A DNA stretch of 64,000 nucleotides from Methylorubrum populi (GTDB lineage Bacteria > Pseudomonadota > Alphaproteobacteria > Rhizobiales > Beijerinckiaceae): positions 2,566,501 through 2,630,500 of the forward strand of contig NZ_AP014809.1 of assembly GCF_002355515.1 (NCBI RefSeq). The letters are read 5' to 3'. A program made the position numbers and the translations under genes. The notes below the pieces were generated by a model that worked only from the letters and a program-made list of their open reading frames with translations, did no database searches and had not been told where the DNA came from. Positions 1 to 64,000 of the stretch are shown here, one piece after another (the stretch's first letter is position 1; each line of letters begins with the position of its first letter).

Positions 1-627
1 CAGGACGGCGAGCAAGATCGAGAGGGCGACGCCGAGGGCAAGCACGGCGAGGCTGACCGTCCAGATCCGCTGGTAGATGGTTTCACCCTTCTCCATCGCA
101 CGGGCAGCGCCCTCGTTGTTGAAGGCGACCAGCTTCTCCAGCGAATTCGACATTGCCCGGCGCGGCACGAGGCCCTTGGACTCGTAATAGGCGAAGGCAT
201 CCGCCTTCCGGCCCTGACGCGACAGGTCCATCACGAACCGCCGCTCTGTCTCGAAGGTGGCGGCGTCGCGCACGTAGGCGTCGTAGAGCGACCGCTCCTC
301 GGCATTCGCGATCAGGCGCTCGTAGGCCGCCCGCTTGTCGTCGATCAGCTTGCCGAAGCGCTCGAAGTCCTTGTCCATCGAGGACACCATCTGCGGGTCG
401 GTCGCCTGCGTGTGCCGCAGCATCACGGTGTTCATCCGCGCCGCTGCCGTGTCGATCTCGCCGAGCAGGCGCACGCTGGGCAGCCAATTGCGCTCGATGT
501 CGAGCGCTTGGTCACGCATCGTCTGGGTTCCGATGAGGCCGAGTACGCCCAGACCGACGAGGAGGACCGTCAGTACAGTGAACGAGGCGATCAGCTTGCT
601 GCGAATGGGAAGCGATTGAAGTGACAC
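1..627 (-). CDS. Methyl-accepting chemotaxis protein, N-terminal part (runs off window)
   Basis: This is the sensor half of an inner-membrane chemoreceptor that would signal to CheA/CheW. The frame is open from a GTG at 627 to base 1. It encodes a first membrane segment (residues about 8-30, IASFTVLTVLLVGLGVLGLI), a periplasmic helical region of about 150 residues like the four-helix-bundle MCP ligand domain, including an RNWLPS motif near residue 45, and a second membrane segment at the window edge. HAMP and signalling domains would lie outside. The start is chosen because the translation opens with a short basic stretch (SLQSLPIRSKL) typical of MCPs; its ribosome site is weak. Ligand unknown. 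Confidence 0.85.
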   Translation of the reverse strand, partial: MSLQSLPIRSKLIASFTVLTVLLVGLGVLGLIGTQTMRDQALDIERNWLPSVRLLGEIDTAAARMNTVMLRHTQATDPQMVSSMDKDFERFGKLIDDKRAAYERLIANAEERSLYDAYVRDAATFETERRFVMDLSRQGRKADAFAYYESKGLVPRRAMSNSLEKLVAFNNEGAARAMEKGETIYQRIWTVSLAVLALGVALSILLAVL

Positions 628-940
628 GGTAGACCCCGACAGGAGTGGCTCGCGCACACTTATTGGGCGAGTGGCAAAACCCTGGCCCAAAAACGCTTAC
701 TGGATCACAAACTGCTGATCAGATTTCGCTCATGGCGAGCGGATTAAAATGGAGCGACCGATTTAGGCCGGGCGAAAACGAACAAATGATCGCTTGGACG
801 GGATCGGCTCGTCATTTGACGGTGGAGACGTCAGCGCCGGCGCGCGATCGGCCGAGGCAACGGACTGAGCGGCGTGTTGCCGCTCCGGCCCTGCTCATCG
901 ATACCAGCGTGCCGTGATGCGGAAAGCGTCCGGGCGCTGG
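628..940. other. Intergenic region upstream of the chemoreceptor
   Basis: These 313 bases separate the deacetylase-family gene from the chemoreceptor, both on the minus strand. I see no credible reading frame and no RNA gene. The stretch 700-790 is less GC-rich than its surroundings and should hold the chemoreceptor promoter, but I cannot name a -35/-10 pair with confidence. Confidence 0.4.
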
Positions 941-2140
941 TCAGGGCGCGGCGCTCGACAGCTTGGCGACGCCGCCGGGACGGCGCAGGATCGCGCTGAC
1001 GGGCACGAGCCGGATGCCCCGTGTTTCCAGATCCCGCGACCAGCGCGACAGGCGGTCGATGGTCAGCGGCGAGGTGCTGGCGGAGGCGAGGACGAAACCC
1101 TTCTGCCGGGCCAGCGTCTCAAGGCGGGCGAGTTCCGCGTCGATCGCGTCCGGTCGGGCAACGGCGTCGATCACGATCTCGGCGCGGGCCGTCGGCAGCT
1201 TCGTCTTGGCCGCGACCTCCGCAACCTTCGAGCCGGCGGCCGAACCGTCGTCGACGAAGCCGAGGCCGCGGGCGGAGAGATCCTTCAGAACCGGCTCCAG
1301 GGCGCCGGGCTCGCTCATCAGTTTGGCACCCATGAAGTTCACGGCGCCGACGAAGCCGGGAAACCGGCTCATCGCCCAGGCCGCCCGGTCGAGGTTCTCG
1401 CCCGGGCGGGCGGAGGCCAGGAGCGTCTGCGGACCGGGATCGCTGTCGGGATAGTCGAACGGCTCCATCGGCAGCTGCAGCAGGATCTCGTGGCCGGCCT
1501 CGCGAGCGCGGGCGGCCGTCTTTTCCAGATCGCCGCCGTAGGGCGAGAGCGCGAGGCTCATCGCGGCGGGAAGCCGGGCGATGGCGCCGAGGGTCGCGTT
1601 CTCGCCGATGCCGAGACCGGAGACGAGGACGGCGATGCGCGGCCCGGTGCCGGGCTCTTCCGGACGGGCATAGACGTCGAGGGGGCGGAGCCGACCCTCG
1701 CCGAGGCGGGGCAGCGGGCCGTGGCGCCCGCGCTCGCTCAGGCGCGGATCGGGCGCCGGCGCGAGCTTCACCTGGGTGGCGTTCGGGACGCGGATGATCA
1801 CCGGCGCGTCGGGGGCTGCCGAGCCGTCTGGGCGGAACACGGTGACGCCGGATGCCTGCTCGACCTCGCTCGCCGACTGCGCCGGACCCTTCGGAACAGA
1901 GGGTGCCGCTTCGGCCACGCGGGGCGTCGGGGCCTCACGGATGTCGATGGCCGCCTGCGCGCGAGGTTCGCCGCCACGGGGGTCGCCGGTCAGGGCAAGG
2001 CCGCCGGCGAGCAGAGCGAGCGTCAGAAGCCCGGTACCGGCGATCGCGCCCGCAGAGGGGCTTCGCGCGAAGCGCGCACGGGACGCTTTATTCGCGACTC
2101 CGAGGGGCTTCGTCAGGATGTCGTCGGCCGCGTCGCTCAC
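941..2140 (-). CDS. Divergent polysaccharide deacetylase family protein (YibQ/DUF610)
   Basis: A 399-residue membrane-anchored envelope protein of the divergent polysaccharide deacetylase family, whose catalytic activity is unproven. It has a cytosolic N-terminal tail, one hydrophobic segment (about residues 32-52, AGTGLLTLALLAGGLALTG), a proline/alanine-rich linker and then the NodB-like barrel starting near IAVLVSGLGIGE. The family typically lies next to envC and ctpA in alphaproteobacteria, as here, suggesting a role in peptidoglycan turnover or division. It is separated from ctpA by about 150 bases holding a terminator-like hairpin, so it may be transcribed independently. The ATG at 2140 is the first in frame. 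Confidence 0.85.
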   Translation of the reverse strand: MSDAADDILTKPLGVANKASRARFARSPSAGAIAGTGLLTLALLAGGLALTGDPRGGEPRAQAAIDIREAPTPRVAEAAPSVPKGPAQSASEVEQASGVTVFRPDGSAAPDAPVIIRVPNATQVKLAPAPDPRLSERGRHGPLPRLGEGRLRPLDVYARPEEPGTGPRIAVLVSGLGIGENATLGAIARLPAAMSLALSPYGGDLEKTAARAREAGHEILLQLPMEPFDYPDSDPGPQTLLASARPGENLDRAAWAMSRFPGFVGAVNFMGAKLMSEPGALEPVLKDLSARGLGFVDDGSAAGSKVAEVAAKTKLPTARAEIVIDAVARPDAIDAELARLETLARQKGFVLASASTSPLTIDRLSRWSRDLETRGIRLVPVSAILRRPGGVAKLSSAAP

Positions 2141-2198
2141 CCGCCGTCCCGCCCTGCTGGCGCATGTTCGGACGACCGGGCACGGCCTTCAACGAGAA

Positions 2199-2238
2199 AC
2201 GGCCCGCAATCCCGGTCTGAACCGGCATTGCGGGCCGT
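2199..2238 (-). terminator. Hairpin terminator after ctpA
   Basis: A perfect 12-base inverted repeat (arms 2199-2210 and 2227-2238) lies 54 bases past the ctpA stop. On the minus strand the stem is followed by TTTCTCGTT. This fits a weak intrinsic terminator or attenuator between ctpA and the deacetylase-family gene. A second, imperfect GC-rich stem sits at about 2258-2285. Confidence 0.6.
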
Positions 2239-2291
2239 CATGGTTAATCTTTCGCTAACCCGCGCGGCAAAGGCCGCCGCGGGTAACACGA

Positions 2292-3614
2292 TCAGTTCTG
2301 GGTGGCGGGCTTCGTCACGTTGGCCGCACCCTTCTGGATGCCGTGCAGGAAGTCGACCGCGGCGATGAGCTGCTTGTCCTTAGCCGGGTCCGGCGGGATG
2401 TAGGCCGAGGAACCGCCGCGCTCCTCGGTGTCCTTCTGCTTGAGGTGGCCCTTCAGGCCGGCCTCGCCCTTGGTCTCGTCCTTGCCCTTCAGATCGTCGG
2501 GCACCTCCTGCAGCACCTCCTGATCCGGCTCGATGCCCTTCGCCTGGATCGAGCGGCCGGACGGCGTGTAGTAGCGCGCGGTGGTCAGGCGCAGGGCGCC
2601 CTGGCCGCCGAGCGGGATGATCGACTGCACCGAGCCCTTGCCGAAGGAACGCGTGCCCATGATGGTCGCGCGCTTGTGATCCTGCAGGGCGCCGGCCACG
2701 ATCTCGGAGGCCGAGGCCGCGCCGCCGTTCACCAGCACGACGATGGGCTTGCCCTTGGCGAGATCCCCGGCCTTGGCCGAGAAGCGCTGCGTCTCGTCGG
2801 GGTTGCGGCCACGGGTCGAGACGATCTCGCCGCGGTCGAGGAAGGCATCGGAGACCATCACCGCCTGATCGAGCAGGCCGCCGGGATTGTTGCGCAGGTC
2901 GAGCACGTAGCCCTTGAGCTTGTCGCCGCCGATCTCGCTCTGGAGCTTGTCGATCGCGGTCTTGAGGCCGTCGTAGGTCTGCTCGTTGAACTGGGTCAGG
3001 CGAACGTAGCCGACATCGCCGCTCTCGACCTTCGAGCGGACGGGGCGGATCTTGATGATGTCGCGGGTCAGCGAGACGTCGATCGGATCCTTGGCCTCCT
3101 TGCGGGAGATCTTCAGCTTCACCGTGGAATTGACCGGACCGCGCATCTTGTCGACGGCCTGGTTCAGGGTCAGGCCCTGGACCTGATCCTCGTCGATCTG
3201 GGTGATGATGTCGTTGGCGAGCAGGCCGGCCTTCGAGGCGGGCGTGTCGTCGATCGGCGAGACGACCTTGATCAGGCCGTCCTCCATGGTGACCTCGATG
3301 CCGAGGCCGCCGAACTCACCCTTCGTCGTCGTCTGCATGTCGCGGAAGGCCTTCGCGTCCATGTAGCTCGAATGCGGGTCGAGCGAGGTCAGCATGCCGT
3401 TGACGGCCGCCTCGATCAGCTTCGACTCCTCGGGCTTCTCGACATAGTCGGTCCGCACCTTCTCGAACACGTCGCCGAACAGGCTCAGCTGCCGGTAGGT
3501 TTCCGCCGAGGCCGCGATGGCGCTCGTGCCGGAGAGGAGCTGGGTCTGGGTCGACAGGGCCGAGGCGCCGATGCCGAGGGCCGCGCCGAGCAACACGAGG
3601 GACACTTTGCGCAT
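2292..3614 (-). CDS. ctpA: Carboxyl-terminal processing protease (S41 family)
   Basis: A 440-residue periplasmic serine protease that cleaves proteins near their C-terminus. It has an N-terminal export signal (MRKVSLVLLGAALGIGAS), a PDZ domain (around KGEFGGLGIEVTMEDG and PASKAGLLANDII), and the S41 core with the catalytic serine in NGGAASASEIVAG and the lysine in GTRSFGKGSVQ. The start at 3614 overlaps the envC stop by one base (TAATG), arguing for translational coupling. A longer reading from 3653 would put 13 polar residues before the signal peptide and is rejected. In other bacteria Ctp proteases control peptidoglycan hydrolases, which fits its EnvC partner. Confidence 0.95.
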   Translation of the reverse strand: MRKVSLVLLGAALGIGASALSTQTQLLSGTSAIAASAETYRQLSLFGDVFEKVRTDYVEKPEESKLIEAAVNGMLTSLDPHSSYMDAKAFRDMQTTTKGEFGGLGIEVTMEDGLIKVVSPIDDTPASKAGLLANDIITQIDEDQVQGLTLNQAVDKMRGPVNSTVKLKISRKEAKDPIDVSLTRDIIKIRPVRSKVESGDVGYVRLTQFNEQTYDGLKTAIDKLQSEIGGDKLKGYVLDLRNNPGGLLDQAVMVSDAFLDRGEIVSTRGRNPDETQRFSAKAGDLAKGKPIVVLVNGGAASASEIVAGALQDHKRATIMGTRSFGKGSVQSIIPLGGQGALRLTTARYYTPSGRSIQAKGIEPDQEVLQEVPDDLKGKDETKGEAGLKGHLKQKDTEERGGSSAYIPPDPAKDKQLIAAVDFLHGIQKGAANVTKPATQN

Positions 3615-5014
3615 TATCCGCGAACCTTCTCGCTGGAACTTTTCGCCCACCACGGCTCCGGATCGATGGAGCCGCCGTCTTTCCTGAACTCGACGTACAG
3701 GACGGGATCACTGCGATCATCGTCCCTCTGTGACGCAGCCTGCGTCACATTCGGCGGCGTGCTTGCCGGGGTGCCGCTGCCCTCGCCCATCACGGCCACC
3801 GGTTCGCCCGCCAGCACGAACTGGCCGACCTCGACGTTGATCTGATCCATCCCCGCGAGCAACAGATAGTAGCCGTCGCCCGCATTGATGATCAAGAGTC
3901 GGCCGTAGGAGCGGAAGGGGCCGGCGAAGGAGACCCAGCCATCCGCGGGCGAGGACACAACCGCCTTCGGCCGCGCCCGCAACGAGATGCCGCGGGTGGT
4001 GCCGCCCTGGCCGTCGGGCTGGTTGAAGCCGCGCAGCAGCGCGCCGCTCACCGGCCTGGGCAGATCGCCGCGGGCCTCGGCGAACTTCACCTTCGGCGCG
4101 AGCCGCGCCGGGTCGCGGGCCCCGGCGGCGGCGAACTTCTCTTGGATCGCCCGCTGCTCCCGCTCAGCGGCGGCGCGGACCTCGTCGGCGGCCCGGCGGG
4201 CGCTCGACAGCTCGCCCTCCATCCGGTCCACCAGATCCTTGAGGGATTTTGCCTGGGCACCGAGCTCGGCGCTCTTCTGACGCTCGGCGGTGAGGCTTGA
4301 TTCGACCTGCGCCTGCCGGCTGCGGCGGGCGGCGATGAGCGCATCGAGGCGCTGGCGCTCGGCGGCCCAGCCGGCGAGATCCTTTTTCAGCGCCTCGCGG
4401 TCGGCGGCGATGAGGCCGCGCACCCGCACCAGTTCCGTGAGGTCGCCGGCCAGCGTGTCCGCCTCGCCGCGCAGCTCCGGCACCACGGCGCCGAGCATCA
4501 TCGAGGTGCGGATCGCTGCGAGCACGTCCTCGGGGCGCACCAGCACGGCCGGCGGCGGGCGCCGGCCCATCCGCTGGAGCGCGGCCAGGATCTCGGCGAT
4601 GACCGCTCGGCGCGCCTCCAGCGACTTGCGGATCGCCGCGTCGCTGTCGGTGAGCGCCCGCAGGCGCTCCTCCAGCCGGTTCATCCGGTCCTCGGTGGCC
4701 TGGGCCTGCCGCCCGGCATCGAGCAGGGCGGCGCTGAGCTTGGTCCGGTCGGAGCCGATGGCGGCGATCTCGGCTTCGAGGGCGGTCCGGCTGCCGGCGC
4801 TGGCCGCCAGGGCCTCCTCGATCTGCCGGAGGCTCTGGGCGCGCCGGTCGCGCTCCTCCTGCGTGCGCCGCATCGTCTCGGGATCGGGCGGGGTCTGCGC
4901 GCGCACGGGCAGCGCGAGGCAGGCCAAGAGGCAGGCCAGCAGGCAGGCCAGCAGGCAGGCGGGGGCAGCCAGGATCGTCGCGGGCCTCGGGTTGGCGGTC
5001 ACCGGCGGTCTCAT
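3614..5014 (-). CDS. envC: Murein hydrolase activator EnvC-like, degenerate LytM domain
   Basis: A 466-residue exported protein. After the signal peptide comes a long coiled-coil region (roughly residues 45-270, rich in E, R, A and L heptads) and a C-terminal LytM/M23 domain (about 330-450, from GISLRARPKAVV to LYVEFRKDG). The histidines of active LytM enzymes are replaced (YLLLAGM where an HLS-type motif is expected, LYVEFR for HLHFE), so it should activate amidases rather than cut peptidoglycan itself. The ATG at 5014 overlaps the rlmH stop by four bases (ATGA). The signal peptide is built from a 12-bp tandem repeat giving three LLAC units; see the repeat entry. Confidence 0.9.
   Translation of the reverse strand: MRPPVTANPRPATILAAPACLLACLLACLLACLALPVRAQTPPDPETMRRTQEERDRRAQSLRQIEEALAASAGSRTALEAEIAAIGSDRTKLSAALLDAGRQAQATEDRMNRLEERLRALTDSDAAIRKSLEARRAVIAEILAALQRMGRRPPPAVLVRPEDVLAAIRTSMMLGAVVPELRGEADTLAGDLTELVRVRGLIAADREALKKDLAGWAAERQRLDALIAARRSRQAQVESSLTAERQKSAELGAQAKSLKDLVDRMEGELSSARRAADEVRAAAEREQRAIQEKFAAAGARDPARLAPKVKFAEARGDLPRPVSGALLRGFNQPDGQGGTTRGISLRARPKAVVSSPADGWVSFAGPFRSYGRLLIINAGDGYYLLLAGMDQINVEVGQFVLAGEPVAVMGEGSGTPASTPPNVTQAASQRDDDRSDPVLYVEFRKDGGSIDPEPWWAKSSSEKVRG
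4917..4960. repeat. 12-bp tandem repeat within the envC signal peptide
   Basis: About 3.7 copies of a 12-base unit AGGCAGGCCAGC occur in a row (4917-4928 with one mismatch, 4929-4940, 4941-4952, partial 4953-4960). Read on the minus strand each unit encodes LLAC, so the hydrophobic core becomes CLLACLLACLLACLALP. The unit is a multiple of three, so copy-number change would lengthen or shorten the signal core without a frameshift. Confidence 0.9.
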
Positions 5015-5508
5015 GCCTCGGGATCGCCCCGGTGATAGGGGTGCCCGGCCAGGATGGTCAGAGCCCGGTAGACCTGCTCGAGGGCGAGCACGCGCACCAG
5101 ACCGTGCGGCAGTGTCGCCGCTCCGAAGGCGAGAATATGGTCGGCCCGCGCGCGCACGCTCTCGTGAAGGCCGTCGGCCCCGCCGACGACGAGGACAAGG
5201 CTGCTCCGGCCCGCATCGCGCCAGTTCCCGATCTTGTCCGCGATCCGCTCGCTCGGCCAATCCGAACGACCGCGCTCGTCGCAGGCGATCACCGCCGCAT
5301 CCGCCGGTACGAGGGCCAGAATCGCCGCCGCCTCCTCGGCGATGCGGTCGGCGGACCGGCGCGCGCGGGATTCTGGGATCTCGATGAGGTCGCAGGCCGT
5401 GACGCCGAGGCTCTTGCCGAGCGCGACCGCGCGCTCGCGGTAGCGGGCGGCGAGATCCCGCTCCGGCCCGTTCTTCAGGCGTCCGATGGCGACGACGAGC
5501 AGGCGCAA
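5011..5508 (-). CDS. rlmH: 23S rRNA (pseudouridine1915-N3)-methyltransferase
   Basis: RlmH uses S-adenosylmethionine to methylate pseudouridine 1915 in helix 69 of 23S rRNA. The 165-residue product matches the usual length of about 155-160. It shows the N-terminal LLVVAIGRLKNGPE, the SAM-site glycine loop VLVVGGADGLHE and the C-terminal LEQVYRALTILAGHPYH, the family signature. The likely start is TTG at 5508, giving (M)RLLVVAIG; no ATG fits. It is the first gene of rlmH > envC > ctpA and overlaps envC by four bases. Confidence 0.93.
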   Translation of the reverse strand: MRLLVVAIGRLKNGPERDLAARYRERAVALGKSLGVTACDLIEIPESRARRSADRIAEEAAAILALVPADAAVIACDERGRSDWPSERIADKIGNWRDAGRSSLVLVVGGADGLHESVRARADHILAFGAATLPHGLVRVLALEQVYRALTILAGHPYHRGDPEA

Positions 5509-5748
5509 GGGGCGTGGACAGTTCCGCGGACGAGGTCTCGGCGCCCGATAGCACGATCGGGCCGGGGACCGGGAGCCGGCCCGCTCAAAAAAACGTGGCC
5601 GGCAACGGGTGGCGGCGCATCGAGCGCGCGATCCCGCAGGGGTGGCGACACGGCGGTGGCGACCTACCTGCCGCCCGCAACCGACGACCCTTGCCCGGAC
5701 CCGGCCGCCCGCGCCGCCTCCGTCCGGGATCTCACGACAGGACGACCG

Positions 5749-7056
5749 ATGCCCTCGCCCGCCCGCGCCGCGCCGCCGCGCCTCGACCGCAAGGCCGTGG
5801 GAGCCGTGGTGCTCGGCAATGCCCTCGAATTCTACGATTTCACGATCTACGCCTTCTTCGCCAAGTCGATCGGCGCGACCTTCTTCCCCTCGGACAGCCC
5901 GACCGACAGCCTGCTCGCCTCGCTCGCGCTGTTCGGGATCGGCTACGTGATGCGGCCCGTGGGCGGCGTGCTGATCGGCGCCTTCGCCGACCGGGCCGGG
6001 CGCAAGCCGGCCATGCTCATCACCATCGCGCTGATGGCCGTCGGCATGCTGATGCTCGCGGCCTGCCCCGGCACGGCGGTGATCGGCGGCTGGGCGCAGG
6101 TGATCGTCATCGCCGGGCGGCTGATCCAGGGGCTGGCGCTCGGCGGCGAGGTCGGACCCTCGACCGCCTACCTGATCGAGGCGGCCCCGGCCCGCCACCG
6201 CGGCTTCGTCGCGAGCTGGCAGATCGCGAGCCAGGGCTGCGCCGCCCTGTTCGCGGGCCTCTTCGCCACGGTGCTGACGCTGATCCTGGGGGATGCGGCC
6301 ATGGCCGATTGGGGCTGGCGGCTGATGTTCGGCCTCGGCCTCCTCGTCGTGCCGGTCGGTCTCGTGATCCGCAGCCACCTGCCGGAGACGGCGGGGGAGG
6401 GGCACGACCCCGCGGCGGCCGACTCGACGGGCGCGGTGCTGAGCCGGCTGCTGCGCCGGCACGGGCGGATGCTCGGCCTGACCTTCCTCGTCATCGCCGC
6501 CTCCACCGTCTCGAACGCGGTGGGCACCAACATGCCGGTCTATGCCGGGGCGACGCTCGGCCTCTCGGAGATGGCGGCCAACGCCGTGCCGATCGCGCTG
6601 GGATTGGCCTCTGTGATCTTCCCGCTCCTCGGCGGCTGGCTCGCCGACCGGTTCGGGCGGCGTCCGGTGATGATCTGGCCCCGGGCGCTGATCCTCGTGC
6701 TCGCCGTGCCCGCCTTCCTGTGGATGCTGGGCAGCCCGAGCGCGCTCAGCGTCTACGCCGTGACCTTCCTGCTCTCGGCCCTGTCCTCGATCAACGCGGC
6801 GGCGGTCATCGTCGGCATCCCGGAGGCGTTGCCGCGGGCGGTGCGCAGCGCCGGGCTCTCCATCGTCTACGCCCTCTCGGTCTCGATCTTCGGCGGAAGC
6901 ACCAACTACGTCGTGAACTGGCTCATCGCCGCCACCGGCGACCGGATGGCTCCGGCCTACTATCTCGCCGCCTTCAGCCTCGTCGGCACGCTCGCCGCCT
7001 TCCTGCTGCCGGAGACGCGCGGCCGCGACATCCATGTCGACACCGTGCGCGGCTGA
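5749..7056 (+). CDS. MFS transporter, metabolite:H+ symporter type
   Basis: A 435-residue inner-membrane transporter with about 12 hydrophobic segments. The N-terminal LGNALEFYDFTIYAFF and the loop DRAGRKP between helices 2 and 3 are typical of the metabolite:H+ symporter group, which carries organic acids or osmolytes such as citrate, alpha-ketoglutarate or proline/betaine. A second DRFGRRP loop lies mid-protein. Substrate cannot be read from sequence. The ATG at 5749 follows AGGACGACC, a reasonable ribosome site. It is divergent from rlmH with about 240 bases between, and monocistronic in appearance. Confidence 0.88.
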   Translation: MPSPARAAPPRLDRKAVGAVVLGNALEFYDFTIYAFFAKSIGATFFPSDSPTDSLLASLALFGIGYVMRPVGGVLIGAFADRAGRKPAMLITIALMAVGMLMLAACPGTAVIGGWAQVIVIAGRLIQGLALGGEVGPSTAYLIEAAPARHRGFVASWQIASQGCAALFAGLFATVLTLILGDAAMADWGWRLMFGLGLLVVPVGLVIRSHLPETAGEGHDPAAADSTGAVLSRLLRRHGRMLGLTFLVIAASTVSNAVGTNMPVYAGATLGLSEMAANAVPIALGLASVIFPLLGGWLADRFGRRPVMIWPRALILVLAVPAFLWMLGSPSALSVYAVTFLLSALSSINAAAVIVGIPEALPRAVRSAGLSIVYALSVSIFGGSTNYVVNWLIAATGDRMAPAYYLAAFSLVGTLAAFLLPETRGRDIHVDTVRG

Positions 7057-7436
7057 GCCGGCCCGGCTCCGTCCGGAGCCGAGCGTCGTGACCTGCTCCG
7101 TCGTTCTCTGTCGTTCAGGACGATGGGCTCATCCCCGATCCGGCGGATCCCTTCGGGACGGCGGCTGCGGGCCCGGTCGGGGGCCGCACGAGCCGGCCGA
7201 TCCAGTCTCCGCGTCGTTCAGGCGGACACCCTGCCCGCAATCACCATATCGTCGGGGCGGTGCGGAATAGATTCCGCTTCTGACGGATCGAATCGTCGCT
7301 CCGCGGCAGCCTATTGGAGATCTCTGTTCTTTCGATGAAATGGAATCTTAGGAGGTCTCGCACCTAGTGCATCTTCCTGGGAAGGATACACGCGAAACGT
7401 GTTGGCGGGTCGGCGTCCGGGTTTCGGTAAGATACG
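7057..7436. other. Intergenic region with an operator-like dyad upstream of the GGDEF-EAL gene
   Basis: These 380 bases contain no credible gene. A 16-base palindrome GCGGAAT-AG-ATTCCGC lies at 7262-7277, about 160 bases before the GGDEF-EAL start, and a smaller ACACG-CGAAA-CGTGT dyad lies at 7388-7402. Either could be a regulator site; no known motif is recognised. The region presumably carries the promoter of the downstream gene. Confidence 0.4.
7262..7277. promoter_or_regulatory. 16-bp palindrome, candidate operator
   Basis: Perfect 7-base arms GCGGAAT and ATTCCGC are separated by two bases. The size and symmetry suit a dimeric DNA-binding protein. No regulator gene is adjacent, so this is a sequence observation only. 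Confidence 0.35.
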
Positions 7437-9389
7437 ATGAAATTCATCCACGGGCGCAGAGAACTGTTGAGTGGGATTGTGCCGGGTTACACGGATCCGG
7501 AGGCCTGCACCCGTCAGCTTATGGAATTGAAGAAGCAGGTCCCGTCACTCTACGCGCTGCTCTCCGTCAATGCCTGCGCGCTCGCCTTCACCCATTACCC
7601 TTTTGCTCCGGCCTGGCTGACGGTCGGATTGCCCGGGCCGATGATCGCTCTGTGCGCGTTCCGCGCCGTGCACTGGTGGCGCATGCAGCCGCAGGACATC
7701 GCCGGTCCCGCAGCCCTGAAGCGAATGCGCGCAACGAGCCTGCTCACCGTCCTGTTCTCGGTCGTCTTCGTCGGCTGGGCGATGATGCTCAACGCATATG
7801 GCGGACCGTTCGAGCAGGGTCACGTCGCGATCTTCGTTGCGATCACCGTCATCGCCTGCATCTTCTGCCTGACGCATCTCCCGTTGGCGGCCTTCCTGGT
7901 GACCGTCATCGTCATGGGCGTGTTCCTGATCCACTGCTTCACCAGCGGGAACAGCGTCTTCATCGCGATCGCGCTCAACACGGCCTTCGTCACCGTGGTG
8001 ATGGTGCGCATCCTCACCAACAACTTTCTGGCCTTTCTCCAGCTGGTCGCGTCCAAGGCCGAGGCGCAGCGGCTGAGCGAGGAGAACCAGCGTCTGGCCC
8101 ATACCGACAGCCTGACCGGGCTGCCCAACCGGCGCTACTTCTTCCAGCGTCTCGATGCCTTGATCGCCGCTTCGGCCGGCAACGGTGCCGCCTTCGCCCT
8201 CGCCATCTTCGACCTCGACCGCTTCAAGCCGATCAACGACACCTTCGGCCATACCGCCGGGGACCGGGTGCTGGAGGAGACCGGGCGCCGGCTCGAGGCC
8301 TTCGCCGGCAGCGGCATGACGATCGCGCGCCTCGGCGGCGACGAGTTCGGCGTGCTGATCCACGCCGCTGCCCGACCGGACGAGGTGGCGGATCTCTGCG
8401 ACCGGATCTGCGCGGCTTTGCGCGCGCCGATCTCGCTCGGTGACACGCAGGTCGTGCCGGGATGCTCGGGCGGCCTCGCGCTCTATCCGCAGGCCGGACG
8501 CGCTGCGGACGCGCTGTTCGACCGGGCCGACTACGCGCTCTACCATTCCAAGGAGCGGAAGCGGGGTTCCATGACGCTGTTCTCGCAGGAGCACGAGGAC
8601 GCGATCCGGGATGCGCGCGCGGTTGAGACGGCGCTGCAGAGCGCGGATCTCGCCGCCGAGATGGAGATGCACTACCAGCCGATCCTCGACACGGTGACGG
8701 ACCGCATCACCACGGTCGAGGCGCTGGCGCGCTGGACGAGCCCGAAGCTCGGGCGCGTGCCGCCCGACCGCTTCATCGCCGTGGCGGAGCGATGCGGCAT
8801 GATCCACTCGGTGACGCTGCTTCTCCTGCGCAAGGCGCTCGCCGACGCCGCCCGGCTCCCGCCCGAGATCGGTCTGTCGTTCAACCTCTCCTCGCACGAC
8901 CTCGCCTCGTCGGAGACCGTCATCGCCATCCTCGCGGCGGTGCGCCAGAGCGGGCTCGATCCCCGGCGGATCACCCTGGAACTGACGGAGACGGCGCTGA
9001 TGCGCGACTTCGAGGGGGCGCAGCGCGCGATCACGCTGCTGCGTGCGCTCGGCATCAAGATCGCGCTGGACGATTTCGGAACCGGCTATTCGAGCCTCAA
9101 CTACGTGCACCGCCTGCCGCTCGACCGGATCAAGATCGACCGCGGCTTCATGGCCGACGTCGAGTCCGATCTCGGCCGCAGCGTCGTGAGCACCATCCTC
9201 GACCTGTGCCAGAATCTCGGGCTGGACGGCATCGCCGAAGGAATCGAGACCATGGAGCAGTTGAACGCCGTGCGCCGCCACGGCTGCCGCTACGTGCAGG
9301 GCTACCTGATCGGCCTGCCGCAGCCGATCACCGAACTGCTCCAGCGCCTCGCGGCGATGACCGGGCCGGGCGAGCCGGCCGCCATCTGA
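7437..9389 (+). CDS. Membrane-bound diguanylate cyclase/phosphodiesterase (GGDEF-EAL)
   Basis: A 650-residue c-di-GMP enzyme. The first 210 residues hold five or six membrane segments in two pairs and a helical hairpin (from YALLSVNACALAF to VRILTNNFLAFLQLV), followed by a short coiled coil. The GGDEF domain (about 220-380) has an intact RLGGDEFGVL active site, and the EAL domain (about 395-640) keeps VEALARW, ELTETALM, IALDDFGTGYSSL and the late EGIET glutamate. Both activities are therefore possible; net direction is not predictable. The membrane module resembles the N-terminal region common in Methylobacterium GGDEF proteins. A chemoreceptor lies about 7 kb away but no operon link is evident. 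Confidence 0.92.
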   Translation: MKFIHGRRELLSGIVPGYTDPEACTRQLMELKKQVPSLYALLSVNACALAFTHYPFAPAWLTVGLPGPMIALCAFRAVHWWRMQPQDIAGPAALKRMRATSLLTVLFSVVFVGWAMMLNAYGGPFEQGHVAIFVAITVIACIFCLTHLPLAAFLVTVIVMGVFLIHCFTSGNSVFIAIALNTAFVTVVMVRILTNNFLAFLQLVASKAEAQRLSEENQRLAHTDSLTGLPNRRYFFQRLDALIAASAGNGAAFALAIFDLDRFKPINDTFGHTAGDRVLEETGRRLEAFAGSGMTIARLGGDEFGVLIHAAARPDEVADLCDRICAALRAPISLGDTQVVPGCSGGLALYPQAGRAADALFDRADYALYHSKERKRGSMTLFSQEHEDAIRDARAVETALQSADLAAEMEMHYQPILDTVTDRITTVEALARWTSPKLGRVPPDRFIAVAERCGMIHSVTLLLLRKALADAARLPPEIGLSFNLSSHDLASSETVIAILAAVRQSGLDPRRITLELTETALMRDFEGAQRAITLLRALGIKIALDDFGTGYSSLNYVHRLPLDRIKIDRGFMADVESDLGRSVVSTILDLCQNLGLDGIAEGIETMEQLNAVRRHGCRYVQGYLIGLPQPITELLQRLAAMTGPGEPAAI

Positions 9390-9439
9390 GGGGGGAGCCG
9401 GGCGCGACGCGTCATCGCCGTCCCGTCATCCCCGCTCCG

Positions 9440-10066
9440 TCACCGCAATCCGTCCGGCCGCTCACCGGCGGCCCAGGCCAGCGCCTGCTCTAGGCGGTCG
9501 TTGCCCCAGAACAGCTCGCCATCCCCGGTGAGGAAGCTCGGCGCGCCGTAGATGCCGCGGGATCGGGCCTCCTCGCCCGCGACCTTCAGGCGGGACTTGT
9601 TGGCCTCGGAGGCGGCCGCCTTGAGGATCTGGGTGCCGTCGAGGCCGAGCGAATCGAGGATGCGCCCGACCGCCGCCGGTTCGGCGATGGAGCCGCCCTT
9701 GGCAAAGCTCGTCTCGAACACCGCCTTCGAGAACGGCACCAGCCAGTCCTGATCGGTGCCGTAGGTCGCCACGCGCACCGCGCTCAGGGAATTCTGCGGA
9801 AACGGGTTCGGGCGCGTCACCGGCGGCAGCCCGAACCGGGCGGCCTCGCGATCGAGGTCGCGCCACATGTTGCGGCCCTTGGCCGGGTAGAGGTTGAACG
9901 GAGAGTTGGTCCAGCCCTGCGTCGCGAAGATCGGTCCGAGCAGGAAGGGCCGCCAGCGCAGTTCCACGCCGGCTGCCTCGGCCAGCGCCTCGATGCGCAT
10001 GGCCGAGAGGTAGGAATAGGTGGAGGCGAACTCGTACCAGAATTCCAGGGTCGCTCGCCGCGGCAT
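9440..10066 (-). CDS. DsbA-fold 2-hydroxychromene-2-carboxylate isomerase family protein
   Basis: A 208-residue cytosolic thioredoxin-fold protein of the HCCA-isomerase/GST-kappa type. These use glutathione to isomerise 2-hydroxychromene-2-carboxylate in naphthalene breakdown, but many genomic members act on other substrates. Family features are FWYEFASTYSYLSAMR near the N-terminus (Ser in place of the CxxC motif), FNLYPAKGRNMWRDLDR, and the cis-proline region GIYGAPSFLTGDGELFWGNDRL. It is convergent with the GGDEF-EAL gene and divergent from argG. There are no other aromatic-degradation genes nearby, so the substrate is unknown. Confidence 0.85.
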   Translation of the reverse strand: MPRRATLEFWYEFASTYSYLSAMRIEALAEAAGVELRWRPFLLGPIFATQGWTNSPFNLYPAKGRNMWRDLDREAARFGLPPVTRPNPFPQNSLSAVRVATYGTDQDWLVPFSKAVFETSFAKGGSIAEPAAVGRILDSLGLDGTQILKAAASEANKSRLKVAGEEARSRGIYGAPSFLTGDGELFWGNDRLEQALAWAAGERPDGLR

Positions 10067-10249
10067 TCGTCGGTTCTCCGGGTCGTCTCGTCCGCTCGTC
10101 TCGGTCGTCGTGCCGCCGGTTGCGCCCGTCCGGGGCACTCCGGGACGGGCCGGATCGGAAACGAGGCAACGGGCATGCCGCCCCGCCGGTTGCGCGCCGC
10201 GCGCCTCCGCTGTTAATCCGCCAGCACCCTGTTGCCCGAGCCCTACACC

Positions 10250-11491
10250 ATGTCCGACGCCAGCCCGAACAAATCCGTCAAGAAGGTCGTTCTCGCCTAT
10301 TCGGGCGGGCTCGACACCTCGATCATCCTGAAGTGGCTTCAGACCACCTACGGCTGCGAGGTCGTGACCTTCACCGCCGATCTCGGCCAGGGCGAGGAGT
10401 TGGAGCCGGCTCGCCGCAAGGCCGAGCTGCTCGGCATCAAGCCGGAAAACATCTTTATCGAAGACCTGCGCGAGGAATTCGTCCGCGACTACGTCTTCCC
10501 GATGTTCCGGGCCAACGCCGTCTACGAGGGCGTCTACCTGCTCGGCACCTCGATCGCCCGGCCGCTGATCGCCAAGAAGCAGATCGAGATCGCGGAAGCG
10601 GTCGGCGCCGATGCGGTCTGTCACGGCGCCACCGGCAAGGGCAACGATCAGGTCCGGTTCGAACTCGGCTACTACGCGCTCAAGCCCGACGTGACGGTGA
10701 TCGCCCCCTGGCGCGAATGGGACCTGCGCTCCCGCGAGCAGCTCATCGCGTTTGCCGAGCAGCACCAGATCCCGATCGCCAAGGACAAGCGCGGCGAGAG
10801 CCCGTTCTCGGTCGACGCCAACCTCCTGCACGCCTCCTCCGAGGGCAAGGTGCTGGAGGATCCCGCCGTCGAGGTGCCGGATTACGTCTATTCGCGCACG
10901 GTGTCCCCGGAGGAGGCGCCGGATCAGCCGACCGTCATCACCATCGGCTTCGAGCGGGGCGACGCCGTCTCCATCGACGGCGAGCGCCTCTCGCCCGCGA
11001 CCCTGCTGGCGCGGCTGAACGAACTCGGCCGCGCCAATGGCATCGGCCGGCTCGATCTCGTCGAGAACCGCTTCGTCGGCATGAAGAGCCGCGGCATGTA
11101 CGAGACGCCCGGCGGCACCATCCTGCTGCCGGCCCACCGCGCCATCGAATCGATCACGCTGGATCGCGGCGCCGCCCACCTCAAGGACCAGCTGATGCCG
11201 CAATACGCGGAGCTGATCTATAACGGCTTCTGGTTCTCGCCGGAGCGCGAGATGCTCCAGGCGCTGATCGACAAGAGCCAGGAGAAGGTGACCGGCGAGG
11301 TGCGGCTCAAGCTCTACAAGGGCGGCGTCCACGTCATCGGCCGGACGAGCCCGCACTCGCTCTACGATCAGGACCTCGTCACCTTCGAGGAGGGCGCCGT
11401 CGCCTACGACCACCGCGACGCGGCCGGCTTCATCAAGCTCAACGCCCTGCGGCTGCGCACGCTGGCGCAGCGCAAGAAGCGCGAGGGCTGA
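10250..11491 (+). CDS. argG: Argininosuccinate synthase
   Basis: ArgG joins citrulline and aspartate using ATP in the penultimate step of arginine synthesis. The 413-residue product has the PP-loop AYSGGLDTS (residues 17-25), the citrulline/aspartate-binding [13 protein letters not shown], and [16 protein letters not shown], all typical. Length matches the family (about 400-410). The ATG at 10250 is preferred over an in-frame TTG at 10232, which would only add PEPYT. The gene stands alone, divergent from the isomerase and convergent with the DUF4424 gene. Confidence 0.97.
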
Positions 11492-11501
11492 GCCCCGCGC
11501 C

Positions 11502-12497
11502 TCAGCGATCCCCCAGGAAGGCGGGATCGTTCGAGACGAGCAGCACGCGCAGGTCGGAATCCGGGGCGTAGTCCCGGGCTTCCCAGACGAAGGTGGTCGG
11601 ACCCGTCTTGCGCACGCCCTGTCGGCAGAAGCTGACCAGAGCGTCGGCCCGGCCCTTGTCCACCGTCAGGGTGAAGCGACCGATGCGACCGGCCCAGTTC
11701 CGGGCCGTTGTGACGATGTAGGGCACCTCGAAGGCGCGGGTGTAGCCCTCCGGCCTCGCCGCGGCGAGGCGCCGGATCCCGGCCAAGCCGGCATCGTCGA
11801 GGCAGTAGCGCGCCCGGAACTCGCGCGTCGCGGCCTCCTTGGGCGAGAGGAACCAGTTGCCGGCCACAGGCGCGTAGCTGTGCGAAATGCGCAGTTCCGC
11901 GCCCGCCGGAAAGACCTGCTCCCAATGGAACTTGGCCTCGCTGCGCCACTGCGCGCCGGCGTCCGGCGTCGCGTCGGACAGCAGACCGGCGCCGTGCAGG
12001 GCCTGGAGGTCGGCGGGCGAGAGCCGCTTGAGCGCCGTCTCCAGTTCCTCACGCCGCAGGGGGTTGAGCGGGAGACCGTGCCGTTTGAGGCGCTCCGTCA
12101 CTTCCTGCGTGCCGTGGAAGGCGCGCTCCTCCAGGGCCGGTTCGATGGTCTTGCCGTCGGCCTTGACCGTGAAGCCGACGAAGTTGGCGCTCCCCCGGAC
12201 CGGCAGCGAGAGCGCGCTGAACGAAAGCTCGGCTCCGTCGATCGGAGGAAGCGGGAAGGCGAGGCGCAGGGTGCGCGGTGCCTGCGAGCGGTTGCGGAAC
12301 GCGTAATCGACGTCGATGCGGTCGATGGCGATGCGAAGATCCTCGCTCGCCAGTTCGATCTCGGTATCGCGCACCAGAACGAGGCCGCCCGCGTCGAGAG
12401 TTGCCGCGCTGTCGTTTGCCCGTGCCGGTGAGGCTGACAAAGCCAGCGCCAGGAGGAGGGCGCCCGGCCCCGTTCCCGCAGACCATCCTCGCCTCAT
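11502..12497 (-). CDS. DUF4424 family exported protein
   Basis: A 331-residue protein with a clear signal peptide (GPGALLLALALSASPARA, cleavage near residue 27) and no other membrane segment, so likely periplasmic. The sequence from NDSAATLDAGGLVLVRDTEIELASEDL onward is characteristic of DUF4424, a beta-rich family of unknown function. It ends with a beta domain (GRFTLTVDKG, PDSDLRVLLVSNDPAFLG). It is convergent with argG, 10 bases apart. A 9-base hairpin lies just upstream of its start. Confidence 0.8.
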   Translation of the reverse strand: MRRGWSAGTGPGALLLALALSASPARANDSAATLDAGGLVLVRDTEIELASEDLRIAIDRIDVDYAFRNRSQAPRTLRLAFPLPPIDGAELSFSALSLPVRGSANFVGFTVKADGKTIEPALEERAFHGTQEVTERLKRHGLPLNPLRREELETALKRLSPADLQALHGAGLLSDATPDAGAQWRSEAKFHWEQVFPAGAELRISHSYAPVAGNWFLSPKEAATREFRARYCLDDAGLAGIRRLAAARPEGYTRAFEVPYIVTTARNWAGRIGRFTLTVDKGRADALVSFCRQGVRKTGPTTFVWEARDYAPDSDLRVLLVSNDPAFLGDR

Positions 12498-12528
12498 CCG
12501 ACCGCTCCCCTTCGGAACCGCTGCATGG

Positions 12529-12552
12529 CGCTGCCGCTGTTAGGCGGCAGCG
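12529..12552 (-). terminator. GC-rich hairpin after the 12578-13243 gene
   Basis: A perfect 9-base inverted repeat (arms CGCTGCCGC 12529-12537 and GCGGCAGCG 12544-12552) lies 26 bases past the stop of the preceding minus-strand gene. There is no T tract, so termination is only suggested. Confidence 0.35.
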
Positions 12553-12577
12553 ATTCGCAAAGAGGTATCGCGCGCCG

Positions 12578-13243
12578 TCAGGCCGGCTCCCAGCCGATCG
12601 TGCCCTCGGGCTGCCGGAAGAGCCCCGGCCCGAGATCACCGTAGCGCAGAAAAATCTGCATCGCCGGCTGCATCTCGCGGTGCAGGCGCTCCAGGCGGTT
12701 CTCCTGCTCGTCCGTCAGAATGGCCCGGCCGTCGGCGTCCTTCTCGGGCGGCTCGCCGAGATGGACCGCCATCTCCACCGTGAACCACGTCATGTGGCCG
12801 TAGGGCCGCTTCGGATCGACGCCCGGCACGTCGTACGCGTCGTCCCATTCGAGGCTGAGCCGCGGCAGCAGCCGCAGGTGCTCGTCGGTCACCTCGAAGG
12901 TGATGTGCTCGGGCGTCTCGCCGGTAGCCTCGTCGCGGAACACGTCGAAGACATCGGACGTATCGAGCTTGGCCAGCGGGTTGTGATACTGGTAGCGACC
13001 GGGCTTCAGCACGGCGTTCTGCAGGAACACGCAGAGCGCGTCGCCCATCGCCCGGTGCTCCTCGTCCGCGCCCTCGTCGTCGCCGGTGACGTTGAAGATG
13101 TCGCCATCGCGGTCGGTGCTGCCGTAGGGTGCGTCTGGATGAATCATCGGCGCGCCGGCCTCCGCGCCGTTCCAGGCTACGACCATCCGCCGGATCAGCG
13201 CGATGCGCTCCAGCGTCAGGTCGAAGGTGTCCGTCTCGCTCAT
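12578..13243 (-). CDS. Conserved hypothetical protein, 221 aa
   Basis: I do not recognise the family. The start is the ATG at 13243 (MSETDTFDLTLERI); a longer frame adds 28 low-complexity residues. The protein is acidic, soluble and without signal or membrane segments. It has many tryptophan/tyrosine/aspartate-rich stretches (VAWNGAEAGAPMIHPDAPYGS, LEWDDAYDVPGVDP, FLRYGDLGPGLFRQPEGT). Coding is supported by strong third-position GC bias and by no competing frame. Its neighbours (DUF4424 exported protein, gph) give no functional hint. Confidence 0.7.
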   Translation of the reverse strand: MSETDTFDLTLERIALIRRMVVAWNGAEAGAPMIHPDAPYGSTDRDGDIFNVTGDDEGADEEHRAMGDALCVFLQNAVLKPGRYQYHNPLAKLDTSDVFDVFRDEATGETPEHITFEVTDEHLRLLPRLSLEWDDAYDVPGVDPKRPYGHMTWFTVEMAVHLGEPPEKDADGRAILTDEQENRLERLHREMQPAMQIFLRYGDLGPGLFRQPEGTIGWEPA

Positions 13244-13349
13244 GTCGCCGGTCTGCCTCTCGCGCCCTGCGGGGCGGTTGAAGCCCCCGTCGCGACGCTC
13301 AGTGGCCCAGCGTCCGCGCGGGTGCAAGCCGTGGAGCGATTCTATGTAA

Positions 13350-13470
13350 GGCCGCGGCTCGAAGCCGCTTGAACGGCTTCGCGGCGCGAAAAGCGTCGCG
13401 CGAAGCGGGCTTTTCAGGACGTTAGGCCTGAAAGCATCGAGCGGAGCGAAGGCTTAAGCCCGCGGAGGCG
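13350..13470. repeat. Cluster of short stem-loops, likely dispersed intergenic repeat
   Basis: Several short inverted repeats lie in a row: GAAGCCG/CGGCTTC (13361-13380), GAAAAGC/GCTTTTC (about 13388-13415) and the GGCCTGAAAG region. The pattern resembles dispersed palindromic elements of Methylobacterium intergenic DNA. No second copy of this exact element was found in the window, so the family assignment is tentative. Confidence 0.35.
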
Positions 13471-13489
13471 GGCGCCGGCGATTGAGGCC

Positions 13490-13527
13490 AGCAAAAACAG
13501 GGCGATTGCTTTCAGGCGATCGCCCTG
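13490..13527 (-). terminator. Intrinsic terminator of gph
   Basis: Perfect 8-base arms AGGGCGAT (13499-13506) and ATCGCCCT (13519-13526) flank a 12-base loop. On the minus strand the hairpin is followed by GTTTTTGC. It starts 8 bases beyond the gph stop, a standard intrinsic terminator. Confidence 0.75.
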
Positions 13528-13533
13528 GACGGA

Positions 13534-14235
13534 TCAGGCCGCCGGCTTCACGCTCTCGCGGGCGAGGAGGGCGTCGACCGCCTCGGGCAGGGCGTCGAAA
13601 TGATCGATGATCCAGTCGGGCGCGAGGTCGCGCATCGGCACGGGGGTGTAGCCGAAGGTCACGCCGACGACCGGGATGCCGGCGGCCTTTGCCGCGGCGA
13701 CGTCGGCCTTGGAATCGCCGACCATCACGCAGCTTTGCGGATCACCGCCGGCGCGCTCGACCGTCAGAGTGATGTGGCGCGGATCGGGTTTCGAGAAGGC
13801 GAAGGTGTCCTTGCCGACGATCGTGTGGAAGCGCTGCCCGATGCCCAGCGCTTCGAGCAGGGCCACCGCGTGCGATTCGACCTTGTTGGTGCAGATCGCG
13901 AGGCGGAAGCCCGCCGCCTCCAGCCGGTCGAGCGCCTCGACCACGCCGGGAAAAAGATACGAATTGTCGGTGAGATGGTCGCCGTAATAGGCGAGGAAGT
14001 CGTGAAACAGCGTTTCCAGCCGCTCCGGCGTCAGGCTCGCGCCGGCGACGGTGAAGCCGCGCTGGATCAGGGCGCGCGCGCCCGCGCCGAGCAGGTCGCG
14101 GGCCTGTTCGAGGGGAAGCGGCGCGTGCCCCTCGCGGGCGAGGATGACGTTGAGGGTGCCGATCAGGTCGCCCGCGGTCTCGGCGAGGGTGCCGTCGAGA
14201 TCGAACACGACGATCGGGGAGCTGTTCACGGTCAT
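13534..14235 (-). CDS. gph: Phosphoglycolate phosphatase (HAD superfamily)
   Basis: A 233-residue HAD hydrolase that removes phosphate from 2-phosphoglycolate formed during DNA repair or oxygenation reactions. The HAD motifs are intact: motif I FDLDGTLAET, motif II ICTNK, motif III with FSKPDP, and motif IV VMVGDSKADVAAAKAAG. The helical cap lies at about residues 20-85. The ATG at 14235 is preceded by GGGACGCCG at good spacing; upstream TTG/ATG codons at 14262 and 14256 are less likely. Related HAD phosphatases with other substrates cannot be excluded. Confidence 0.88.
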   Translation of the reverse strand: MTVNSSPIVVFDLDGTLAETAGDLIGTLNVILAREGHAPLPLEQARDLLGAGARALIQRGFTVAGASLTPERLETLFHDFLAYYGDHLTDNSYLFPGVVEALDRLEAAGFRLAICTNKVESHAVALLEALGIGQRFHTIVGKDTFAFSKPDPRHITLTVERAGGDPQSCVMVGDSKADVAAAKAAGIPVVGVTFGYTPVPMRDLAPDWIIDHFDALPEAVDALLARESVKPAA

Positions 14236-14418
14236 CGGCGTCCCGGTGCGTTCCATTGTCAAGCTGGCTAGCGGTCGTCTTCCCTACGATCAACCCTGGC
14301 GGTTGATGGCCGGTTAGCGCGGACACTCAGTGTTGCCTCTCTGCCCAAGCTCCGCCACGGAACGGGTGCTTGATCGCGCCGCCTTCGATTCGTCGCTCAA
14401 CGCCCCGCAACAGATACG

Positions 14419-14937
14419 ATGTCCCGCACCATGTGTTCCTTGTCCCGGACCCTTCGGCCTCGCCTTCCGCGTCTGTCGCCCCGCCTGCTCGTCGCGGCCC
14501 TGGTTCTCCTGCCGGTGGCCGCCGAGGCTGCCGGTCCCTACGAGTTCGTGGCCGCGCCCGCGGTCGATCTGAACCGGATCTACCGGATCGACCGCGCCAA
14601 CGGCGAGGTCACCTCCTGCCAGTACGGCCTGCGCGACGACAGCGTCGGCGTCACCCTGTGCTTCGCCGCCGGCGAGGGGGCCGGCCCGCAGACGCCGGGC
14701 GAGTACGGCCTGATCGCCTCGCGCCACGCCCGCGAGTCGGGGATCTACCGGGTCAACTACCGCACCGGGGAAACCAGCGCCTGCTACGTGCAGATCCGCC
14801 AGGAACTCGTGGTCTGCACCGAGCAGGCCGTCCCGCCGCCCGCCGGCACCGCAAGCGGCGCCGGTGCCGCCGCGACCGGTCCGGCCCCCGGCCGCGCCGG
14901 TCCGAGCGCCACGCCGCCGCAGGGCACGCGGCCCTGA
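14419..14937 (+). CDS. Small exported hypothetical protein
   Basis: A 172-residue protein with a basic N-terminus and signal peptide (LLVAALVLLPVAAEA, cleavage near residue 37). The mature domain repeats a motif twice: IYRIDRANGEVTSCQYG and IYRVNYRTGETSACYVQ, each a short beta-hairpin unit with one cysteine, so it is likely an internally duplicated beta-structure. The C-terminal 40 residues are low-complexity Ala/Gly/Pro. The function is unknown. It precedes rpiA by 200 bases on the same strand. Confidence 0.7.
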   Translation: MSRTMCSLSRTLRPRLPRLSPRLLVAALVLLPVAAEAAGPYEFVAAPAVDLNRIYRIDRANGEVTSCQYGLRDDSVGVTLCFAAGEGAGPQTPGEYGLIASRHARESGIYRVNYRTGETSACYVQIRQELVVCTEQAVPPPAGTASGAGAAATGPAPGRAGPSATPPQGTRP

Positions 14938-15137
14938 CGGCGGCGGGGAGCCCGGCGGCCCGCGGCGAGTGGCGGCAAGCGGCGGCGGCAAGACGGACGG
15001 GCCCGTCGCGCGGCCCGATCGTGCTTCCGCCGCCCGGCTTTCGCGTCGGCGGGGAGGCGTGCTAGGGCCTGCCTCCCGACCCGCCCCAGATTCGACGGTG
15101 CGATGCAGCCGATGAATTCGATTCCCGAGATCGTGTC

Positions 15138-15848
15138 GTGAGCGCGCCGGACCTGAAGCGGGCGGCGGCTGAGCGCGCGATCCCCCTGGTCGAGGACGGA
15201 ATGCGCCTCGGCATCGGCACGGGCAGCACGGCGGCGGCCTTCATCGCCCTGCTGGGCGAGCGCGTGCGCGCGGGACTCACCGTCACCGGAGTGCCGACCT
15301 CTGAGGCCACCCGCATCGCCTGCGAGCGCGAGGGCATCCCGCTCGCGACGCTGGAAGAGCTGCCCGAACTCGATCTCACCATCGACGGCGCCGACGAGGT
15401 CGACGGGAACCTGCGCCTGATCAAGGGCGGCGGCGCCGCCCTGCTGCGCGAAAAGATCGTCGCGGTGGCGAGCCGCCGCATGGTGGTGATCGCCGACGCC
15501 TCGAAGCGGGTCGAGACTCTGGGCGCCTTCCCGCTGCCGGTCGAGGTGAACCTGTTCGGCATCGGGGCCACCACCCGCGCCGTCGAGGCGGCGGTGGCGG
15601 GCGCCGGCTGCGCGGGCGAGGTCATGCGCCGCCTCGACGCGTCCGGTGCGCCCGTCCTGACGGACGGCGGCCACGCCATCCTCGACCTGCGGCTCGGCCG
15701 CATCCCCGATCCGGAGGCGCTGTCCGCCCGGCTCTGGGCGGTGCCGGGCGTGGTCGAACACGGCCTTTTCCTTGGCATAGCCGACGCCGCCATCCTCGCC
15801 GAGGCCCAGGGCGACACGGCCGTGGTCAGCGTTCTCGGCCGCCTCTGA
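15138..15848 (+). CDS. rpiA: Ribose-5-phosphate isomerase A
   Basis: RpiA interconverts ribose 5-phosphate and ribulose 5-phosphate in the pentose phosphate pathway. The 236-residue product carries [11 protein letters not shown] (phosphate loop), [11 protein letters not shown] (catalytic Asp), and [14 protein letters not shown] (catalytic Glu/Lys region), all diagnostic of the A type. The GTG at 15138 is the likely start since [14 protein letters not shown] is the normal N-terminus. It heads a plus-strand run: rpiA, DUF2059, ligase-like protein and gor. Confidence 0.96.
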
Positions 15849-15889
15849 CCTTCGGCCGCACTCTTTTCCCTCTTCGGAGCTTCTCCCGC

Positions 15890-16486
15890 ATGGTTCTCCG
15901 TCTCGCTGCCCTGAGCGGCCCCTTCCTCGCGGCCCTGGTGTCGCAGGCCGTGCTCGTGCCGGTGGCGCACGCGCAGCAGCCGGCGGCCAAGCCCCCGGCC
16001 GCGTCTCCGAAGCCGACTGCGAAGCCCGGCGCCACCCCGCCGCCCGCGCCCGCGCCGGAGCCGGACGTCAGCCCCTCCCATCTCGCGCTCGCCCGGGAGG
16101 TGATGCTGAGTTCCGGCATCGCCCGCTCCTTCGATTCGATCATCCCGACCATGGCCGATCAGATCCGCAAGAACGCGGTGACCCGGCCCGATCTCGCCAA
16201 GGATCTGGACGAGGTGCTCAAGAGCCTTGATCCCGAGATGGAGCTGCAGAAGCAGCGGCTGATCAACATCGCCGCGCGCATCTACGCCAAGCGCCTGACC
16301 GAGGCCGAGCTGAAGGATATCGTCGCCTTCTTCCGCTCGCCCGCGGGCAAGCGCTACGTCGAGACCCAGCCGCAGATCCTCGACGACATGGTCGGCGCCA
16401 TGCAGGACTGGACCCAGGAGGTCTCGGAATACGTCATGGTCCGCACCCGCGCCGAGATGGGCAAGCGCGGCCACCAGCTCCAGTGA
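15890..16486 (+). CDS. DUF2059 family exported protein
   Basis: A 198-residue protein with a signal peptide (FLAALVSQAVLVPVAHA, cut near residue 28), a Pro/Ala/Lys-rich linker of about 35 residues, and a helical DUF2059 domain (from SHLALAREVMLSSG to VRTRAEMGKRGH). The family signature LTEAELKDIVAFFRSPAGKRYVE is clear. Function is unknown but members are periplasmic. It follows rpiA by 41 bases and its stop overlaps the GTG of the next gene (GTGA), implying coupling. Confidence 0.85.
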   Translation: MVLRLAALSGPFLAALVSQAVLVPVAHAQQPAAKPPAASPKPTAKPGATPPPAPAPEPDVSPSHLALAREVMLSSGIARSFDSIIPTMADQIRKNAVTRPDLAKDLDEVLKSLDPEMELQKQRLINIAARIYAKRLTEAELKDIVAFFRSPAGKRYVETQPQILDDMVGAMQDWTQEVSEYVMVRTRAEMGKRGHQLQ

Positions 16487-17700
16487 TCGCCGGCACCGCC
16501 GCGGCGCCGCGCCTCTACGCGGCCGGCGCCGTCGCCCTGGCGCTGGTGGCGCCGATGATGGCGGTGGCCAACCGGTCGAGCCCGCTCGTCGTCGGCGTGG
16601 CCGCCCTGCTGTTCCTCGCCGGCGCCGTCGCCGAGCACGGCGGACGCGCCGCCTCGCTGCTGATCGGGCCGCTGCGCTCGCCCCTCGGTCTGGCCGCGCT
16701 CGCCTTCCTCGGCTGGTGTCTCGTCTCGCTGGCCTGGACTCCGTTTCCCGGCCTGTGGGGACGGGTCCTGTCCGAATTCCTGCCGACGCTCGCCGCTGCG
16801 GCGATTCTCGCCCGGCTCGCGCCGGCCCGGCTGCCGCCTTGGGCGCTGCCCCTCGGGGCCGGCCTGCTCGCCGCCGCCTGCCTCTACATCGTGGCAAGCC
16901 TCGCCCTCGGGCTCGCGCCGCAGGCCTGGCTCGGCCAGCGCGTCGCCTTGTTCATGTTCAACCGCCCGCTGCTGACGCTGCTGCTGCTCGCCGGACCGCT
17001 GACCGCTTTCCTCGCCCTGCGCGGCCAGCGCCTCGCGGCCGGGGCGCTCGTCGCTGTTGCGGCCCTGGCGATCCTGCGCTCGATCAGCGGCGCGGCCCTC
17101 CTCGGGCTGCTCGCGGGCGGCGTGATGTTCGCGGTCGGGCGCTTGGCGTCCCGCCCGGTGGCCCTGACGCTGGCGGCGCTGACCCTCGCCCTCGCCTTCG
17201 CCCTGGCGCCGGTCGAAGGCGACATCCTCCATCGGCTGATGCCGGAGGCGGCGCATGAGCGGCTGACGCAGAGCTCGTCGCGGGCGCGGGTTGCCATCGC
17301 CCAGAGCTTCGGCGCCGCGGTGGCCCAGGCGCCGTGGATCGGATCCGGCTACGGCATGGGGCTGCGCTTCGCCGAGGTCCCGGCGGCGCAGGCGCTCGAA
17401 CCGGAGATGCGGGCGATGCTGGCCGTCGGCCACCCGCACAACAGCTTCCTGCAGATCTGGTCCGAGCTCGGCCTCGTCGGCGCGGCGCTGGCCGCTCTCG
17501 TCGCCTTCCTGGCGCTGCGCGCGGCGGCGGCCCTGCCGCGGCTCCTGTTCGCCGCGGCACTCGGATTGCTGGGCGCGGCGGTGGCGGTGATGTTCGTCGA
17601 GCACGGCGCGTGGCAGGGGTGGTGGACGGCGGGCTGCGGGGCGGCCATCACATGGCTGCGGGCGGCGGCGTGCGCGCGGCCCGCATACGAAAGCGTATGA
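16483..17700 (+). CDS. O-antigen ligase/polymerase-like membrane protein (first of two paralogues)
   Basis: A 405-residue protein with about 10-12 hydrophobic segments and the large periplasmic loop before the last helices expected for Wzy/WaaL-type enzymes (SSRARVAIAQSFGAAVAQAPW...GHPHNSFLQIWSELGLVG). The HPHNSFLQ motif is the family hallmark for glycan transfer in the periplasm. The motif LAWTPFPG near residue 85 is shared with the protein at 61879-63111. GTG 16483 overlaps the DUF2059 stop, and the stop overlaps the gor ATG (ATGA). The actual polysaccharide substrate is unknown; no other glycan genes are adjacent. Confidence 0.8.
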   Translation: MIAGTAAAPRLYAAGAVALALVAPMMAVANRSSPLVVGVAALLFLAGAVAEHGGRAASLLIGPLRSPLGLAALAFLGWCLVSLAWTPFPGLWGRVLSEFLPTLAAAAILARLAPARLPPWALPLGAGLLAAACLYIVASLALGLAPQAWLGQRVALFMFNRPLLTLLLLAGPLTAFLALRGQRLAAGALVAVAALAILRSISGAALLGLLAGGVMFAVGRLASRPVALTLAALTLALAFALAPVEGDILHRLMPEAAHERLTQSSSRARVAIAQSFGAAVAQAPWIGSGYGMGLRFAEVPAAQALEPEMRAMLAVGHPHNSFLQIWSELGLVGAALAALVAFLALRAAAALPRLLFAAALGLLGAAVAVMFVEHGAWQGWWTAGCGAAITWLRAAACARPAYESV

Positions 17701-19112
17701 GCGAGACCGAGATGAGCGAGTCCAAGATGGTCGAGTCTTGCGACGTCGACCTGTTCGTGATCGGCGGCGGCTCAGGGGGCGTGCGGGCGGCCCGCATCGC
17801 CGCCGGCCACGGCGCGAAAGTGATGCTGGCGGAGGAGTACCGCGTCGGGGGCACCTGCGTGATCCGCGGCTGCGTGCCGAAGAAGCTGATGGTCTATGCC
17901 GGCCGTTTCACCGACGAGTTCGAGGACGCCGCCGGCTTCGGCTGGCGCCTGGAGAAGCCGCGCTTCGACTGGGCCGCGCTGAAGCGTTCCCGCGACGCGG
18001 AAGTCGCGCGGCTGGAGGCGATCTACGGCCGCAACCTCGCCGGCGCCGGCGTCGAGGTCGTGGCCGACCGCGCGGTGATCGAGGATCCGCACACGGTCCG
18101 CCTCGTCGGCGCGGACCGCACCGTCCGGGCCCGCTTCATCCTGATCGCCACCGGCGCGACGCCGGTGCGCGAGCCGCTGATCCCCGGGGCGGACCTCGCC
18201 ATCGACTCGAACGGCGTGTTCGAGCTGGAGCAGCAGCCCGAGCGCATCCTCGTGGTCGGCGGCGGCTACATCGCCGTGGAATTCGCCGGCGTCTTCGCCG
18301 GCCTCGGCTCGAAGACCACGCTGCTCCATCGCGGGAAGAGCCTGCTGCGCGGCTTCGATCCCGAGATCGCGGCGGCGCTCGGCGAGGCTTACGCCAAGCG
18401 CATGGATCTGCGCCTGGAGCAGACCGTCGAGCGCCTGGAACGCGACGGGACGGCGATCCGCGCGACCTTGAGCGGCGGCGAGAGCCTGACCGTCGATTGC
18501 GTGCTGGTCGCGACCGGCCGGCGCCCCAACGTGGCCGGCCTCGGGCTGGAGCGGGTCGGCATCGATCTCGACGCCCGCGGCGCGATCCCCGTCGAGGCGG
18601 ATTCCCGCACCAAGGTGCCGTCGATCTACGCGGTGGGCGACGTGAACGGCCGCGCGGCACTCACCCCCGTGGCGATCCGCGAGGGCCACGCCTTCGCCGA
18701 CACGGTGTTCGGCCGCAAGCCCTGGTGCGTCGATCACCGCCTGATCGCCACCGCCGTGTTCTCGACGCCGGAGATCGGCGTGATCGGCCACAACGAGGAC
18801 GTGGCGCGCCGCTGCTACGAGGCGATCGACGTCTACAAGGCGAGCTTCCGCCCGATGAAGGCGACGCTCTCGGGACGCGACGAGCGGGTGATCATGAAGG
18901 TGCTGGTGGACCGCGCCAGCGACCGGGTGGTCGGCGTCCACGTGCTCGGGCCGGATGCCGGCGAAATCATCCAGGCCGTCGGCATCGCCGTCACCATGGG
19001 CGCGACCAAGGCCGATTTCGACCGCACCATCGCCGTGCACCCGACGCTGGGCGAGGAACTGGTCACCATGCGCACGCCGTTCGTGGTGAAGCATCCCGTC
19101 GGGGTGGGGTAG
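17697..19112 (+). CDS. gor: Glutathione-disulfide reductase
   Basis: A 471-residue FAD enzyme that reduces glutathione disulfide with NADPH in the cytosol. It shows the FAD loop GGGSGG (residues 23-28), redox-active disulfide C54/C59 in GGTCVIRGCVPKK, the NADPH-binding GGGYIAVEFAGV, and the C-terminal HPTLGEE bearing the catalytic base. The ATG at 17697 overlaps the previous stop; later ATGs at 17712 and 17727 would also keep the fold, since the first 15 residues are a repetitive acidic leader. Its coupling to a membrane glycan-transfer gene is unusual. Confidence 0.94.
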   Translation: MSETEMSESKMVESCDVDLFVIGGGSGGVRAARIAAGHGAKVMLAEEYRVGGTCVIRGCVPKKLMVYAGRFTDEFEDAAGFGWRLEKPRFDWAALKRSRDAEVARLEAIYGRNLAGAGVEVVADRAVIEDPHTVRLVGADRTVRARFILIATGATPVREPLIPGADLAIDSNGVFELEQQPERILVVGGGYIAVEFAGVFAGLGSKTTLLHRGKSLLRGFDPEIAAALGEAYAKRMDLRLEQTVERLERDGTAIRATLSGGESLTVDCVLVATGRRPNVAGLGLERVGIDLDARGAIPVEADSRTKVPSIYAVGDVNGRAALTPVAIREGHAFADTVFGRKPWCVDHRLIATAVFSTPEIGVIGHNEDVARRCYEAIDVYKASFRPMKATLSGRDERVIMKVLVDRASDRVVGVHVLGPDAGEIIQAVGIAVTMGATKADFDRTIAVHPTLGEELVTMRTPFVVKHPVGVG

Positions 19113-19153
19113 CCGCGTGGGAGTCGCCGCACATGTGATAGCGAGTTTATCGA

Positions 19154-19177
19154 TTTATAGCTGTTTTTTGCTATAAA
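19154..19177. promoter_or_regulatory. Perfect inverted repeat in an AT-rich promoter region of the AAA ATPase gene
   Basis: Arms TTTATAGC (19154-19161) and GCTATAAA (19170-19177) flank an 8-base T-rich spacer. The right arm contains TATAAA, a plausible -10 box, so a protein bound here would block transcription. The dyad ends 25 bases before the gene start. The gene's own product carries a winged-helix-like C-terminus, so autoregulation is possible (inference). Confidence 0.5.
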
Positions 19178-19201
19178 TACATAAGGTCGCTCAATATAGA
19201 T

Positions 19202-20389
19202 GTGGTGCGCAATCCTTTTGCGCCCGGGGCTGGCACGCCGCCCCCCGAATTGGCCGGACGTGCGGATCTGATCCAAGAGGGCACGATTGCCATCCAGCGC
19301 ATGGCCGCCGGGCGACCGACCCAGAGCATCATCATGGTCGGTCTCCGCGGTGTCGGGAAAACCGTTCTGCTGAACCGGTTCGAGGAGGTGGCCACCGAGA
19401 GCGGGTGCAAAGCGTCGCTCGTCGAGGCGCATGAGGGGAAGGGCCTGCCCGAACTCATGGCGCCGCATCTGCGATCGATCCTTTACAGCCTCTGCCACGT
19501 TCAGAACGCGAAGGACCTGGCCCGGAGGGGACTTCGCGGTCTCAAGGGATTTCTGAACGGACTGCGCATCAACATCAGCGATATCGACTTCGGACTGAGC
19601 ATTGATGCCGAGGAGGAACTCGCCGATAGCGGAAACATCGAAGCCGACTTCCCTGATCTGATCGTCGCCGTTGCCCAGGCAGCGAAGGCCGCTTCGAAGC
19701 CGGTCGCCCTCTTGATCGATGAGTTGCAATACCTCTCGGAAGAGGAATTCAGCGCCCTGATCATGGGCGTTCACAAAGTCAATCAGAAGAATCTTCCTCT
19801 GATTGTCATCGGTGCAGGCCTGCCGCAGATCCGTGCCCTGGCCGGAAATTCGAAATCCTACGCCGAACGGCTGTTTCGTTTCCCGGATATCGGTGCGTTG
19901 AAGACCTTGGATGCTGTCGAAGCCATCCAGGAGCCGGCCAAGAGCGAGGGAGCGCGTTTCGAGGATCGCGCAATCACCCACATCCTCGAAATCACGGAGC
20001 GCTATCCTTACTTCTTGCAGCAATGGGGATACGTCGCCTGGCATATATCTGAAACAAACGTCATCACGGAAGAGACGGCAAGGCGCGCTGATGCTCTGGC
20101 GATCGCTGAATTGGACAAAAGCTTCTTCCAAATGCGGTTCGACCGCTGCACGCCATCTGAGAAACGCTACATGCGCGCCTTAGCCGAGTTCGGGGCAGGC
20201 AAGCAGAGGTCCGGCGAGATTGCGGATTTGCTCGGCGTCAAGGTTCAGTCCGTCGCGCCGACCAGAAGCGCCTTGATCAAGAAGGGAATGATCTATTCCC
20301 CCGCTCACGGGGATACCGAATTTACAGTGCCTCTCTTCGACCAGTACATGCGGAGGGCGATCCCGAATTTCGATACGGGTCACGCCTGA
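19202..20389 (+). CDS. Orphan AAA ATPase with C-terminal winged-helix-like region
   Basis: A 395-residue cytosolic P-loop ATPase of the archaeal-type/AAA_16 STAND-like group. It shows Walker A GLRGVGKT (47-54), Walker B VALLIDEL (168-175) followed by QYLSEEE, and a C-terminal region (about 316-395) with a winged-helix pattern (SGEIADLLGVKVQSVAPTRSALIKKGMI). The start is GTG 19202 or GTG 19205 without an obvious ribosome site; an ATG at 19200 is out of frame. Base composition is clearly lower in GC than its neighbours and codon use is more relaxed (many AAT, TTC/TTT, GAT), suggesting transfer. No toxin, transposase or effector partner is adjacent. Such ATPases occur in defence or toxin-antitoxin-like contexts, but function here is unknown. 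Confidence 0.8.
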   Translation: MVRNPFAPGAGTPPPELAGRADLIQEGTIAIQRMAAGRPTQSIIMVGLRGVGKTVLLNRFEEVATESGCKASLVEAHEGKGLPELMAPHLRSILYSLCHVQNAKDLARRGLRGLKGFLNGLRINISDIDFGLSIDAEEELADSGNIEADFPDLIVAVAQAAKAASKPVALLIDELQYLSEEEFSALIMGVHKVNQKNLPLIVIGAGLPQIRALAGNSKSYAERLFRFPDIGALKTLDAVEAIQEPAKSEGARFEDRAITHILEITERYPYFLQQWGYVAWHISETNVITEETARRADALAIAELDKSFFQMRFDRCTPSEKRYMRALAEFGAGKQRSGEIADLLGVKVQSVAPTRSALIKKGMIYSPAHGDTEFTVPLFDQYMRRAIPNFDTGHA

Positions 20390-20394
20390 GCGGC

Positions 20395-21855
20395 CTACTC
20401 CGCCGCCGGCAGGCTCAGCGACAGCAGCCGCGCGGTGCGCGACCGGCTGCCGTTGCTCGGATCGGCGCCGGGCTCGAAGGCGCGGCGGCCGTCGTCGAGG
20501 GCGCCGTTCACCGCGTCGATGGCGAGGATCAGCGCGCTGATCATCCGCGAATCGATGCTGCGCTCGCGGGCTTGGCGCACTACGTCGGCGATCAGCGCGT
20601 CGGTCTCGCGGGTGAGCGCGTCGAGGGCGGCCGCCGACTGCGCCTCGCGGGCCTCGGCCAGGATGTCGAGCAGGCGGTCGAGGATGACGTCGATGCGCTC
20701 GCGCCGCTTGCGCGCGAGGCGCTGGCCGAGCCACGCGATGCCGGAGCCCACCGTGCCGCCGAAGAAGGCGAACAGGTAGATCCAGTCCTCGTAGCGGTCG
20801 AGGAAGGTCTGCTGCTCGCGCTCGAAATAGTCGACGGCGCCGGGATGGTTGGGAAGCTGCGCGCTGGTGGCCGTCACGGTGGTGTCGTAGTCCGGCGGCT
20901 TCATCTGCTGGGCGATCGGGGCGGCGGCGGCGAGGCGCGAGCGCCACTCGAACAGGTGCTGCACCACCGAGGCCACGGCGACGCGGCTCACGGCGCCGCG
21001 GGCCATCAGCCGGTAGGACACGCCCACCGTCTCGACATCCTCCTCCGGGCGCTTCGGCCGGCCGCCGAAGGTGCCCGCCGACAGGGTGACCGGCTGGAGT
21101 GCCGGCACGCGCTGCACGATCGCCTTGCCGTCGGGCACGCTGACGAAGGTGACCTTGCGCTCCGGCGAGGCCGCCTCGACCGCCCGCAGCATGGCCTGCG
21201 CCGGCTTGGCGGTGGGGGAGGCGATGATCGCCACCGCATCGACACGCTTCGATTCCAGCGCCTGGGTGATTTCGTTCGCCTTGATCGGCACGAGACCGAT
21301 GCGGCCGGCCGCGAGGGGATCGCTGCCGAGCGCCTCGGCCTCCGGGGCCGCCTTGAAGTCGTAGAAGTCGAGCAGGCTCGTCAGCACCGGCAGGTCGGCC
21401 TCGTGGCGCGTGACGACGCCGAGGCGTCGGGTCGAGAGGTCCGAGAAGCTTTCGATCTCGTTGGCCTCGAGCGCGGCGATGATCAGCGCCTCGTCGTGCA
21501 GGATGGCGAGCGTCAGGCCGTTATCCGGCAGCTTGACGTCGGGCCGCACCACGGCAAGGTCGGCCCGGCCCCGCTCCAGCGCGGCGGCGCTGTCGCGCAC
21601 GTCGTCGAAGGGCAGAACCTGGAGCCGCACATCTTCGTGATTGCGGTTCAAGGCCCGGGCATAGGTCTCGATCAGCCCCGCCTCGACGCCGTCGCGCGGG
21701 CCCACCGCCACGGTGAGCAGCGTGGGGCGGGAGAAGTACACAACGAGGCCGGCCACGGCCGCGAACCCGAGGGCCAGCAGCACGTAGAGCCATTCGCGCC
21801 TCATGAGCCGGGCCACCAAGCGGCGGCGGAGCCCTCGAAATCGCGTGCGATCCAT
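20395..21855 (-). CDS. TAXI-family TRAP-type solute-binding protein, membrane-anchored
   Basis: A 486-residue protein. An N-terminal membrane anchor (about residues 22-42, LYVLLALGFAAVAGLVVYF) leads into a periplasmic binding domain of the TAXI family (from LLTVAVGPRDGVEAGLIETYARAL to the PNHPGAVDYFEREQ region). A second membrane segment (YLFAFFGGTVGSGIAWLG) and a charged cytosolic helical tail of about 110 residues follow. The tail is not part of ordinary soluble TAXI proteins. No TRAP permease genes are adjacent, so it may act as a sensor or recruit a distant permease. The ATG at 21855 is chosen over 21936, whose extra residues look non-coding. It is convergent with the ATPase gene. Confidence 0.8.
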   Translation of the reverse strand: MDRTRFRGLRRRLVARLMRREWLYVLLALGFAAVAGLVVYFSRPTLLTVAVGPRDGVEAGLIETYARALNRNHEDVRLQVLPFDDVRDSAAALERGRADLAVVRPDVKLPDNGLTLAILHDEALIIAALEANEIESFSDLSTRRLGVVTRHEADLPVLTSLLDFYDFKAAPEAEALGSDPLAAGRIGLVPIKANEITQALESKRVDAVAIIASPTAKPAQAMLRAVEAASPERKVTFVSVPDGKAIVQRVPALQPVTLSAGTFGGRPKRPEEDVETVGVSYRLMARGAVSRVAVASVVQHLFEWRSRLAAAAPIAQQMKPPDYDTTVTATSAQLPNHPGAVDYFEREQQTFLDRYEDWIYLFAFFGGTVGSGIAWLGQRLARKRRERIDVILDRLLDILAEAREAQSAAALDALTRETDALIADVVRQARERSIDSRMISALILAIDAVNGALDDGRRAFEPGADPSNGSRSRTARLLSLSLPAAE

Positions 21856-21899
21856 CCAAGATTCATGAATCGAAAACCTGTCCGGATCGTGAAGAACGA

Positions 21900-22502
21900 A
21901 TGATCGCGCGAACCGTTTCAACCCGACGCGAAGCAAGGCCCGAGCCGCCGGTCACCGCCGCGTGGCTGGAACGGGTGACGACCCATTACCTCGACCGCTA
22001 CGGCGCCTCCTCCGAGATGCTGCGCCGCGTGCTCGTTCGCCGCATCGAGCGCCGCTGCCGCTCCCGCGACGAGGATCCGGGCGCGCATGCCGGGCTGATC
22101 GAGGAAACCGTGACTCGCGCGCAGCGGGCCGGACTGGTCGACGACGCACGCTTCGCCGCCGCTCGGCTGCGGGGCCTGAGACGGCGCGGCACCTCGACCC
22201 GTCAGGCGCAAGCGCGGCTCGCCGCCAAGGGGATCGACGCGGAGACGATCGCAGCGACCCTCGCCGGCGAGCGGGAGGAGGCGGAAGGGGCCGAGGCGGG
22301 CGAGCCCGACACCGAGGAGCGGGCGGCCCGGGCCTATGCCCGCCGCCGCCGCCTCGGCCCCTATCGCCGGCCGGGCACCCGCGAGGCCAACCGCGAGCGC
22401 GACCTTGCCGCCATGGCGCGCGCAGGCTTTTCCTACGCGCTGGCCAAGAACGTGATCGGCGGCGAGGCGGAGGAGGACGGAGTAACCTTCGGGGAAGAGT
22501 GA
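21900..22502 (+). CDS. recX: Regulatory protein RecX
   Basis: A 200-residue, highly charged helical protein of the RecX family, which limits RecA filament activity. It shows the three-repeat organisation typical of RecX: WLERVTTHYLDRYGASSEMLRRVL, a central LVDDARFAAARLRGLRRRGTSTRQAQARLAAKGI, and a third repeat ending in GFSYALAKNVIGG. The gene is divergent from the TAXI gene with 44 bases between starts. It is not next to recA but precedes a group of DNA-repair genes (radical SAM, UdgX). Confidence 0.85.
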   Translation: MIARTVSTRREARPEPPVTAAWLERVTTHYLDRYGASSEMLRRVLVRRIERRCRSRDEDPGAHAGLIEETVTRAQRAGLVDDARFAAARLRGLRRRGTSTRQAQARLAAKGIDAETIAATLAGEREEAEGAEAGEPDTEERAARAYARRRRLGPYRRPGTREANRERDLAAMARAGFSYALAKNVIGGEAEEDGVTFGEE

Positions 22503-22588
22503 GGGCGTCCCCCTCGACATGCCCGCCCACCGCTCCACGTCGGAGGCCATGCGGAGCCTTTCCGCCCAAGACGACGAGGACGACGTAC

Positions 22589-23020
22589 ATGACCGACCGC
22601 CACGCGAGCGCCCATTGGGAAGGCGACGGCAAGACCGGCAAGGGCAAGATCACGACGCAGTCCGGCGTGCTCTCGGACAATCCCTACGGTTTCAACACCC
22701 GCTTCGAGAACGAGCCGGGCACCAACCCGGAGGAGCTGATCGCGGCGGCGCATGCCGGCTGCTTCACCATGGCGCTGGCCTTCCAGCTCCAGTCGGCCGG
22801 CCTCAAGGCGACCTCGCTCGACACCAAGGCCGTCGTCACGCTGGTGCAGGACGGCGACGGCTTCAAGGTTACGAAGTCGGCCCTCACCCTCAAGGCGGTG
22901 ATCCCCGGCATCGATCAAGCGAAGTTCGACGAGCTCGCCGGCAATGCCGAGAAGGGCTGCCCGATCTCGAAGCTGCTCAACGCCGAGATCACCCTCGACA
23001 AGACGCTCGTCCAGGGCTGA
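22589..23020 (+). CDS. OsmC family peroxiredoxin
   Basis: A 143-residue OsmC/Ohr-type thiol peroxidase that reduces hydroperoxides. The two redox cysteines are C58 (AAAHAGCFTMAL) and C124 (EKGCPISKLL), in the classical OsmC contexts, and the N-terminal HWEGDGKTGKGKI is typical of the OsmC subgroup. The ATG at 22589 follows GAGGA at 8 bases. It is followed by an intrinsic terminator, so it is probably monocistronic. Confidence 0.93.
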   Translation: MTDRHASAHWEGDGKTGKGKITTQSGVLSDNPYGFNTRFENEPGTNPEELIAAAHAGCFTMALAFQLQSAGLKATSLDTKAVVTLVQDGDGFKVTKSALTLKAVIPGIDQAKFDELAGNAEKGCPISKLLNAEITLDKTLVQG

Positions 23021-23030
23021 TGCCTGCCGC

Positions 23031-23062
23031 GCCCTCCCGTTCCAGGGCGGGAGGGCACTTTT
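23031..23062 (+). terminator. Intrinsic terminator of the OsmC gene
   Basis: Perfect 9-base arms GCCCTCCCG (23031-23039) and CGGGAGGGC (23048-23056) are followed by ACTTTTCC. The hairpin starts 10 bases past the OsmC stop and separates it from the radical SAM gene. Confidence 0.7.
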
Positions 23063-23122
23063 CCGGTGCGCGGGCCAACGCGCCGCATTGATCCGCCGAC
23101 CGGTCTGTTCATCTTCCGTTCG

Positions 23123-24334
23123 ATGGACGACAAGCTCGCGCGCAAGCTGCGCATCCTCGCGGATGCCGCCAAATACGACGCCTCCTGCGCCTCCTCCGGT
23201 GCGCCCAAGCGCAAGGCGGGGGCGGACGGGCTCGGCTCGACGACGGGCGCCGGCATCTGCCACGCCTACACGCCGGACGGGCGCTGCGTCTCCCTGCTCA
23301 AGATCCTGCTGACCAATTACTGCCTGTTCGACTGCGCCTATTGCGTGAACCGCCGTTCCTCGAACGTCGCCCGCGCGCGCTTCTCGGTCGAGGAGGTCGT
23401 GACGCTCACGGTCGAGTTCTACAAGCGCAACTATATCGAGGGGCTGTTTCTCTCGTCCGGCATCATCCGCTCGCCCGACTACACGATGGAGATGCTGACC
23501 CGCGTCGCCAAGAAGCTCCGGCGCGATCACGGCTTTCGCGGCTACATCCACCTCAAGTCGATCCCCGAGGCGAGCCCCTGGCTGATCGAGGAGGCGGGGC
23601 TCTACGCCGACCGGCTCTCGATCAACCTCGAACTGCCCACCGAGGCGAGCCTCAACCGTCTCGCGCCGGAGAAGGACGGCGCGGCGATCGAAGGGGCGAT
23701 GGGCCAGATCGGCGAGCGCATCGTCCAGGCCAAGGAGGAGCGCCGCCGCTTCTCGCCCGCCGGGCAATCGACACAGGTCATCGTCGGGGCGGACGCCACC
23801 ACCGACGAGGCGATGATCCGGAAATCCGCGCTGCTCTACGGCACCTACGGGCTCAAGCGCGTCTACTACTCGGCCTTCAGCCCGATCCCCGACGCCTCCT
23901 CGGCCCTGCCGCCGCAGGCGCCGCCGCTCCGGCGCGAGCACCGTCTGTATCAGGCGGACTGGCTGATCCGGTACTACGAGTTCTCCCCCGACGACGTGGC
24001 CGGGGCGGCCGATGACGGAATGCTCGCCCTCGACATCGACCCGAAGCTCGCCTGGGCGCTGAAGAACCGCCACCGCTTCCCCGTGGACGTGAACCGCGCC
24101 GACCGGGAGATGCTGCTGCGGGTGCCGGGGCTCGGGGCGCGGGCGGTCGATGCCATCATCAAGGCCCGCCGCCACGGGCGCCTGCGCCTCGACGACGTGG
24201 CCCGGCTGACCTCGGGGCTGAAGCGCGCCCGGCCGTTCCTGATCGCCGAGGATTTCAGGCCGACGACGCTCACCGACCGGCTGGATCTGCGGGTGAAACT
24301 CGCCGAGCCGGCCGAGCAGTTGAGCCTGTTCTGA
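23123..24334 (+). CDS. Putative DNA modification/repair radical SAM protein
   Basis: A 403-residue radical SAM enzyme of the family annotated as putative DNA modification/repair (spore-photoproduct-lyase relatives). The 4Fe-4S-binding CxxxCxxC is C67-C71-C74 (NYCLFDCAYC). Other signature stretches are GLFLSSGIIRSPDYTMEM and IHLKSIPEAS. The C-terminus carries a helix-hairpin-helix DNA-binding module (about 321-361, VNRADREMLLRVPGLGARAVDAII). The ATG at 23123 is chosen because the family starts MDDKLARKL. Its stop overlaps the next ATG by one base (TGATG), so the two are co-translated; this pairing with a DUF4130-UDG gene recurs in other bacteria. The DNA lesion acted on is unknown. Confidence 0.9.
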   Translation: MDDKLARKLRILADAAKYDASCASSGAPKRKAGADGLGSTTGAGICHAYTPDGRCVSLLKILLTNYCLFDCAYCVNRRSSNVARARFSVEEVVTLTVEFYKRNYIEGLFLSSGIIRSPDYTMEMLTRVAKKLRRDHGFRGYIHLKSIPEASPWLIEEAGLYADRLSINLELPTEASLNRLAPEKDGAAIEGAMGQIGERIVQAKEERRRFSPAGQSTQVIVGADATTDEAMIRKSALLYGTYGLKRVYYSAFSPIPDASSALPPQAPPLRREHRLYQADWLIRYYEFSPDDVAGAADDGMLALDIDPKLAWALKNRHRFPVDVNRADREMLLRVPGLGARAVDAIIKARRHGRLRLDDVARLTSGLKRARPFLIAEDFRPTTLTDRLDLRVKLAEPAEQLSLF

Positions 24335-25908
24335 TGGATGAGGCGCCGCACTCGCTTCTCCCTCCCCCCTCTGCGAGGGAGGGTGGGCCTCGCGTCAGCG
24401 AGGGTCGGGAGAGGCGCGCGCCGGTTCCGGAGAGTTCGGAGCCGGCCCCTCTTCCGCCTGCTCCGCAGGCACCCTCCCCCGCAAAGGGGGGAGGGCATGT
24501 CGGCGGCGGCATCCACGTCGTTCCCCTCGCGCCCGGTGCGGACCTCGCCGGTTTCCGCGCGGCGGCCCGCCGCCTGATCGCGGCGGACGTCGCTCCGGAA
24601 AACATCGTCTGGCAGACCGAGGCCCCGAGCCTGTTCGGCGCCGACAGTGCCACCGCGGACGGTCCGCCGCTCCCGCTCCCCCGCGCGGTGGCCGAACTGA
24701 TCCCGATGGTGGTGCCGCATCGCGATCCCGAGCGCTACGGCCTGCTCTACGCGCTGCTCTGGCGGGTCGCCCACGGCGAGCGGGCCCTGATGGAGATCGC
24801 GAGCGATCCGCTCGTCCATCGTCTCCATCGGATGCGGAAAGCCATCGGCCGCGACCTGCACAAGATGCACGCCTTCCTGCGCTTCCGCCGGTTGCCGGGA
24901 GAGGGACGGGAGCGCTTCGCGGCGTGGTTCGAGCCCGACCATCACATCCTGGAGGCGGCGGCTCCGTTCTTCGTCGATCGCTTCCGCGCGCTGACGTGGT
25001 CGATCCTGACGCCGGAGGGCTCGGCGCACTGGGACGGCGCGCTCACCTTCGGCCCGCCCGGCCGCCGCGAGGACGTGCCGGACGGCGACGGCTTCGAGGC
25101 CGGCTGGCGCGACTATTACGAGAGCACCTTCAACCCGGCCCGGCTCAACCTCGACGCCATGCGCGCCGAGATGCCCCGCAAGTACTGGCGGAACATGCCC
25201 GAGACGGCGGCGATTCCCGCCCTGGTGCGGGCCGCGAGCGCCCGCGCGCAGGCGATGATCGAGAGGGAGCCGACCATGCCGGTGAAGCGCGACCCCGTCC
25301 GCGCCGTCGCGAAGATGCGCCAAGACGAGCCGGATTCGCTCGAGGCCCTGAACGCGATCATCGCCCGCTCCGAGCCGCTGGTGCCCGGCGCGACGCAGGC
25401 CGTGCTCGGCGAGGGGCCGGTCGGTGCGCGGATCGCCTTCGTCGGCGAGCAGCCGGGCGACCAGGAGGACCGCCAGGGCCGGCCCTTCGTCGGGCCGGCG
25501 GGCCAGCTTCTCTCCCGCGCGCTGGAGGAGGCGGGGATCGACCGGCGCGAGGCCTACCTGACCAATGCGGTCAAGCACTTCAAGTTCACGCAACGCGGCA
25601 AGCGCCGCATCCACGAGAAGCCGACGGCGGGTGAGGTCAGCCATTACCGTTGGTGGCTCGACAAGGAACTCGACTTCGTCGCGCCGAAGCTCGTCGTCGC
25701 GCTCGGCGCCACCGCGGTGCTGGCGCTGACGGGCAAGCAGATCCCGATCACCCGCGCCCGCGGCCCCGCCGAGTTCGACCGGCCGTTCGAGGGCTTCATC
25801 ACGGTCCACCCCTCCTACCTGCTGCGCCTGCCCGACGAGGCGGCAAAGGCGGCGGCCTATCAGGCCTTCGTCGAGGATCTGCGGCGGGCGCAGGCCATGG
25901 CGGCGTGA
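24334..25908 (+). CDS. DUF4130-UdgX fusion, uracil-DNA-binding repair protein without cysteines
   Basis: A 524-residue two-domain protein. Residues about 60-300 form the DUF4130 putative DNA-metabolism domain (HKMHAFLRFRRL, WFEPDHHIL, YYESTFNPARLN). Residues about 335-520 form a family-4-like uracil-DNA glycosylase of the UdgX type, with motif A GEQPGDQED (371-379), the R-loop KRRIH (423-427) whose His covalently captures the abasic site in characterised UdgX, and VHPSYLL (491-497). The whole protein has no cysteine, so the four ligands of the usual 4Fe-4S cluster are absent (RSEP and SHYRWW occupy the expected places). Residues about 7-56 are low-complexity and come from a palindromic DNA repeat. 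No alternative in-frame ATG/GTG start precedes the DUF4130 domain. It is co-translated with the radical SAM gene. Confidence 0.9.
   Translation: MDEAPHSLLPPPSAREGGPRVSEGRERRAPVPESSEPAPLPPAPQAPSPAKGGGHVGGGIHVVPLAPGADLAGFRAAARRLIAADVAPENIVWQTEAPSLFGADSATADGPPLPLPRAVAELIPMVVPHRDPERYGLLYALLWRVAHGERALMEIASDPLVHRLHRMRKAIGRDLHKMHAFLRFRRLPGEGRERFAAWFEPDHHILEAAAPFFVDRFRALTWSILTPEGSAHWDGALTFGPPGRREDVPDGDGFEAGWRDYYESTFNPARLNLDAMRAEMPRKYWRNMPETAAIPALVRAASARAQAMIEREPTMPVKRDPVRAVAKMRQDEPDSLEALNAIIARSEPLVPGATQAVLGEGPVGARIAFVGEQPGDQEDRQGRPFVGPAGQLLSRALEEAGIDRREAYLTNAVKHFKFTQRGKRRIHEKPTAGEVSHYRWWLDKELDFVAPKLVVALGATAVLALTGKQIPITRARGPAEFDRPFEGFITVHPSYLLRLPDEAAKAAAYQAFVEDLRRAQAMAA
24353..24498. repeat. Palindromic repeat element lying inside a coding sequence
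   Basis: The stretch begins CTTCTCCCTCCCCCCTCTGC and ends CCCTCCCCCGCAAAGGGGGG, with inverted purine/pyrimidine arms: CCCTCCC.../GAGGGAGGG at the left, GCCTGCTCCGCAGGC and CCTCCCCC.../GGGGGGAGG at the right. This layout matches dispersed intergenic palindromic elements common in Rhizobiales. Here it is in frame and encodes residues about 7-56 of the UdgX fusion. Confidence 0.7.
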
Positions 25909-26065
25909 GGTCGGACGCCCGTTACGCCCTGCGAAACGATCAATTGAAAGCAACCCCGAACTTCGTCGATCGAGGCTGAAACAAAACCCTCCATCCTGTG
26001 GATATCTAGGCAGCGCGCTCAAGCATCCGGCGCCCGCTCGAAGAAGAATCCTTGGGAGAGAACCG

Positions 26066-27238
26066 ATGAGGGCCCTCGTCTGGCACGGCACCCAGGACAT
26101 CCGCTGCGACACGGTTCCCGATCCCGAGATCGAAGACGACCGCGACGCCATCATCCGGGTGACGTCCTGCGCCATCTGCGGCTCGGACCTCCACCTCTAC
26201 GACCACTTCATCCCGGCGATGAAGAAGGGCGACATCATGGGCCACGAGTTCATGGGGGAGGTGGTCGAGACCGGCCGCGGCCTGAACGGGACGCTGAAGA
26301 AGGGCGAACGGGTCGTCATCCCGTTCACGATCATCTGCGGCGAGTGCGACCAGTGCAAGCGCGGCTTCTTCTCGGTCTGCGAGCGCTCGAACCGCAACCG
26401 GGATCTCGCCGCCAAGGTGTTCGGCCACGGCACGGCGGGCCTGTTCGGCTATTCCCACCTCACCGGCGGCTACCCCGGCGGTCAAGCCGAGTATGTCCGC
26501 GTGCCCTTCGCCGACAAGACGCACATCAAGGTGCCGGACTCGCTCACTGACGAGCAGGTGCTGTTCCTCGGCGACATCTTTCCCACCGGCTGGCAGGCGG
26601 CGGTTCAGGCCGATATCCAGCCCCACGACACCGTGGCGATCTGGGGCGCGGGCCCGGTCGGGCAGATGGCGGTGCGCTCGGCGATCCTGCTCGGCGCCCG
26701 CCAAGTCGTGTGCATCGACAGCGTGCCGGAGCGCCTCGACATGGCGCGGGCGGGTGGCGCCATCACCATCGACAATAGCCGTGAGAGCGTGGTCGAGCGC
26801 CTGAACGAGCTGACCCACGGCAAGGGCCCGGAGAAGTGCATCGACGCCGTCGGCATGGAGGCGCATTCGCCCCGTGCCGTCGAGCAGGTCTACGACCGGG
26901 TGAAGCAGGCGATGATGCTGGAGAGCGACCGCGCCTCGGTGCTGCGGGAGATGATCTATGTCTGCCGCCCCGCCGGCATCCTCTCGATCCCCGGCGTCTA
27001 TGGCGGCCTCGTCGATAAGATGCCGATGGGCGCATTGATGAACAAGGGCCTGACCGTTCGCGCCGCCCAGACCCACGTGAACCGCTGGACCGACGACCTG
27101 CTGCGGCGGATCGAGGAGGGCCAGATCGATCCCTCCTTCGTCATCACCCACCGGGCCAACTTGGAGCAGGGCCCGGAGATGTACCGGACCTTCCGGGACA
27201 AGCAGGACAACTGCATCAAGGTCGTGCTGCGGCCCTGA
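26066..27238 (+). CDS. Zinc-dependent alcohol dehydrogenase, glutathione-independent formaldehyde dehydrogenase-like
   Basis: A 390-residue medium-chain dehydrogenase/reductase. Catalytic zinc ligands are C38 (CAICGSD) and H60-E61 (MGHEF); the structural zinc site is C91, C94, C97 and C105. The NAD-binding glycine motif is GAGPVGQM. The insertion VFGHGTAGLFGYSHLTGGYPGGQAEYVRVP and overall length resemble the formaldehyde dehydrogenase (FdhA-like) branch, which oxidises aldehydes without glutathione, though many members have unknown substrates. GGGAGAGAACCG precedes the ATG. It is followed by a small membrane-protein gene and may form a two-gene unit with it. In a methylotroph a role in aldehyde detoxification is plausible, not shown. 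Confidence 0.87.
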   Translation: MRALVWHGTQDIRCDTVPDPEIEDDRDAIIRVTSCAICGSDLHLYDHFIPAMKKGDIMGHEFMGEVVETGRGLNGTLKKGERVVIPFTIICGECDQCKRGFFSVCERSNRNRDLAAKVFGHGTAGLFGYSHLTGGYPGGQAEYVRVPFADKTHIKVPDSLTDEQVLFLGDIFPTGWQAAVQADIQPHDTVAIWGAGPVGQMAVRSAILLGARQVVCIDSVPERLDMARAGGAITIDNSRESVVERLNELTHGKGPEKCIDAVGMEAHSPRAVEQVYDRVKQAMMLESDRASVLREMIYVCRPAGILSIPGVYGGLVDKMPMGALMNKGLTVRAAQTHVNRWTDDLLRRIEEGQIDPSFVITHRANLEQGPEMYRTFRDKQDNCIKVVLRP

Positions 27239-27255
27239 CCGGCCCGCGGCTCCCC

Positions 27256-27295
27256 ACATCGTCCCGAAAAGGTGGTTGCCGGTTCTCGGAAGAGG
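27256..27295. repeat. Dispersed palindromic repeat, copy A
   Basis: The sequence CATCGTCCCGAAAAGGTGG followed by TTGCCGGTTCTCGGAAGAG closely matches, in opposite orientation, the element at 61731-61772. It is the common Rhizobiales-type repeat with CCCGAAAA/TTTCGGG arms, located between the dehydrogenase and the next gene. Confidence 0.55.
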
Positions 27296-27330
27296 CCGAC
27301 GCGCTCGCAAGAACCAAAGGCGGAGGTGAC

Positions 27331-27909
27331 ATGTCCCGCGACAGCGACGGATCGTACGGCGGCACGCTGCGCCGGATCGCGCCGGATTCCCGCAGACGGC
27401 CCGATCCTGCAACAGATGGGCTCGCCCAGGGGCTCGGCTGGTTTTCCCTCGGTCTCGGCGCCGCCGAGATCGTCGGCGGGGCGGCGATCGCCCGCTGGCT
27501 CGGCAAGCCGGAACTGACGCCCGTCATCCACGCCTACGGCGTGCGGGAGATCGTCACCGGGGTCGGCATCCTCGGCTCGAAGGATGCGACGCCCTGGATC
27601 TGGGGCCGGGTCGGGGGCGATGCCGTCGACATCGCCACGGTGCTGCCGGCCCTGGAGGAGACCAACCCGCGTCGGGGCAACGCGATCATCGCGCTCATGG
27701 CGCTGGCCGGTGCCACCGCCCTCGACGTGGTCTGCGCCCGCAACCTGTCGCAGGCGCCTCTCCGGCCCTCGCGCCGAATTCGCCGCGACTATCGAAGCCG
27801 CAGCGGCTTCCCTGAGCGGCCGGAGGCGATGCGCGGCCGGGCGAGCGATTTCGAGCCGCCGCCGGACATCGTCGGGCCGCAGGCGATGCGGGCCTGGACG
27901 GCCGCGTAA
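27331..27909 (+). CDS. Small membrane protein resembling the N-terminal module of cyclase/dehydrase proteins
   Basis: A 192-residue protein with three or four hydrophobic segments (LGWFSLGLGAAEIVGGAAIARWLG, VREIVTGVGILG, IIALMALAGATALDVV). The pattern GLGWFSLGLGAAEI...VIHAYGVREIVTGVGIL matches the membrane module that in other proteobacteria precedes a SRPBCC (cyclase/dehydrase) domain. Here the SRPBCC domain is missing and a basic, disordered tail of about 60 residues replaces it. It follows the zinc dehydrogenase by 92 bases. Function unknown. Confidence 0.7.
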   Translation: MSRDSDGSYGGTLRRIAPDSRRRPDPATDGLAQGLGWFSLGLGAAEIVGGAAIARWLGKPELTPVIHAYGVREIVTGVGILGSKDATPWIWGRVGGDAVDIATVLPALEETNPRRGNAIIALMALAGATALDVVCARNLSQAPLRPSRRIRRDYRSRSGFPERPEAMRGRASDFEPPPDIVGPQAMRAWTAA

Positions 27910-28048
27910 TCCGTTGCTCCTTCGATCGCTTCGGCCCCGCCGGCGTCAGAGCGCGCCTCGGGTCGCTTCGCTGCCGCGGGCGACCGGGACCAAAGGGGGT
28001 GATCGACCGGAGACTTCCGTAGGCGCGGCGAAGCGCTCCGGCCCGGCA

Positions 28049-29671
28049 TCAGGCGGCCAGACGCTGGCGCTCCCGATCCGCGCGGTAGCTGAGGATCAGA
28101 TCCTCCGGGATCATTCCGGCGGCCACCGCCACGGCGATGGCGCGCGGCCGGGCGGGCCGTTTCGGCTCGATCACGATCTCAGGCAGGATCTCCGGGATGA
28201 TCGCGGGCTGGCTCCCCGGCACGGCGGGCGGAGACTGTGCCGTCGCGGCGGCCCGATCGGCCAGGAAATGCGCCATGATCTCGTCGGCGAGACCGGCCAG
28301 AACCGACTCGGCGGTGTCCGGCACGATCTCCGCCGCTTCCACCACGGCCGCGCCGATGCGCTCCTCCGGCCGGGGCGCCAGCGGCCACGCGGCGGCAGCG
28401 TCGGGCAAGCCCGGCTCCGGCGCGACGAGGATCGGGGACAGGACGAGGATCTCCGAGGGGGCCGCCGGGGCGAGGCTGTCCAGGCCCTGCGCCGCCGTCA
28501 GCTGCACAGGCGCATCGGCCGTCTCCCGCGCCTGGGCCTCGGCCTGCTCGTGCGCCAGGATGCGGGCCTCGTCGCGGGCCGCCTCGGCCTCGAAGCGGGC
28601 GAGCAGCGCCATCAGGCCGCGGGCCTCGGCGAAGGGCAAGGTTTCACAGGCGGTCAGCGCGGCCTCGATCATCGAGCGGGCGAGGCGTGGGCCGTCCATG
28701 CCGTTGCGGCCGCTATTGGCGTCGTGCCAGACGGTCAGCCCGGCCCGGATCGCCGGCAGCAGCAGGGCGGGCAGGCCCGCGCGGCGGTGGAGGGCGGCGA
28801 AGCCGGCGCCGTGCGGCTCCAGCATCAGCCCGGCGACGCGCGCGCGGCTGAGCCCGCTCAGCTCGGCCAGCGCGATCTCCGCGAAGGGCAGGCGCAGGGA
28901 CAGGATCGCCCGCAGGATCAGCCCGGCGGTGAGTTGCTCCTGCACCCGCAGATGCGCGACGAGCCGCACCAGCTGCGCCTCCTCGGCCTCGTCGCTGAGC
29001 GCGAGGGCGGCGGCGTCGCGGGCCTCGCGGGCGGCGCGGTCTCCGCGCTCGGAGCTGATCCAGCCGGCGCTCTGGCCGAAGCGCGAGAGCTGCTCCGCCA
29101 TCAGGGCGACGAGGGAGTGGCGGACCTCGATCGGCAGATCGGTGCGCGCCAGGAGCGCCTGGCGCAGTTCCGCATCCTCGCCGTGCCGCTCCACCATCCG
29201 CATCAGGGCGGCGGTGCCGATCGCTGCGAGCGGATTGCGCGCCAGCGCGACGAGGGAGGGGGCGCCGCCCACTTCGGCCAGGGCTGCGGCGACGGGCTTC
29301 GACAGGTCGGACCGCCCGGCCACGGCCGCGCGGGTCGCCTCGCAGCCCATGGCGACGCAATCCACGAGATCGGCATCCATCAGCACCGGCGAGCGTGCCA
29401 GCACGAGACAGGCGATGTCCGGCTGATCCGAGGCCAGGGCCACGATCAACGGTCGCGGCGCCTGATCGGACTCGGCGCAGGCCTGCGCCAGCGCCCGGCG
29501 CACCACTGCTGCCGGATCGTCGAGCAGCGCCAGCAGGGCGGTTTTGGCCTCCCAGGCCGCCTCCGGACCGAGCGTGCCCTGCAGGTAGCTGCGGGTCAGG
29601 GCGCCCGCGGCCTCGGCACGCCGCTCGGGCGTGGCGTTCTGGGTGAGAGTGAGGAAGTGGCGAAGGATCAT
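28049..29671 (-). CDS. DUF2336 domain-containing protein
   Basis: A 540-residue cytosolic alpha-helical protein. The N-terminal two thirds show HEAT-like repeats (LLALLDDPAAVVRRALAQACAES, LARNPLAAIGTAALMRMV, LLARTDLPIEVRHSLVALM) characteristic of DUF2336. The C-terminal 150 residues are Ala/Pro/Glu-rich and probably disordered, ending in a conserved basic peptide (PEDLILSYRADRERQRL). The family is restricted mainly to alphaproteobacteria and its function is unknown. The ATG at 29671 overlaps the stop of the lytic transglycosylase gene by four bases, so both are co-translated. Longer upstream reading in this frame crosses the transglycosylase gene and is not real. Confidence 0.82.
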   Translation of the reverse strand: MILRHFLTLTQNATPERRAEAAGALTRSYLQGTLGPEAAWEAKTALLALLDDPAAVVRRALAQACAESDQAPRPLIVALASDQPDIACLVLARSPVLMDADLVDCVAMGCEATRAAVAGRSDLSKPVAAALAEVGGAPSLVALARNPLAAIGTAALMRMVERHGEDAELRQALLARTDLPIEVRHSLVALMAEQLSRFGQSAGWISSERGDRAAREARDAAALALSDEAEEAQLVRLVAHLRVQEQLTAGLILRAILSLRLPFAEIALAELSGLSRARVAGLMLEPHGAGFAALHRRAGLPALLLPAIRAGLTVWHDANSGRNGMDGPRLARSMIEAALTACETLPFAEARGLMALLARFEAEAARDEARILAHEQAEAQARETADAPVQLTAAQGLDSLAPAAPSEILVLSPILVAPEPGLPDAAAAWPLAPRPEERIGAAVVEAAEIVPDTAESVLAGLADEIMAHFLADRAAATAQSPPAVPGSQPAIIPEILPEIVIEPKRPARPRAIAVAVAAGMIPEDLILSYRADRERQRLAA

Positions 29672-30792
29672 GAGCCGCTCCTGAGTCGCAACGCGGAGGG
29701 ATCGAACAGCGAGTTTTTCGCGGGCGTGGCGCTCGGCTGGTCCGGCATCGGGCCGGCCATGAAGGTGGTCGCCGGCGCGGAGGCCGTCGCCGTTTTCGTC
29801 GCCGTCGCCGTCAGCCCGGCGGGCCGGCGCGGCGGCAGGGGCACGAGGATGGGCTCCGAAACGGCAGCGTCCGACACGGTCGCGGGCGCGTTCGCCAGTG
29901 CGACCGTCGGCGCGGCTGCGCTCTCCGCCTCGCTCCCCCCGTCGGAGCGCGGGAAGTAGGTCGGGGCGGTGCGGGTGGCGGCGCTCGCGGCGCGGTTCTG
30001 CCAGATCTTGGCCACGCCTTCCGAGATCGCGCCCTGGCGCCGGTCGTTCTGGAACAGCGAGCGCAGGCCACCCTCGAGCGAGGCGTAGGCCGTCGGCACG
30101 TTGGTGTCGGCCGCGGCGGTCGCGACCGGGGTCGCCACCCCGGAAGTGGTCTGACTCAGGAGCCCGTAGAGTTCGGAGGCGCTGCGCGGACGGCCGGCGC
30201 GGTCGTAGAACAGGCCGCGGTTGGCGGCCGCCGCCTCCGGCAGGTCGAGGGCGGCCGGGCGCGAGGGCGTCGCCTGCGCGGAGGCGATCAGCGCGCTCGC
30301 GCCCTTGGCGCCGAGGACATGGGCCGCGTAGAGGTCGCCCGCATTCGGCTCGCGCCCTAGCGCCGCGCTCAGCGCCTCGCCGTTGCGCTGCGTCAGTGCG
30401 CCGGCCATCGCCGCCGAGACCTTCGGATCGCGGCGCAGGTCGAGGATCGCTTGGCGCGCCGCCGGATCCGCCACGGTGTAGCGGCCGTCCGCGCCGGCGG
30501 TGATCGCATCGGCGTAGGACGCGAGGCCGAGCTTGGGCCCGGCATTCTTCATCACGCCGAGCCAGGTCTGCTCGATGAACTGGAACAGGCCGGTCGCCGT
30601 CGAGGTGCTTGCCTTGGCCGAGGGGTTGAGGCTCGACTCGCGCTGGGCCGTGGCGAGCAGGTAGTCGAAGCCGACGCCGCTCGTCTGCGCTCCCTCGCGG
30701 ATCGCCTCGACGACCTCGCCGTTCGCCGCCGAGGTGCGCGCCGGTGCGGCGGTGTCGCGGGAGCCGATCGGACCGTTGGTGAACAGGAACAT
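29668..30792 (-). CDS. Lytic transglycosylase-like protein (SLT domain)
   Basis: A 374-residue protein with an SLT-type lysozyme fold in the first 190 residues. The catalytic glutamate is E52 in QRESSLNPSAKA, followed by ATGLFQFIEQTWLGVMKNAG and the conserved HVLGAKGA region. The remaining 180 residues are Ala/Thr/Pro-rich and low-complexity. No convincing signal peptide precedes the domain (MFLFTNGPIGSRDTAAPART), so export may use a flagellar/other route or be absent. SLT proteins cut glycan strands to insert envelope machines. It is co-translated with the DUF2336 gene. Confidence 0.82.
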   Translation of the reverse strand: MFLFTNGPIGSRDTAAPARTSAANGEVVEAIREGAQTSGVGFDYLLATAQRESSLNPSAKASTSTATGLFQFIEQTWLGVMKNAGPKLGLASYADAITAGADGRYTVADPAARQAILDLRRDPKVSAAMAGALTQRNGEALSAALGREPNAGDLYAAHVLGAKGASALIASAQATPSRPAALDLPEAAAANRGLFYDRAGRPRSASELYGLLSQTTSGVATPVATAAADTNVPTAYASLEGGLRSLFQNDRRQGAISEGVAKIWQNRAASAATRTAPTYFPRSDGGSEAESAAAPTVALANAPATVSDAAVSEPILVPLPPRRPAGLTATATKTATASAPATTFMAGPMPDQPSATPAKNSLFDPSALRLRSGS

Positions 30793-30931
30793 GACGCGTC
30801 CCGCCGGGACCGTCACTCGGCCCCGTGAGACCCGACATTCCTGCGCATATGGTAAAGGAAGCTTGAATGATGTTGCTTCCCAGCCACCCAATCGACGCTC
30901 CGGACTTCGCTCCCTTCCGCCCGGAGGCCGC

Positions 30932-31561
30932 ATGAGCGCGCCCGAACCCGCCGGGCCGGGCCGCGATGTGATCGCGGCAAAGTCGACCGCCGACGATCGA
31001 GGTCCGGCGGCCGGGGCGGCGCTGGTGTTCGAGGGCGCATCTTTGGTCGGAGCGATCGCGGATCTGCGGGCGCGCCGGCCCGGTCTGGCGATCTACGCCG
31101 CCCTCGACGGGCCCGACGACCCGAGGCTCGACGGCCTCATGGTCGAGCGGCCGGACGGCGTGCTGCTGCGCGATGCCCGCTCCGGCCGCGACGTCGCTGC
31201 CCTCGGCGGGCGGCTCGCCGTGTGCGAGGCGCTGGCCGGCCTGCCCGACGGTGCGACGATGATCCTCGCGGCGATCGGCCATCCCCTCGGCGTGCTCGAC
31301 GCCCGCAGCTTCGCCGGCGCGAGCCCGCGGCTCGCCGGCCTCGGCTTGGACGGGACGGGCCCGGCGGCCGGCCTGCTTGAGGCGGGCGGCCTGGTCCGTC
31401 TCGCCGCGGCAGCGGCGGGAGTGCCCGTCTTCGAAAGGCTGACAGCGGGCGCAGACCGCTTACCCGAGGGGCTTGCGGCAACCTCGCAGGATGGGTTCCG
31501 GTGGGTCGTGCTGCGGGATCCTGCGAGTGGCGCAGCCCGGTCGCGTGAGGGGGCCGGTTGA
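30932..31561 (+). CDS. Degenerate HpcH/HpaI aldolase / CitE-like protein
   Basis: A 209-residue soluble protein. Segments such as RPDGVLLRDARSGRDVAALGG and LGVLDARSFAGASPRLAGLGLDG align by eye with the barrel of CitE/HpcH-type C-C lyases, where one expects a GVMLPKVES and an IET-ARGV-AA-REIA-A pattern. The metal/substrate glutamate of the IET motif is replaced (AAIGHPLG), so it is probably not a normal lyase. It is short compared with the usual 280-300 residues. It is divergent from the SLT gene (139 bases) and 37 bases before the GST gene. Homology is moderate confidence; function unknown. Confidence 0.55.
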   Translation: MSAPEPAGPGRDVIAAKSTADDRGPAAGAALVFEGASLVGAIADLRARRPGLAIYAALDGPDDPRLDGLMVERPDGVLLRDARSGRDVAALGGRLAVCEALAGLPDGATMILAAIGHPLGVLDARSFAGASPRLAGLGLDGTGPAAGLLEAGGLVRLAAAAAGVPVFERLTAGADRLPEGLAATSQDGFRWVVLRDPASGAARSREGAG

Positions 31562-31598
31562 AGCGACCACCGCCGCAGGCGGAACAGGAGAGGGTGTC

Positions 31599-32186
31599 AT
31601 GCTCACCGTCTACGGTGACCGGAAGTCGGGCAACTGCCTCAAGGTGGCGTGGGTCGCGGCGCATCTCGGAATCGATCTCGACTGGCGCGAGGTCGACATC
31701 CTGAAGGGCGAGACCCGCACCCCCGGCTTCCTCGCCCTCAATCCGGACGGGCGCGTGCCGACCCTGGTGCTGGAGGATGGGCGCAGCCTCTCCGAATCGA
31801 ACGCGATCATCGGCTTTCTCGCCCGCGACTCCGCTCTAGTCCCGGCGGATGCCTTCGCGCAGGCGAAAATGCGGCAATGGCTGTTCTGGGAGCAGTACAG
31901 CCACGAGCCCTTCATCGCTGTGCGCCGCTTCCAGCTGCTCTATCTCGGCCGGACGGAGGCGGCGCTCGATCCGAAGCTGTTCGAGCGGGGCCACGCCGCG
32001 CTCGCCCTGATGGAGGGCGCGCTGGCGGATCGGCCGTTCCTCGTCGGCGCCGACCCGAGCCTCGCCGATGTGGCGCTCGTGGCCTATACCCGCCTCGCGC
32101 ACGAGGGCGGCTTCGACCTCGCGCCTTATCCGGCGCTTCGGGCCTGGATCGCCCGTGTCGAGGCCGCGCTCGGCATTGCCGGCTAA
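31599..32186 (+). CDS. Glutathione S-transferase
   Basis: A 195-residue cytosolic GST. The N-terminal thioredoxin-like half starts MLTVYGDRKSGNCLKVAW, with the cis-proline in GRVPTLVLEDG and the glutathione-gamma-glutamyl site SESNAI. The C-terminal helical half ends with FLVGADPSLADVALVAYTR, the standard N-capping box. The GDRKSGNCLK opening resembles beta-like GSTs. The ATG at 31599 follows an AGGAGAGGG site. Substrate unknown; it sits among oxidative-stress genes. Confidence 0.9.
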   Translation: MLTVYGDRKSGNCLKVAWVAAHLGIDLDWREVDILKGETRTPGFLALNPDGRVPTLVLEDGRSLSESNAIIGFLARDSALVPADAFAQAKMRQWLFWEQYSHEPFIAVRRFQLLYLGRTEAALDPKLFERGHAALALMEGALADRPFLVGADPSLADVALVAYTRLAHEGGFDLAPYPALRAWIARVEAALGIAG

Positions 32187-32241
32187 GGTCGTTCCCTCGC
32201 CGGGCTGCCGGCTCCGCCCGTCCTCGAACCCGGATCACGTC

Positions 32242-32547
32242 ATGACAGCAGGCAGGCCGGCCGCGCCGGTGATGGCGGCCCTCATCCTGGGCCTTGCCCT
32301 CGCCACACCCGCGCGCGGCGCGCTCGCGCCCACCTGGCAGCGCCTGCGCGAGTTCCAGAGCGTGCTGGAGGCCGCCGCCAAGGCTCTGGAGGGGCGGCCC
32401 ATCGATGCGATCGAGCGTCTGGATGCCGACCGCTTTCTCGTGCGCGCCGGTCCCTGCCGTTTGGAGGTCCGGATCGTCCCTCGATCGCGCCCGGATCCGG
32501 GCCCGCAACCCTTCACGGCAAAGCCCGGTCTGCCGGATTGTTCGTGA
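32242..32547 (+). CDS. Small exported hypothetical protein, 101 aa
   Basis: The ATG at 32242 begins a signal peptide (APVMAALILGLALATPARG) followed by about 75 residues with one predicted helix and a beta segment (FLVRAGPCRLEVRIVP), with single cysteines in AGPCRLE and at the C-terminal CS. GC3 bias supports coding. It follows the GST gene by 55 bases. No family recognised. Confidence 0.6.
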   Translation: MTAGRPAAPVMAALILGLALATPARGALAPTWQRLREFQSVLEAAAKALEGRPIDAIERLDADRFLVRAGPCRLEVRIVPRSRPDPGPQPFTAKPGLPDCS

Positions 32548-32728
32548 GCCGGGGACGGCGCCCACCGCACGTCTCCCTCTCTCGGATCGGCCGGTCCTCT
32601 TTCCCTTAATCGCCCGCGGCGGCCGACCCTTCCCTCGCCGAGGCACCGGCGCTTGCTTCGCCTTATCCTCGTTCCATTTCGCCGGGGCGGCTCATGTCAG
32701 GCGTCGCCTCACTCCCGGAGTGGAATGG

Positions 32729-33721
32729 ATGTTGGTCTCCCGATACGGACGTGCCCTGGCTGCGGGCGTCGCGCTGGTTCTCGTCAGCGGTCTGCCGGCC
32801 GCGGCGCAGGACAGCTCGACGGCCGAGCAGACCATCGACATCATGAACACCCTGTTCGGCAAGCATCCCGGCAAGCGCGCCAACCACGCCAAGGGTCTCG
32901 TCGCCGAGGGTAGCTTCACTCCGTCCGCCGATGCGGCGAAGATCAGCAAGGCCTCTCTGTTCGCCGGGCCGGCGGTGCCGGTGACGATCCGCTTCTCGGA
33001 TGCGACAGGCGTTCCGACGATCCCGGACGGGTCCGCCAACGCCAATCCTCACGGCATGGCGCTCAAGTTCAGGCTCGGCGACGGCTCCGACATGGACGTC
33101 GTCCTGAACGCGCTCGCCTTCTTCCCCGTCGCCACGGGCGAAGAGTTCCGCGACCTGCTGAAGGCGGTCTCCGAGAGCGGGCCGGACGCGAAGAAGCCGA
33201 CCGCGCTGGAGCGCTTCATCGCCGCGCATCCCGCCGCCGCCACGGCCGGCGCGACGGCCAAGACCCCGTCGAGCCTCGCCCGACAGACCTATCACGGAGT
33301 CAATGCCTTCATCTTCGTGGACAAGGACGGCAAGCGGCAGCCGTTCCGCTTCCGGGTCGTCCCGGTTGAGGGCCAGGAGATCCTGCCCGACGAGGAGGCG
33401 GCCAAGCGGGAGCCGAACTACCTCATGGACGAGATCGGTCCGCGCGTTGCCCGAGAGCCCGCGAAGTTCCGGGTGCTGGCGCAGCTCGCCGAGGCGGGCG
33501 ACCCGACCAACGATGCCACCAAGCCCTGGCCGGACAGCCGCAAGACGCTCGATCTCGGCACCCTGACGGTCAGCAAGGTCGTGCCGGACAGCGCCGAGGC
33601 CGAGAAGGCGCTGCTGTTCATGCCGAACGCGCTCACCGACGGCATCGAGGTCTCGGACGATCCGCTCATCGACGCTCGCGTGCAGGCCTACGCGGTGTCG
33701 TTCAGCCGCCGCGCGCAGTGA
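32729..33721 (+). CDS. Exported catalase-family (SrpA-like) heme peroxidase
   Basis: A 330-residue small catalase-fold protein with a signal peptide (GVALVLVSGLPAAAQ, cleaved near residue 26). The distal histidine is in ANHAKGLVAEGSF, the heme-pocket stretch VTIRFSDATGVP and NPHGMALKF are family signatures, and the C-terminal RVQAYAVSF carries the RxxxY proximal tyrosine ligand. These proteins decompose peroxides or use them to oxidise organics in the periplasm, with low catalase turnover. The ATG at 32729 is nearest the signal peptide. It appears monocistronic. Confidence 0.9.
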   Translation: MLVSRYGRALAAGVALVLVSGLPAAAQDSSTAEQTIDIMNTLFGKHPGKRANHAKGLVAEGSFTPSADAAKISKASLFAGPAVPVTIRFSDATGVPTIPDGSANANPHGMALKFRLGDGSDMDVVLNALAFFPVATGEEFRDLLKAVSESGPDAKKPTALERFIAAHPAAATAGATAKTPSSLARQTYHGVNAFIFVDKDGKRQPFRFRVVPVEGQEILPDEEAAKREPNYLMDEIGPRVAREPAKFRVLAQLAEAGDPTNDATKPWPDSRKTLDLGTLTVSKVVPDSAEAEKALLFMPNALTDGIEVSDDPLIDARVQAYAVSFSRRAQ

Positions 33722-33749
33722 GCGGTCGGCGGCGCCGGGATGGCTCGGC

Positions 33750-34010
33750 CTAGCGGGCGGTTCCGGCCGCCGGCGCCGGGGAGCCGGCGGGTCGAGGCGC
33801 GTCCGAGCCACCGGTGCGGGCCCCGTCCTTCGTGGCGCCCGAGCCGGTCAAGCCCCCCGCGCCGACGCTGTCCGCGGATCGGCCGGCCTCGTTCCGGTTA
33901 TGCGCCGGCGACTTGGCGGCTCCCTTATTCTCGGCCGCTCCGACGCTCCCGGCGAGGCAGGTGAGGAGCGCGGCACCGAGGAGAACGGCGCGTCCGGAGT
34001 CTTTCGTCAT
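33750..34010 (-). CDS. Small exported low-complexity protein, 86 aa
   Basis: The product has a clear signal peptide (AVLLGAALLTCLAGSVGAAENK) followed by about 60 residues rich in Gly, Ala, Ser, Asn and basic residues, likely disordered. It is convergent with the catalase-like gene. The signal peptide is the main support; no family recognised. Confidence 0.5.
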   Translation of the reverse strand: MTKDSGRAVLLGAALLTCLAGSVGAAENKGAAKSPAHNRNEAGRSADSVGAGGLTGSGATKDGARTGGSDAPRPAGSPAPAAGTAR

Positions 34011-34172
34011 GCGTTCGCTCCCGCGTGCGGCAGGTCGTCGATGTCCTCGGTGACAAGCGGCAGGCGCCCGGCCGTGTTCCTCGGAACGGGGCGGGTGTGC
34101 GCGGGCGAAGCGCCGGAGACGTAGTCTCGCCCGGCAGGTGGAGCGAGAGGATCGGGATGCCCCCTTGCGCCC

Positions 34173-34778
34173 TCAGCCGCCTTTCGGCCGGCGCAGCTCG
34201 AAGCGGTTTTCGGGCTCGGTGGTGAAGTAGTCGAAGTAGCCGGCGCGCAGAATCGGGCGCATGGCGCCGGTATCGACACGGCCGCCCCTGACGAAACGGT
34301 CGTCGACGTAGATCGAGACCACCTGTCCGATCACCATGAAGTTTGCCGGCTCACCCCCGCCGAGGGGCACCAGCGGCACGGTCTGGAGCCACTTGCACTC
34401 GATCGCCGCGGGCGATTCCGCGACGCGGGGCGGGCGCACGCGGCGCGACGGCGCGGGGGTCAGACCGGCGAAGCCGAACTCGCTCTCGCCCCGTGGCAGC
34501 GGCGCCGAGGTGGCGTTGACCGCCTCGCGCAGGTCGAAGGTGGCGAGGCTGCAGACGAACTCGCCGCCCTCTTCCGCGAAGGTCATCGCGTCCTTGCGGC
34601 CGGAGGAGGAGAACATCACCATGTCGGGCTCGCCGCCGACCGCGTTGAAGAACGAGTAGGGCGAAAGGTTCACCCGGCCCGCCCGGTCCATGGCGCTGAT
34701 CCAGCCGATCGGGCGCGGGGCGACGATGGCTTTCAGCGGGTTGTGCGGCAGGCTGGGATTGTCGGCCTCGTAATGCAT
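34173..34778 (-). CDS. Flavin reductase family protein (FMN-binding split barrel)
   Basis: A 201-residue FMN-binding split-barrel protein. The family signature is the N-terminal PLKAIVAPRPIGWISAMDRAG, followed by NLSPYSFFNAVGGEPDMVMFSS and the later GQVVSIYVDD. Members reduce flavin with NAD(P)H or act as flavin-dependent oxidoreductases. The ATG at 34778 lies only 10 bases after the nitroreductase stop, so the pair is probably one operon (nitroreductase first). Together they might supply reduced FMN to a common reaction; this is inference. Confidence 0.87.
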   Translation of the reverse strand: MHYEADNPSLPHNPLKAIVAPRPIGWISAMDRAGRVNLSPYSFFNAVGGEPDMVMFSSSGRKDAMTFAEEGGEFVCSLATFDLREAVNATSAPLPRGESEFGFAGLTPAPSRRVRPPRVAESPAAIECKWLQTVPLVPLGGGEPANFMVIGQVVSIYVDDRFVRGGRVDTGAMRPILRAGYFDYFTTEPENRFELRRPKGG

Positions 34779-34788
34779 CGGGCGTTCC

Positions 34789-35388
34789 TCAAAGCCGCGT
34801 GACGATCTGCGCGAGGTCCGGCCGCGGCCGGTCGGAGGGGACCTCCTTCGCCCGGCCGATATGGATGAACCCGGCGATCCGCTCGGCCGGGTCGAGGCCG
34901 AGGGCGTCGAGGACGCGGCGGTCGTAGGCGAACCACTCGGTGAGCCAAGAGGTGGCGTAGCCCGCCGCATTGGCCGCCACCACGAGGTTCATGCAGACGG
35001 CGCCCGCCGAGAGCACCTGCTCCCATTCCGGGATTTTCACGTGCGGCCCGGCGCGGGAGACCACCGCGACCACCACCGGCGCGTGGGTGAGCCGCTGCCG
35101 TTCCTGGGCCCGCCGCTTCTCGTCGGCCTCGGGGAAGTTGGCGAGAAAGGTCCGTTCGATGATCGCGCCCACGCGCTCGCGCGCCTCGCCCGCGATCACG
35201 AGGAAGCGCCACGGAGCGAGCTTGCCGTGGTCGGGCACCCGCGCGGCGATCCCGAGCCAGCGGTCGAGTTCCTCCGCCGTGGGGCCGGGCGCATCGAGCA
35301 ACATCGGCGGCACCGAGCGGCGGCTGCGCAGCAGGTCGAGGGTGCTGACGGGGGCGCGATCCTGGGCGGCGTCTCGCATCTCGGTCAT
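34789..35388 (-). CDS. Nitroreductase family protein
   Basis: A 199-residue FMN-dependent oxidoreductase. The motif LRSRRSVPPMLLDAPGP and the arginine/FMN site ARVPDHGKLAPWRFLVI resemble the YdjA subgroup, with the C-terminal IAGFIHIGRAKEVPSDRPRP typical for FMN phosphate binding. It starts at ATG 35388 after rejecting a 27-residue upstream extension. It is divergent from the exported repeat protein and directly upstream of the flavin reductase gene. Confidence 0.88.
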   Translation of the reverse strand: MTEMRDAAQDRAPVSTLDLLRSRRSVPPMLLDAPGPTAEELDRWLGIAARVPDHGKLAPWRFLVIAGEARERVGAIIERTFLANFPEADEKRRAQERQRLTHAPVVVAVVSRAGPHVKIPEWEQVLSAGAVCMNLVVAANAAGYATSWLTEWFAYDRRVLDALGLDPAERIAGFIHIGRAKEVPSDRPRPDLAQIVTRL

Positions 35389-35538
35389 GGACAATCCGCG
35401 TGGAGGGGCTGAAGGATGGGTGAGGCTCGGAACACGGCGCCGGGCCATACGACGCCATGCCGCCGCCACGGTCGGGTTTCAAGAGCGCGGGGACGCTTGA
35501 GATGGCGTCCGGCGAGACGGGCGGAAGGATCGAGGACG

Positions 35539-36459
35539 ATGGGACGCGGGTGCGCGGGCGGCAAGACCTTCGCTTCGGTCGGCTTCCTGGCCGTCCTCCT
35601 CACGGTCGCGCCCGCCGCCGCGCAGGCGCCGAGGCCGTTCGGGCCGGGTCTGCCCTCACCGGGCGTGACCGGGCCGATGCTGCCCCCGCCAGCGGTGGAG
35701 GGCGAGGCGGATCTGTCGCTCTCGGCGGTCTTCGCCGGTTCGAACGGGCCGGTCCGCTCGGGCCTGACCTGGCGCATCTACGGCGAGAGCGGTGACGGTG
35801 CCCGCCCGGCGATCGTCGCCCGCTCGAACGATCCCGCCCCGACCTTCAGGCTCGCCGCCGGCGCCTACGTCGCCACCGTCACCTACGGCTATGCCAGCGC
35901 CTCGAAGCGCATCACCATGACCGGCACCGCCAACGCGGATCAGCTCCGCGTGGCCGCGGGCGCGCTCAAGCTGTCGGGAGCGGTCGGCGATCAGAGAATT
36001 CCGGGCAATCAGCTCAGCTTCTCGGTCTACGTGCCGATCGGGACGAACTCGGAAGGGCGCCTCGTCCGCAGCGGCATCAAGGCCGGGGAGATCGTGCGCC
36101 TGCCGGAGGGCACCTACCACGTCGTATCGAGCTACGGTGATTCGAACGCGATCCAGCGCGCCGACCTCCGGGTCGAGAACGGCAAGGTCACCGACGCGAC
36201 CATGAACCACCGCGCCGCCACCGTGACCCTGAAGCTCGTGGCCACCCCCGGCTCGGAGGCCTTCGCCGGCACGGCCTTCAGCGTGCTGACGCCGGGCGGC
36301 GATACGATCCGCGAGGCGATCGGTGCCTTCCCCTCGGTGACGCTGGCGGAGGGCGACTACGTCCTTATCGCGCGCCACGACGGGCAGGTCTTCACGCGCG
36401 AGTTCAAGGTGGAGAGCGGCATGGACCGCGACATCGAAGTCGTGGCCAAAGGAAGCTGA
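35539..36459 (+). CDS. Exported protein with three beta-sandwich-like repeats
   Basis: A 306-residue exported protein (signal FASVGFLAVLLTVAPAAAQA). Three repeats of about 85 residues each share the pattern (W/F)xVYxP..., then a (R/V)LxxGxY(H/V)Vxx(Y/H)G box, then an xFKVExG strand: FRLAAGAYVATVTYG, VRLPEGTYHVVSSYG and VTLAEGDYVLIARHDG. This resembles carboxypeptidase-regulatory-like/immunoglobulin-type folds used in envelope carrier or binding proteins. The ATG at 35539 follows CGAGGACG. The next gene starts 28 bases downstream. Function unknown. Confidence 0.75.
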   Translation: MGRGCAGGKTFASVGFLAVLLTVAPAAAQAPRPFGPGLPSPGVTGPMLPPPAVEGEADLSLSAVFAGSNGPVRSGLTWRIYGESGDGARPAIVARSNDPAPTFRLAAGAYVATVTYGYASASKRITMTGTANADQLRVAAGALKLSGAVGDQRIPGNQLSFSVYVPIGTNSEGRLVRSGIKAGEIVRLPEGTYHVVSSYGDSNAIQRADLRVENGKVTDATMNHRAATVTLKLVATPGSEAFAGTAFSVLTPGGDTIREAIGAFPSVTLAEGDYVLIARHDGQVFTREFKVESGMDRDIEVVAKGS

Positions 36460-36487
36460 CCAGAAGCGGATCGAGAAAGTCTCAGCG

Positions 36488-36880
36488 ATGCGCCTGCCCC
36501 AGACCGCCCTCGCGGCCCTCCTGATCCTGTGCGGCGCGGCCGCAGCGGGGGCTCAGACCGTCGTGGACGGCTCGGATGCGGGCGTCGAGGCCGAAGCGGC
36601 GCGCAGCGCGTTGAGCCTGATCGCGCAGCAGATGCGCGATCCGGAAGCCAGGGTCGCCGACCTGCGGATCGGCCGGGCCGGGTCGCTGTGCGGAACCGTC
36701 GATGTCCGGAACCGCATGGGCGCCTATACCGGCCCCCGGCCGTTCGTCGCCGACATCTCCGAGAAATTTCTCGGGCGGCTGCCCGAGGGGCCGGAACTGC
36801 GCAGCCCGGGTTCGATGGCCGCGTTCCGTGCCATGGAGCGGGCAAAGGCGCTGTTCGAAGCGAACTGCACCGCGGGCTGA
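36488..36880 (+). CDS. Small exported hypothetical protein, 130 aa
   Basis: It has a signal peptide (TALAALLILCGAAAAGAQ), then a mixed helical/beta domain with LSLIAQQMRDPEARVADLRIG and LCGTVDVRNRMGAYTGPRPFVAD, and two cysteines outside the signal peptide. The pattern CGxVNxKNxxGxYxGxxPF is seen in several short exported alphaproteobacterial proteins of unknown role. It follows the three-repeat protein by 28 bases. Confidence 0.65.
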   Translation: MRLPQTALAALLILCGAAAAGAQTVVDGSDAGVEAEAARSALSLIAQQMRDPEARVADLRIGRAGSLCGTVDVRNRMGAYTGPRPFVADISEKFLGRLPEGPELRSPGSMAAFRAMERAKALFEANCTAG

Positions 36881-36886
36881 GCGGCC

Positions 36887-37018
36887 TCAGGCGAACGGCA
36901 CGATCAGCGGCAGGGCGAGCGCGGCCCCGGCCGCCAGGACGATGGCGTCGCGCAAGCGCCGGCCGATCCAGGCACGGGCGCCGGGACGGCGCGCGCGGGT
37001 GTCTTCTGAAAGCGTCAT
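36887..37018 (-). CDS. Very small membrane protein, 43 aa
   Basis: The ATG at 37018 gives a 43-residue peptide: a basic head (RRPGARAWIGRRLRD) and one hydrophobic helix (AIVLAAGAALALPLIVPFA). A ribosome site is weak (GGGAGACAGACC). It is divergent from the MocR regulator, sharing a 125-base intergenic region with candidate MocR sites, which is the main argument that it is real and regulated. Confidence 0.45.
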   Translation of the reverse strand: MTLSEDTRARRPGARAWIGRRLRDAIVLAAGAALALPLIVPFA

Positions 37019-37075
37019 GGTCTGTCTCCCATCTGACGGTCGCCCCGATATGCCGGCGGCGCCGCTTCCCCGACA

Positions 37076-37131
37076 GGGACAGTTGCAGTACGATTTCATC
37101 GAACTGTCCGGGACAAGCGTCGGTACAGTTC
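37076..37131. promoter_or_regulatory. Candidate MocR operator: three ACAGTT-type sites
   Basis: Three copies of an ACAGTT core lie in the divergent promoter region: GGGACAGTT (37076-37084), its inverted form AACTGTCC (37102-37109) and GTACAGTTC (37123-37131). MocR/GntR regulators usually bind repeated half-sites beside their own gene. The last site lies right against the ribosome site of the regulator. Confidence 0.5.
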
Positions 37132-37143
37132 GGAGGAACAGTC

Positions 37144-38538
37144 ATGACGGTGACGGTCGCGGAGCCGGCCCTCTCGCGAGTCGAGATGGTGATGCGTGCC
37201 ATCGAGGCACGGATCGAAGGACGCGCGCTCGGTCCCGGCGCCCGGCTGCCCTCGGTCAGAGGCCTCGCCGACAGCATGCAGGTCTCGAAGTCGACCGTGG
37301 TCGAGGCCTATGACCGGCTGGCGGCGCGCGGCGCCATCGTCTCGCGGCCGGGTTCCGGCTTCTTCGTCTCCACCCGCCCGGAGCCGCTCCGCCTCACCGC
37401 GATCGGGCCGCGGCTCGACCGGGCGGTCGATCCGGTCTGGATCACCCGGCAATCGCTGGAGGCGCGGCCGGATTCATTGAGGCCCGGCTGCGGCTGGCTC
37501 CCGCCGGATTGGCTGCCGGAGATGGAGCTGCGCCGGGCCCTGCGCCAGGTCGCCCGCCAGAGCGCGGCCGTGATGTTCTACGACACGCCGCAGGGCCACG
37601 CGCCCCTGCGCCAGCAGCTGGCATTGCGGCTGACGGAGCGGGGCATCCGTGCCCATCCCGACCAGCTCGTGCTGACCGATTCGGTCACCCACGCCCTCGA
37701 CCTGATCATCCGTTTCCTCGCCGAGCCCGGCGACACGGTGCTGCTCGATGACCCCTGCTACTTCTCGTTCCAGGCGCTCGCCCGGGCCCATCGCCTGCAC
37801 ATGGTCGGCGTGCCGTTCGGGCCGGAAGGGCCGGATCTCGCCGCCTTCGAGCAGGCGCTGATCGAGCACCGCCCGCGCTTCTACATCACCAATTCCGGCC
37901 TCCAGAACCCGACCGGCGCGTCCTTGAGTCCGGTCGCCGTCCACCGCATCCTGCGGCTTGCCGAGATGCACGGCACGCTCATCGTCGAGGACGACGCCTA
38001 CGCCGATTTCGAGGCGGAGCCGGGGCCTCGCCTCGCCGGCTTCGACGGGCTCGACCGCGTGATCCATGTCGGCGGCTTCTCGAAGACGATCTCGACCGGC
38101 GCCCGCCTCGGCACGATTGCGATCCGCGACGACTGGGTCGAGCGCCTCGTCGATCTCAAGCTCGCGGTGTCCTTGAGCGACAACCATCTCACCGCGGCGA
38201 CCCTCCACCGCTTCCTCGCCGAGGGCAGCTACCGCCACCACGTCGATGCCATGCGCACACGGCTGGCGGAGGCCCGCGGCACGGTGGTTCGGCGGCTGGC
38301 CGAGGTCGGCGTCGCCGTGCCGTTCGTGCCGCAGGCGGGCATGTTCCTGTGGGGGCGCCTGCCGGACGGGCTCGACGCGACGGAGGTGTCCCGCCGGGCC
38401 CTCGCCCGCGGTGTGGTGCTGGCGCCGGGCAACGTCTTCTCGCTCAGCCAGGGCGCTGCCGACGCCATGCGCTTCAACGTGGCGCAATGCGCCGACCCGC
38501 GGGTGTTTTCGGAACTGGCGCGGGCGATGGGAGTGTAG
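37144..38538 (+). CDS. MocR-family regulator (GntR helix-turn-helix fused to aminotransferase fold)
   Basis: A 464-residue fusion. Residues about 12-78 form a GntR winged helix (LPSVRGLADSMQVSKSTVVEAYDRLAARGAIVSRPGSGFFV). From about 110 on it is a fold-type-I aminotransferase with the PLP-lysine K314 in HVGGFSKTISTGAR. Conserved YDTPQGHAPLR, TNSGLQNPTG and VEDDAYADFE are present, so PLP can bind. Such proteins use PLP or an amino-acid adduct as the ligand to control nearby genes (pyridoxine, GABA, taurine and others). GGAGGAACAGTC gives a strong ribosome site. Target and ligand unknown; the best targets are itself and the divergent 43-residue membrane peptide. Confidence 0.9.
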   Translation: MTVTVAEPALSRVEMVMRAIEARIEGRALGPGARLPSVRGLADSMQVSKSTVVEAYDRLAARGAIVSRPGSGFFVSTRPEPLRLTAIGPRLDRAVDPVWITRQSLEARPDSLRPGCGWLPPDWLPEMELRRALRQVARQSAAVMFYDTPQGHAPLRQQLALRLTERGIRAHPDQLVLTDSVTHALDLIIRFLAEPGDTVLLDDPCYFSFQALARAHRLHMVGVPFGPEGPDLAAFEQALIEHRPRFYITNSGLQNPTGASLSPVAVHRILRLAEMHGTLIVEDDAYADFEAEPGPRLAGFDGLDRVIHVGGFSKTISTGARLGTIAIRDDWVERLVDLKLAVSLSDNHLTAATLHRFLAEGSYRHHVDAMRTRLAEARGTVVRRLAEVGVAVPFVPQAGMFLWGRLPDGLDATEVSRRALARGVVLAPGNVFSLSQGAADAMRFNVAQCADPRVFSELARAMGV

Positions 38539-38608
38539 AGGTTCCACCTGCAAGCCGGGCCTTAAGCTTTTGCGCGTATCCGAGGACGCGCAGAGTTTGG
38601 GGTAGGCG

Positions 38609-40909
38609 ATGGCGTTCGTCGGGACATCTCGGGAGCGGGGGCAGGACGGTTCGTCCTTCTCTCCGGCGGTACGCATCGCCGGCCGTATCGGTCTCGTCGG
38701 CCTGTTTTCCGGAACGCTTGGCCTCGCGGCCATGCTTCTGTTCAGCCTGCAGCCGATGTTCACCAAACGTGTCTTGCCGATCCTCGGCGGCTCGCCCGCC
38801 GTATGGTCGGTGGCGATGGTGGTGTTCCAGGCCTTGCTGCTGGCCGGTTACGCCTACGCGCACGCGTTGACACGCTGGCTTCGACCGCAGGCCGCGCTGG
38901 TCACGCACATTCTCGTGCTGCTGACCGGCTTCCTCTTCTTGCCGGTCGCCGTGGCCAAGGGGTTCGGGGCACCTCCGGCGGAGGGCGAAGCGCTCTGGCT
39001 CATCGGCCTGTTCCTCGCCTCGATCGGCCTGCCGTTCTTTGCGCTGTCCGCAAGCGCCCCTCTTCTCCAAGCATGGTTCGCCCGCTCGGGCGACGCGCGC
39101 AGTGCCGACCCGTACTTCCTCTACCGTGCCTCGAATGCAGGCTCCTTCGTCGCGCTCCTGGCCTATCCGGCTGTGGTCGAGCCGCTCCTCGGCCTCGACG
39201 CGCAGGCTCGATTTTGGTCGCTGGGTTACGCCCTGCTGACCTGCGCCGTGCTGGCCTGCGGCCTGCGCTTGCACAACGGGCCGCGCGCGGCGGCGACCGC
39301 CGAGGAGCGGAGTACCGAACACCCGAGCGTGGGTCGCCGACTCGCCTGGATCGGTCTTTCGGCGGTGCCGTCCGGCCTCTTGGTCGCGGCAACCGCCCAT
39401 ATCTCGACGGATGTCGCGGCGATCCCACTGATCTGGGTCGTTCCGCTCGCGCTCTACCTTGCGAGCTTCATCATCGCATTCCGGCCCTCACGCCCGGAGC
39501 GCGCTTGGCCGGGCTTGGTGCTCGGTGGGCTGCAGATCGCGGGGACGGCCTTCGCTTTCGGCGTGATGTTCATCGGGCCGACGTCGTTTCTGCTCGATCT
39601 CGGCGTGACGCTCGGCCTGCTCCTCGTCAATGCTCTGATCGCCCATGGTGCCGTCTACACCTTGCGCCCCTCCGCGGCCCGGCTCACCGAATTCTATCTC
39701 TGTACCTCTCTGGGCGGCGTCATCGGCGGCATCTTCGCTGCGCTTGTAGCGCCGCACCTGTTCTCCGGCGTCTACGAGTATCCGCTCCTCCTCGCCGCTG
39801 CCATGCTCTGTCGGCCCGCCGTCGTGGCCGGCAACCTCCAGGTGGTGGCTGGAGGAGTAATCCGCACCGTCGCGGCCGTCATCGGTGCCGTCCTCGCGGC
39901 CGTGATGGCCACCATGGCGGCGGGCGCTTCGCTCGGAGCGGGCGTGCTGCTGATCGGCCTTCTGCTCTGCTTCGCGACGACGTGGCGCAAGCCGATCCGG
40001 TTCGCGCTGATGGCGAGCGCCGTCGGTATCCTGGCCGTCCTGATCCAGATCACGGTCTCACCCGACGGCGGTGAGTACCGCAGCTTCTTCGGCCTCCACC
40101 GGCTCCAAACCACGCAGGACGGACGCTACCGCCTCCTCGCACACGGCACCACCATCCACGGCGCCATGCGCCTGCACGAGGACGACGGCAGGCCGAGCCT
40201 CGGACGCCCTGTTCCAGCCACCTACTACGCCCCCGGCGGGCCGCTCTCGGATGTGTTCGAGATCAGCCGCCGGGTGAACGGAGTGGTCCCGGCGGTTTCC
40301 GTGGTCGGGCTTGGAGCCGGCAGCCTTGCCTGCTATGCGCGCCCCGGCGAGGCCTGGACGTTCTACGAGATCGACCCGGTGGTGATCCGCATTGCCCGGA
40401 ACGCGACGCTCTTCCGGTTCCTGTCCGAATGTGCGCCCGATGCCCGTACGATCCAAGGCGACGCGCGCCTGACCCTCTCCAGCCGGATTGGACAGGCGCG
40501 GATCCTGATCATCGACGCCTTCTCCTCCGATGCGATCCCGGTCCATTTCCTGACCGGTGAGGCGCTCGCCGTGTACCTCGCCCATCTCGACCGACAGGGT
40601 CTGCTCGCACTTCACATCAGCAACCGCCACTTCGATCTGCGGCCGGTTCTGGCACGGCTGGCGGCCGAGCGAGAGCTGACGCTGCTTGCGCGGACGGAAT
40701 CGTCTCAGGGCAAGACGGTTGAGGTCGAGAGGACGACGTCCAGCGCCGTCCTGATGACGCGCGATCCTGCGGCGATACGCGAGGCGCAGGACTTGGGCTG
40801 GAGCGTGGTGACGCCCGACATGTCCCGTCGGCCCTGGAGCGACGACTACGCCAACGCCCTGGAGGCGATGCGCGACCGTTGGCGCGCACCGCTCCCGGCG
40901 ACGCCCTGA
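38609..40909 (+). CDS. Fused MFS/spermidine-synthase-like membrane protein
   Basis: A 766-residue protein. The first 470 residues have about 12 hydrophobic helices (LFSLQPMFTKRVLPILGGSPAVW... to ALMASAVGILAVLIQI). The last 270 form a soluble class I methyltransferase-like domain resembling spermidine synthase: VVGLGAGSLACYARPGEAWTFYEIDP (SAM-type glycine loop and acidic residue), IQGDARLTL, and ILIIDAFSSDAIPVHFLT. This two-module architecture is a known family of uncertain function; polyamine synthesis has not been shown for most members. It is 70 bases after the MocR gene and convergent with thrS (one base apart). Confidence 0.87.
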   Translation: MAFVGTSRERGQDGSSFSPAVRIAGRIGLVGLFSGTLGLAAMLLFSLQPMFTKRVLPILGGSPAVWSVAMVVFQALLLAGYAYAHALTRWLRPQAALVTHILVLLTGFLFLPVAVAKGFGAPPAEGEALWLIGLFLASIGLPFFALSASAPLLQAWFARSGDARSADPYFLYRASNAGSFVALLAYPAVVEPLLGLDAQARFWSLGYALLTCAVLACGLRLHNGPRAAATAEERSTEHPSVGRRLAWIGLSAVPSGLLVAATAHISTDVAAIPLIWVVPLALYLASFIIAFRPSRPERAWPGLVLGGLQIAGTAFAFGVMFIGPTSFLLDLGVTLGLLLVNALIAHGAVYTLRPSAARLTEFYLCTSLGGVIGGIFAALVAPHLFSGVYEYPLLLAAAMLCRPAVVAGNLQVVAGGVIRTVAAVIGAVLAAVMATMAAGASLGAGVLLIGLLLCFATTWRKPIRFALMASAVGILAVLIQITVSPDGGEYRSFFGLHRLQTTQDGRYRLLAHGTTIHGAMRLHEDDGRPSLGRPVPATYYAPGGPLSDVFEISRRVNGVVPAVSVVGLGAGSLACYARPGEAWTFYEIDPVVIRIARNATLFRFLSECAPDARTIQGDARLTLSSRIGQARILIIDAFSSDAIPVHFLTGEALAVYLAHLDRQGLLALHISNRHFDLRPVLARLAAERELTLLARTESSQGKTVEVERTTSSAVLMTRDPAAIREAQDLGWSVVTPDMSRRPWSDDYANALEAMRDRWRAPLPATP

Positions 40910-40910
40910 A

Positions 40911-42938
40911 CTACGGCGCCGGAACCTCGACGTGCTGGCCGTCGAGCACCGCGTCGGTGCTCGGGAGGCTGTCGGCGGCGGCCTCGGCCCGGCGGCGGTC
41001 CGGGGAGGTCGCCTCCTCGACGAAGGCGGCGAGCGCCGCGTCGAGGGGCAGCGTCGTGGTCTTCTGGCTGCCCAGCCGCCGCACCGAGACCGTGCGCTCC
41101 TCCGCCTCGCGGCGGCCGAGCGCCAGCAGCACCGGCACCTTGGCCAGCGAGTGCTCGCGGACCTTGTAGTTGATCTTTTCGTTGCGCAGGTCGCCCTCGA
41201 CCCGAAGGCCGGCCCGCTCCAGGACGCGGATCACGTCTCGGGCGTAATCGTCGGCGTCGCTGGTGATCGTCGCCACCACCACCTGCACCGGCGCGAGCCA
41301 GAGCGGGAAGTGCCCGGCGAAATGCTCGATCAGGATGCCGGTGAAGCGCTCCATCGAGCCGCAGATGGCGCGGTGGATCATCACCGGCGGCTTCTTCTGG
41401 CTGTCGGCGTCGATGTAGCTCGCGTCGAACCGCTCCGGCAGGTTGAAGTCCACCTGCGTCGTGCCGCACTGCCAGTCGCGGCCGATGGCGTCGCGCAGCA
41501 CGTACTCGAATTTCGGCCCGTAGAACGCGCCCTCGCCGGGATTGACCGCGGTCTTGATCCGGCCGCCGGACTGCTCCTCGATCTGCGCCAGCACCCGCGT
41601 CATCACGGCTTCGGCGTGGTCCCACAGGGCATCCGAGCCGACGCGCTTCTCGGGGCGCGTCGAGAGCTTCACCAGGATCTCGTCGAAGCCGAAATCGGCG
41701 TAGGTCGAAAGGATCAGGTCGTTGATCTTCAGGCACTCGGCGGCGAGCTGGTCCTCGGTGCAGAAGATGTGCGCGTCGTCCTGGGTGAAGCCGCGCACCC
41801 GCATCAGGCCGTGCATGGCGCCGGACGGCTCGTAGCGGTGGACCACGCCGAACTCGGCCATGCGCAGGGGCAGGTCGCGGTAGGATTTCAGCCCGTGCTT
41901 GAAGATCTGCACGTGGCCGGGGCAGTTCATCGGCTTGAGGGCGAACCAGCGCTTGTCCTCAGCCTCCTCGCCGGCGGATTGGGCCGCGAACATGTTCTCG
42001 CGGTACCAGCCCCAGTGGCCTGAGGTTTCCCAAAGCGACTTGTCGAGGATCTGCGGGGCGTTCACCTCGGCGTAGTCGCCCTTCAGGCGGCGGCGCATAT
42101 AGGCGATGAGTTCCTGGAAGATCGTCCAGCCCTTGGCGTGCCAGAACACGACGCCCGGCCCCTCCTCCTGGAAGTGGAAAAGGTCCATCTCCTTGCCCAG
42201 GCGCCGGTGGTCGCGGCGCTCCGCTTCCTCCAGCCGGTGCAGGTAGGCGTCGAGGTCTCCTTGCGAGGCCCAGGCCGTGCCGTAGATGCGCGTCAGCATC
42301 GGGTTGTTGGCATCACCCCGCCAGTAGGCGCCCGCCACCTTCATCAGCTTGAAGGCGGTGCCGACCTTGCCCGTCGAGGTCATGTGCGGGCCGCGGCAGA
42401 GATCGAACCACTCGCCCTGGCGGTAGATCTTCAGATCCTCGCCGGCCGGAATCGCGTCGACCAGCTCGACCTTGTAAGTCTCGCCCCTCTCGGCGAAGAG
42501 CTTTTTGACGTCGTCGCGCTTCCAGACCTCCTTGGTGAAGGGCGCGTCGCGCGCGATGATTTCGCGCATCTTCGCTTCGATCTTCGGGAAATCCTCGGGC
42601 GTGAACGGCTCGTCCTTGGCGAAGTCGTAGTAGAAGCCGTTCTCGATCACGGGGCCGATCGTCACCTGCGTGCCGGGCCACAGCGCCTGCACCGCCTCCG
42701 CCAGCACGTGGGCGCAATCGTGGCGGATCAGCTCCAGCGCCCGCGCGTCGTCGCGCGCAATGAATTCGATCGCGGCGTCGTGCTCGATCGTGTCGTCGAG
42801 GTCGCGCACCGTGCCGTCGAGCGCCATGGCGACCGTGCGCTTGGCGAGCGACTTGGCGATGCCCTCCACCACGGTCCGGCCGGTCACCGCGGCGTCGTAC
42901 GCGCGGGTGTTGCCGTCGGGGAAGGTCAGGATGGGCAT
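40911..42938 (-). CDS. thrS: Threonyl-tRNA synthetase
   Basis: A 675-residue class II synthetase that charges tRNA-Thr. Domains in order: TGS (residues 1-62), the editing domain with [10 protein letters not shown] (HxxxH motif) and [10 protein letters not shown], the catalytic core with the zinc ligand in [10 protein letters not shown], motif 2 [26 protein letters not shown], motif 3 near [15 protein letters not shown], and an anticodon-binding C-terminus ([17 protein letters not shown]). Full length and standard. The ATG at 42938 is clear. It stands alone; about 220 bases upstream hold no gene. Confidence 0.98.
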
Positions 42939-43088
42939 GATGGGACCGTGATTTTTGTAGGCTGCGCCCCGCGAAAGGGGGACGGCGGGTTTTCGGGAGG
43001 CGGGCGGGTGAAGTCAATGCTGATTGACCGCGCCGCGGAATGCAGCAGCCCTTCGAGGCTGTCTGAGGTGGATCTGCCAAGCGCGTCG

Positions 43089-43118
43089 CTCCTCATGCCG
43101 CGCAGCAGCCCAGCATGA
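43089..43118. other. Inverted repeat between thrS and the 43157 gene
   Basis: Perfect 8-base arms CCTCATGC (43089-43096) and GCATGAGG (43111-43118) with a 14-base loop lie 39 bases past the stop of the upstream minus-strand gene and about 150 bases before thrS. No T tract. It may be a weak transcription end or an RNA structure in the thrS leader. Confidence 0.35.
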
Positions 43119-43156
43119 GGATGGTCGGGGGGCTGCAACCGATAGGCCGGCTGACG

Positions 43157-43915
43157 CTAAAGGTCGTCCGGCCCCCAGCCGAGGCGCAGTGCGATCGCCC
43201 GCGCTTCGGCATTCTCGACGAACAGCACCAGCCCGGCCCCGCCATCGGCCGCGACCCGGAAGCGGCGCGTCTCCCCGGCCGGCCGGCACGCATCGAGCCG
43301 TTCGAGCAGGCTCCAATCGAAGTTCTTGTCGGCGGGGAAGGTGAGGGACGGGATCGGCGGCTGCGTCTCGAACGCGACGCGGAAGCCGTGCCCGTAGGGG
43401 CCGAGGCCCGGAACGCGGGACACGGTGACGCCGCCGGTCCAGACTCCGGCCAGATCGATCAGCCGGGTGAACAGCGCGCGGTAGGTCTCCTCGTCGGCGC
43501 CGTCGTAGCAGTGATCTTCGAAGATCGCCGCGTTGGCGAATTCGTCCTCGATCGCGTCGGCGAGGGCGCGATAGCTCCACAGGATGTCGATCGAGAGCGC
43601 GTCCGAGCTTCGCTCCGTCAGCGGCAGGGTCTCGTTGCCGTCGCCCACGGCGAACTCGGAATGCTCCGCCATCGCCCGCGCTACTGCGCGCCGGTCCATC
43701 CCTTCGTAGTGGGGCCCGAGCCGGAGGCCGGCCGCGATCAAGCCGTTCAGGGCCGCCTCGACGGCGTCGATCTCCGCCTCGCTGCGCTGTCGCGGCGGCT
43801 GCGGTTTCGGCTCCCAGGCCGGCACGGGGGGCGGAGGCGGTTCCGGCTCCCAAACAGCCACGGGCAGCGGGGGTGGGCGGTCCTGGCCGAGCAGGCGGCG
43901 GAGCCAAGCGATCAT
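43157..43915 (-). CDS. Conserved hypothetical protein with proline-rich N-terminus
   Basis: A 252-residue soluble protein. A short basic/amphipathic head (MIAWLRRLLG) and a Pro-rich linker with a repeated W-E-P motif (VWEPEPPPPPVPAWEPKPQPP) precede a folded region from about residue 45. That region contains DRRAVARAMAEHSEFAVGDGNETLPLTERSSD and a C-terminal FADKNFDWSLLERLDACRP-like segment. I do not recognise the family. Its ATG overlaps the stop of the ROK gene by four bases, so it is the last gene of dctA-ROK-this. Confidence 0.65.
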   Translation of the reverse strand: MIAWLRRLLGQDRPPPLPVAVWEPEPPPPPVPAWEPKPQPPRQRSEAEIDAVEAALNGLIAAGLRLGPHYEGMDRRAVARAMAEHSEFAVGDGNETLPLTERSSDALSIDILWSYRALADAIEDEFANAAIFEDHCYDGADEETYRALFTRLIDLAGVWTGGVTVSRVPGLGPYGHGFRVAFETQPPIPSLTFPADKNFDWSLLERLDACRPAGETRRFRVAADGGAGLVLFVENAEARAIALRLGWGPDDL

Positions 43916-44829
43916 GTCGTTCCCCAGAGCCAAGCCGCACCGCGCACGCCCGACGCGTCGCCGTGCCGGCTCGCCCGCACCGGCGTGTCGAAGGCGTCGG
44001 AGAAGACGTGCGGCGCGATGGCCTCCGGCAAAGATGCGGCGAGTCCTTCGACCCGGGAGAGGCCGCCGCCGAGCACGATCACGTCGGGATCGAGGATGTT
44101 GACCACGTGGGCGATGCCGCGCCCGAGCCGGTCGCGATGGCGCGCCATCGCCGCGGTCGCCGCCGCATCCCCGGCTCGCGACAGGGCGACGATCGCCTCG
44201 CCGGAGGCTGCTTCGCCGGTGCATCGGAGGAAATCGGCGGCGAGGCCGGGTCCCGAGAGCCAGGTCTCGATGCAGCCGTGGCGGCCGCAATAGCAGGCGG
44301 GGCCGGGGCGCTCGTCGTCGCGGGTCGAGGGGAGGGGATTGTGGCCCCATTCCCCGGCGATGGCGTTGCGGCCTGTCAGTGCCTGCCCCCGCAGGGCGAT
44401 CCCGGAGCCGACGCCGGTGCCGAGGATGATCGCCCAGACAAGGGTCTCACCTGCACCGGCCCCGTCCACCGCCTCCGAGACGGCGAGGCAGTTGGCGTCA
44501 TTCTCGACCCGCACCGGGCGGCCGAGCCGGGCGGCGAGATCCTCCGCGAACGGCCGGCCGTTCAGCCAGACCGAGTTGGCGTTCTTGATCAGGCCCGTGG
44601 CGCGGGAGACCGCGCCGGGCATGCCGACGCCGACGCTCGCCTCCCTCGTGCCGGCCTGCCGCTCCAGCGCGGCGACGAGGCCGGCGATGGCGTCGAGGGT
44701 TCCGGCATAGTCGCCCCGCGGGGTCGGCACGCGGACTTCCGCGCGCGTCGCCCCCTCGGCGTCGAGGGCGATCCCGGCGATCTTGGTGCCGCCGAGATCG
44801 ATCCCGATCCGCAACCGCTCGGAAGCCAA
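43912..44829 (-). CDS. ROK family sugar kinase (fructokinase/glucokinase-like)
   Basis: A 305-residue ATP-dependent sugar kinase of the ROK family. The phosphate-1 motif is GIDLGGTKIAG at the N-terminus, VENDANCLAVSEA holds the catalytic region, GTGVGSGI the second phosphate loop, EWGHNPLP the sugar-binding EWGH, and CYCGRHGCIETWLSG the Zn-binding CxCGxxGCxE. The likely start is TTG at 44829, 7 bases past dctA; no ATG suits. No DNA-binding domain is fused, so it is an enzyme, not a repressor. Fructose or glucose is likely but not proven. Confidence 0.87.
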   Translation of the reverse strand: MASERLRIGIDLGGTKIAGIALDAEGATRAEVRVPTPRGDYAGTLDAIAGLVAALERQAGTREASVGVGMPGAVSRATGLIKNANSVWLNGRPFAEDLAARLGRPVRVENDANCLAVSEAVDGAGAGETLVWAIILGTGVGSGIALRGQALTGRNAIAGEWGHNPLPSTRDDERPGPACYCGRHGCIETWLSGPGLAADFLRCTGEAASGEAIVALSRAGDAAATAAMARHRDRLGRGIAHVVNILDPDVIVLGGGLSRVEGLAASLPEAIAPHVFSDAFDTPVRASRHGDASGVRGAAWLWGTT

Positions 44830-44836
44830 GGCGGAT

Positions 44837-46225
<1,389 letters not shown>

Positions 46226-46722
46226 GTTTCCTCACCGATACCGTGTCGCGCGGCCTCGCCCGGGCGGCTTTGCGCGGACGCTAGTCTGTTTAGTTTCAGT
46301 GCTCAATCGCACCTCGGTAGTCGGCGTCGCCTTTGTAACTGACGACACCTTGGGCTCACCGGCGCGGCCTCGCGCCCCGTCGGATCCCGTTTGCGCGCGG
46401 CTGATGGCAAGGAAGCGGTGGCTGTGCAAGGGCCTGGCGCCCCGATGCCGCAGTTCAAGGGTGGATTAAGCCGGTGTGTGGGACGTGGGGCCCGCGCCCG
46501 GCTGCCTCTCCCGCGATCGTTCCGACCCGCGTCGTTGGCCCTTCCCCTCGGTCGGGGAGCGCTCTAGAAGCACAGCATGTTCGGCCTCATCCCCAGCGCG
46601 ACGCGAATTACGGGCCCGGCCTCCGCGTAAGGCGCCGCCCCTGCGGCCGCCCCGGATGCCGGGTGAAGCCCTCCGCCCGTTCCCCTATCGCCGTCCCCCG
46701 CGACGAGAACTCTGCCGAACCC
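46226..46722. other. Divergent intergenic region between dctA and ileS
   Basis: These 497 bases should hold two divergent promoters. I see no credible gene. A part near dctA (46275-46310) is less GC-rich. I looked for a sigma-54 site upstream of dctA and did not find a GG-N10-GC pair with flanking consensus. No T-box or other leader motif is recognised upstream of ileS. Confidence 0.4.
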
Positions 46723-49698
46723 ATGAGCGACCAGACCAACGCCGCCCCCGCGGCCGCCCGCGACTATTCGCGGACCCTGTTTCTCCCGAAGACGGACTTT
46801 CCCATGCGCGCGGGGCTTCCGACCCGCGAGCCGCTCCTGCTGGAGCGCTGGAAGGACATCGACCTCTACGGGAAGATCCGCGCCGCCGCGAAGGGGCGCC
46901 CGCGCTTCGTGCTGCATGACGGGCCGCCCTACGCCAACGGCAACATCCACATCGGCCACGCGCTCAACAAGATCCTCAAGGACGTCGTCGTCCGCTCGCA
47001 GGGGGCGCTGGGCCGCGACGCGAACTACGTTCCGGGCTGGGACTGTCACGGCCTGCCGATCGAGTGGAAGATCGAGGAGCAGTACCGCGCCAAGGGCAAG
47101 AACAAGGACGAGGTGCCGGTGCTGGAGTTCCGCCAGCAATGCCGGGCCTTCGCCGCGGAGTGGCTGAACATCCAGCGGGACGAGTTCAAGCGGCTCGGCG
47201 TCACCGGCGACTGGGATCATCCCTACTCGACCATGGCCTATGCCGCCGAGGCGCGCATCGCCTCGGAGCTGATGAAGTTCGCGGTGAGCGGCCAGCTCTA
47301 TCGCGGCTCGAAGCCGGTGATGTGGTCGGTGGTGGAGAAGACCGCGCTGGCCGAGGCCGAGGTCGAGTACGAGGAGCATGTCAGCGACACGGTGTTCGTG
47401 GCGTTCCCGATCCGGGAGGGAGCCGCCCCCGAGCTGGACGGTGCCCGCGTCGTGATCTGGACGACCACGCCCTGGACCTTGCCGGCCAACCGCGCCGTCG
47501 CCTACTCGAAGCGCGTCGCCTACGGGCTCTACCGCGTCACGGAAGCGGCCGAGGACAACTGGGCCAAGGTCGGCGATCGCTACATCCTTGCCGATGCGCT
47601 GGCCGAGGGCGTGTTCAAGGCCGCCCGCGTCGAGGCCTACGAGCGCGTGGCCGACGTGTCGGCGGCGCGCCTGGCCGGTCTCACCTTGTCCCACCCGCTG
47701 CACGCCTTCGATCCCGGCTACGGCTTCCCCGTGCCGATGCTCGACGGCGAGCACGTCACCGACGAGGCCGGCACCGGCTTCGTCCATACGGCGCCGAGCC
47801 ACGGCCGCGAGGACTTCGAGGTGTGGATGGCCCATGGCCGCCGCCTGACTGAGGCCGGCATCGACACCCGCATCCCCTACACCGTCGATGCCGACGGCAT
47901 GCTGACGGGGGAGGCGCCGGGCTTCACCGGCCGCTTCGTCTTCACCGCCAAGGGCGAGAAGGGCGACGCCAACAAGGCGCTCATCGCCGCGCTGACCGAG
48001 ACCGGCGCGCTGGTCGCCCGCGGGGTGCTGCGCCACCAGTACCCGCATTCCTGGCGCTCGAAGAAGCCGGTGCTGTTCCGCAACACGCCGCAATGGTTCA
48101 TCGCCATGGACCGGCCTGTGGACTCGCTCGGCAACCGGACCCTGCGCGAGACGGCGCTCCACGCCATCGAGGAGACGCAATGGGTTCCGCCGCAGGGCAA
48201 GAACCGCATCAACGGCATGGTCTCGGGGAGGCCCGACTGGGTGGTCTCGCGCCAGCGCGCCTGGGGCGTGCCGATCACCGTCTTCGTCGAGCGCGAGACC
48301 GGGAAGGTGCTGCGCGACGAGAGGGTCAATGCCCGCATCGCCGAGGCCTTTGCCGCCGAGGGGGCGGATGCTTGGTTTGCGGAAGGCGCCGCCGAGCGTT
48401 TCCTCGCGCCCGAGCACGATCCGGCGCAATACGAGAAGGTGACGGACGTCCTCGACGTCTGGTTCGATTCAGGCTCGACGCACGCCTTCGTGCTCGATGA
48501 CCCGGAGGCCTTCCCCGGTCTCGCCGGCATCCGCCGCGCGGTCGAGGGCGGGCCCGATACGGTGATGTATCTGGAGGGCTCCGACCAGCATCGCGGCTGG
48601 TTCCAGTCCTCGCTGCTGGAATCCTGCGGCACGCGGGGCTTTGCCCCCTACGACGTGGTGCTGACCCACGGCTTCGTTCTCGACGCCAAGGGCGAGAAGA
48701 TGTCGAAGTCGCGCGGCAACGTCGTCGCGCCGCAGAACGTCATCAAGGAATCGGGTGCCGACATCCTGCGCCTGTGGGTCGCGGCGGCCGATTATTCGGA
48801 CGATCTGCGCATCGGCCCGGAGATCGTCAAAACCTTCGCCGAGACCTACCGCAAGCTGCGCAATTCGCTGCGCTGGATGCTCGGCTCGCTCGCCCACCGC
48901 GTGCCCGGCGACGACGTGCCCTTCACCGAGATGCCGGAGCTTGAGCGCTTCATCCTGCATCGCCTCGCCCAGCTCGACGGCGAGATCCGCGAGGCCTACG
49001 CGACCTTCGACACCAAGCGGATCGTGGCGCTCCTCAACGGCTTCATGACCGGCGACCTCTCGGCCTTCTACTTCGACGTGCGCAAGGACGCGCTCTACTG
49101 CGATCCGATCTCCTCGGTGACCCGCCGCGCCGCGCTGCAGGTGATCGACGAGGCGTTCCGCCGGGTCACGATCTGGCTCGCCCCCGTCCTCGCCTTCACC
49201 GCCGAGGAGGCGTGGCTCGATCGGTACCCGTCGCAGGACGGCTCGGTGCATCTCCAGACCCTGCCGGAGACGCCCGCCACGTGGCGCGACGACGCGCTCG
49301 CCGCCCGCTGGCAGAAGATCCGCAAGGTCCGCCGCGTCGTCACCGGCGCGCTCGAGATCGAGCGGGCCGCCAAGCGCATCGGCGCGAGCCTCGAGGCGGC
49401 CCCGGCCGTCTACGTCGCCGACGCCGATCTGCTCGGTGCCCTCGACGGCGTGGACTTCGCCGATATCTGCATCACCTCCGCGATCACGGTGCGTGCCGGC
49501 GAGGGCCCGGTCGAGGCCTTCCGCCTCGACGATGTGAAGGGCGTGGCGGTGGTGCCCGAGCGCGCCGCGGGCAGCAAATGCGCCCGCTCCTGGCGGGTCA
49601 CGCCCGAGGTCGGCAGCGATCCGGATTATCCGGACGTGACGCCCCGCGACGCGAAGGCCCTGCGGGAATGGGACGCCGCCCATCCGGGGGCGGCGTGA
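46723..49698 (+). CDS. ileS: Isoleucyl-tRNA synthetase
   Basis: A 991-residue class I synthetase. The signatures are NIHIGHAL (HIGH box), [10 protein letters not shown], the editing domain with [14 protein letters not shown], and KMSKSRGN (KMSKS). The C-terminal zinc ribbon of bacterial IleS is degenerate: only the first cysteine remains (GSKCARSW) and the second pair is missing. The ATG at 46723 gives the usual [20 protein letters not shown] start. Its stop overlaps the GTG of lspA, a conserved ileS-lspA coupling. Confidence 0.97.
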
Positions 49699-50210
49699 GC
49701 CCCGTTCGCGCCGGCCTGATCGCGGCCCTGGCCACGCTGGTCCTCGATCAGGCCTCCAAGCTCTGGCTCTATTTCGGCACCGACCTCGTGATGACGCAGC
49801 CCTGGCGGCTGGCGCCGTTCGCGGACTTCGTCGTGGTGTGGAACCGGGGGGTCTCCTACGGCCTGTTCCAGCAGGACGGCGGGTTGGGGCGCTGGTTGCT
49901 CGTCGGTGTCTCGCTCGTCGCCGCGATCGGTCTGTCGGTGTGGATGCGCCGGGCCGGCTCGCGGCTGCTCGCCGTCGCCCTCGGCCTCATCGTCGGCGGC
50001 GCGCTCGGCAACGCCATCGACCGGGCGGCCTACGGCGCCGTGTTCGACTTCGTTCACCTGCATGCCGGGACGTGGTCCTGGTACGTGTTCAACGTGGCGG
50101 ATGGGGCCATCGTCGCGGGCGTCATCGGCCTGCTCCTCGACAGCCTGCGGCCCGCCGGACGCGACCCGCACGCGGACGTCTCGGAGAACGGCAGTCATCC
50201 CCAGGCGTGA
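49695..50210 (+). CDS. lspA: Lipoprotein signal peptidase (signal peptidase II)
   Basis: A 171-residue inner-membrane aspartic protease that cleaves lipoprotein signal peptides. Four hydrophobic helices are visible. The conserved boxes are DQASKLWL (18-25), [11 protein letters not shown] (48-58), GNAIDR with the catalytic D109, and FNVADGAI with D136. It starts at GTG 49695 within the end of ileS. One possible substrate in this window is the envC product if its LLAC repeats act as lipoboxes. Confidence 0.96.
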
Positions 50211-50376
50211 CGCGAAGTTCATCCCGGCTGCGTCAAGGCGCCATACCTTCGCCCGAAACCCGGCTCACCTCGATCCGGAAGGTCTCGGTACGCGATTCAA
50301 GCCGAATCGCCCTACGGCTGACTGCCCCGGTTGAAAAGCGGGCGGAGCCGGTCCTTGAAACCTTGGGGAAGATGGC

Positions 50377-51081
50377 ATGAACGGGCGGCGCAGCGTCTCG
50401 CGGGCTTTCGGATCGATCCGTCCCTTTGCCTTGAGTGCGGTCTTGGGCGCGGCCCTGCTGCCCGGCCTCGCCACCGGCGCGGCCCGCGCCGAGGGTGAGT
50501 TCATGCGCGACACGCTGAGCAATCTCGGCCTGATCGAGCCGGACCGCCCGGCCATCACCTATCGCGAGCGCGCTCCGCTCGCCATGCCGCCGAAGCTCGG
50601 CGGCAAGGAAGACCTGACCGCCGGCCTCCCCGTGCCCCGGGCGCGCCAAGCCGATCCGTCCTGGCCCAAGGATCCCGAATTGATCCAGCGCGAGCGGGCT
50701 GCCGTCGAGGCGAAGAAGCCGATCGTGCGCGGCGCGCAGGGCCGCATGAACGACAACAACGAGACGCTCTCGGTCTACGAGATGGAGGCCGGCCGCCGCG
50801 CGGGCGCCGGCGCCCTCACCGGGCCGGCCAACACCCCCGGCGAGGGCGACACCCGCACCTCGACCTGGCTCAACCCGTTCGAGCTCCTCAAGGGCACCCC
50901 CGACAAGACCGAGCCGTCTCTGGTCGAGCCCGACCGTGATGCGCTGACCGATCCGCCCACCGGCTACCGCAAGGCACCGGTCAAGGTCGCCAAGCCGCAG
51001 GGCGGCCCGGTCGGCGGTCCGATCAGCGACCGCGACGAGGCCGACCCGCGTGCCTATATGAGAAATCCGTCCGCTCGCTGA
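50377..51081 (+). CDS. Exported hypothetical protein, weakly DUF3035-like
   Basis: A 234-residue protein with a signal sequence (FALSAVLGAALLPGLATGAARA) and a mostly disordered, charged mature part. The stretch TYRERAPLAMPPKLGG followed by GLPVPRARQADPSWP weakly recalls the RAPL-PP motif of DUF3035 proteins. In other alphaproteobacteria such a small exported protein sits between lspA and the M16 peptidases, as here. No cysteine lipobox is present. Function unknown; an outer-membrane assembly link is only suggested by position. Confidence 0.6.
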   Translation: MNGRRSVSRAFGSIRPFALSAVLGAALLPGLATGAARAEGEFMRDTLSNLGLIEPDRPAITYRERAPLAMPPKLGGKEDLTAGLPVPRARQADPSWPKDPELIQRERAAVEAKKPIVRGAQGRMNDNNETLSVYEMEAGRRAGAGALTGPANTPGEGDTRTSTWLNPFELLKGTPDKTEPSLVEPDRDALTDPPTGYRKAPVKVAKPQGGPVGGPISDRDEADPRAYMRNPSAR

Positions 51082-51271
51082 GAGCGGGTCTTCGTGCGGC
51101 CCGGCTGACTCCGCCGGGCCGGCGAGCTCGTCGAGCATTCGGGCGGACCGTGACCGCGCGGACACGCCGCGCGGTACGGGATTTGCCATCGACATACGAT
51201 CTCGGGACAATGCCGGGATTCTTGGGACGGGAAGCGCGGAGGGCGGAAGGGCCCCCGCAAAGGACAGCAGG

Positions 51272-52654
51272 ATGCACCTCTACCGGAAGGCCATCGCGCC
51301 CGTGGGACCGCAGCGAGGCCTGAATCACGCCGGCCGCGTGGATGCCGCCCCGTTCGGGCGCTCCGAGGCCGGCGGCCCGGAGGTCTCCGCCTTCGTGCTC
51401 GACAACGGGCTCGACGTCGTGGTGGTGCCCGACCACCGGGCGCCGGTGGCGACCCACATGATCTGGTACCGCAACGGTTCCGCCGATGATCCGATCGGGC
51501 AGTCCGGCATCGCCCACTTCCTCGAACACCTGATGTTCAAGGGCACCGAGCGGCATCCGGCCGGCGCCTTCTCGAAGGCGGTCTCGTCGCTCGGCGGTCA
51601 GGAGAACGCCTTCACCAGCTACGACTACACCGCCTATTTCCAGCGCGTCGCCCGCGATCACCTCTCGACGATGATGAGTTTCGAGGCCGACCGCATGAGC
51701 GGCCTCGTCCTCGACGACGCCGTGGTGGCGCCCGAGCGCGATGTGGTGCTGGAGGAGCGCCGGATGCGGGTCGAGACCGACCCGTCGGCCCAGCTCTCCG
51801 AGGCGATGGCCGCCTCGCTGTTCGTGCATCATCCCTACGGCATCCCGATCATCGGCTGGATGCACGAGATCGAGGAACTGAACCGCACCCACGCCATCGA
51901 CTACTACAAGCGGTTCTACACCCCGGAGAATGCGATCCTGGTGGTGGCCGGCGACGTCACGCCCGACGAGGTGCGGCGGCTGGCCGAGGAGACCTATGGC
52001 CGGGTCGCCCCGCAGGGCGCGCGGCCGCTTCGGACCCGTCCGCGCGAGCCCGAGCCCCGGGCGATGCGCCGCATCGCGGTGGCCGACCCGAAGGTCGAGC
52101 AGCCGACCCTGCAGCGCCTCTATCTCACCCCCTCCTGCATGACCGCCCGCGACGGCGAGGGCCACGCCCTCGAACTGCTCGCCGAGGTGATCGGCGGCGG
52201 CGCGACCTCGTTCCTCTACCGCAAGCTGGTGCTGGAGATGGGCGTCGCGGTGAATGCCGGCGCCTGGTACATGGGCTCGGCCATCGACGACACGCGGTTC
52301 GCCGTCTACGCCGTGCCGGCCGAGGGCGTGACGCTCGAGGCGCTGGAGGAGCACATCGACCGCGTCCTGCGCCGCATCCCCGAGGCGCTCGATCCGGAGG
52401 CGATCGAACGGGCCAGGATCCGGCTCGTGGCCGAGACGGTCTACTCCTCCGACTCGCAGTCCTCTCTCGCCCGTATCTACGGCTCGGCGCTCGCCATCGG
52501 CGAGACCGTCGAGGAGGTGCGCGCCTGGCCGACCGAGATCGAGGCGGTGACCCGCGACCGGCTCGTGGCGGTGGCCGCCCGCTACCTCGTGCCCGCCCGC
52601 TCGGTCACCGGCTACCTTACCAAGGCCCGCGAGACGGACGTGGCGGTCGCCTGA
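51272..52654 (+). CDS. M16 family zinc metallopeptidase, catalytic subunit
   Basis: A 460-residue insulinase-type peptidase. It has the inverted zinc motif HFLEH (residues 82-86) and the third ligand glutamate about 76 residues later (VVLEERRMRVE), so it is probably active. The usual two-lobed M16 layout follows, with the second lobe from VEQPTLQRLYLTPS. There is no clear signal peptide at the ATG 51272, and the first 35 residues look poorly conserved, so a later start is possible. It is paired with the following non-catalytic M16 gene, as in the mitochondrial-processing-peptidase-like pairs of alphaproteobacteria. Confidence 0.92.
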   Translation: MHLYRKAIAPVGPQRGLNHAGRVDAAPFGRSEAGGPEVSAFVLDNGLDVVVVPDHRAPVATHMIWYRNGSADDPIGQSGIAHFLEHLMFKGTERHPAGAFSKAVSSLGGQENAFTSYDYTAYFQRVARDHLSTMMSFEADRMSGLVLDDAVVAPERDVVLEERRMRVETDPSAQLSEAMAASLFVHHPYGIPIIGWMHEIEELNRTHAIDYYKRFYTPENAILVVAGDVTPDEVRRLAEETYGRVAPQGARPLRTRPREPEPRAMRRIAVADPKVEQPTLQRLYLTPSCMTARDGEGHALELLAEVIGGGATSFLYRKLVLEMGVAVNAGAWYMGSAIDDTRFAVYAVPAEGVTLEALEEHIDRVLRRIPEALDPEAIERARIRLVAETVYSSDSQSSLARIYGSALAIGETVEEVRAWPTEIEAVTRDRLVAVAARYLVPARSVTGYLTKARETDVAVA

Positions 52655-52726
52655 CCTTCCTCGATTCTTCGCGCCGCCGGAGGGCCGGCGGCGCCGTTTG
52701 CGAAAAGACGCTTTAAGGAACTTCCG

Positions 52727-54010
52727 ATGAATCTCGCCGAGACCGGCACCCGCACCGCGACCACGCCGACCCAGGCGCTGCCGCTCGCGGCCGCCCCCGG
52801 CATCGAGGCGTGGCACGTGGCCTCGCCGGTGGTGCCGATGATCGCGCTCTCCTTCACCTTCGAGGGTGGCGCGGCGCAGGACGCGGAGGGCAAGGCGGGC
52901 ACCGCGCAGATGATGGCGCGGCTGCTCGACGAGGGCGCGGGTGACCTCGATTCCGACGCCTTCCAGGAGGCGCTCGCGGCCCGCGCGATCGAGCTGAGCT
53001 TCCATACCGGCCCCGATTCCATCGGCGGCTCGCTCAAGACGCTGACGAAGCACGCCGACGAGGCGATCCGCCTTCTCGCCCTCGCCCTCGCCGAGCCGCG
53101 CTTCGACCCGGCCGCCATCGAGCGGGTGAGGGCGCAGATGATCGCCGGCCTGCGCTACCAGCAGAACGATCCCGGCGTGCTGGCCTCCCGCCGCTACTTC
53201 CGCGAGGCGTTCCCAGGCCATGCCTATGGCCGGCCGTCCGCCGGCACCGTCGAGACCCTGTCGGCGATCACCCGCGACGACCTCGTGGCCCTGCATCGCG
53301 CCGTGATCGGCCGCGGCGGCCTGAAGGTCGCCGCCGTCGGCGCCTTCGACGAGGCGGAGATCACCGGCATGATCGCCCGCGCCTTCGGCGGCCTGCCCGA
53401 GGCCGGCCCGCTCAAGCCGGTGCCGCCGACGGCCATCAACGAGCTCGGCCGGCGCATCGTCGTCGATCTCGACGTGCCGCAATCGGTGATCCGCTTCGGC
53501 CTGCCCGGCGTGGCGTGGCGCGATCCCGACTTCATCCCGGCCTACGTGCTGAACCACATCCTGGGCGGCGGCGCCTTCACCTCGCGGCTGTTCCAGGAGG
53601 TGCGCGAGAAGCGCGGGCTGGCCTATTCGGTCGGCACCTCGCTCACCTCGCACCGGGGCGTGGCCATGACCTGGGGCTACACCGCCACCAAGAACGAGCG
53701 CGTCGCGGAAGCCCTCGACGTGATCGGCGACGAGATCCATCGCCTCATCACCGACGGCCCCTCCGACGAGGAGCTGCAGAAGGCCAAGGATTACCTCACC
53801 GGCTCCTACGCTCTCGGCTTCGACACCTCGACCAAGATCGCCAACCAGCTGGTGCAGATCGCCTTCGAGGGGCTCGGCATGGACTACATCGCCCGCCGCA
53901 ACGACCTCGTGGCGAGCGTGACCCAGGAAGACATCCGCCGGGCCGGCGCGCGCACGCTGGGCGACGGCCGGATGCTGGTGGTCGCCGCCGGGCGGCCGAC
54001 GGGACTGTAA
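52727..54010 (+). CDS. M16 family protein, non-catalytic partner subunit
   Basis: A 427-residue M16-fold protein. The position of the zinc motif is occupied by GTAQMMARLLDEG, so no HxxEH exists. The C-terminal signature GGGAFTSRLFQEVREKRGLAYSVGTSL (read as GGGAFTSRL and REKRGLAYSV) is intact, which in active pairs contributes the substrate-positioning residues. It lies 72 bases after the catalytic subunit and ends with a strong terminator, so the two form a transcription unit. Confidence 0.92.
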   Translation: MNLAETGTRTATTPTQALPLAAAPGIEAWHVASPVVPMIALSFTFEGGAAQDAEGKAGTAQMMARLLDEGAGDLDSDAFQEALAARAIELSFHTGPDSIGGSLKTLTKHADEAIRLLALALAEPRFDPAAIERVRAQMIAGLRYQQNDPGVLASRRYFREAFPGHAYGRPSAGTVETLSAITRDDLVALHRAVIGRGGLKVAAVGAFDEAEITGMIARAFGGLPEAGPLKPVPPTAINELGRRIVVDLDVPQSVIRFGLPGVAWRDPDFIPAYVLNHILGGGAFTSRLFQEVREKRGLAYSVGTSLTSHRGVAMTWGYTATKNERVAEALDVIGDEIHRLITDGPSDEELQKAKDYLTGSYALGFDTSTKIANQLVQIAFEGLGMDYIARRNDLVASVTQEDIRRAGARTLGDGRMLVVAAGRPTGL

Positions 54011-54037
54011 GCGTTCCTGCCCAATCCGGGTTTGACG

Positions 54038-54072
54038 AGGCCGGCATGCGGAAACGCGTTGCCGGCCTTTTT
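54038..54072 (+). terminator. Intrinsic terminator of the M16 pair
   Basis: Perfect 9-base arms AGGCCGGCA (54038-54046) and TGCCGGCCT (54060-54068) flank a 13-base loop and run into TTTTTC. It starts 28 bases past the stop. This is the clearest intrinsic terminator in the window. Confidence 0.9.
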
Positions 54073-54193
54073 CATTTCTGCCCAAGACTTTGGGAGCGCG
54101 GCACGGTGGCTGGCTGAAGCCGGTGCCTTGGGCTCGCGCCCGAACTCCCTATCTGGGGGAGGCCGAACCCGCTTCCCGCGCGAGGGCCCCGCG

Positions 54194-55126
54194 ATGCAGC
54201 TCACCGGACTCCACCACGTCACCGCCATCACGGGACAGGCGGCCGACAACCTCGCCTTCTACACCCGCGTGCTGGGGCTTCGGCTCGTCAAGAAGACCGT
54301 CAATCAGGACGACGTCTCGGCCTACCACCTCTTCTACGCCGACGGCCGCGCCTCGCCGGGCACCGACATCACCTTCTTCGACTGGCCGGCGCCGCCCGAG
54401 CGGCGCGGCACCGACAGCATCTCGCGCACGCTGCTGCGCGTCGGCGGCGCGGCGAGCTTCGACTGGTGGCGCGAGCATTTCGGCCGCCAGGGCGTGAGCC
54501 ACCATCCGGCGATCGAGCGGGACGGGCGTCTCACCCTCGATTTCGAGGACGGCGAGGGACAGCGCCTCAGCCTCGTCGATGACGGCGGCGCGGGCGAGGC
54601 GCATCCCTGGAACGGCAGCCCCGTGCCGCCCGAGCACCAGATCCGGGGGCTCGGACCGATCCGCCTCACGGTCTCGCAGCCCGAGCGCACCGAGGCGGTG
54701 CTGACGCAGATCCTCGGCTTCCGGCGCGCGCGGACCTTCGAGCTGCCCGAGGGCGAGGTGAGCGTGTTCGAGACCGGCGCTGGCGGACCGGCGGCGGAGG
54801 TTCAGCTTCTCAAGGGCACGGGGACCCAGGCGCGTCAGGGCGCGGGCGCCGTGCATCACGTCGCCTTCCGTATCCCGGACGCCGACTACGACGCCTGGGC
54901 CGACCGGCTGAAGCAGCAGCGTGTGCCGTCGAGCGGTCCGGTCGATCGCTACTACTTCCGTAGCCTGTACTTTCGCGAGCCCAACGGCATCCTGTTCGAG
55001 ATCGCCACCGACGGGCCGGGCTTCGCCACCGACGAACCGATGGAAACGCTGGGCGAGCGTCTCGCCCTGCCGCCGTTCCTCGAACCGCGCCGGGCCGAGA
55101 TCGAGGCGGGGCTGAAGCCGCTCTAG
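54194..55126 (+). CDS. VOC family ring-cleaving dioxygenase-like protein
   Basis: A 310-residue protein with two vicinal-oxygen-chelate modules. The metal ligands are visible as [10 protein letters not shown] (His near residue 8), [11 protein letters not shown] (His in the second module) and [13 protein letters not shown] (Glu). This set matches the PcpA/LinE-type hydroquinone dioxygenases and related glyoxalase proteins; actual substrate is unknown. The ATG at 54194 opens [10 protein letters not shown], the normal family start. The gene stands alone. Confidence 0.87.
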
Positions 55127-55295
55127 GTTCGTTCGGCGATGCACCCTCGCCAGGGCAGGCATGCGTCGGCTTCAAGAACAGTTCTAGACAAACCCACATT
55201 CCGAGCGCTGTGGCGGCGCTGCGTCTTGACGCGGATGCTGCAACTGCGAGAAGAGCCCGCTTTCGACGCTTCGAGAATCGGGAAACCTGCGGCCG

Positions 55296-56069
55296 ATGAG
55301 CAAGTACAACGAGGAGCGCATCCTCTCCGTCCATCACTGGACCGACACGCTCTTCTCCTTCCGCACGACGCGCGATCCCTCGTTCCGCTTCCGCAACGGC
55401 GAGTTCACGATGATCGGCATCGAGGTCGAGGGTCGGCCGCTGCTGCGCGCCTACTCGGTCGTCTCGGCCAATTACGAGGAGGAGCTGGAGTTCTTCTCGA
55501 TCAAGGTGCCGAACGGCCCGCTCACCTCGAAGCTGCAGCACCTCAAGGTCGGCGACCCGATCATGGTCGGCAAGAAGCCGACCGGTACGCTGGTGCTCGA
55601 CAACCTGCTGCCCGGCCGTCACCTCTACCTGCTCGGCACCGGCACCGGGCTCGCCCCGTTCCTGTCGATCATCAAGGATCCGGAGACCTACGACCGCTTC
55701 GAGAAGGTCGTGCTGGTCCATGGCTGCCGCCAGGTGCAGGAACTGGCCTACGGCGAGACCATCACCGAGACGCTGCCAAAGCACGAGTTCCTCGGCGAGA
55801 TGATCGCCAGCCAGCTGATCTACTACCCGACCGTCACCCGCGAGCCGTTCCGCAACCGCGGCCGGATCACCGACCTGATGACCTCGGGCAAGCTGTTTGC
55901 GGATATCGGCCTGCCGCCGATGTCGATCGAGAACGACCGCTTCATGCTGTGCGGCTCGCCGGAGATGATCAAGGACACCCGCGAGATGCTGACCGGCCTC
56001 GGCTACGAGGAGGGCAACCACGGCGAGGCCGCCCACTACGTGATCGAGAAGGCCTTCGTCGAGAAGTAG
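55296..56069 (+). CDS. fpr: Ferredoxin/flavodoxin-NADP+ reductase
   Basis: A 257-residue FAD enzyme of the bacterial FPR type that exchanges electrons between NADPH and ferredoxin or flavodoxin. FAD binding is shown by LRAYSVVSANYEE (RxYS), the FAD phosphate site GPLTSKLQHL, and the NADP site by LLGTGTGLAPFLSII and MLCGSPEMIKDTREML. The C-terminus AFVEK is the short tail of the alphaproteobacterial form. It probably supports oxidative stress response and Fe-S metabolism. Confidence 0.95.
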   Translation: MSKYNEERILSVHHWTDTLFSFRTTRDPSFRFRNGEFTMIGIEVEGRPLLRAYSVVSANYEEELEFFSIKVPNGPLTSKLQHLKVGDPIMVGKKPTGTLVLDNLLPGRHLYLLGTGTGLAPFLSIIKDPETYDRFEKVVLVHGCRQVQELAYGETITETLPKHEFLGEMIASQLIYYPTVTREPFRNRGRITDLMTSGKLFADIGLPPMSIENDRFMLCGSPEMIKDTREMLTGLGYEEGNHGEAAHYVIEKAFVEK

Positions 56070-56111
56070 CCCTTCCAACGGCGAGCGGCCGGCCCGGCCG
56101 CTCCCTCCTCA

Positions 56112-56166
56112 TCGCCTCATCCCGAGCTGAGGTGCGGCGAAGCCGCCGCGAAGGATGCTCCAGGGA
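56112..56166. repeat. Dispersed intergenic repeat (GAGGTGCG...GAAGGATGCTCCAG type)
   Basis: The stretch CATCCCGAGCTGAGGTGCGG then CGAAGCCGCCGCGAAGGATGCTCCAG is the common alphaproteobacterial intergenic repeat of this family. Only one copy is seen in the window, between fpr and bioD. It is identified from family knowledge. Confidence 0.5.
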
Positions 56167-56270
56167 TCGCCCGCGAGCGGGATGATCCTGCAAGGCCCGT
56201 TTCGGCGGGCACCGCCGGATGAGGAGCCGGTGGGACGAGGCCGTTCCCGTATCCGAGTGATCCGTCCGCC

Positions 56271-56948
56271 ATGCCCCCGCCCGCCCTGTTCGTCGTCGGC
56301 GCCGGCACCGAGATCGGCAAGACCTACACCACCGCCGCCCTCGTCCACCGTCTGCGCCGGCAGGGCCGGCGGGTGCGGGCCCTGAAGCCGCTGGCCAGCG
56401 GCGTGCCCCCGCTCGACCATCCCGATTTCACCGAGAGCGATACCGGTCGGCTTCTCGCCGCGCAGGGGCTGGCTGTGACGCCGGAGACGGTGGCGGCCTG
56501 CTCGCCCTGGCGCTTCGCCGCGCCGCTGGCCCCCGATCTCGCCGCCGCCCGCGAGGGGCGCAGCCTCGCTCTGGCCGAGCTGGTGGATTGGTGCCGGGCG
56601 CGTCTGGCCGAAGCCGAGGCGGGCGAGACCGTGGTGATCGAGGGCGTCGGCGGCCTGATGAGCCCGATCTCCGAGGCCGCGACCGGCCTCGACTGGCTGA
56701 AATCCCAAAAGATCCCGGCGCTGCTCGTCTCCGGCAGCTATCTCGGCGCCATCAGCCACGCGCTGACCGCGCTCGAGACGCTGCGGGCCCACGGCATCCC
56801 GCTCGTCGGGATCGTGGTCAGCGAGAGCGAAGGCGCGCCGACATCCATCGAGACGGTGGCCGGGCAGATCGCGCGGCATGCCGGTGTGCCCGTCGTCTGC
56901 CTGCGTCGCGGCGGCGCCTTTCCGGATGGTCTCGCCGAGCTCGGCTGA
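56271..56948 (+). CDS. bioD: Dethiobiotin synthetase
   Basis: A 225-residue P-loop enzyme that forms the ureido ring of dethiobiotin from diaminopelargonic acid, CO2 and ATP. It shows GAGTEIGKT (residues 10-18), the lysine in RALKPLASGV, the acidic stretch ESDTGRLL, and EGVGGLMSPI. Length fits. The other biotin genes are absent from the window. The start ATG 56271 gives MPPPALFVVGAGTEIGKT. Confidence 0.94.
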   Translation: MPPPALFVVGAGTEIGKTYTTAALVHRLRRQGRRVRALKPLASGVPPLDHPDFTESDTGRLLAAQGLAVTPETVAACSPWRFAAPLAPDLAAAREGRSLALAELVDWCRARLAEAEAGETVVIEGVGGLMSPISEAATGLDWLKSQKIPALLVSGSYLGAISHALTALETLRAHGIPLVGIVVSESEGAPTSIETVAGQIARHAGVPVVCLRRGGAFPDGLAELG

Positions 56949-57014
56949 GGCGACGCCGGACTTGCTCAGCGCGCCGGCGGCCGTCACCGTCGTCTCGTCC
57001 GAGTTCGAGCCCCG

Positions 57015-57881
57015 ATGGAGCGCATGAACCGCCGTGCCGTCACCCCGCTCCTGATCGCCGGTCTCTTGATCGGCGCCACGCCCATCCCCTCGCGGGCGGA
57101 GCCGGCGCGCCTCCGGGTCTTGTCCTCGGTCAGGGCGGTGGTGATCACGCCGCTCTCGAGCCTGCCGAAGGCGCCGGAGGCCGGCGAGCGCGAATTCTGC
57201 TCCCACTTCCTCGCGACTCCGCGGTCCGCGGCGGCCCGGCAGGTCGCCGCCGCCGGCTGGGGGGTGACCGGCGAGGCGCGACTCGGGCGGTTTCAGGCGG
57301 TCAGCTTCGCCGGCCGCTTCACCCAGGGCACCAGCGGCTCCTGCGAGATCGCTGCCGGCAATGTCGGGATCTTCGAGGGCGAGGCATTGCGGGCGGTCGT
57401 CTATGCCCGGAAGGATGCGGGCCGCTCAATCGGGCGGGTGGCGACCTTCGCCGCCGATGCCCTGCGCTTGTGGGACGGCGACTTCCTTCCGCAGCCCCTG
57501 GCCGATCTGAGGTCGGACGGTCCCGAGGGCTTGAGCATCCTCCCGCTGGCGCCGCTCGAGGCGTTCTGCGATGGCCGGAGCCTCGTTCCGAACGTCTACG
57601 GCCAGCCCGTCCTCCGCGCCCGGGAGGCGTTGCGGCAGCTCGGCTGGAAGCCCGTGAACGGGCCGCCGCCGGATGATCCGGCCTCGCGCGAGGCGGCGCT
57701 GATCGAGCGCGGCGCCATTGAGGTCGAAGCCTGCTCGGGCACGGGCTTCGGCTTCTGCAGCTACGGCTACGAGCGGCCGGAAGCGACCCTTTCGCTCGTC
57801 ACCGTCGGCGACGCCGACGATCCGGCCGTATCGAGCTACGATCTGCGCTGCCGCCTGGGCGGCAGCGGACCGCCGCGATGA
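57015..57881 (+). CDS. Exported hypothetical protein with a PASTA-like segment
   Basis: A 288-residue protein with a signal peptide (ATPLLIAGLLIGATPIPSRA-like, ending near residue 28) and no other membrane segment. Near residues 192-212 the sequence SLVPNVYGQPVLRAREALRQLGWKP matches the VPNVxGxxxxxAxxxLxxxG consensus of PASTA domains, which bind peptidoglycan or beta-lactams in kinases and PBPs. The rest (mature N-terminal 165 residues and a cysteine-containing C-terminus CSGTGFGFCSYGYERPE) is not recognised. Both ATG 57015 and ATG 57024 could be starts. Confidence 0.65.
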   Translation: MERMNRRAVTPLLIAGLLIGATPIPSRAEPARLRVLSSVRAVVITPLSSLPKAPEAGEREFCSHFLATPRSAAARQVAAAGWGVTGEARLGRFQAVSFAGRFTQGTSGSCEIAAGNVGIFEGEALRAVVYARKDAGRSIGRVATFAADALRLWDGDFLPQPLADLRSDGPEGLSILPLAPLEAFCDGRSLVPNVYGQPVLRAREALRQLGWKPVNGPPPDDPASREAALIERGAIEVEACSGTGFGFCSYGYERPEATLSLVTVGDADDPAVSSYDLRCRLGGSGPPR

Positions 57882-57949
57882 GGCGTTGACGAGATCCGCT
57901 CCCGATCGCGTTGCAATCGGAACCGGCCTCTAAGTCTTTGCCTTGACGC

Positions 57950-57990
57950 GCGCTCTTGCGCCGAACCGGCCTATTTCGGCGCAAGAGCGC
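57950..57990. terminator. Large hairpin between convergent genes
   Basis: A perfect 16-base inverted repeat (GCGCTCTTGCGCCGAA at 57950-57965 and TTCGGCGCAAGAGCGC at 57975-57990) lies between the exported PASTA-like gene and the convergent small exported gene, ending 2 bases before the latter's stop. Its position suits a bidirectional transcription end, although neither side has a T tract. Confidence 0.55.
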
Positions 57991-57991
57991 T

Positions 57992-58345
57992 TCAGCGGCC
58001 GCCGCGCTCCTTCGGCGCCTTCGGCTCGCGGGATTCCTGGATCTCCTCGGCCTTCTCCTCGTCAGTGTCGCTGCTACGCTTGATCGTGTCGTCGGGCTTG
58101 GCGGCCAGCCCCTTCACGATTGAAACGAGGCGCTTGCACTCGTTCGGGAAGCCGTAGGACTCGAGCACGATCGCCGCGTCGCGCAGGTTGCGCAGGTCGC
58201 GCACGATCTGCGCGTTCTTGGGCTCCTGAAGCTCCTTCTTCGCGGCGATGGCCGGTTCCAGTCCGGCATCCTCGACGTCGCATTCGGCTCGGGCTGCCGG
58301 CATCGCGGCGAGCATCAGGAAGGCGCAGGCGATCAGGCGACGCAT
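57992..58345 (-). CDS. Small exported protein, 117 aa
   Basis: The product has a signal peptide (IACAFLMLAAMPAARA) followed by a helical mature part with ECDVEDAGLEPAIAAKKEL, LRNLRDAAIVLESYGFPNECKRLVSIVKGL and a charged disordered tail (DTDEEKAEEIQESREPK). Two cysteines of the mature part may form a disulfide. Similar small exported proteins occur beside envelope stress or PRC-barrel genes in Rhizobiales; function unknown. It lies 35 bases downstream of the receiver-domain gene on the same strand. Confidence 0.65.
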   Translation of the reverse strand: MRRLIACAFLMLAAMPAARAECDVEDAGLEPAIAAKKELQEPKNAQIVRDLRNLRDAAIVLESYGFPNECKRLVSIVKGLAAKPDDTIKRSSDTDEEKAEEIQESREPKAPKERGGR

Positions 58346-58380
58346 CGTCACGTCTCTTAGGGTTGGGGGCTGGCGGAAGG

Positions 58381-58800
58381 TCAGCCGCGGTGGCGCAGAA
58401 GGTCGTTGGTGACGGCCACGAGCTGCGCGGCGCGGTAGGGCTTGGGCATGAACACCGATTCGTTCACCGCCTCGGCGGGCGAGAGGCCGTCGCGGCCGCC
58501 GGAGGTGTAGACCACCGGCAGGCGCGGCAGGCTGCGCCGGGCGCTGCGGGCGAGCGCGATGCCGTTCGTGTTGCGGGCCAGATCGATATCGGTGAAGAGC
58601 AGGTCGACCTGCTCGCTCGACAGGATCGCCTCCGCCTCCTCCGCATCGGCCGCGGTCAGCACCCGGTAGCCCTCGTCGAGCAGGGCCTCGACGGCCAGCT
58701 CGCAGACGAAGGACTCGTCCTCGACCACGAGGATCGTGTCGGCGTGGGGCGCCAGGGAGAACGGGGGCAGGGCGGCGGGGGCGCAAGCGAAGGGGATCAT
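58381..58800 (-). CDS. Single-domain response regulator (CheY-like)
   Basis: A 139-residue protein with one receiver domain from residue 21 on. The acidic pocket is VVEDES, the phosphoacceptor aspartate D71 is in LLFTDIDLA, the conserved Thr/Ser is VYTSGG, and lysine K120 is in FMPKPY. No output domain follows. It begins at ATG 58800; the preceding longer reading is spurious. A partner histidine kinase is not adjacent. Confidence 0.88.
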   Translation of the reverse strand: MIPFACAPAALPPFSLAPHADTILVVEDESFVCELAVEALLDEGYRVLTAADAEEAEAILSSEQVDLLFTDIDLARNTNGIALARSARRSLPRLPVVYTSGGRDGLSPAEAVNESVFMPKPYRAAQLVAVTNDLLRHRG

Positions 58801-59066
58801 GGCAGAACTCCAACTCACCCGTGCTCGAACAACAGTCGAGCTTGCGGATCGCCGGACCAACGGGGCCGTGAAGGGCCGCGTTCACCGTGATTGCTTCGAT
58901 TTGCGCGCATTTGGTAACCGATCGGTTAACCTTGACGGCGGGAAGCCGCGACTGCATTCACCCGGATCGGATGCCGGGACGCCCCTAACTCCTTGTCGGA
59001 CGAGGGCGTCTTTCGCCTACGCTCCGGCCCCTCTCGCGAAGAGCGCTTAACGATCGTGTCCGCCCC

Positions 59067-59741
59067 GTGACCCGGCCCTGGCAGATCGGCTTCGGCGTGG
59101 TGCTCACCGCGCTCGCCGGCTTCGTCGATGCGCTCGGCTTCATCCGGCTCGGCGGCCTCTACACCTCCCTCATGAGCGGGAACACGACCCAGCTCGCCGT
59201 TGCGCTCGGCCACGGCGAGCCGCTCGCCGCCGTGCTGCCGGCGCTGCTGATCGCGGCCTTCCTCGTCGGCGCAGTCTCGGGCGGGGCGATCGCCGCCCTG
59301 TGCCCGCCCCGCTGGATTGTCCCGGCGGTGCTCGGCCTGGAGGCGGCGGCGCTCAGCGCGGCGGTTGCCCTGGCGGCCGAGCACGCCCATGTCGGCGTGG
59401 CCTCGCTGTTCCTGGCGCTTGCCATGGGCGGGCAGAATGCGGTTCTCGCCCATGTCCAGGGTTTCCGCGCCGGCACCACGTTCGTCACGGGCGCGCTGTT
59501 CGCGTTCGGGCAGAAGGCGGCGCTGGCGCTCGCCGGACGGGGGCCCCGGCTCGGCTGGGTCGGCGATGCTTCGGTCTGGCTCTCGCTCCTCGTCGGCGCG
59601 GTTGCGGGCACGTTCGCCCATGCGCATTTCGGGATCGCGGCCCTGGCGATTCCCGCCTGCGTCACGGCCGGGCTCTGCCTCGCCGCGTGCCTGTCCACCG
59701 TCATCACCCGGCAGCCGCCGGTGACGCTGACCAAGATCTGA
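59067..59741 (+). CDS. DUF1275 (YoaK) family membrane protein
   Basis: A 224-residue protein with six or seven hydrophobic helices. The opening VLTALAGFVDALGFIRLGGLYTSLMSGNTTQL is the hallmark of DUF1275/YoaK, where the FVDALGF and MSGNTTQL motifs are conserved. Function unknown. The start is GTG 59067. It is followed after 17 bases by the WD40 gene. Confidence 0.86.
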   Translation: MTRPWQIGFGVVLTALAGFVDALGFIRLGGLYTSLMSGNTTQLAVALGHGEPLAAVLPALLIAAFLVGAVSGGAIAALCPPRWIVPAVLGLEAAALSAAVALAAEHAHVGVASLFLALAMGGQNAVLAHVQGFRAGTTFVTGALFAFGQKAALALAGRGPRLGWVGDASVWLSLLVGAVAGTFAHAHFGIAALAIPACVTAGLCLAACLSTVITRQPPVTLTKI

Positions 59742-59758
59742 AGGAAGGCCCCTCCGGC

Positions 59759-60766
59759 ATGAGCGTCTCCGCTCCCTCCCTGACCGACCACGTAACGGAC
59801 ATCGCCGCCGGCGCGCACGTCACCGCCGCCCACTGGCTGAAGGAGACCTTGGCTCTCGCCCTCGCCGATGGCGGGGTGCTGCTGGCCCGCGACGGAGCGG
59901 TCCAGACCGCTCCCGCTCATCCCGACAGCGGCATCCTCGTCGCGGCCGGCGATGGCGCCCGGCTGGTGAGCGGGGGCGACGACGGCCGCGTCGTCGCGAC
60001 GGTGGCGGACGGACGGTCGAGCGAGCTGGCCCAGGCCAAGGGGGGCGGCTGGATCGACGCCCTGGCGCTCCACACCGACGGCTCGGTCGCCTTCGCCTCG
60101 GGGCGCAACGTCGTCGCCCGCGACGCCAAGGGACGGGAGAAGACCTTTGCCGCGCCCTCCACCGCCCGCGGCCTCGCCTTCGCGCCGAAGGGCTACCGGC
60201 TGGCGGTGGCCCACTACAACGGGGTCAGCCTCTGGTACCCGAACCTCGAGACGCCGCCCGAATTCATCGAGTGGAAGGGCTCGCATCTCGACGTGACGTG
60301 GTCGTCCGACGGCCGCTTCGTCGTCTCGACCATGCAGGAGAACGCGCTGCACGGCTGGCGCCTCCAGCCCGACCGCGGCCACATGCGGATGTCGGGCTAC
60401 CCCGCCAAGGTGCGCTCGCTCTCGTGGTCGTCGGACGGCAAGTGGCTCGCCACCAGCGGCGCCGAGGCCGCCATCGTCTGGCCGTTCGATTCGAAGGAGG
60501 GCCCCACCGGCAAGGCACCGCGGGAATGCGGCGTGCGGCCGGCGCGGGTCTCGCGGGTGGCGTTCCACCCCAAGGCGCCGGTCCTGGCGATCGGCTACGA
60601 GGATGGCTGCGTGCTGCTGGTGCGCTTCACTGACGCCTCCGAGCTGCTGGTGCGCCCGGCGGTCAAGGGCAGCGCGATCTCGGCGCTCGCCTGGGACGCC
60701 AGCGGCGGACGCCTCGCCTTCGGCTGCGCCGATGGGCAGGCCGGGCTGCTCACCCTGCCGGCCTGA
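59759..60766 (+). CDS. WD40 repeat protein
   Basis: A 335-residue soluble protein forming a probable seven-bladed propeller. Repeats are visible as ALALHTDGSVAFASGRNVVARD, GLAFAPKGYRLAVAHYNGVSLWYP, VTWSSDGRFVVSTMQENALHGW, LSWSSDGKWLATSGAEAAIVW and VAFHPKAPVLAIGYEDGCVLLV. In other alphaproteobacteria a WD40 protein of this type lies next to a CobW-type metal chaperone; none is present here. It is 10 bases before the next small gene, so probably co-transcribed. Confidence 0.82.
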   Translation: MSVSAPSLTDHVTDIAAGAHVTAAHWLKETLALALADGGVLLARDGAVQTAPAHPDSGILVAAGDGARLVSGGDDGRVVATVADGRSSELAQAKGGGWIDALALHTDGSVAFASGRNVVARDAKGREKTFAAPSTARGLAFAPKGYRLAVAHYNGVSLWYPNLETPPEFIEWKGSHLDVTWSSDGRFVVSTMQENALHGWRLQPDRGHMRMSGYPAKVRSLSWSSDGKWLATSGAEAAIVWPFDSKEGPTGKAPRECGVRPARVSRVAFHPKAPVLAIGYEDGCVLLVRFTDASELLVRPAVKGSAISALAWDASGGRLAFGCADGQAGLLTLPA

Positions 60767-60776
60767 CCGTCGCGCC

Positions 60777-61043
60777 ATGGCCCTGTTCGGACGCGCGAAA
60801 AAACCCGACGCCGCCGCCCGGCGGCGCGTCGAGGCGTGGATCCGGCAGGCGGGCGGCTATGGGCCGGACACGGCCATGACCGTGAGCGAGATCGTCTGCA
60901 CCGACCCGTCCTGCCCCGGCACCGAGACGGTGGCCCTGCTGTTTCCGCCCGGCGAGAAGACGCGGGCGGTGAAGATCGCAGGCGCGCTCGAAGCCTTGAG
61001 CGCGGCGGATGTGGCGGCGGCTTTCGGGCGGGATCGGCCCTGA
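60777..61043 (+). CDS. Conserved small hypothetical protein, 88 aa
   Basis: The ATG at 60777 gives a soluble protein with VEAWIRQAGGYGPDTAMTVSEIVCTDPSCPGTETVALLFPPGEKTRAVKIAGAL. The IxCxDPxCPGxET motif with two cysteines is recognisable in small alphaproteobacterial proteins of unknown function, often near the WD40/CobW locus. The cysteine pair could bind a metal (inference). Confidence 0.7.
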   Translation: MALFGRAKKPDAAARRRVEAWIRQAGGYGPDTAMTVSEIVCTDPSCPGTETVALLFPPGEKTRAVKIAGALEALSAADVAAAFGRDRP

Positions 61044-61117
61044 AGCCCTCGTAAAGCTCTCGCAGCGCGCGCGGACCGCCCTACAAACCGGGAGGCGCCA
61101 TCGAAGGAGAACGCCCG

Positions 61118-61648
61118 GTGTTCCGTGTCATCCGCACGCTCGGCCTCGCCTTCGGACTGCTCGCGGCGGTCATCGCCGCGCAGGCGCCGGAATTCGCGCA
61201 GCAATACACGCAGCGCCTCGGCGGGGCGCTGGACGAGCTGCGCCGCTCCATCGCCTCCCTCGACGCCGACGCGAAGGCCACCGGCCGCAGTCGCGACGAG
61301 GCGCTGACGCTCCTGCGCAGCAACCCCGACGCCTTCATCGCCCGGCGCGGGGAATCGGCCCGAATGGATGTCGAGCGGCTGAAGCGGCTGGAGGCGCAGA
61401 AGCTCGCCCTCGACACCGCCGCGAGTCCGCTCGGGCGCCTGACCGTGATCGCCCGCGACCCCGACAGGGACATCGTCCGCGCCGCCTATCGCGACTACCA
61501 GCCGGCGGTGCCGACCACCGCGGACGGCCTCGTCGCAGGGCTGCTCGGCTTCCTCGCTGCCTGGGGCGGCTGGCGCGTCACCAGCGATGTCGGCCGCCAT
61601 CTCGCCCGCCGGCGCCGGCGCGCACGGCCCGAGACGACGCCAGTCTGA
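61118..61648 (+). CDS. DUF2937 family membrane protein
   Basis: A 176-residue protein with an N-terminal hydrophobic segment (TLGLAFGLLAAVIAAQAPEFAQQYTQRLGGALDEL) and a C-terminal one (GLVAGLLGFLAAWGGWRVT), joined by a helical coiled-coil-like region. This is the DUF2937 pattern, including YRDYQPAVPTTADG before the second helix. Function unknown. GTG 61118 is preceded by GAAGGAGA. It ends just before a large hairpin. Confidence 0.82.
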   Translation: MFRVIRTLGLAFGLLAAVIAAQAPEFAQQYTQRLGGALDELRRSIASLDADAKATGRSRDEALTLLRSNPDAFIARRGESARMDVERLKRLEAQKLALDTAASPLGRLTVIARDPDRDIVRAAYRDYQPAVPTTADGLVAGLLGFLAAWGGWRVTSDVGRHLARRRRRARPETTPV

Positions 61649-61672
61649 TGCAAATTCGCGCTGCTGCGCGAG

Positions 61673-61717
61673 CCAAGAGCGTCGTCCCGGATATCGCATC
61701 CGGGACGACGCTCTTGG
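61673..61717. terminator. 20-bp perfect hairpin downstream of the DUF2937 gene
   Basis: Two perfect 20-base arms (61673-61692 and 61698-61717) with a 5-base loop lie 24 bases past the DUF2937 stop, followed by CCTTTGCTTCTC. Such a long stem could end transcription in either direction. It directly adjoins repeat copy B, so it may be part of a composite repeat. Confidence 0.6.
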
Positions 61718-61730
61718 CCTTTGCTTCTCA

Positions 61731-61772
61731 CATCATCTTTTCCCGAAAGCCGCAAACCACCTTTCGGGATGA
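61731..61772. repeat. Dispersed palindromic repeat, copy B
   Basis: The stretch CATCATCTTTTCCCGAAAGC then CGCAAACCACCTTTCGGGATGATG has arms CCCGAAAG (61742-61749) and CTTTCGGG (61761-61768). It matches copy A at 27256-27295 in the opposite orientation and the widespread Rhizobiales element with this core. Confidence 0.65.
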
Positions 61773-61878
61773 TGCTCTGGGTGTTGCAGCGCCTCTACAG
61801 CCCGGCTCTCCCGCCTGCACTAGGTGTAGGCACGCGCCCGCAACCCGCAGGGGCGCCGGATCCGGTCCTCCCTCGATC

Positions 61879-63111
61879 ATGCCGCGTCCCCCGAATACGA
61901 CGGTCGATCCCGCCCTCGACGCGGCGGCCCTGCTGCGCCGCATCGGCTTCTTCGGCCTGTTCGTGGTGCTGCCGGTGGCCGCGCAGGTCTCGCGGCGCGC
62001 CACCGTGGTGCTGGCGCCGATCGCCGTCGTGCTGTTGATCACCGCGAGCGCCATCGACCAGCACCAGCGCGCCGTCTGGCCGGCCGTCAGGCGTCTGATG
62101 ACCGCGCCGTCCTTCCTGGCGGGCATGCTGGTGGTGTTCTGGTCGGCGCTCTCCCTGGTCTGGACGCCGTTTCCCGGGCCGGCGAGCGAGCGCTTGGCCA
62201 ACCTCGTCGCCACCGTGGTGATGACGCTGCTGGCCTATCTGGCGCTGCCCGACCGGATGCGCTCGGCCAACCTCTACCTGCTGCCGCTCGGCGTCGGCGC
62301 CGCCGCCATCGTGGCGATCCTGATCAATCTCGTCGGCGACGCGATGCTCAAGGACAACCCGGACGGCGACAGCGCGCTTGAGCGCGGCGCGGTGCTGCTG
62401 GCGCTGCTCGCCTGGCCCGCCGTGGCGTGGCTGCGCTCGCGCCGCCGCGACATCGGCTCGCTGGTCGTGGTCGTGCTGGTGGCGGGCGCGCTGCTGCTGG
62501 CGCCGGGCGTTACCGCCCTGTTCGCGCTGGCCGTCGGGGCGCTCGCCTTCGCCCTGACCCATTGGCGCCTGTCGCTCGGCGTGCGCGTGACAGCGCTGTC
62601 GGCTGCGGGTCTGCTCGTGGTCGCACCGCTGCTGCCGTTCCTCGCGCGTCCCATCGGCATCGCCCTGTTCGGCCCGGTGGCGCCGGGCGTGCTCGCGCTC
62701 AAGGCGTGGCAGAAGGTCGTCACCCTGGAGCCGGTGCGGCTCGTGACCGGTCACGGCCTCGAAACCGCCCTACGCGGGAAGATCTTCGGCATCCTGCCGA
62801 TCAATGCGCCGACCACGATGCTGTTCGAGTTCTGGTACGAGCTCGGCATCGTCGGCGCCTTCGCCGCGGCCTTCGCGCTCTACGGCGCGATCCACCGCGC
62901 CGGCCGCGACGCGACCGTGCTGGCACCCTGCGCCATGGCGGCCTTCGCCACGGCGTTTGCCATCGGCTGCATCGGCGTCGGCCTCACCACGATCTGGTGG
63001 CTGACGACGCTCGCCATGGTGATCCTCACCTTCGTGGCGATCGAGCGCGGGCAGTTCCGGTCCCGCCGGCCTAAGGTCGGGCTGATCCCGCGCCTGCCCG
63101 CCCGGGGTTGA
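61879..63111 (+). CDS. O-antigen ligase/polymerase-like membrane protein (second paralogue)
   Basis: A 410-residue protein with about 10-11 hydrophobic helices. It shares LVWTPFPG with the protein at 16483-17700, with the same position relative to the helices, and has the late loop GHGLETALRGKIFGILPINAPTTMLFEFWYELGIVG, which matches the Wzy/WaaL pattern (an H-x-x-F-E-W-x-E-L-G motif). It therefore probably transfers or polymerises lipid-linked glycan in the periplasm. No other glycan genes are close. It is convergent with the zincin gene. Confidence 0.8.
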   Translation: MPRPPNTTVDPALDAAALLRRIGFFGLFVVLPVAAQVSRRATVVLAPIAVVLLITASAIDQHQRAVWPAVRRLMTAPSFLAGMLVVFWSALSLVWTPFPGPASERLANLVATVVMTLLAYLALPDRMRSANLYLLPLGVGAAAIVAILINLVGDAMLKDNPDGDSALERGAVLLALLAWPAVAWLRSRRRDIGSLVVVVLVAGALLLAPGVTALFALAVGALAFALTHWRLSLGVRVTALSAAGLLVVAPLLPFLARPIGIALFGPVAPGVLALKAWQKVVTLEPVRLVTGHGLETALRGKIFGILPINAPTTMLFEFWYELGIVGAFAAAFALYGAIHRAGRDATVLAPCAMAAFATAFAIGCIGVGLTTIWWLTTLAMVILTFVAIERGQFRSRRPKVGLIPRLPARG

Positions 63112-63115
63112 AGCC

Positions 63116-63541
63116 TCAGGCCTGCGGCGTCTCGATCGCGTCCGCCGCCGCCTCGATGCCGGCCATGTCGTCGTCGGAGAGGCCGAAATGGTGGCCGATC
63201 TCGTGGACGAGGACGTGGGTGACGAGATGACCCAGCGTCTCGTCGTGCTCGGCCCAATAATCGAGCAGCGGCCGGCGGTAGAGCCAGACCACGTTGGGCA
63301 TCTGCCCCGAGACGACCTCGCCGGACTGCGCCAGCCCGACGCCCCGGAACAGGCCGAGCAGGTCGAATTCCGACTCGCAGCCCATCTCGGTCAGGGTCTC
63401 GTCGTCGGGGAAGTCGTCGACATGGATGCGCACGCCCGCGCAGAGGGTGCGGAATTCCTCCGGCAGGGCCGCGAAGGCGGCGTCGGCCAGAGCCTCGATC
63501 TCGGCGAGGCTCGGGGCCTTGGCCTCGGCCCAGAGAATCAT
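63116..63541 (-). CDS. Small zincin-type metallopeptidase family protein
   Basis: A 141-residue soluble protein. The zinc motif HEIGHHFG (residues 113-120), followed by LSDDDM, is the signature of the short zincin-like family (formerly DUF1025). The central GLFRGVGL and VVWLYRRPLLDYW are conserved. The substrate is unknown. Its ATG overlaps the stop of the HAD gene by four bases, so the two are co-translated, HAD first. Confidence 0.88.
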   Translation of the reverse strand: MILWAEAKAPSLAEIEALADAAFAALPEEFRTLCAGVRIHVDDFPDDETLTEMGCESEFDLLGLFRGVGLAQSGEVVSGQMPNVVWLYRRPLLDYWAEHDETLGHLVTHVLVHEIGHHFGLSDDDMAGIEAAADAIETPQA

Positions 63542-64000
63542 GGCGCGTCGGGCGCGCGAGGCGCGACCGGCAGCACGCAGCGTTCCAGGAAGGCTGCCAG
63601 ATTGCTGGTGATGTGGTCGATATGCGGCTCCTTCACCGCCTCCTGCTCGAAGGATTCGCGGAACGGGTCGGGCGTCGGAGGCACCACGAGTACGGTGGCC
63701 ATACCGAGGTCGTGCGGCACCACGAGGTTGCGGGCGATGTCCTCGAACAGGGCCGAGCGCCGCGGATCGACGCCGTGGCGCAGAAGGAAGCGCTCGTAGG
63801 TGCCGCGGTCGGGCTTCGGCACGAAGTCGGCGGCGGCGATATCGAACACGTCCTCGAAATGGTTGAGGATGCCGAGCTTGTCCGCGACCCGCTCGGCGTG
63901 GCGGCGCGAGCCGTTGGTCAGGATCAGCTTGCGCCCCGGCAGGTGCTCGATGGCGGTGCCGAGGGATTCGTCGAGCCGGATCGTCGAGTGGTCGATGTCG
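63538..64000 (-). CDS. Pyrimidine 5'-nucleotidase-like HAD hydrolase, C-terminal part (runs off window)
   Basis: The frame stays open to the right edge, so the N-terminus including motif I is outside. The visible 153 residues contain motif II LTNGSRRHAERV, motif III PKPDRGTYERFL and motif IV FEDIARNLVVPHDLGMATVLV. This layout, with the short helical cap upstream, matches SDT1/pyrimidine 5'-nucleotidase-type HAD proteins, which dephosphorylate UMP or CMP. It is co-translated with the downstream zincin gene. Confidence 0.85.
   Translation of the reverse strand, partial: DIDHSTIRLDESLGTAIEHLPGRKLILTNGSRRHAERVADKLGILNHFEDVFDIAAADFVPKPDRGTYERFLLRHGVDPRRSALFEDIARNLVVPHDLGMATVLVVPPTPDPFRESFEQEAVKEPHIDHITSNLAAFLERCVLPVAPRAPDAP

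Follow-up and report, generated by a model that had tools for sequence, protein, structure and literature searches.

A probable SOS operon of Methylorubrum populi pairing a radical SAM protein with a DUF4130-UdgX fusion devoid of cluster-ligand cysteines

Within a 64,000-nucleotide stretch of the Methylorubrum populi genome (the window), two adjoining genes encode a radical SAM DNA-repair protein and a fusion of DUF4130 with a UdgX-type uracil-DNA glycosylase (UDG). The interpretation favored here, with reasonable confidence, is that both genes form an SOS operon whose UdgX domain has lost its iron-sulfur cluster, and that this cluster is dispensable and was not handed over to the partner protein. 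At the level of the sequence, the operon, the fusion, the loss of ligands, the intact catalytic residues and the conserved LexA box are all established. For the function of the operon, the following course of events is proposed. DNA damage would induce the gene pair via LexA, and DUF4130 would hold a DNA lesion on which the radical SAM enzyme acts by radical chemistry. The UdgX domain may excise uracil or a similar base and would then lock covalently onto the abasic site through H427.

Organization of the gene pair and its LexA box

The following features of the operon were located in the window:

23107..23121, + strand: LexA box (GTTCATCTTCCGTTC; GTTC-N7-GTTC, alphaproteobacterial type), with one base between it and the downstream ATG of the radical SAM gene
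23123..24334, + strand: radical SAM DNA-repair gene, TIGR03916 rSAM_link_UDG (403 amino acids; 545.8 bits, cut-off 343.5)
24334..25908, + strand: DUF4130-UdgX fusion gene (524 amino acids, zero cysteine; matches to TIGR03914, TIGR03915, DUF4130 and UDG)
24360..24495, unstranded: palindromic genomic repeat of 136 bp that is translated into the N-terminal extension of the fusion protein
24541..25206, + strand: DUF4130 / TIGR03915 domain (amino acids 70-291; 189.8 bits)

The one-base overlap of both genes described in an earlier note on this DNA is borne out by the reading frames, since the TGA of the radical SAM gene (24332-24334) and the ATG of the fusion gene (24334-24336) have their A in common. 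The fusion protein scored above the cut-offs of TIGR03914 (UdgX; 306 bits, cut-off 189.95), TIGR03915 (cut-off 112.25), Pfam DUF4130 (128 bits, cut-off 27) and Pfam UDG (110.7 bits, cut-off 24.3), and below the curated cut-off of the family-4 UDG model TIGR00758 (107.8 bits, cut-off 125.3). The general Pfam model Radical_SAM reached 26.1 bits on the 403-residue protein, which is under its cut-off of 29.5. An anti-phage defence system as the identity of the gene pair was rejected, as neither protein matched any PADLOC family at E 0.001. A constant third gene between the two genes was considered for Sphingomonas-type loci; judged by eye, several of the frames lying there at 8 loci resemble each other (hemerythrin-like), and others seem unrelated.

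The 136-bp repeat features 26-nt arms that are 92% complementary and is present at 31 distinct places in the genome. Residues 1 to about 55 of the fusion represent read-through of this repeat, and the conserved protein comprises approximately 465 amino acids. Modelled alone, the DUF4130 domain reached a pLDDT of 87.4. Profile comparison of DUF4130 with RecJ drew on 20 of 25 RecJ loci, and a relationship found no support in local mode (probability 0.2; controls 0.1-0.5).

The LexA box is the sole GTTC-N7-GTTC match in the window, where chance predicts one; the case for it therefore depends on where it lies and how well it is conserved. Of 93 loci rows, 82 have an exact box of the alphaproteobacterial type no more than 350 nt before the anchor; this count includes a few duplicate genomes and omits two loci whose upstream DNA is short. 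After removal of duplicates, it was found at 36/36 loci encoding cluster-less fusions and at 50/56 loci encoding cluster-keeping ones, with neither box type at six cluster-keeping loci. Six further unlabelled rows belong to neither set; five of them feature the box, and it is absent from L215 (same locus as L220). The recA stretch of the M. populi genome contained no exact box of this type. Based on its conserved box, the gene pair appears to be a LexA-controlled (SOS) operon that would respond to DNA damage.

Cluster ligands of the UdgX domain and their loss among relatives

Positions of functional relevance were assigned by comparison with UdgX of Mycobacterium smegmatis (MsmUdgX):

25213..25887, + strand: UdgX domain (amino acids 294-518)
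25372..25374, + strand: E347, aligned with MsmUdgX Cys27 (the Cys24 place is deleted)
25444..25458, + strand: motif A GEQPG (amino acids 371-375; equivalents of E52 and Q53 in 39/39 cluster-less rows)
25576..25578, + strand: H415, aligned with MsmUdgX H95, the fourth presumed ligand (retained; 36/39 cluster-less rows)
25600..25614, + strand: capture loop KRRIH (amino acids 423-427; H427 corresponds to the MsmUdgX nucleophile H109, H in 39/39 cluster-less rows)
25642..25647, + strand: H437-Y438, aligned with MsmUdgX A119-C120 (H in 35/39, Y in 38/39 cluster-less rows)
25804..25824, + strand: motif B VHPSYLL (amino acids 491-497; equivalents of H178 and R184 in 39/39 cluster-less rows)

As the earlier note had read from the translation, the fusion is free of cysteine over all 524 residues and retains GEQPGDQED, KRRIH and VHPSYLL starting at residues 371, 423 and 491, respectively; NAVKH starts at residue 411. 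The UdgX motif set is therefore complete (GEQPG, KRRIH with the reactive His, HPS..LLR). The 4Fe-4S ligand set is incomplete: the Cys24 place is deleted, Cys27 and Cys120 are replaced by E347 and Y438, and the His alone is kept. The note had also attributed four cysteine ligands to UdgX enzymes. This does not apply to MsmUdgX, which displays C, C, H and C at the positions aligned to the CCCC set of Thermus (H95 being a presumed ligand by alignment), but the ligand cysteines are indeed missing here. Consequently, three cysteines are absent from the window protein and H415 is kept. Judged by these residues, the protein is a cluster-less UdgX-type variant and not a 4Fe-4S UdgX.

In total, 149 frames encoding a UDG domain were found (the UdgX matches over the cut-off in G194 and G155 (L134) were left out). 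Three references were added and the window's own copy (L001) was subtracted, resulting in 151 aligned rows; removal of 14 rows whose ends were identical gave 137 rows for ligand counts. In this alignment of DUF4130-UdgX fusions with stand-alone UdgX, which the earlier note had proposed, the cysteines aligned to MsmUdgX C24, C27 and C120 were lacking in 39 of 119 fusions and present in the other 80, and were kept in all 12 stand-alone UdgX proteins. Among the 39 cluster-less fusions, C120 is replaced by Tyr in 38, and the catalytic residues E52, Q53, R107, H109, H178 and R184 are intact in every one. The columns of H437 and Y438 feature H in 4/80 and Y in 0/80 cluster-keeping fusions. Regarding named loci other than the window, 32 of 80 share the ligand loss, mostly within one clade, and 48 keep the ligands. 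For tree tests, 96 of the 137 rows remained after thinning at 80% identity. The free tree, calculated with ligand columns removed, needs 4 changes of ligand state, and neither one-clade arrangement of the cluster-less rows was rejected on these 96 rows (p-AU 0.558 and 0.58), so that a single ancient loss as well as several losses would fit. Loss of the cluster ligands is an old and stable trait.

Replacement cysteines elsewhere in the fusion were also considered. Alignments A1 and A3 comprised the window and 49 of the 80 named loci, and none of these 50 rows revealed a conserved substitute; one other frequent Cys column (window residue 128) was occupied in 15/26 cluster-less and 15/24 cluster-keeping rows. 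Supply of the ligands by other cysteines of the fusion, named in the earlier note as a possible refutation, was therefore discarded. Since the ligands are absent, no replacement cysteine is conserved and the catalytic set is intact, the UdgX domain of the window very likely works without a cluster, so that this part of the earlier proposal stands. Moreover, loss of the ligands with catalytic residues intact suggests that the cluster is structural or auxiliary and can be dispensed with. In the cluster-less clade, the CxxC loop would have been shortened, with C120 changed to Tyr and A119 to His, and H437 and Y438 probably fill the vacated cluster space.

Incomplete ligand sets were also observed for family-4 UDGs of the same bacterial class, members of the same superfamily. 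The search covered 58 genomes, 56 of them with a match; the best 30 loci were taken and 29 were read (L203 was left out). The full ligand set was absent in all 29 of these best-scoring rows, including the enzyme encoded by M. populi:

L002:1435-2430, - strand: family-4 UDG of this genome (full cluster-ligand set absent)

Unlike the window UdgX, most of these family-4 rows keep two cysteines, their replacements are Phe/Tyr and Trp, and they possess no capture loop corresponding to KRRIH.

The radical SAM partner and alternative explanations

The cysteines of the radical SAM protein (residues 22, 46, 55, 67, 71 and 74) fall into two groups and are listed here together with a probable helix-hairpin-helix:

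23186..23287, + strand: span with three further conserved cysteines (C22, C46, C55)
23321..23344, + strand: CxxxCxxC radical SAM motif (C67, C71, C74; conserved among aligned relatives)
24080..24178, + strand: probable helix-hairpin-helix (HHH_3, 24.4 bits, below the Pfam cut-off of 27)

The earlier note had ascribed a CxxxCxxC motif and a helix-hairpin-helix to this protein; the former is kept, whereas the latter is only probable in view of its HHH_3 score and a profile comparison that matched ComEA weakly (2duy, E 0.022). A profile of 48 radical SAM relatives, compared with the PDB by sequence only, yielded 4 rows up to E 0.1, none of them a spore photoproduct lyase (SplB). The note had further suggested that the Fe-S function moved to this partner, which would now serve the glycosylase in a two-component system. 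The partner is encoded next door and has three cysteines beyond its radical SAM motif, and the radical SAM gene adjoins the fusion at 32/32 cluster-less versus 38/48 cluster-keeping named loci (at the other 10, it lies further off in 8 and is not in the flank examined in 2). However, the six cysteines are near invariant irrespective of the UdgX type, as deduced from alignment A2 (window and 47 of the 80 named loci): C22, C46 and C55 occur in 26/26, 25/26 and 25/26 rows beside cluster-less partners and in 22/22 rows each beside cluster-keeping ones, and the cysteines are also present at 8/8 loci with a DUF4130 protein that lacks a UDG domain. Moreover, the 29 family-4 UDGs lack full ligand sets, yet neither a DUF4130 nor a radical SAM gene was found in their flanks examined. 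Transfer of the cluster to the partner is thus very unlikely. Adjacency of the radical SAM gene as the cause of the loss is likewise unsupported, as 38/48 cluster-keeping fusions adjoin this gene, too. Ligand loss may nevertheless be linked to the operon, since all 32 cluster-less loci are adjacent to it and 0/12 stand-alone UdgX proteins, a small sample, lost their ligands.

Further explanations concern the role of the UdgX domain. The radical SAM-DUF4130 pair occurs without any UdgX at 8 loci (those with short frames, taken from 31 genomes over the DUF4130 cut-off), and stand-alone UdgX showed neither gene in the stretches examined (12/12 rows). Accordingly, the pair represents the core and UdgX an added module, which could be a mere passenger, LexA-controlled and fused for co-expression, with uracil chemistry separate from radical SAM-DUF4130 repair. 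This is a minority possibility, against which DUF4130 resides in a long frame (466 amino acids or more), as expected of fusions, in 23/32 DUF4130-bearing genomes. Alternatively, the cluster-less UdgX could be unreactive and serve to recruit the pair by binding uracil or AP sites. Its fusion to DUF4130 makes such a role plausible, and DNA may be held in part by that region of family-4 UDGs which bears the cluster. Every named catalytic residue, however, is unchanged across the 39 cluster-less rows, which renders this explanation doubtful. Similarly doubtful is a more specific proposal, in which the radical SAM protein and DUF4130, viewed as a shortened RecJ/Cdc45-like DNA clamp of the DHH/DHHA1 fold, would constitute an SOS-induced machine reversing a base lesion by radical chemistry. 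The fused cluster-free UdgX would covalently hold the damaged strand or shield abasic sites, and neither base recognition nor covalent capture would require the UDG Fe-S cluster, whose place a new His-Tyr pair would take. Use of the vacated site for another metal or function, H415, H437 and Y438 binding a mononuclear metal or contacting DNA, is improbable. Retention of H415 in spite of the lost ligands argues for it, as do H437 and Y438, the only two columns passing the test for clade-specific residues; however, a fourth conserved ligand is missing, as the Cys27 place is occupied by E, G, P, D, L, A or T, and the H415 place by Arg in Parasphingorhabdus (two rows) and L127. Finally, insertion of the repeat at the 5' end of the fusion frame might suggest a sequencing error, a frameshift or a decayed gene, an objection foreseen in the earlier note. 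It has a negligible probability, since the same loss in 32/80 independent named records rules out such errors, the frame is open over 524 residues and full-length relatives reach up to 95% identity.

Significance and comparison with known systems

The role of Fe-S clusters in DNA glycosylases, be it in structure, DNA contact or redox sensing, is a long-standing question. UdgX fusions from the same operon type, with or without ligands and with the same catalytic residues, represent a natural comparison set by which the need for the cluster would become directly testable, and the family-4 UDGs of the same class with partial ligand loss add to it. Furthermore, the conserved LexA box offers a handle on the timing of operon action. 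UdgX is already used for uracil mapping and base editing, and a cluster-free variant could serve as a reagent for both.

The window UdgX resembles MsmUdgX (PDB 6ajo, 6io9 and others) in GEQPG, KRRIH with its reactive His, HPSxLLR and fold. It differs by lacking three of the four ligand positions, with Tyr replacing C120, and by the DUF4130 fused in front, which is absent from the MsmUdgX PDB chains of approximately 210 residues. PMC10359453 describes MsmUdgX as a 4Fe-4S protein and defines motif A, the capture loop and motif B. The 4Fe-4S ligands are a property of characterised UdgX outside the motif definition.

The radical SAM gene of the window is taken to be COG4277. All three NCBI models, TIGR03914 (UDG_fam_dom), TIGR03915 (SAM_7_link_chp) and TIGR03916 (rSAM_link_UDG), were matched; their names state the link between these proteins, and names and descriptions are silent on a cluster-less subgroup. 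A link of DUF4130 with radical SAM and UDG proteins was drawn in 2013 (PMC3765255). Moreover, the accessible text of PMC8565304 discusses a COG1573-COG4277 operon as SOS-regulated putative base excision repair, a two-gene arrangement under LexA in Bacteroidetes that is reported also for Verrucomicrobia and Alphaproteobacteria. This operon is like the window pair in its two genes, its combination of a UDG with a partner and its LexA control, and Fe-S loss is unmentioned in that text. The suggestion of an undescribed pathway in the earlier note was therefore too strong, as these models and excerpts already cover the operon. Searches of open-licence papers, as far as their text was accessible, returned no report of a cluster-less UdgX. 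The operon itself is known, and the cluster-less UdgX clade appears to be its new part.

The gene pair in the window

The following features of the window were considered:
23107-23121, LexA box (alphaproteobacterial type), separated by one base from the start codon of the radical SAM gene
23123-24334, + strand, radical SAM gene (TIGR03916, 545.8 bits against a cut-off of 343.5)
24334-25908, + strand, DUF4130-UdgX fusion of 524 residues (TIGR03915 for DUF4130, then TIGR03914 for UdgX, both above cut-off)
24360-24495, palindromic repeat of 136 bp, present in 31 places in the Methylorubrum genome

An earlier note had described the two genes as overlapping by one base and the fusion product as cysteine-free. 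Both observations were confirmed, with position 24334 common to the two genes and no cysteine among the 524 residues. For the helix-hairpin-helix assigned to the radical SAM protein, a match was present, but its score was slightly below the Pfam cut-off. The nearest named relatives are proteins from Methylorubrum, at 93% identity. The first approximately 55 residues of the fusion correspond to the palindromic repeat, which lies in-frame inside the 5' end of the ORF as a repeat-derived extension. Since the N-ends of five close relatives vary (shorter in three, longer and repeat-like in two), the conserved protein begins near residue 60. Furthermore, a gene for a RecX-type recombination regulator (21900-22502, RecX_HTH2 above cut-off) is located two genes upstream of the pair and is followed by an OsmC-like gene.

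Ligand places and the history of their loss

Based on alignment with a Thermus family-4 uracil-DNA glycosylase (UDG), which has C-C-C-C, and with M. smegmatis UdgX (MsmUdgX), the four ligand places in UdgX are C24, C27, H95 and C120 in MsmUdgX numbering, from which we infer that H95 would act as a cluster ligand. By this alignment, the four cysteines named as ligands in the earlier note hold for family 4, whereas UdgX has C, C, H, C. In the window's fusion these places read deletion, E347, H415 and Y438, i.e., three cysteines are lost and the histidine is retained.

GTDB genomes provided 80 named relatives that were read as DUF4130-UdgX fusions; C, C, H, C is kept in 48 and not in 32. Adding loci from a phylum-wide survey of 299 genomes and removing duplicates gave an enlarged set of 39 fusions without these cysteines (termed cluster-less, the window counted in), 80 fusions with them (cluster-keeping) and 12 stand-alone UdgX proteins. 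Marking the Fe-S cysteines in this set, as had been advised, located Cys at C24, C27 and C120 in all cluster-keeping (80/80) and stand-alone (12/12) proteins and in none of the 39 cluster-less ones. In the cluster-less rows, the C120 place is Tyr (38/39), the A119 place is His (35/39), C24 is deleted (34/39) and H95 is retained (36/39). No other Cys column peculiar to cluster-less fusions was found in an alignment of 50 rows.

In a tree of 137 rows with ligand columns included, 38 of the 39 cluster-less rows form one starred clade (97/90), which includes Methylobacteriaceae, Azospirillaceae, Acetobacteraceae, Hyphomicrobiaceae, Xanthobacteraceae and Parasphingorhabdus. The remaining one, from relative L127, is placed among cluster-keeping rows and possibly represents an independent loss. 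This fusion (L127:3652-5148, - strand) has E-T-R-T at the ligand places, with Arg at H95. After removal of ligand columns and thinning to 96 rows, the free tree requires 4 changes, and a single cluster-less clade was not rejected either without L127 (p-AU 0.558) or with it (p-AU 0.58). As judged from these trees, the ligand loss is old and stable, and one event or a few both fit.

The radical SAM partner and the Fe-S cluster

The proposal that the cluster had moved from the UdgX domain to the radical SAM partner found no sign in its favor. Beyond CxxxCxxC, the partner has three cysteines, C22, C46 and C55, which may bind an auxiliary cluster. Together with the motif this makes six cysteines, and these hardly vary whether the fusion is cluster-less (26 rows, with three of the six positions each deviating in a single row) or cluster-keeping (22 rows). 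The full six also occur in 8/8 loci where a lone DUF4130 adjoins and a UDG domain is lacking. Two findings that are not accounted for point to some link between the loss and the operon: all 32 cluster-less named loci adjoin the radical SAM gene vs. 38 of 48 cluster-keeping ones, and ligand loss among stand-alone UdgX was 0/12.

Plain family-4 UDGs of the same class bear on this point, beginning with that of the genome itself:
L002:1435-2430, - strand, the genome's own family-4 UDG, without the full ligand set

This set is absent in 29/29 family-4 UDGs (own genome and 28 others; best-scoring matches in the class), 23 of which read F-C-W-C. Phe/Tyr and Trp occupy two of the four places, often leaving two Cys (L002 and L186-L214 except L203), and these enzymes may lack a cluster as well. 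No radical SAM or DUF4130 match was found within about 1.5 kb on each side of the 29 genes. Across this superfamily, ligands were thus lost more than once in the class, and the loss does not require a partner of this kind.

The eight DUF4130-only operons (L220-L227), 7/8 of them with a LexA box, suggest that radical SAM and DUF4130 form the core, with UdgX as an addition. In one genome, the DUF4130 stretch directly ahead of a UdgX domain is a fragment interrupted by a stop (G071:C1:5487547-5487696), suggesting decay of the fusion as the origin of some UdgX genes. Moreover, three Sphingomonas-type loci (L045, L056, L059) have a hemerythrin-like frame, recognized by eye, between radical SAM gene and fusion, and PDB 9qhs has a UDG-like domain near the N-terminus of a phage family-A DNA polymerase chain.

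Predicted SOS control and comparison with known systems

LexA boxes follow consensus types such as the alphaproteobacterial one and the gamma/beta type, CTGT-N8-ACAG. The Methylorubrum lexA gene served as positive control for the former. The single match in the 64 kb window equals chance expectation; the genome of 5.9 Mb contains 153 vs. 59 for a control pattern. In 82 of 93 loci rows, the 350 nt preceding the anchor contain an exact alphaproteobacterial box, and 111 such boxes were counted in 911 kb of fetched loci, including those ahead of the anchor. Counted as distinct 150-nt upstream stretches, boxes occur in 36/36 cluster-less and 50/56 cluster-keeping loci, five of the 50 having the gamma/beta type instead in the corresponding position (67-81 nt from the anchor). 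Neither type was found in six cluster-keeping loci (L030, L039, L052, L076, L082, L118), L076 having a one-mismatch box. The DUF4130-only loci have the alpha box in two cases, the gamma box in five and none in one. Because the box keeps its place while switching type among lineages, it provides strong evidence for the predicted SOS control. The recA stretch of the Methylorubrum genome has no exact box, and therefore not every SOS gene here can be presumed to bear one.

The three proteins (TIGR03914/TIGR03915/TIGR03916) are already linked in NCBI model names, TIGR03916 being the 'putative DNA modification/repair radical SAM protein'. Passages of PMC3765255 describe DUF4130 as an enzyme with a predicted role in mutagenesis, found in association with UDGs and with radical SAM proteins resembling SplB. 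In passages of PMC8565304, the two genes COG1573-COG4277 are presented as a putative system for base excision repair under SOS regulation, with the Verrucomicrobia and Alphaproteobacteria cases credited to Erill 2016 and da Rocha 2008. The splB gene, for which part of PMC3323433 predicts SOS control in alpha- and beta-Proteobacteria, is probably another radical SAM gene than the partner, since SplB is entered separately, as COG1533, in the same passages of PMC8565304. Neither the gene pair nor its SOS control is thus new; a cluster-less clade of UdgX was not encountered in the open-licence literature searched. Overall, the observation is true and its interpretation right in part, the operon is known and the enzyme variant is unusual. 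Its value is that cluster-keeping and cluster-less UdgX occur as natural counterparts within one operon type.

What the first reader, a model, noticed from the sequence alone, without database searches (positions are those of the whole stretch)
23123..25908. Cysteine-free UdgX fused to DUF4130 and coupled to a radical SAM repair protein
The two genes overlap by one base (TGATG). The second encodes DUF4130 plus a UdgX-type uracil-DNA glycosylase that keeps GEQPGDQED, the KRRIH capture loop with its histidine, and VHPSYLL. The entire 524-residue protein contains no cysteine, although characterised family-4 and UdgX enzymes use four cysteines to hold a 4Fe-4S cluster. Meanwhile the partner keeps its radical SAM CxxxCxxC and adds a helix-hairpin-helix. 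This suggests a two-component repair system where the cluster has moved to the partner and the glycosylase half works without Fe-S. The lesion repaired is unknown, so the pair may be an undescribed pathway.
Basis: partly seen in the sequence, partly recalled or inferred. Interest (0 to 1): 0.75.

Follow-up and report, generated by a model that had tools for sequence, protein, structure and literature searches.

The report
SOS repair pair with iron-free UdgX
Two overlapping bacterial genes form a repair cassette of a kind already predicted to be DNA-damage controlled, but its uracil-capturing enzyme belongs to a branch that lost the cysteines which bind a metal cluster in its characterised relatives, so it probably works without the cluster.

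Summary
In detail: a radical SAM gene (23123-24334) overlaps by one base a 524-residue DUF4130-UdgX fusion with no cysteine and intact UdgX motifs.

The loss is real. Of 58 alphaproteobacterial UdgX domains, 42 read Cys, Cys, His, Cys at the ligand positions and 16 have no cysteine there; the 16 form one clade. A tree without those columns needs three changes and forces two. UdgX has three cysteines plus a histidine there, not four cysteines.

"The cluster moved to the partner" is not supported: the partner's six cysteines are the same beside both UdgX types, and three genomes with stand-alone cysteine-free UdgX lack the partner.

The alphaproteobacterial LexA box precedes the operon in 99 of 107 loci, against 0-5 for other spacings and 2 of 38 stand-alone udgX genes. 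So it is a predicted SOS operon, a cassette already predicted in print (PMC8565304) and covered by NCBIfam models. DUF4130 faintly resembles DHH phosphoesterases, by fold only.

Verdict: new variant of a known kind. Cluster absence, activity and lesion are untested.

The parts
23107..23121 (+). LexA (SOS) box GTTCATCTTCCGTTC, one base before the radical SAM start codon
   Evidence: only exact match in the window, but 1.32 expected by chance, so the window alone proves nothing; present before the operon in 99 of 107 loci versus 0-5 for other spacings; motif given for Alphaproteobacteria in PMC8565304 and PMC3323433 (passages)
23123..24334 (+). radical SAM protein, 403 aa, TIGR03916
   Evidence: 545.8 bits against cut-off 343.5
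23321..23344 (+). CxxxCxxC radical SAM motif, C67 C71 C74
   Evidence: invariant in 36 of 36 aligned proteins; positions
24080..24178 (+). helix-hairpin-helix in the C-terminal part of the radical SAM protein
   Evidence: PF12836 residues 320-352, 24.4 bits, under the cut-off of 27; 24 of 36 members match at E<=0.001
24334..25908 (+). DUF4130-UdgX fusion, 524 aa, no cysteine
24352..24500 (+). interspersed palindromic element translated in frame as most of the N-terminal extension
   Evidence: 55 matches in the own genome, 32 distinct places, DNA fold z -6.2
24730..25203 (+). DUF4130 domain (PF13566), residues 133-290
   Evidence: 128 bits, cut-off 27; separate AF2 model pLDDT 88.6
25213..25887 (+). 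UdgX domain (TIGR03914), residues 294-518
   Evidence: 306 bits, cut-off 189.95; fold match to M. smegmatis UdgX
25369..25380 (+). SEPL, where relatives have Cys-x2-Cys
   Evidence: S in 27 of 29 and a gap in 29 of 29 cysteine-free rows of A1 against C in 22 of 22 cysteine-type rows
25444..25461 (+). motif A GEQPGD
25576..25578 (+). His415, position of the histidine ligand of cysteine-type UdgX, kept
   Evidence: VKHFKF
25600..25614 (+). KRRIH loop with the cross-linking histidine
   Evidence: His invariant in 51 of 51 rows of A1
25645..25647 (+). Tyr438 in place of the third ligand cysteine
   Evidence: Y in 28 of 29 cysteine-free rows, C in 22 of 22 cysteine-type rows of A1
25807..25827 (+). 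motif B HPSYLLR

Best explanation
This is a LexA-controlled (SOS) two-gene DNA repair cassette of the COG4277-COG1573 kind. The radical SAM/HhH protein and DUF4130 form the core that stays together. UdgX is fused to DUF4130 and, by homology, excises uracil (or a related deaminated pyrimidine) and covalently captures the abasic site through the KRRIH histidine. In an ancestor of one alphaproteobacterial clade, UdgX lost its three ligand cysteines; Ser-Glu-Pro-Leu and Tyr now stand at those places. Fold and active site remained, so the enzyme should work without an Fe-S cluster. A comparable loss occurred at least once more. Shown by computation: gene pairing, conserved LexA-type box, clade-wide ligand loss, conserved active-site residues, predicted fold. 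Inferred: absence of a cluster, catalysis and cross-linking in this protein, SOS induction in vivo, and joint action of the two proteins on one lesion.
Against: No wet-lab data. His415 is still kept in nearly all of the clade (H in 119 of 120 close relatives), so some other metal or role is not excluded. A simple pattern for all three catalytic motifs is met by 113 of 120 relatives; 6 miss the loop pattern and 1 motif B, not looked at further. No exact box in the own recA locus. In this window the box ends one base before the annotated ATG, leaving no room for a ribosome site, so the true start may differ. 9 of 108 radical SAM gene matches lack an exact box. The bootstrap of the tree had not settled (its values are rough). 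pTM of the fusion model is 0.59, so domain packing is unknown.
Confidence: 0.7

Rival explanations
1. The Fe-S cluster was transferred to the partner: the radical SAM protein supplies the cluster function to a glycosylase that gave its own up.
For: The partner has a radical SAM motif and three further invariant cysteines, C22, C46, C55, and the genes overlap.
Against: The six cysteines are the same in partners of cysteine-type (22 of 22) and cysteine-free (14 of 14) UdgX, so nothing was gained at the loss. Three of three tested genomes with stand-alone cysteine-free UdgX have no TIGR03916 match.
Confidence: 0.04
2. The cysteine-free UdgX has lost catalysis and serves as a uracil- or abasic-site-binding module for the radical SAM/DUF4130 machine.
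For: Ligand loss on a long stem branch, 0.78 changes per column. Two members, Alsobacter L159 and Pleomorphomonas L163, have also changed the histidine ligand position. 7 of 120 relatives miss a simple pattern of one catalytic motif.
Against: The loop His and motif B His are invariant in the 29 cysteine-free rows of A1, and L159 and L163 still have KRRIH and GEQPGD.
Confidence: 0.15
3. The missing cysteines are a frame, assembly or annotation artefact.
For: None found for the window; one relative (L109) has an in-frame stop in the match.
Against: The same substitutions occur in a clade of independent assemblies and no cysteine precedes GEQPG in 120 of 120 close relatives.
Confidence: 0.01
4. 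A different metal site remains: the kept histidine together with other residues binds zinc or a mononuclear iron.
For: His415 is conserved in nearly all cysteine-free members.
Against: At 80 percent or more, only V, G, L, N, S, Y and F (and a gap) set the cysteine-free rows of A1 apart from the cysteine-type rows, so no classical new ligand was gained except possibly Tyr.
Confidence: 0.08

Closest known systems
UdgX of Mycobacterium smegmatis (TIGR03914; PDB 6ail, 6ajo)
   Same: Fold, GEQPG motif A, KRRIH loop, HPS motif B.
   Different: M. smegmatis UdgX is described as a 4Fe-4S protein (PMC10359453 introduction, passage) and its chain is about 209 residues; the window protein has none of the cysteines and is fused to DUF4130.
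COG1573-COG4277 SOS base excision repair operon (PMC8565304, passages read)
   Same: UDG gene plus COG4277 gene in a two-gene operon with a LexA site. That COG4277 equals the TIGR03916 protein is recalled, not from a call.
   Different: That work treats Bacteroidetes with other LexA motifs; the passages read do not mention DUF4130 or the Fe-S state.
NCBIfam TIGR03914 / TIGR03915 / TIGR03916
   Same: All three models match here over cut-off.
   Different: One UdgX model scores both cysteine-free and cysteine-type domains over its cut-off.
BdiUng and UDG families 1, 2, 3 and 6
   Same: Glycosylases of the superfamily without Fe-S (recalled); BdiUng 5gn2 is hit at E 1.3e-4.
   Different: They are far weaker fold matches than UdgX; the cysteine-free clade lies among UdgX rows, apart from the six family-4 rows.

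Membership tests
UdgX (TIGR03914) | score over the curated cut-off | tested here: met
   306 bits versus 189.95
UdgX (TIGR03914) | motif A GEQPG, KRRIH loop, motif B HPS..LLR | tested here: met
   GEQPGD at 371, KRRIH at 423, HPSYLLR at 492; motifs as given in PMC10359453 except Y for S/A in motif B
UdgX (TIGR03914) | 4Fe-4S cluster ligand positions (three Cys plus a His position) | tested here: not met
   0 of 3 cysteines, His kept. Filed as a cysteine-free variant of UdgX, not as an Fe-S UdgX
UdgX (TIGR03914) | uracil excision with covalent capture of the abasic site | not testable with these tools
   needs biochemistry
Family 4 UDG (TIGR00758) | score over the curated cut-off | tested here: not met
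   107.8 bits versus 125.3; motif A has Q where family 4 has A/G (PMC10359453, passage)
Radical SAM, TIGR03916 subgroup | CxxxCxxC and family score | tested here: met
   545.8 bits versus 343.5; C67, C71, C74 invariant in 36 of 36. The general Pfam model PF04055 is below its cut-off, 26.1 versus 29.5
LexA-controlled COG1573-COG4277 repair operon | two-gene operon with a UDG gene | tested here: met
   overlapping genes; transcription as one unit not tested
LexA-controlled COG1573-COG4277 repair operon | LexA-type site before the operon | tested here: met
   GTTC-N7-GTTC at 23107-23121, present in 99 of 107 loci
LexA-controlled COG1573-COG4277 repair operon | LexA binding and damage induction | not testable with these tools
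   needs experiment
DHH/DHHA1 phosphoesterases (for DUF4130) | fold similarity | tested here: inconclusive
DHH/DHHA1 phosphoesterases (for DUF4130) | sequence-profile relation to RecJ | tested here: not met
   hhalign probability 0.2 percent against 22 RecJ-type proteins; shallow query profile, Neff 2.6

The most novel reading that the evidence does not exclude
UdgX has shed its Fe-S cluster more than once, with tyrosine arriving at the third ligand cysteine in each lineage, while keeping covalent capture. In the SOS cassette DUF4130 would be a degenerate DHH (RecJ/Cdc45-like) single-strand DNA-binding module that delivers this iron-free, oxidant-proof capture enzyme to damaged replication forks, and the radical SAM protein would process or release the captured site.
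Probability: 0.15. Interest if true: 0.75.

Novelty: new variant of a known kind. Interest (0 to 1): 0.5.

Why it matters
Whether the Fe-S cluster of DNA glycosylases is structural or a redox damage sensor has been argued both ways (review PMC9266487, passages). A natural clade in which the cluster ligands vanished while the active-site residues stayed is a ready-made test: compare cysteine-free and cysteine-type UdgX side by side. A cluster-free UdgX could also be a more robust reagent for uracil mapping, where UdgX is already used (PMC10359453, passage). The link of the LexA-type box to the radical SAM-DUF4130 operon, and not to stand-alone udgX, points to the radical SAM-DUF4130 pair as the SOS-specific function to test.

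Tried and rejected
Rejected: cluster transferred to the partner; artefact; a single loss for all cysteine-free UdgX (a Sphingomonas MAG, L207, falls among cysteine-type Sphingomonadaceae rows in the quick tree; the masked tree forces at least two changes). The joining of the Roseomonas-type group (L190, L211, L212) to the main clade has SH-aLRT support 92 only, and the masked tree, which left L211 out, counts three changes, so two or three losses are both open.

Led nowhere: a PDB sequence search with the radical SAM protein gave nothing better than E 0.05. The fold searches with the whole fusion were filled by UDG structures, so DUF4130 was folded alone. Its matches are nearly all DHH/DHHA1-type chains by my reading of the titles (partly recalled), but at a Z that the tool calls common for models without a clear match, and the profile comparison with RecJ found nothing. 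A first DUF4130 labelling by iterated profile drifted into the UDG domain and flagged every row; it was replaced by a single-pass search with a shorter query. L084 is labelled fused on a short frame of 281 residues and may be a marginal hit.

Rows dropped: L109, L111 and L130 (motifs not readable in one frame; L109 is itself cysteine-free); L204; one of 61 above-cut-off places (G243:C4) was not fetched; near-duplicates and long branches were left out of the trees. L101 and L145 are identical, so the sets overlap. Three flanks were cut short by contig ends (L117, L123, L127). Of stand-alone cysteine-free UdgX only the three were checked genome-wide for the partner; the five only in the flank. 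UdgX frames were chosen by the GEQPG motif, which makes motif A conservation in those sets circular. The 108 radical SAM matches lie in 107 loci (L189 twice), some from the same genome (L074 and L094 are one gene); one search also gives the count without near-identical upstreams. The stand-alone control scanned 360 bases around an estimated domain start, not the same 280 bases.

Papers: PMC10359453, PMC10776899, PMC3765255, PMC8307549, PMC9266487, PMC12938805, PMC8565304, PMC3323433 and PMC9380542 were seen as passages only, none in full. Searches for cysteine-free UdgX or a tested radical SAM-UDG pair. No paper describing either was seen in those listings and passages; most subscription papers are not in that library.

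Full report
What is there. The window (close to Methylorubrum; best named relatives Methylorubrum podarium and rhodesianum at 93 percent) has a radical SAM gene at 23123-24334 and, overlapping it by one base in TGATG, a gene for a 524-residue fusion of DUF4130 and UdgX. NCBIfam has models for all three parts, each matched over cut-off: TIGR03916, TIGR03915 and TIGR03914. The fusion has no cysteine.

The cysteine loss is a clade, not an accident. Alphaproteobacterial genomes were searched (150, 289, a few shared). UdgX domains were read from 60 of 61 above-cut-off places plus the window; three rows were unreadable, leaving 58. The four ligand columns read Cys, Cys, His, Cys in 42 of 58 and carry no cysteine in 16 of 58, with nothing between. 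The 16 form one clade, apart from six family-4 rows (100/100; the tool notes that the bootstrap had not settled). A second, named set (best 80 of 564 loci; 79 readable) has 50 cysteine-type and 29 cysteine-free domains; the cysteine-free ones come from records named Methylobacterium, Microvirga, Bosea, Ancylobacter, Azospirillum, Acidocella and others. In a tree without the ligand columns the cysteine-free state needs three changes, at least two of them forced. A Sphingomonas MAG (L207) and a Roseomonas-type group (L190, L211, L212) are the further cases, and they too have tyrosine in place of the third cysteine (sequences printed). All 17 UdgX domains read from other classes of the phylum keep Cys-x2-Cys.

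A correction. UdgX does not have four cysteines at these positions. M. smegmatis UdgX has Cys-x2-Cys, His and Cys there (alignment), and so has every cysteine-type domain. The histidine is still present in nearly all of the cysteine-free main clade (16 of 16; 119 of 120 close relatives), which is unexplained; Alsobacter (L159) has Arg and Pleomorphomonas (L163) has Gln there.

The cluster did not move to the partner. The radical SAM protein has six cysteines, all invariant in 36 of 36 relatives: 22 beside cysteine-type and 14 beside cysteine-free UdgX. Nothing was gained when UdgX lost its ligands. Three genomes with stand-alone cysteine-free UdgX have no TIGR03916 match (G045, G153, G288).

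The core pair is radical SAM plus DUF4130. A radical SAM gene lies in the fetched flank of 35 of 36 DUF4130-fused UdgX genes and 0 of 22 stand-alone ones, and of 61 of 63 and 0 of 16 in the named set.

The operon has a LexA-type box. The alphaproteobacterial LexA motif is GTTC-N7-GTTC (PMC8565304 and PMC3323433, passages). It lies at 23107-23121. Alone in the window this means little (1.32 expected by chance). But it precedes the radical SAM gene in 99 of 107 loci, 91 of 99 after removing near-identical upstreams, while spacings of 2-6 and 8-13 give 0-5 of 107, and random windows of the same loci give 772 of 21,400. Both UdgX types have it: cysteine-free 36 of 37, cysteine-type 54 of 60, unassigned 9 of 11. 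Stand-alone udgX genes have it in 2 of 38. The own lexA gene has a box beside its start; the own recA locus has none that is exact. SOS control of such an operon was already reported for Verrucomicrobia and Alphaproteobacteria according to PMC8565304; the two papers it cites were not held.

Verdict. A predicted SOS repair cassette of a kind already in print, in which UdgX belongs to a cysteine-free branch that I saw described in none of the papers listed in Tried and rejected. New variant of a known kind; cluster absence, activity, lesion and the role of the partner remain to be tested.

Noticed in passing
window 24352-24500: One copy of an imperfectly palindromic interspersed element (55 matches, 32 distinct places in the own genome; DNA fold z -6.2) is translated in frame as most of the N-terminal extension of the fusion; several relatives show similar Pro/Gly-rich extensions.
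   Followed up: partly
L001 and L059, L060, L062, L063, L064: Alphaproteobacterial family-4-like UDGs seem to keep only two of the four ligand cysteines (GC near the N-terminal site and xCxPF; Trp at VxWRPPGN) in 6 of 6 read by eye, so they too may lack a normal 4Fe-4S cluster.
   Followed up: no
window 23186-23344 (radical SAM protein): Three further invariant cysteines, C22, C46 and C55, besides CxxxCxxC suggest an auxiliary cluster or metal site in the radical SAM protein.
   Followed up: partly
L159 and L163: Stand-alone cysteine-free UdgX in Alsobacter and Pleomorphomonas have also changed the histidine ligand position but keep KRRIH.
   Followed up: no
own genome G000, loci L001-L006: Six UDG-superfamily matches, the window fusion (L002) among them; one looks like a family-1 Ung by eye (L004; motif recalled), so UdgX is probably not the only uracil repair route.
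   Followed up: partly
L109 (G132): The UdgX match there carries one in-frame TGA, and the row was unreadable: possible pseudogene or assembly error.
   Followed up: no
window 21900-23020: Upstream frames look by eye like RecX (21900-22502) and an OsmC-type protein ending at 23020; not tested with a family search.
   Followed up: no
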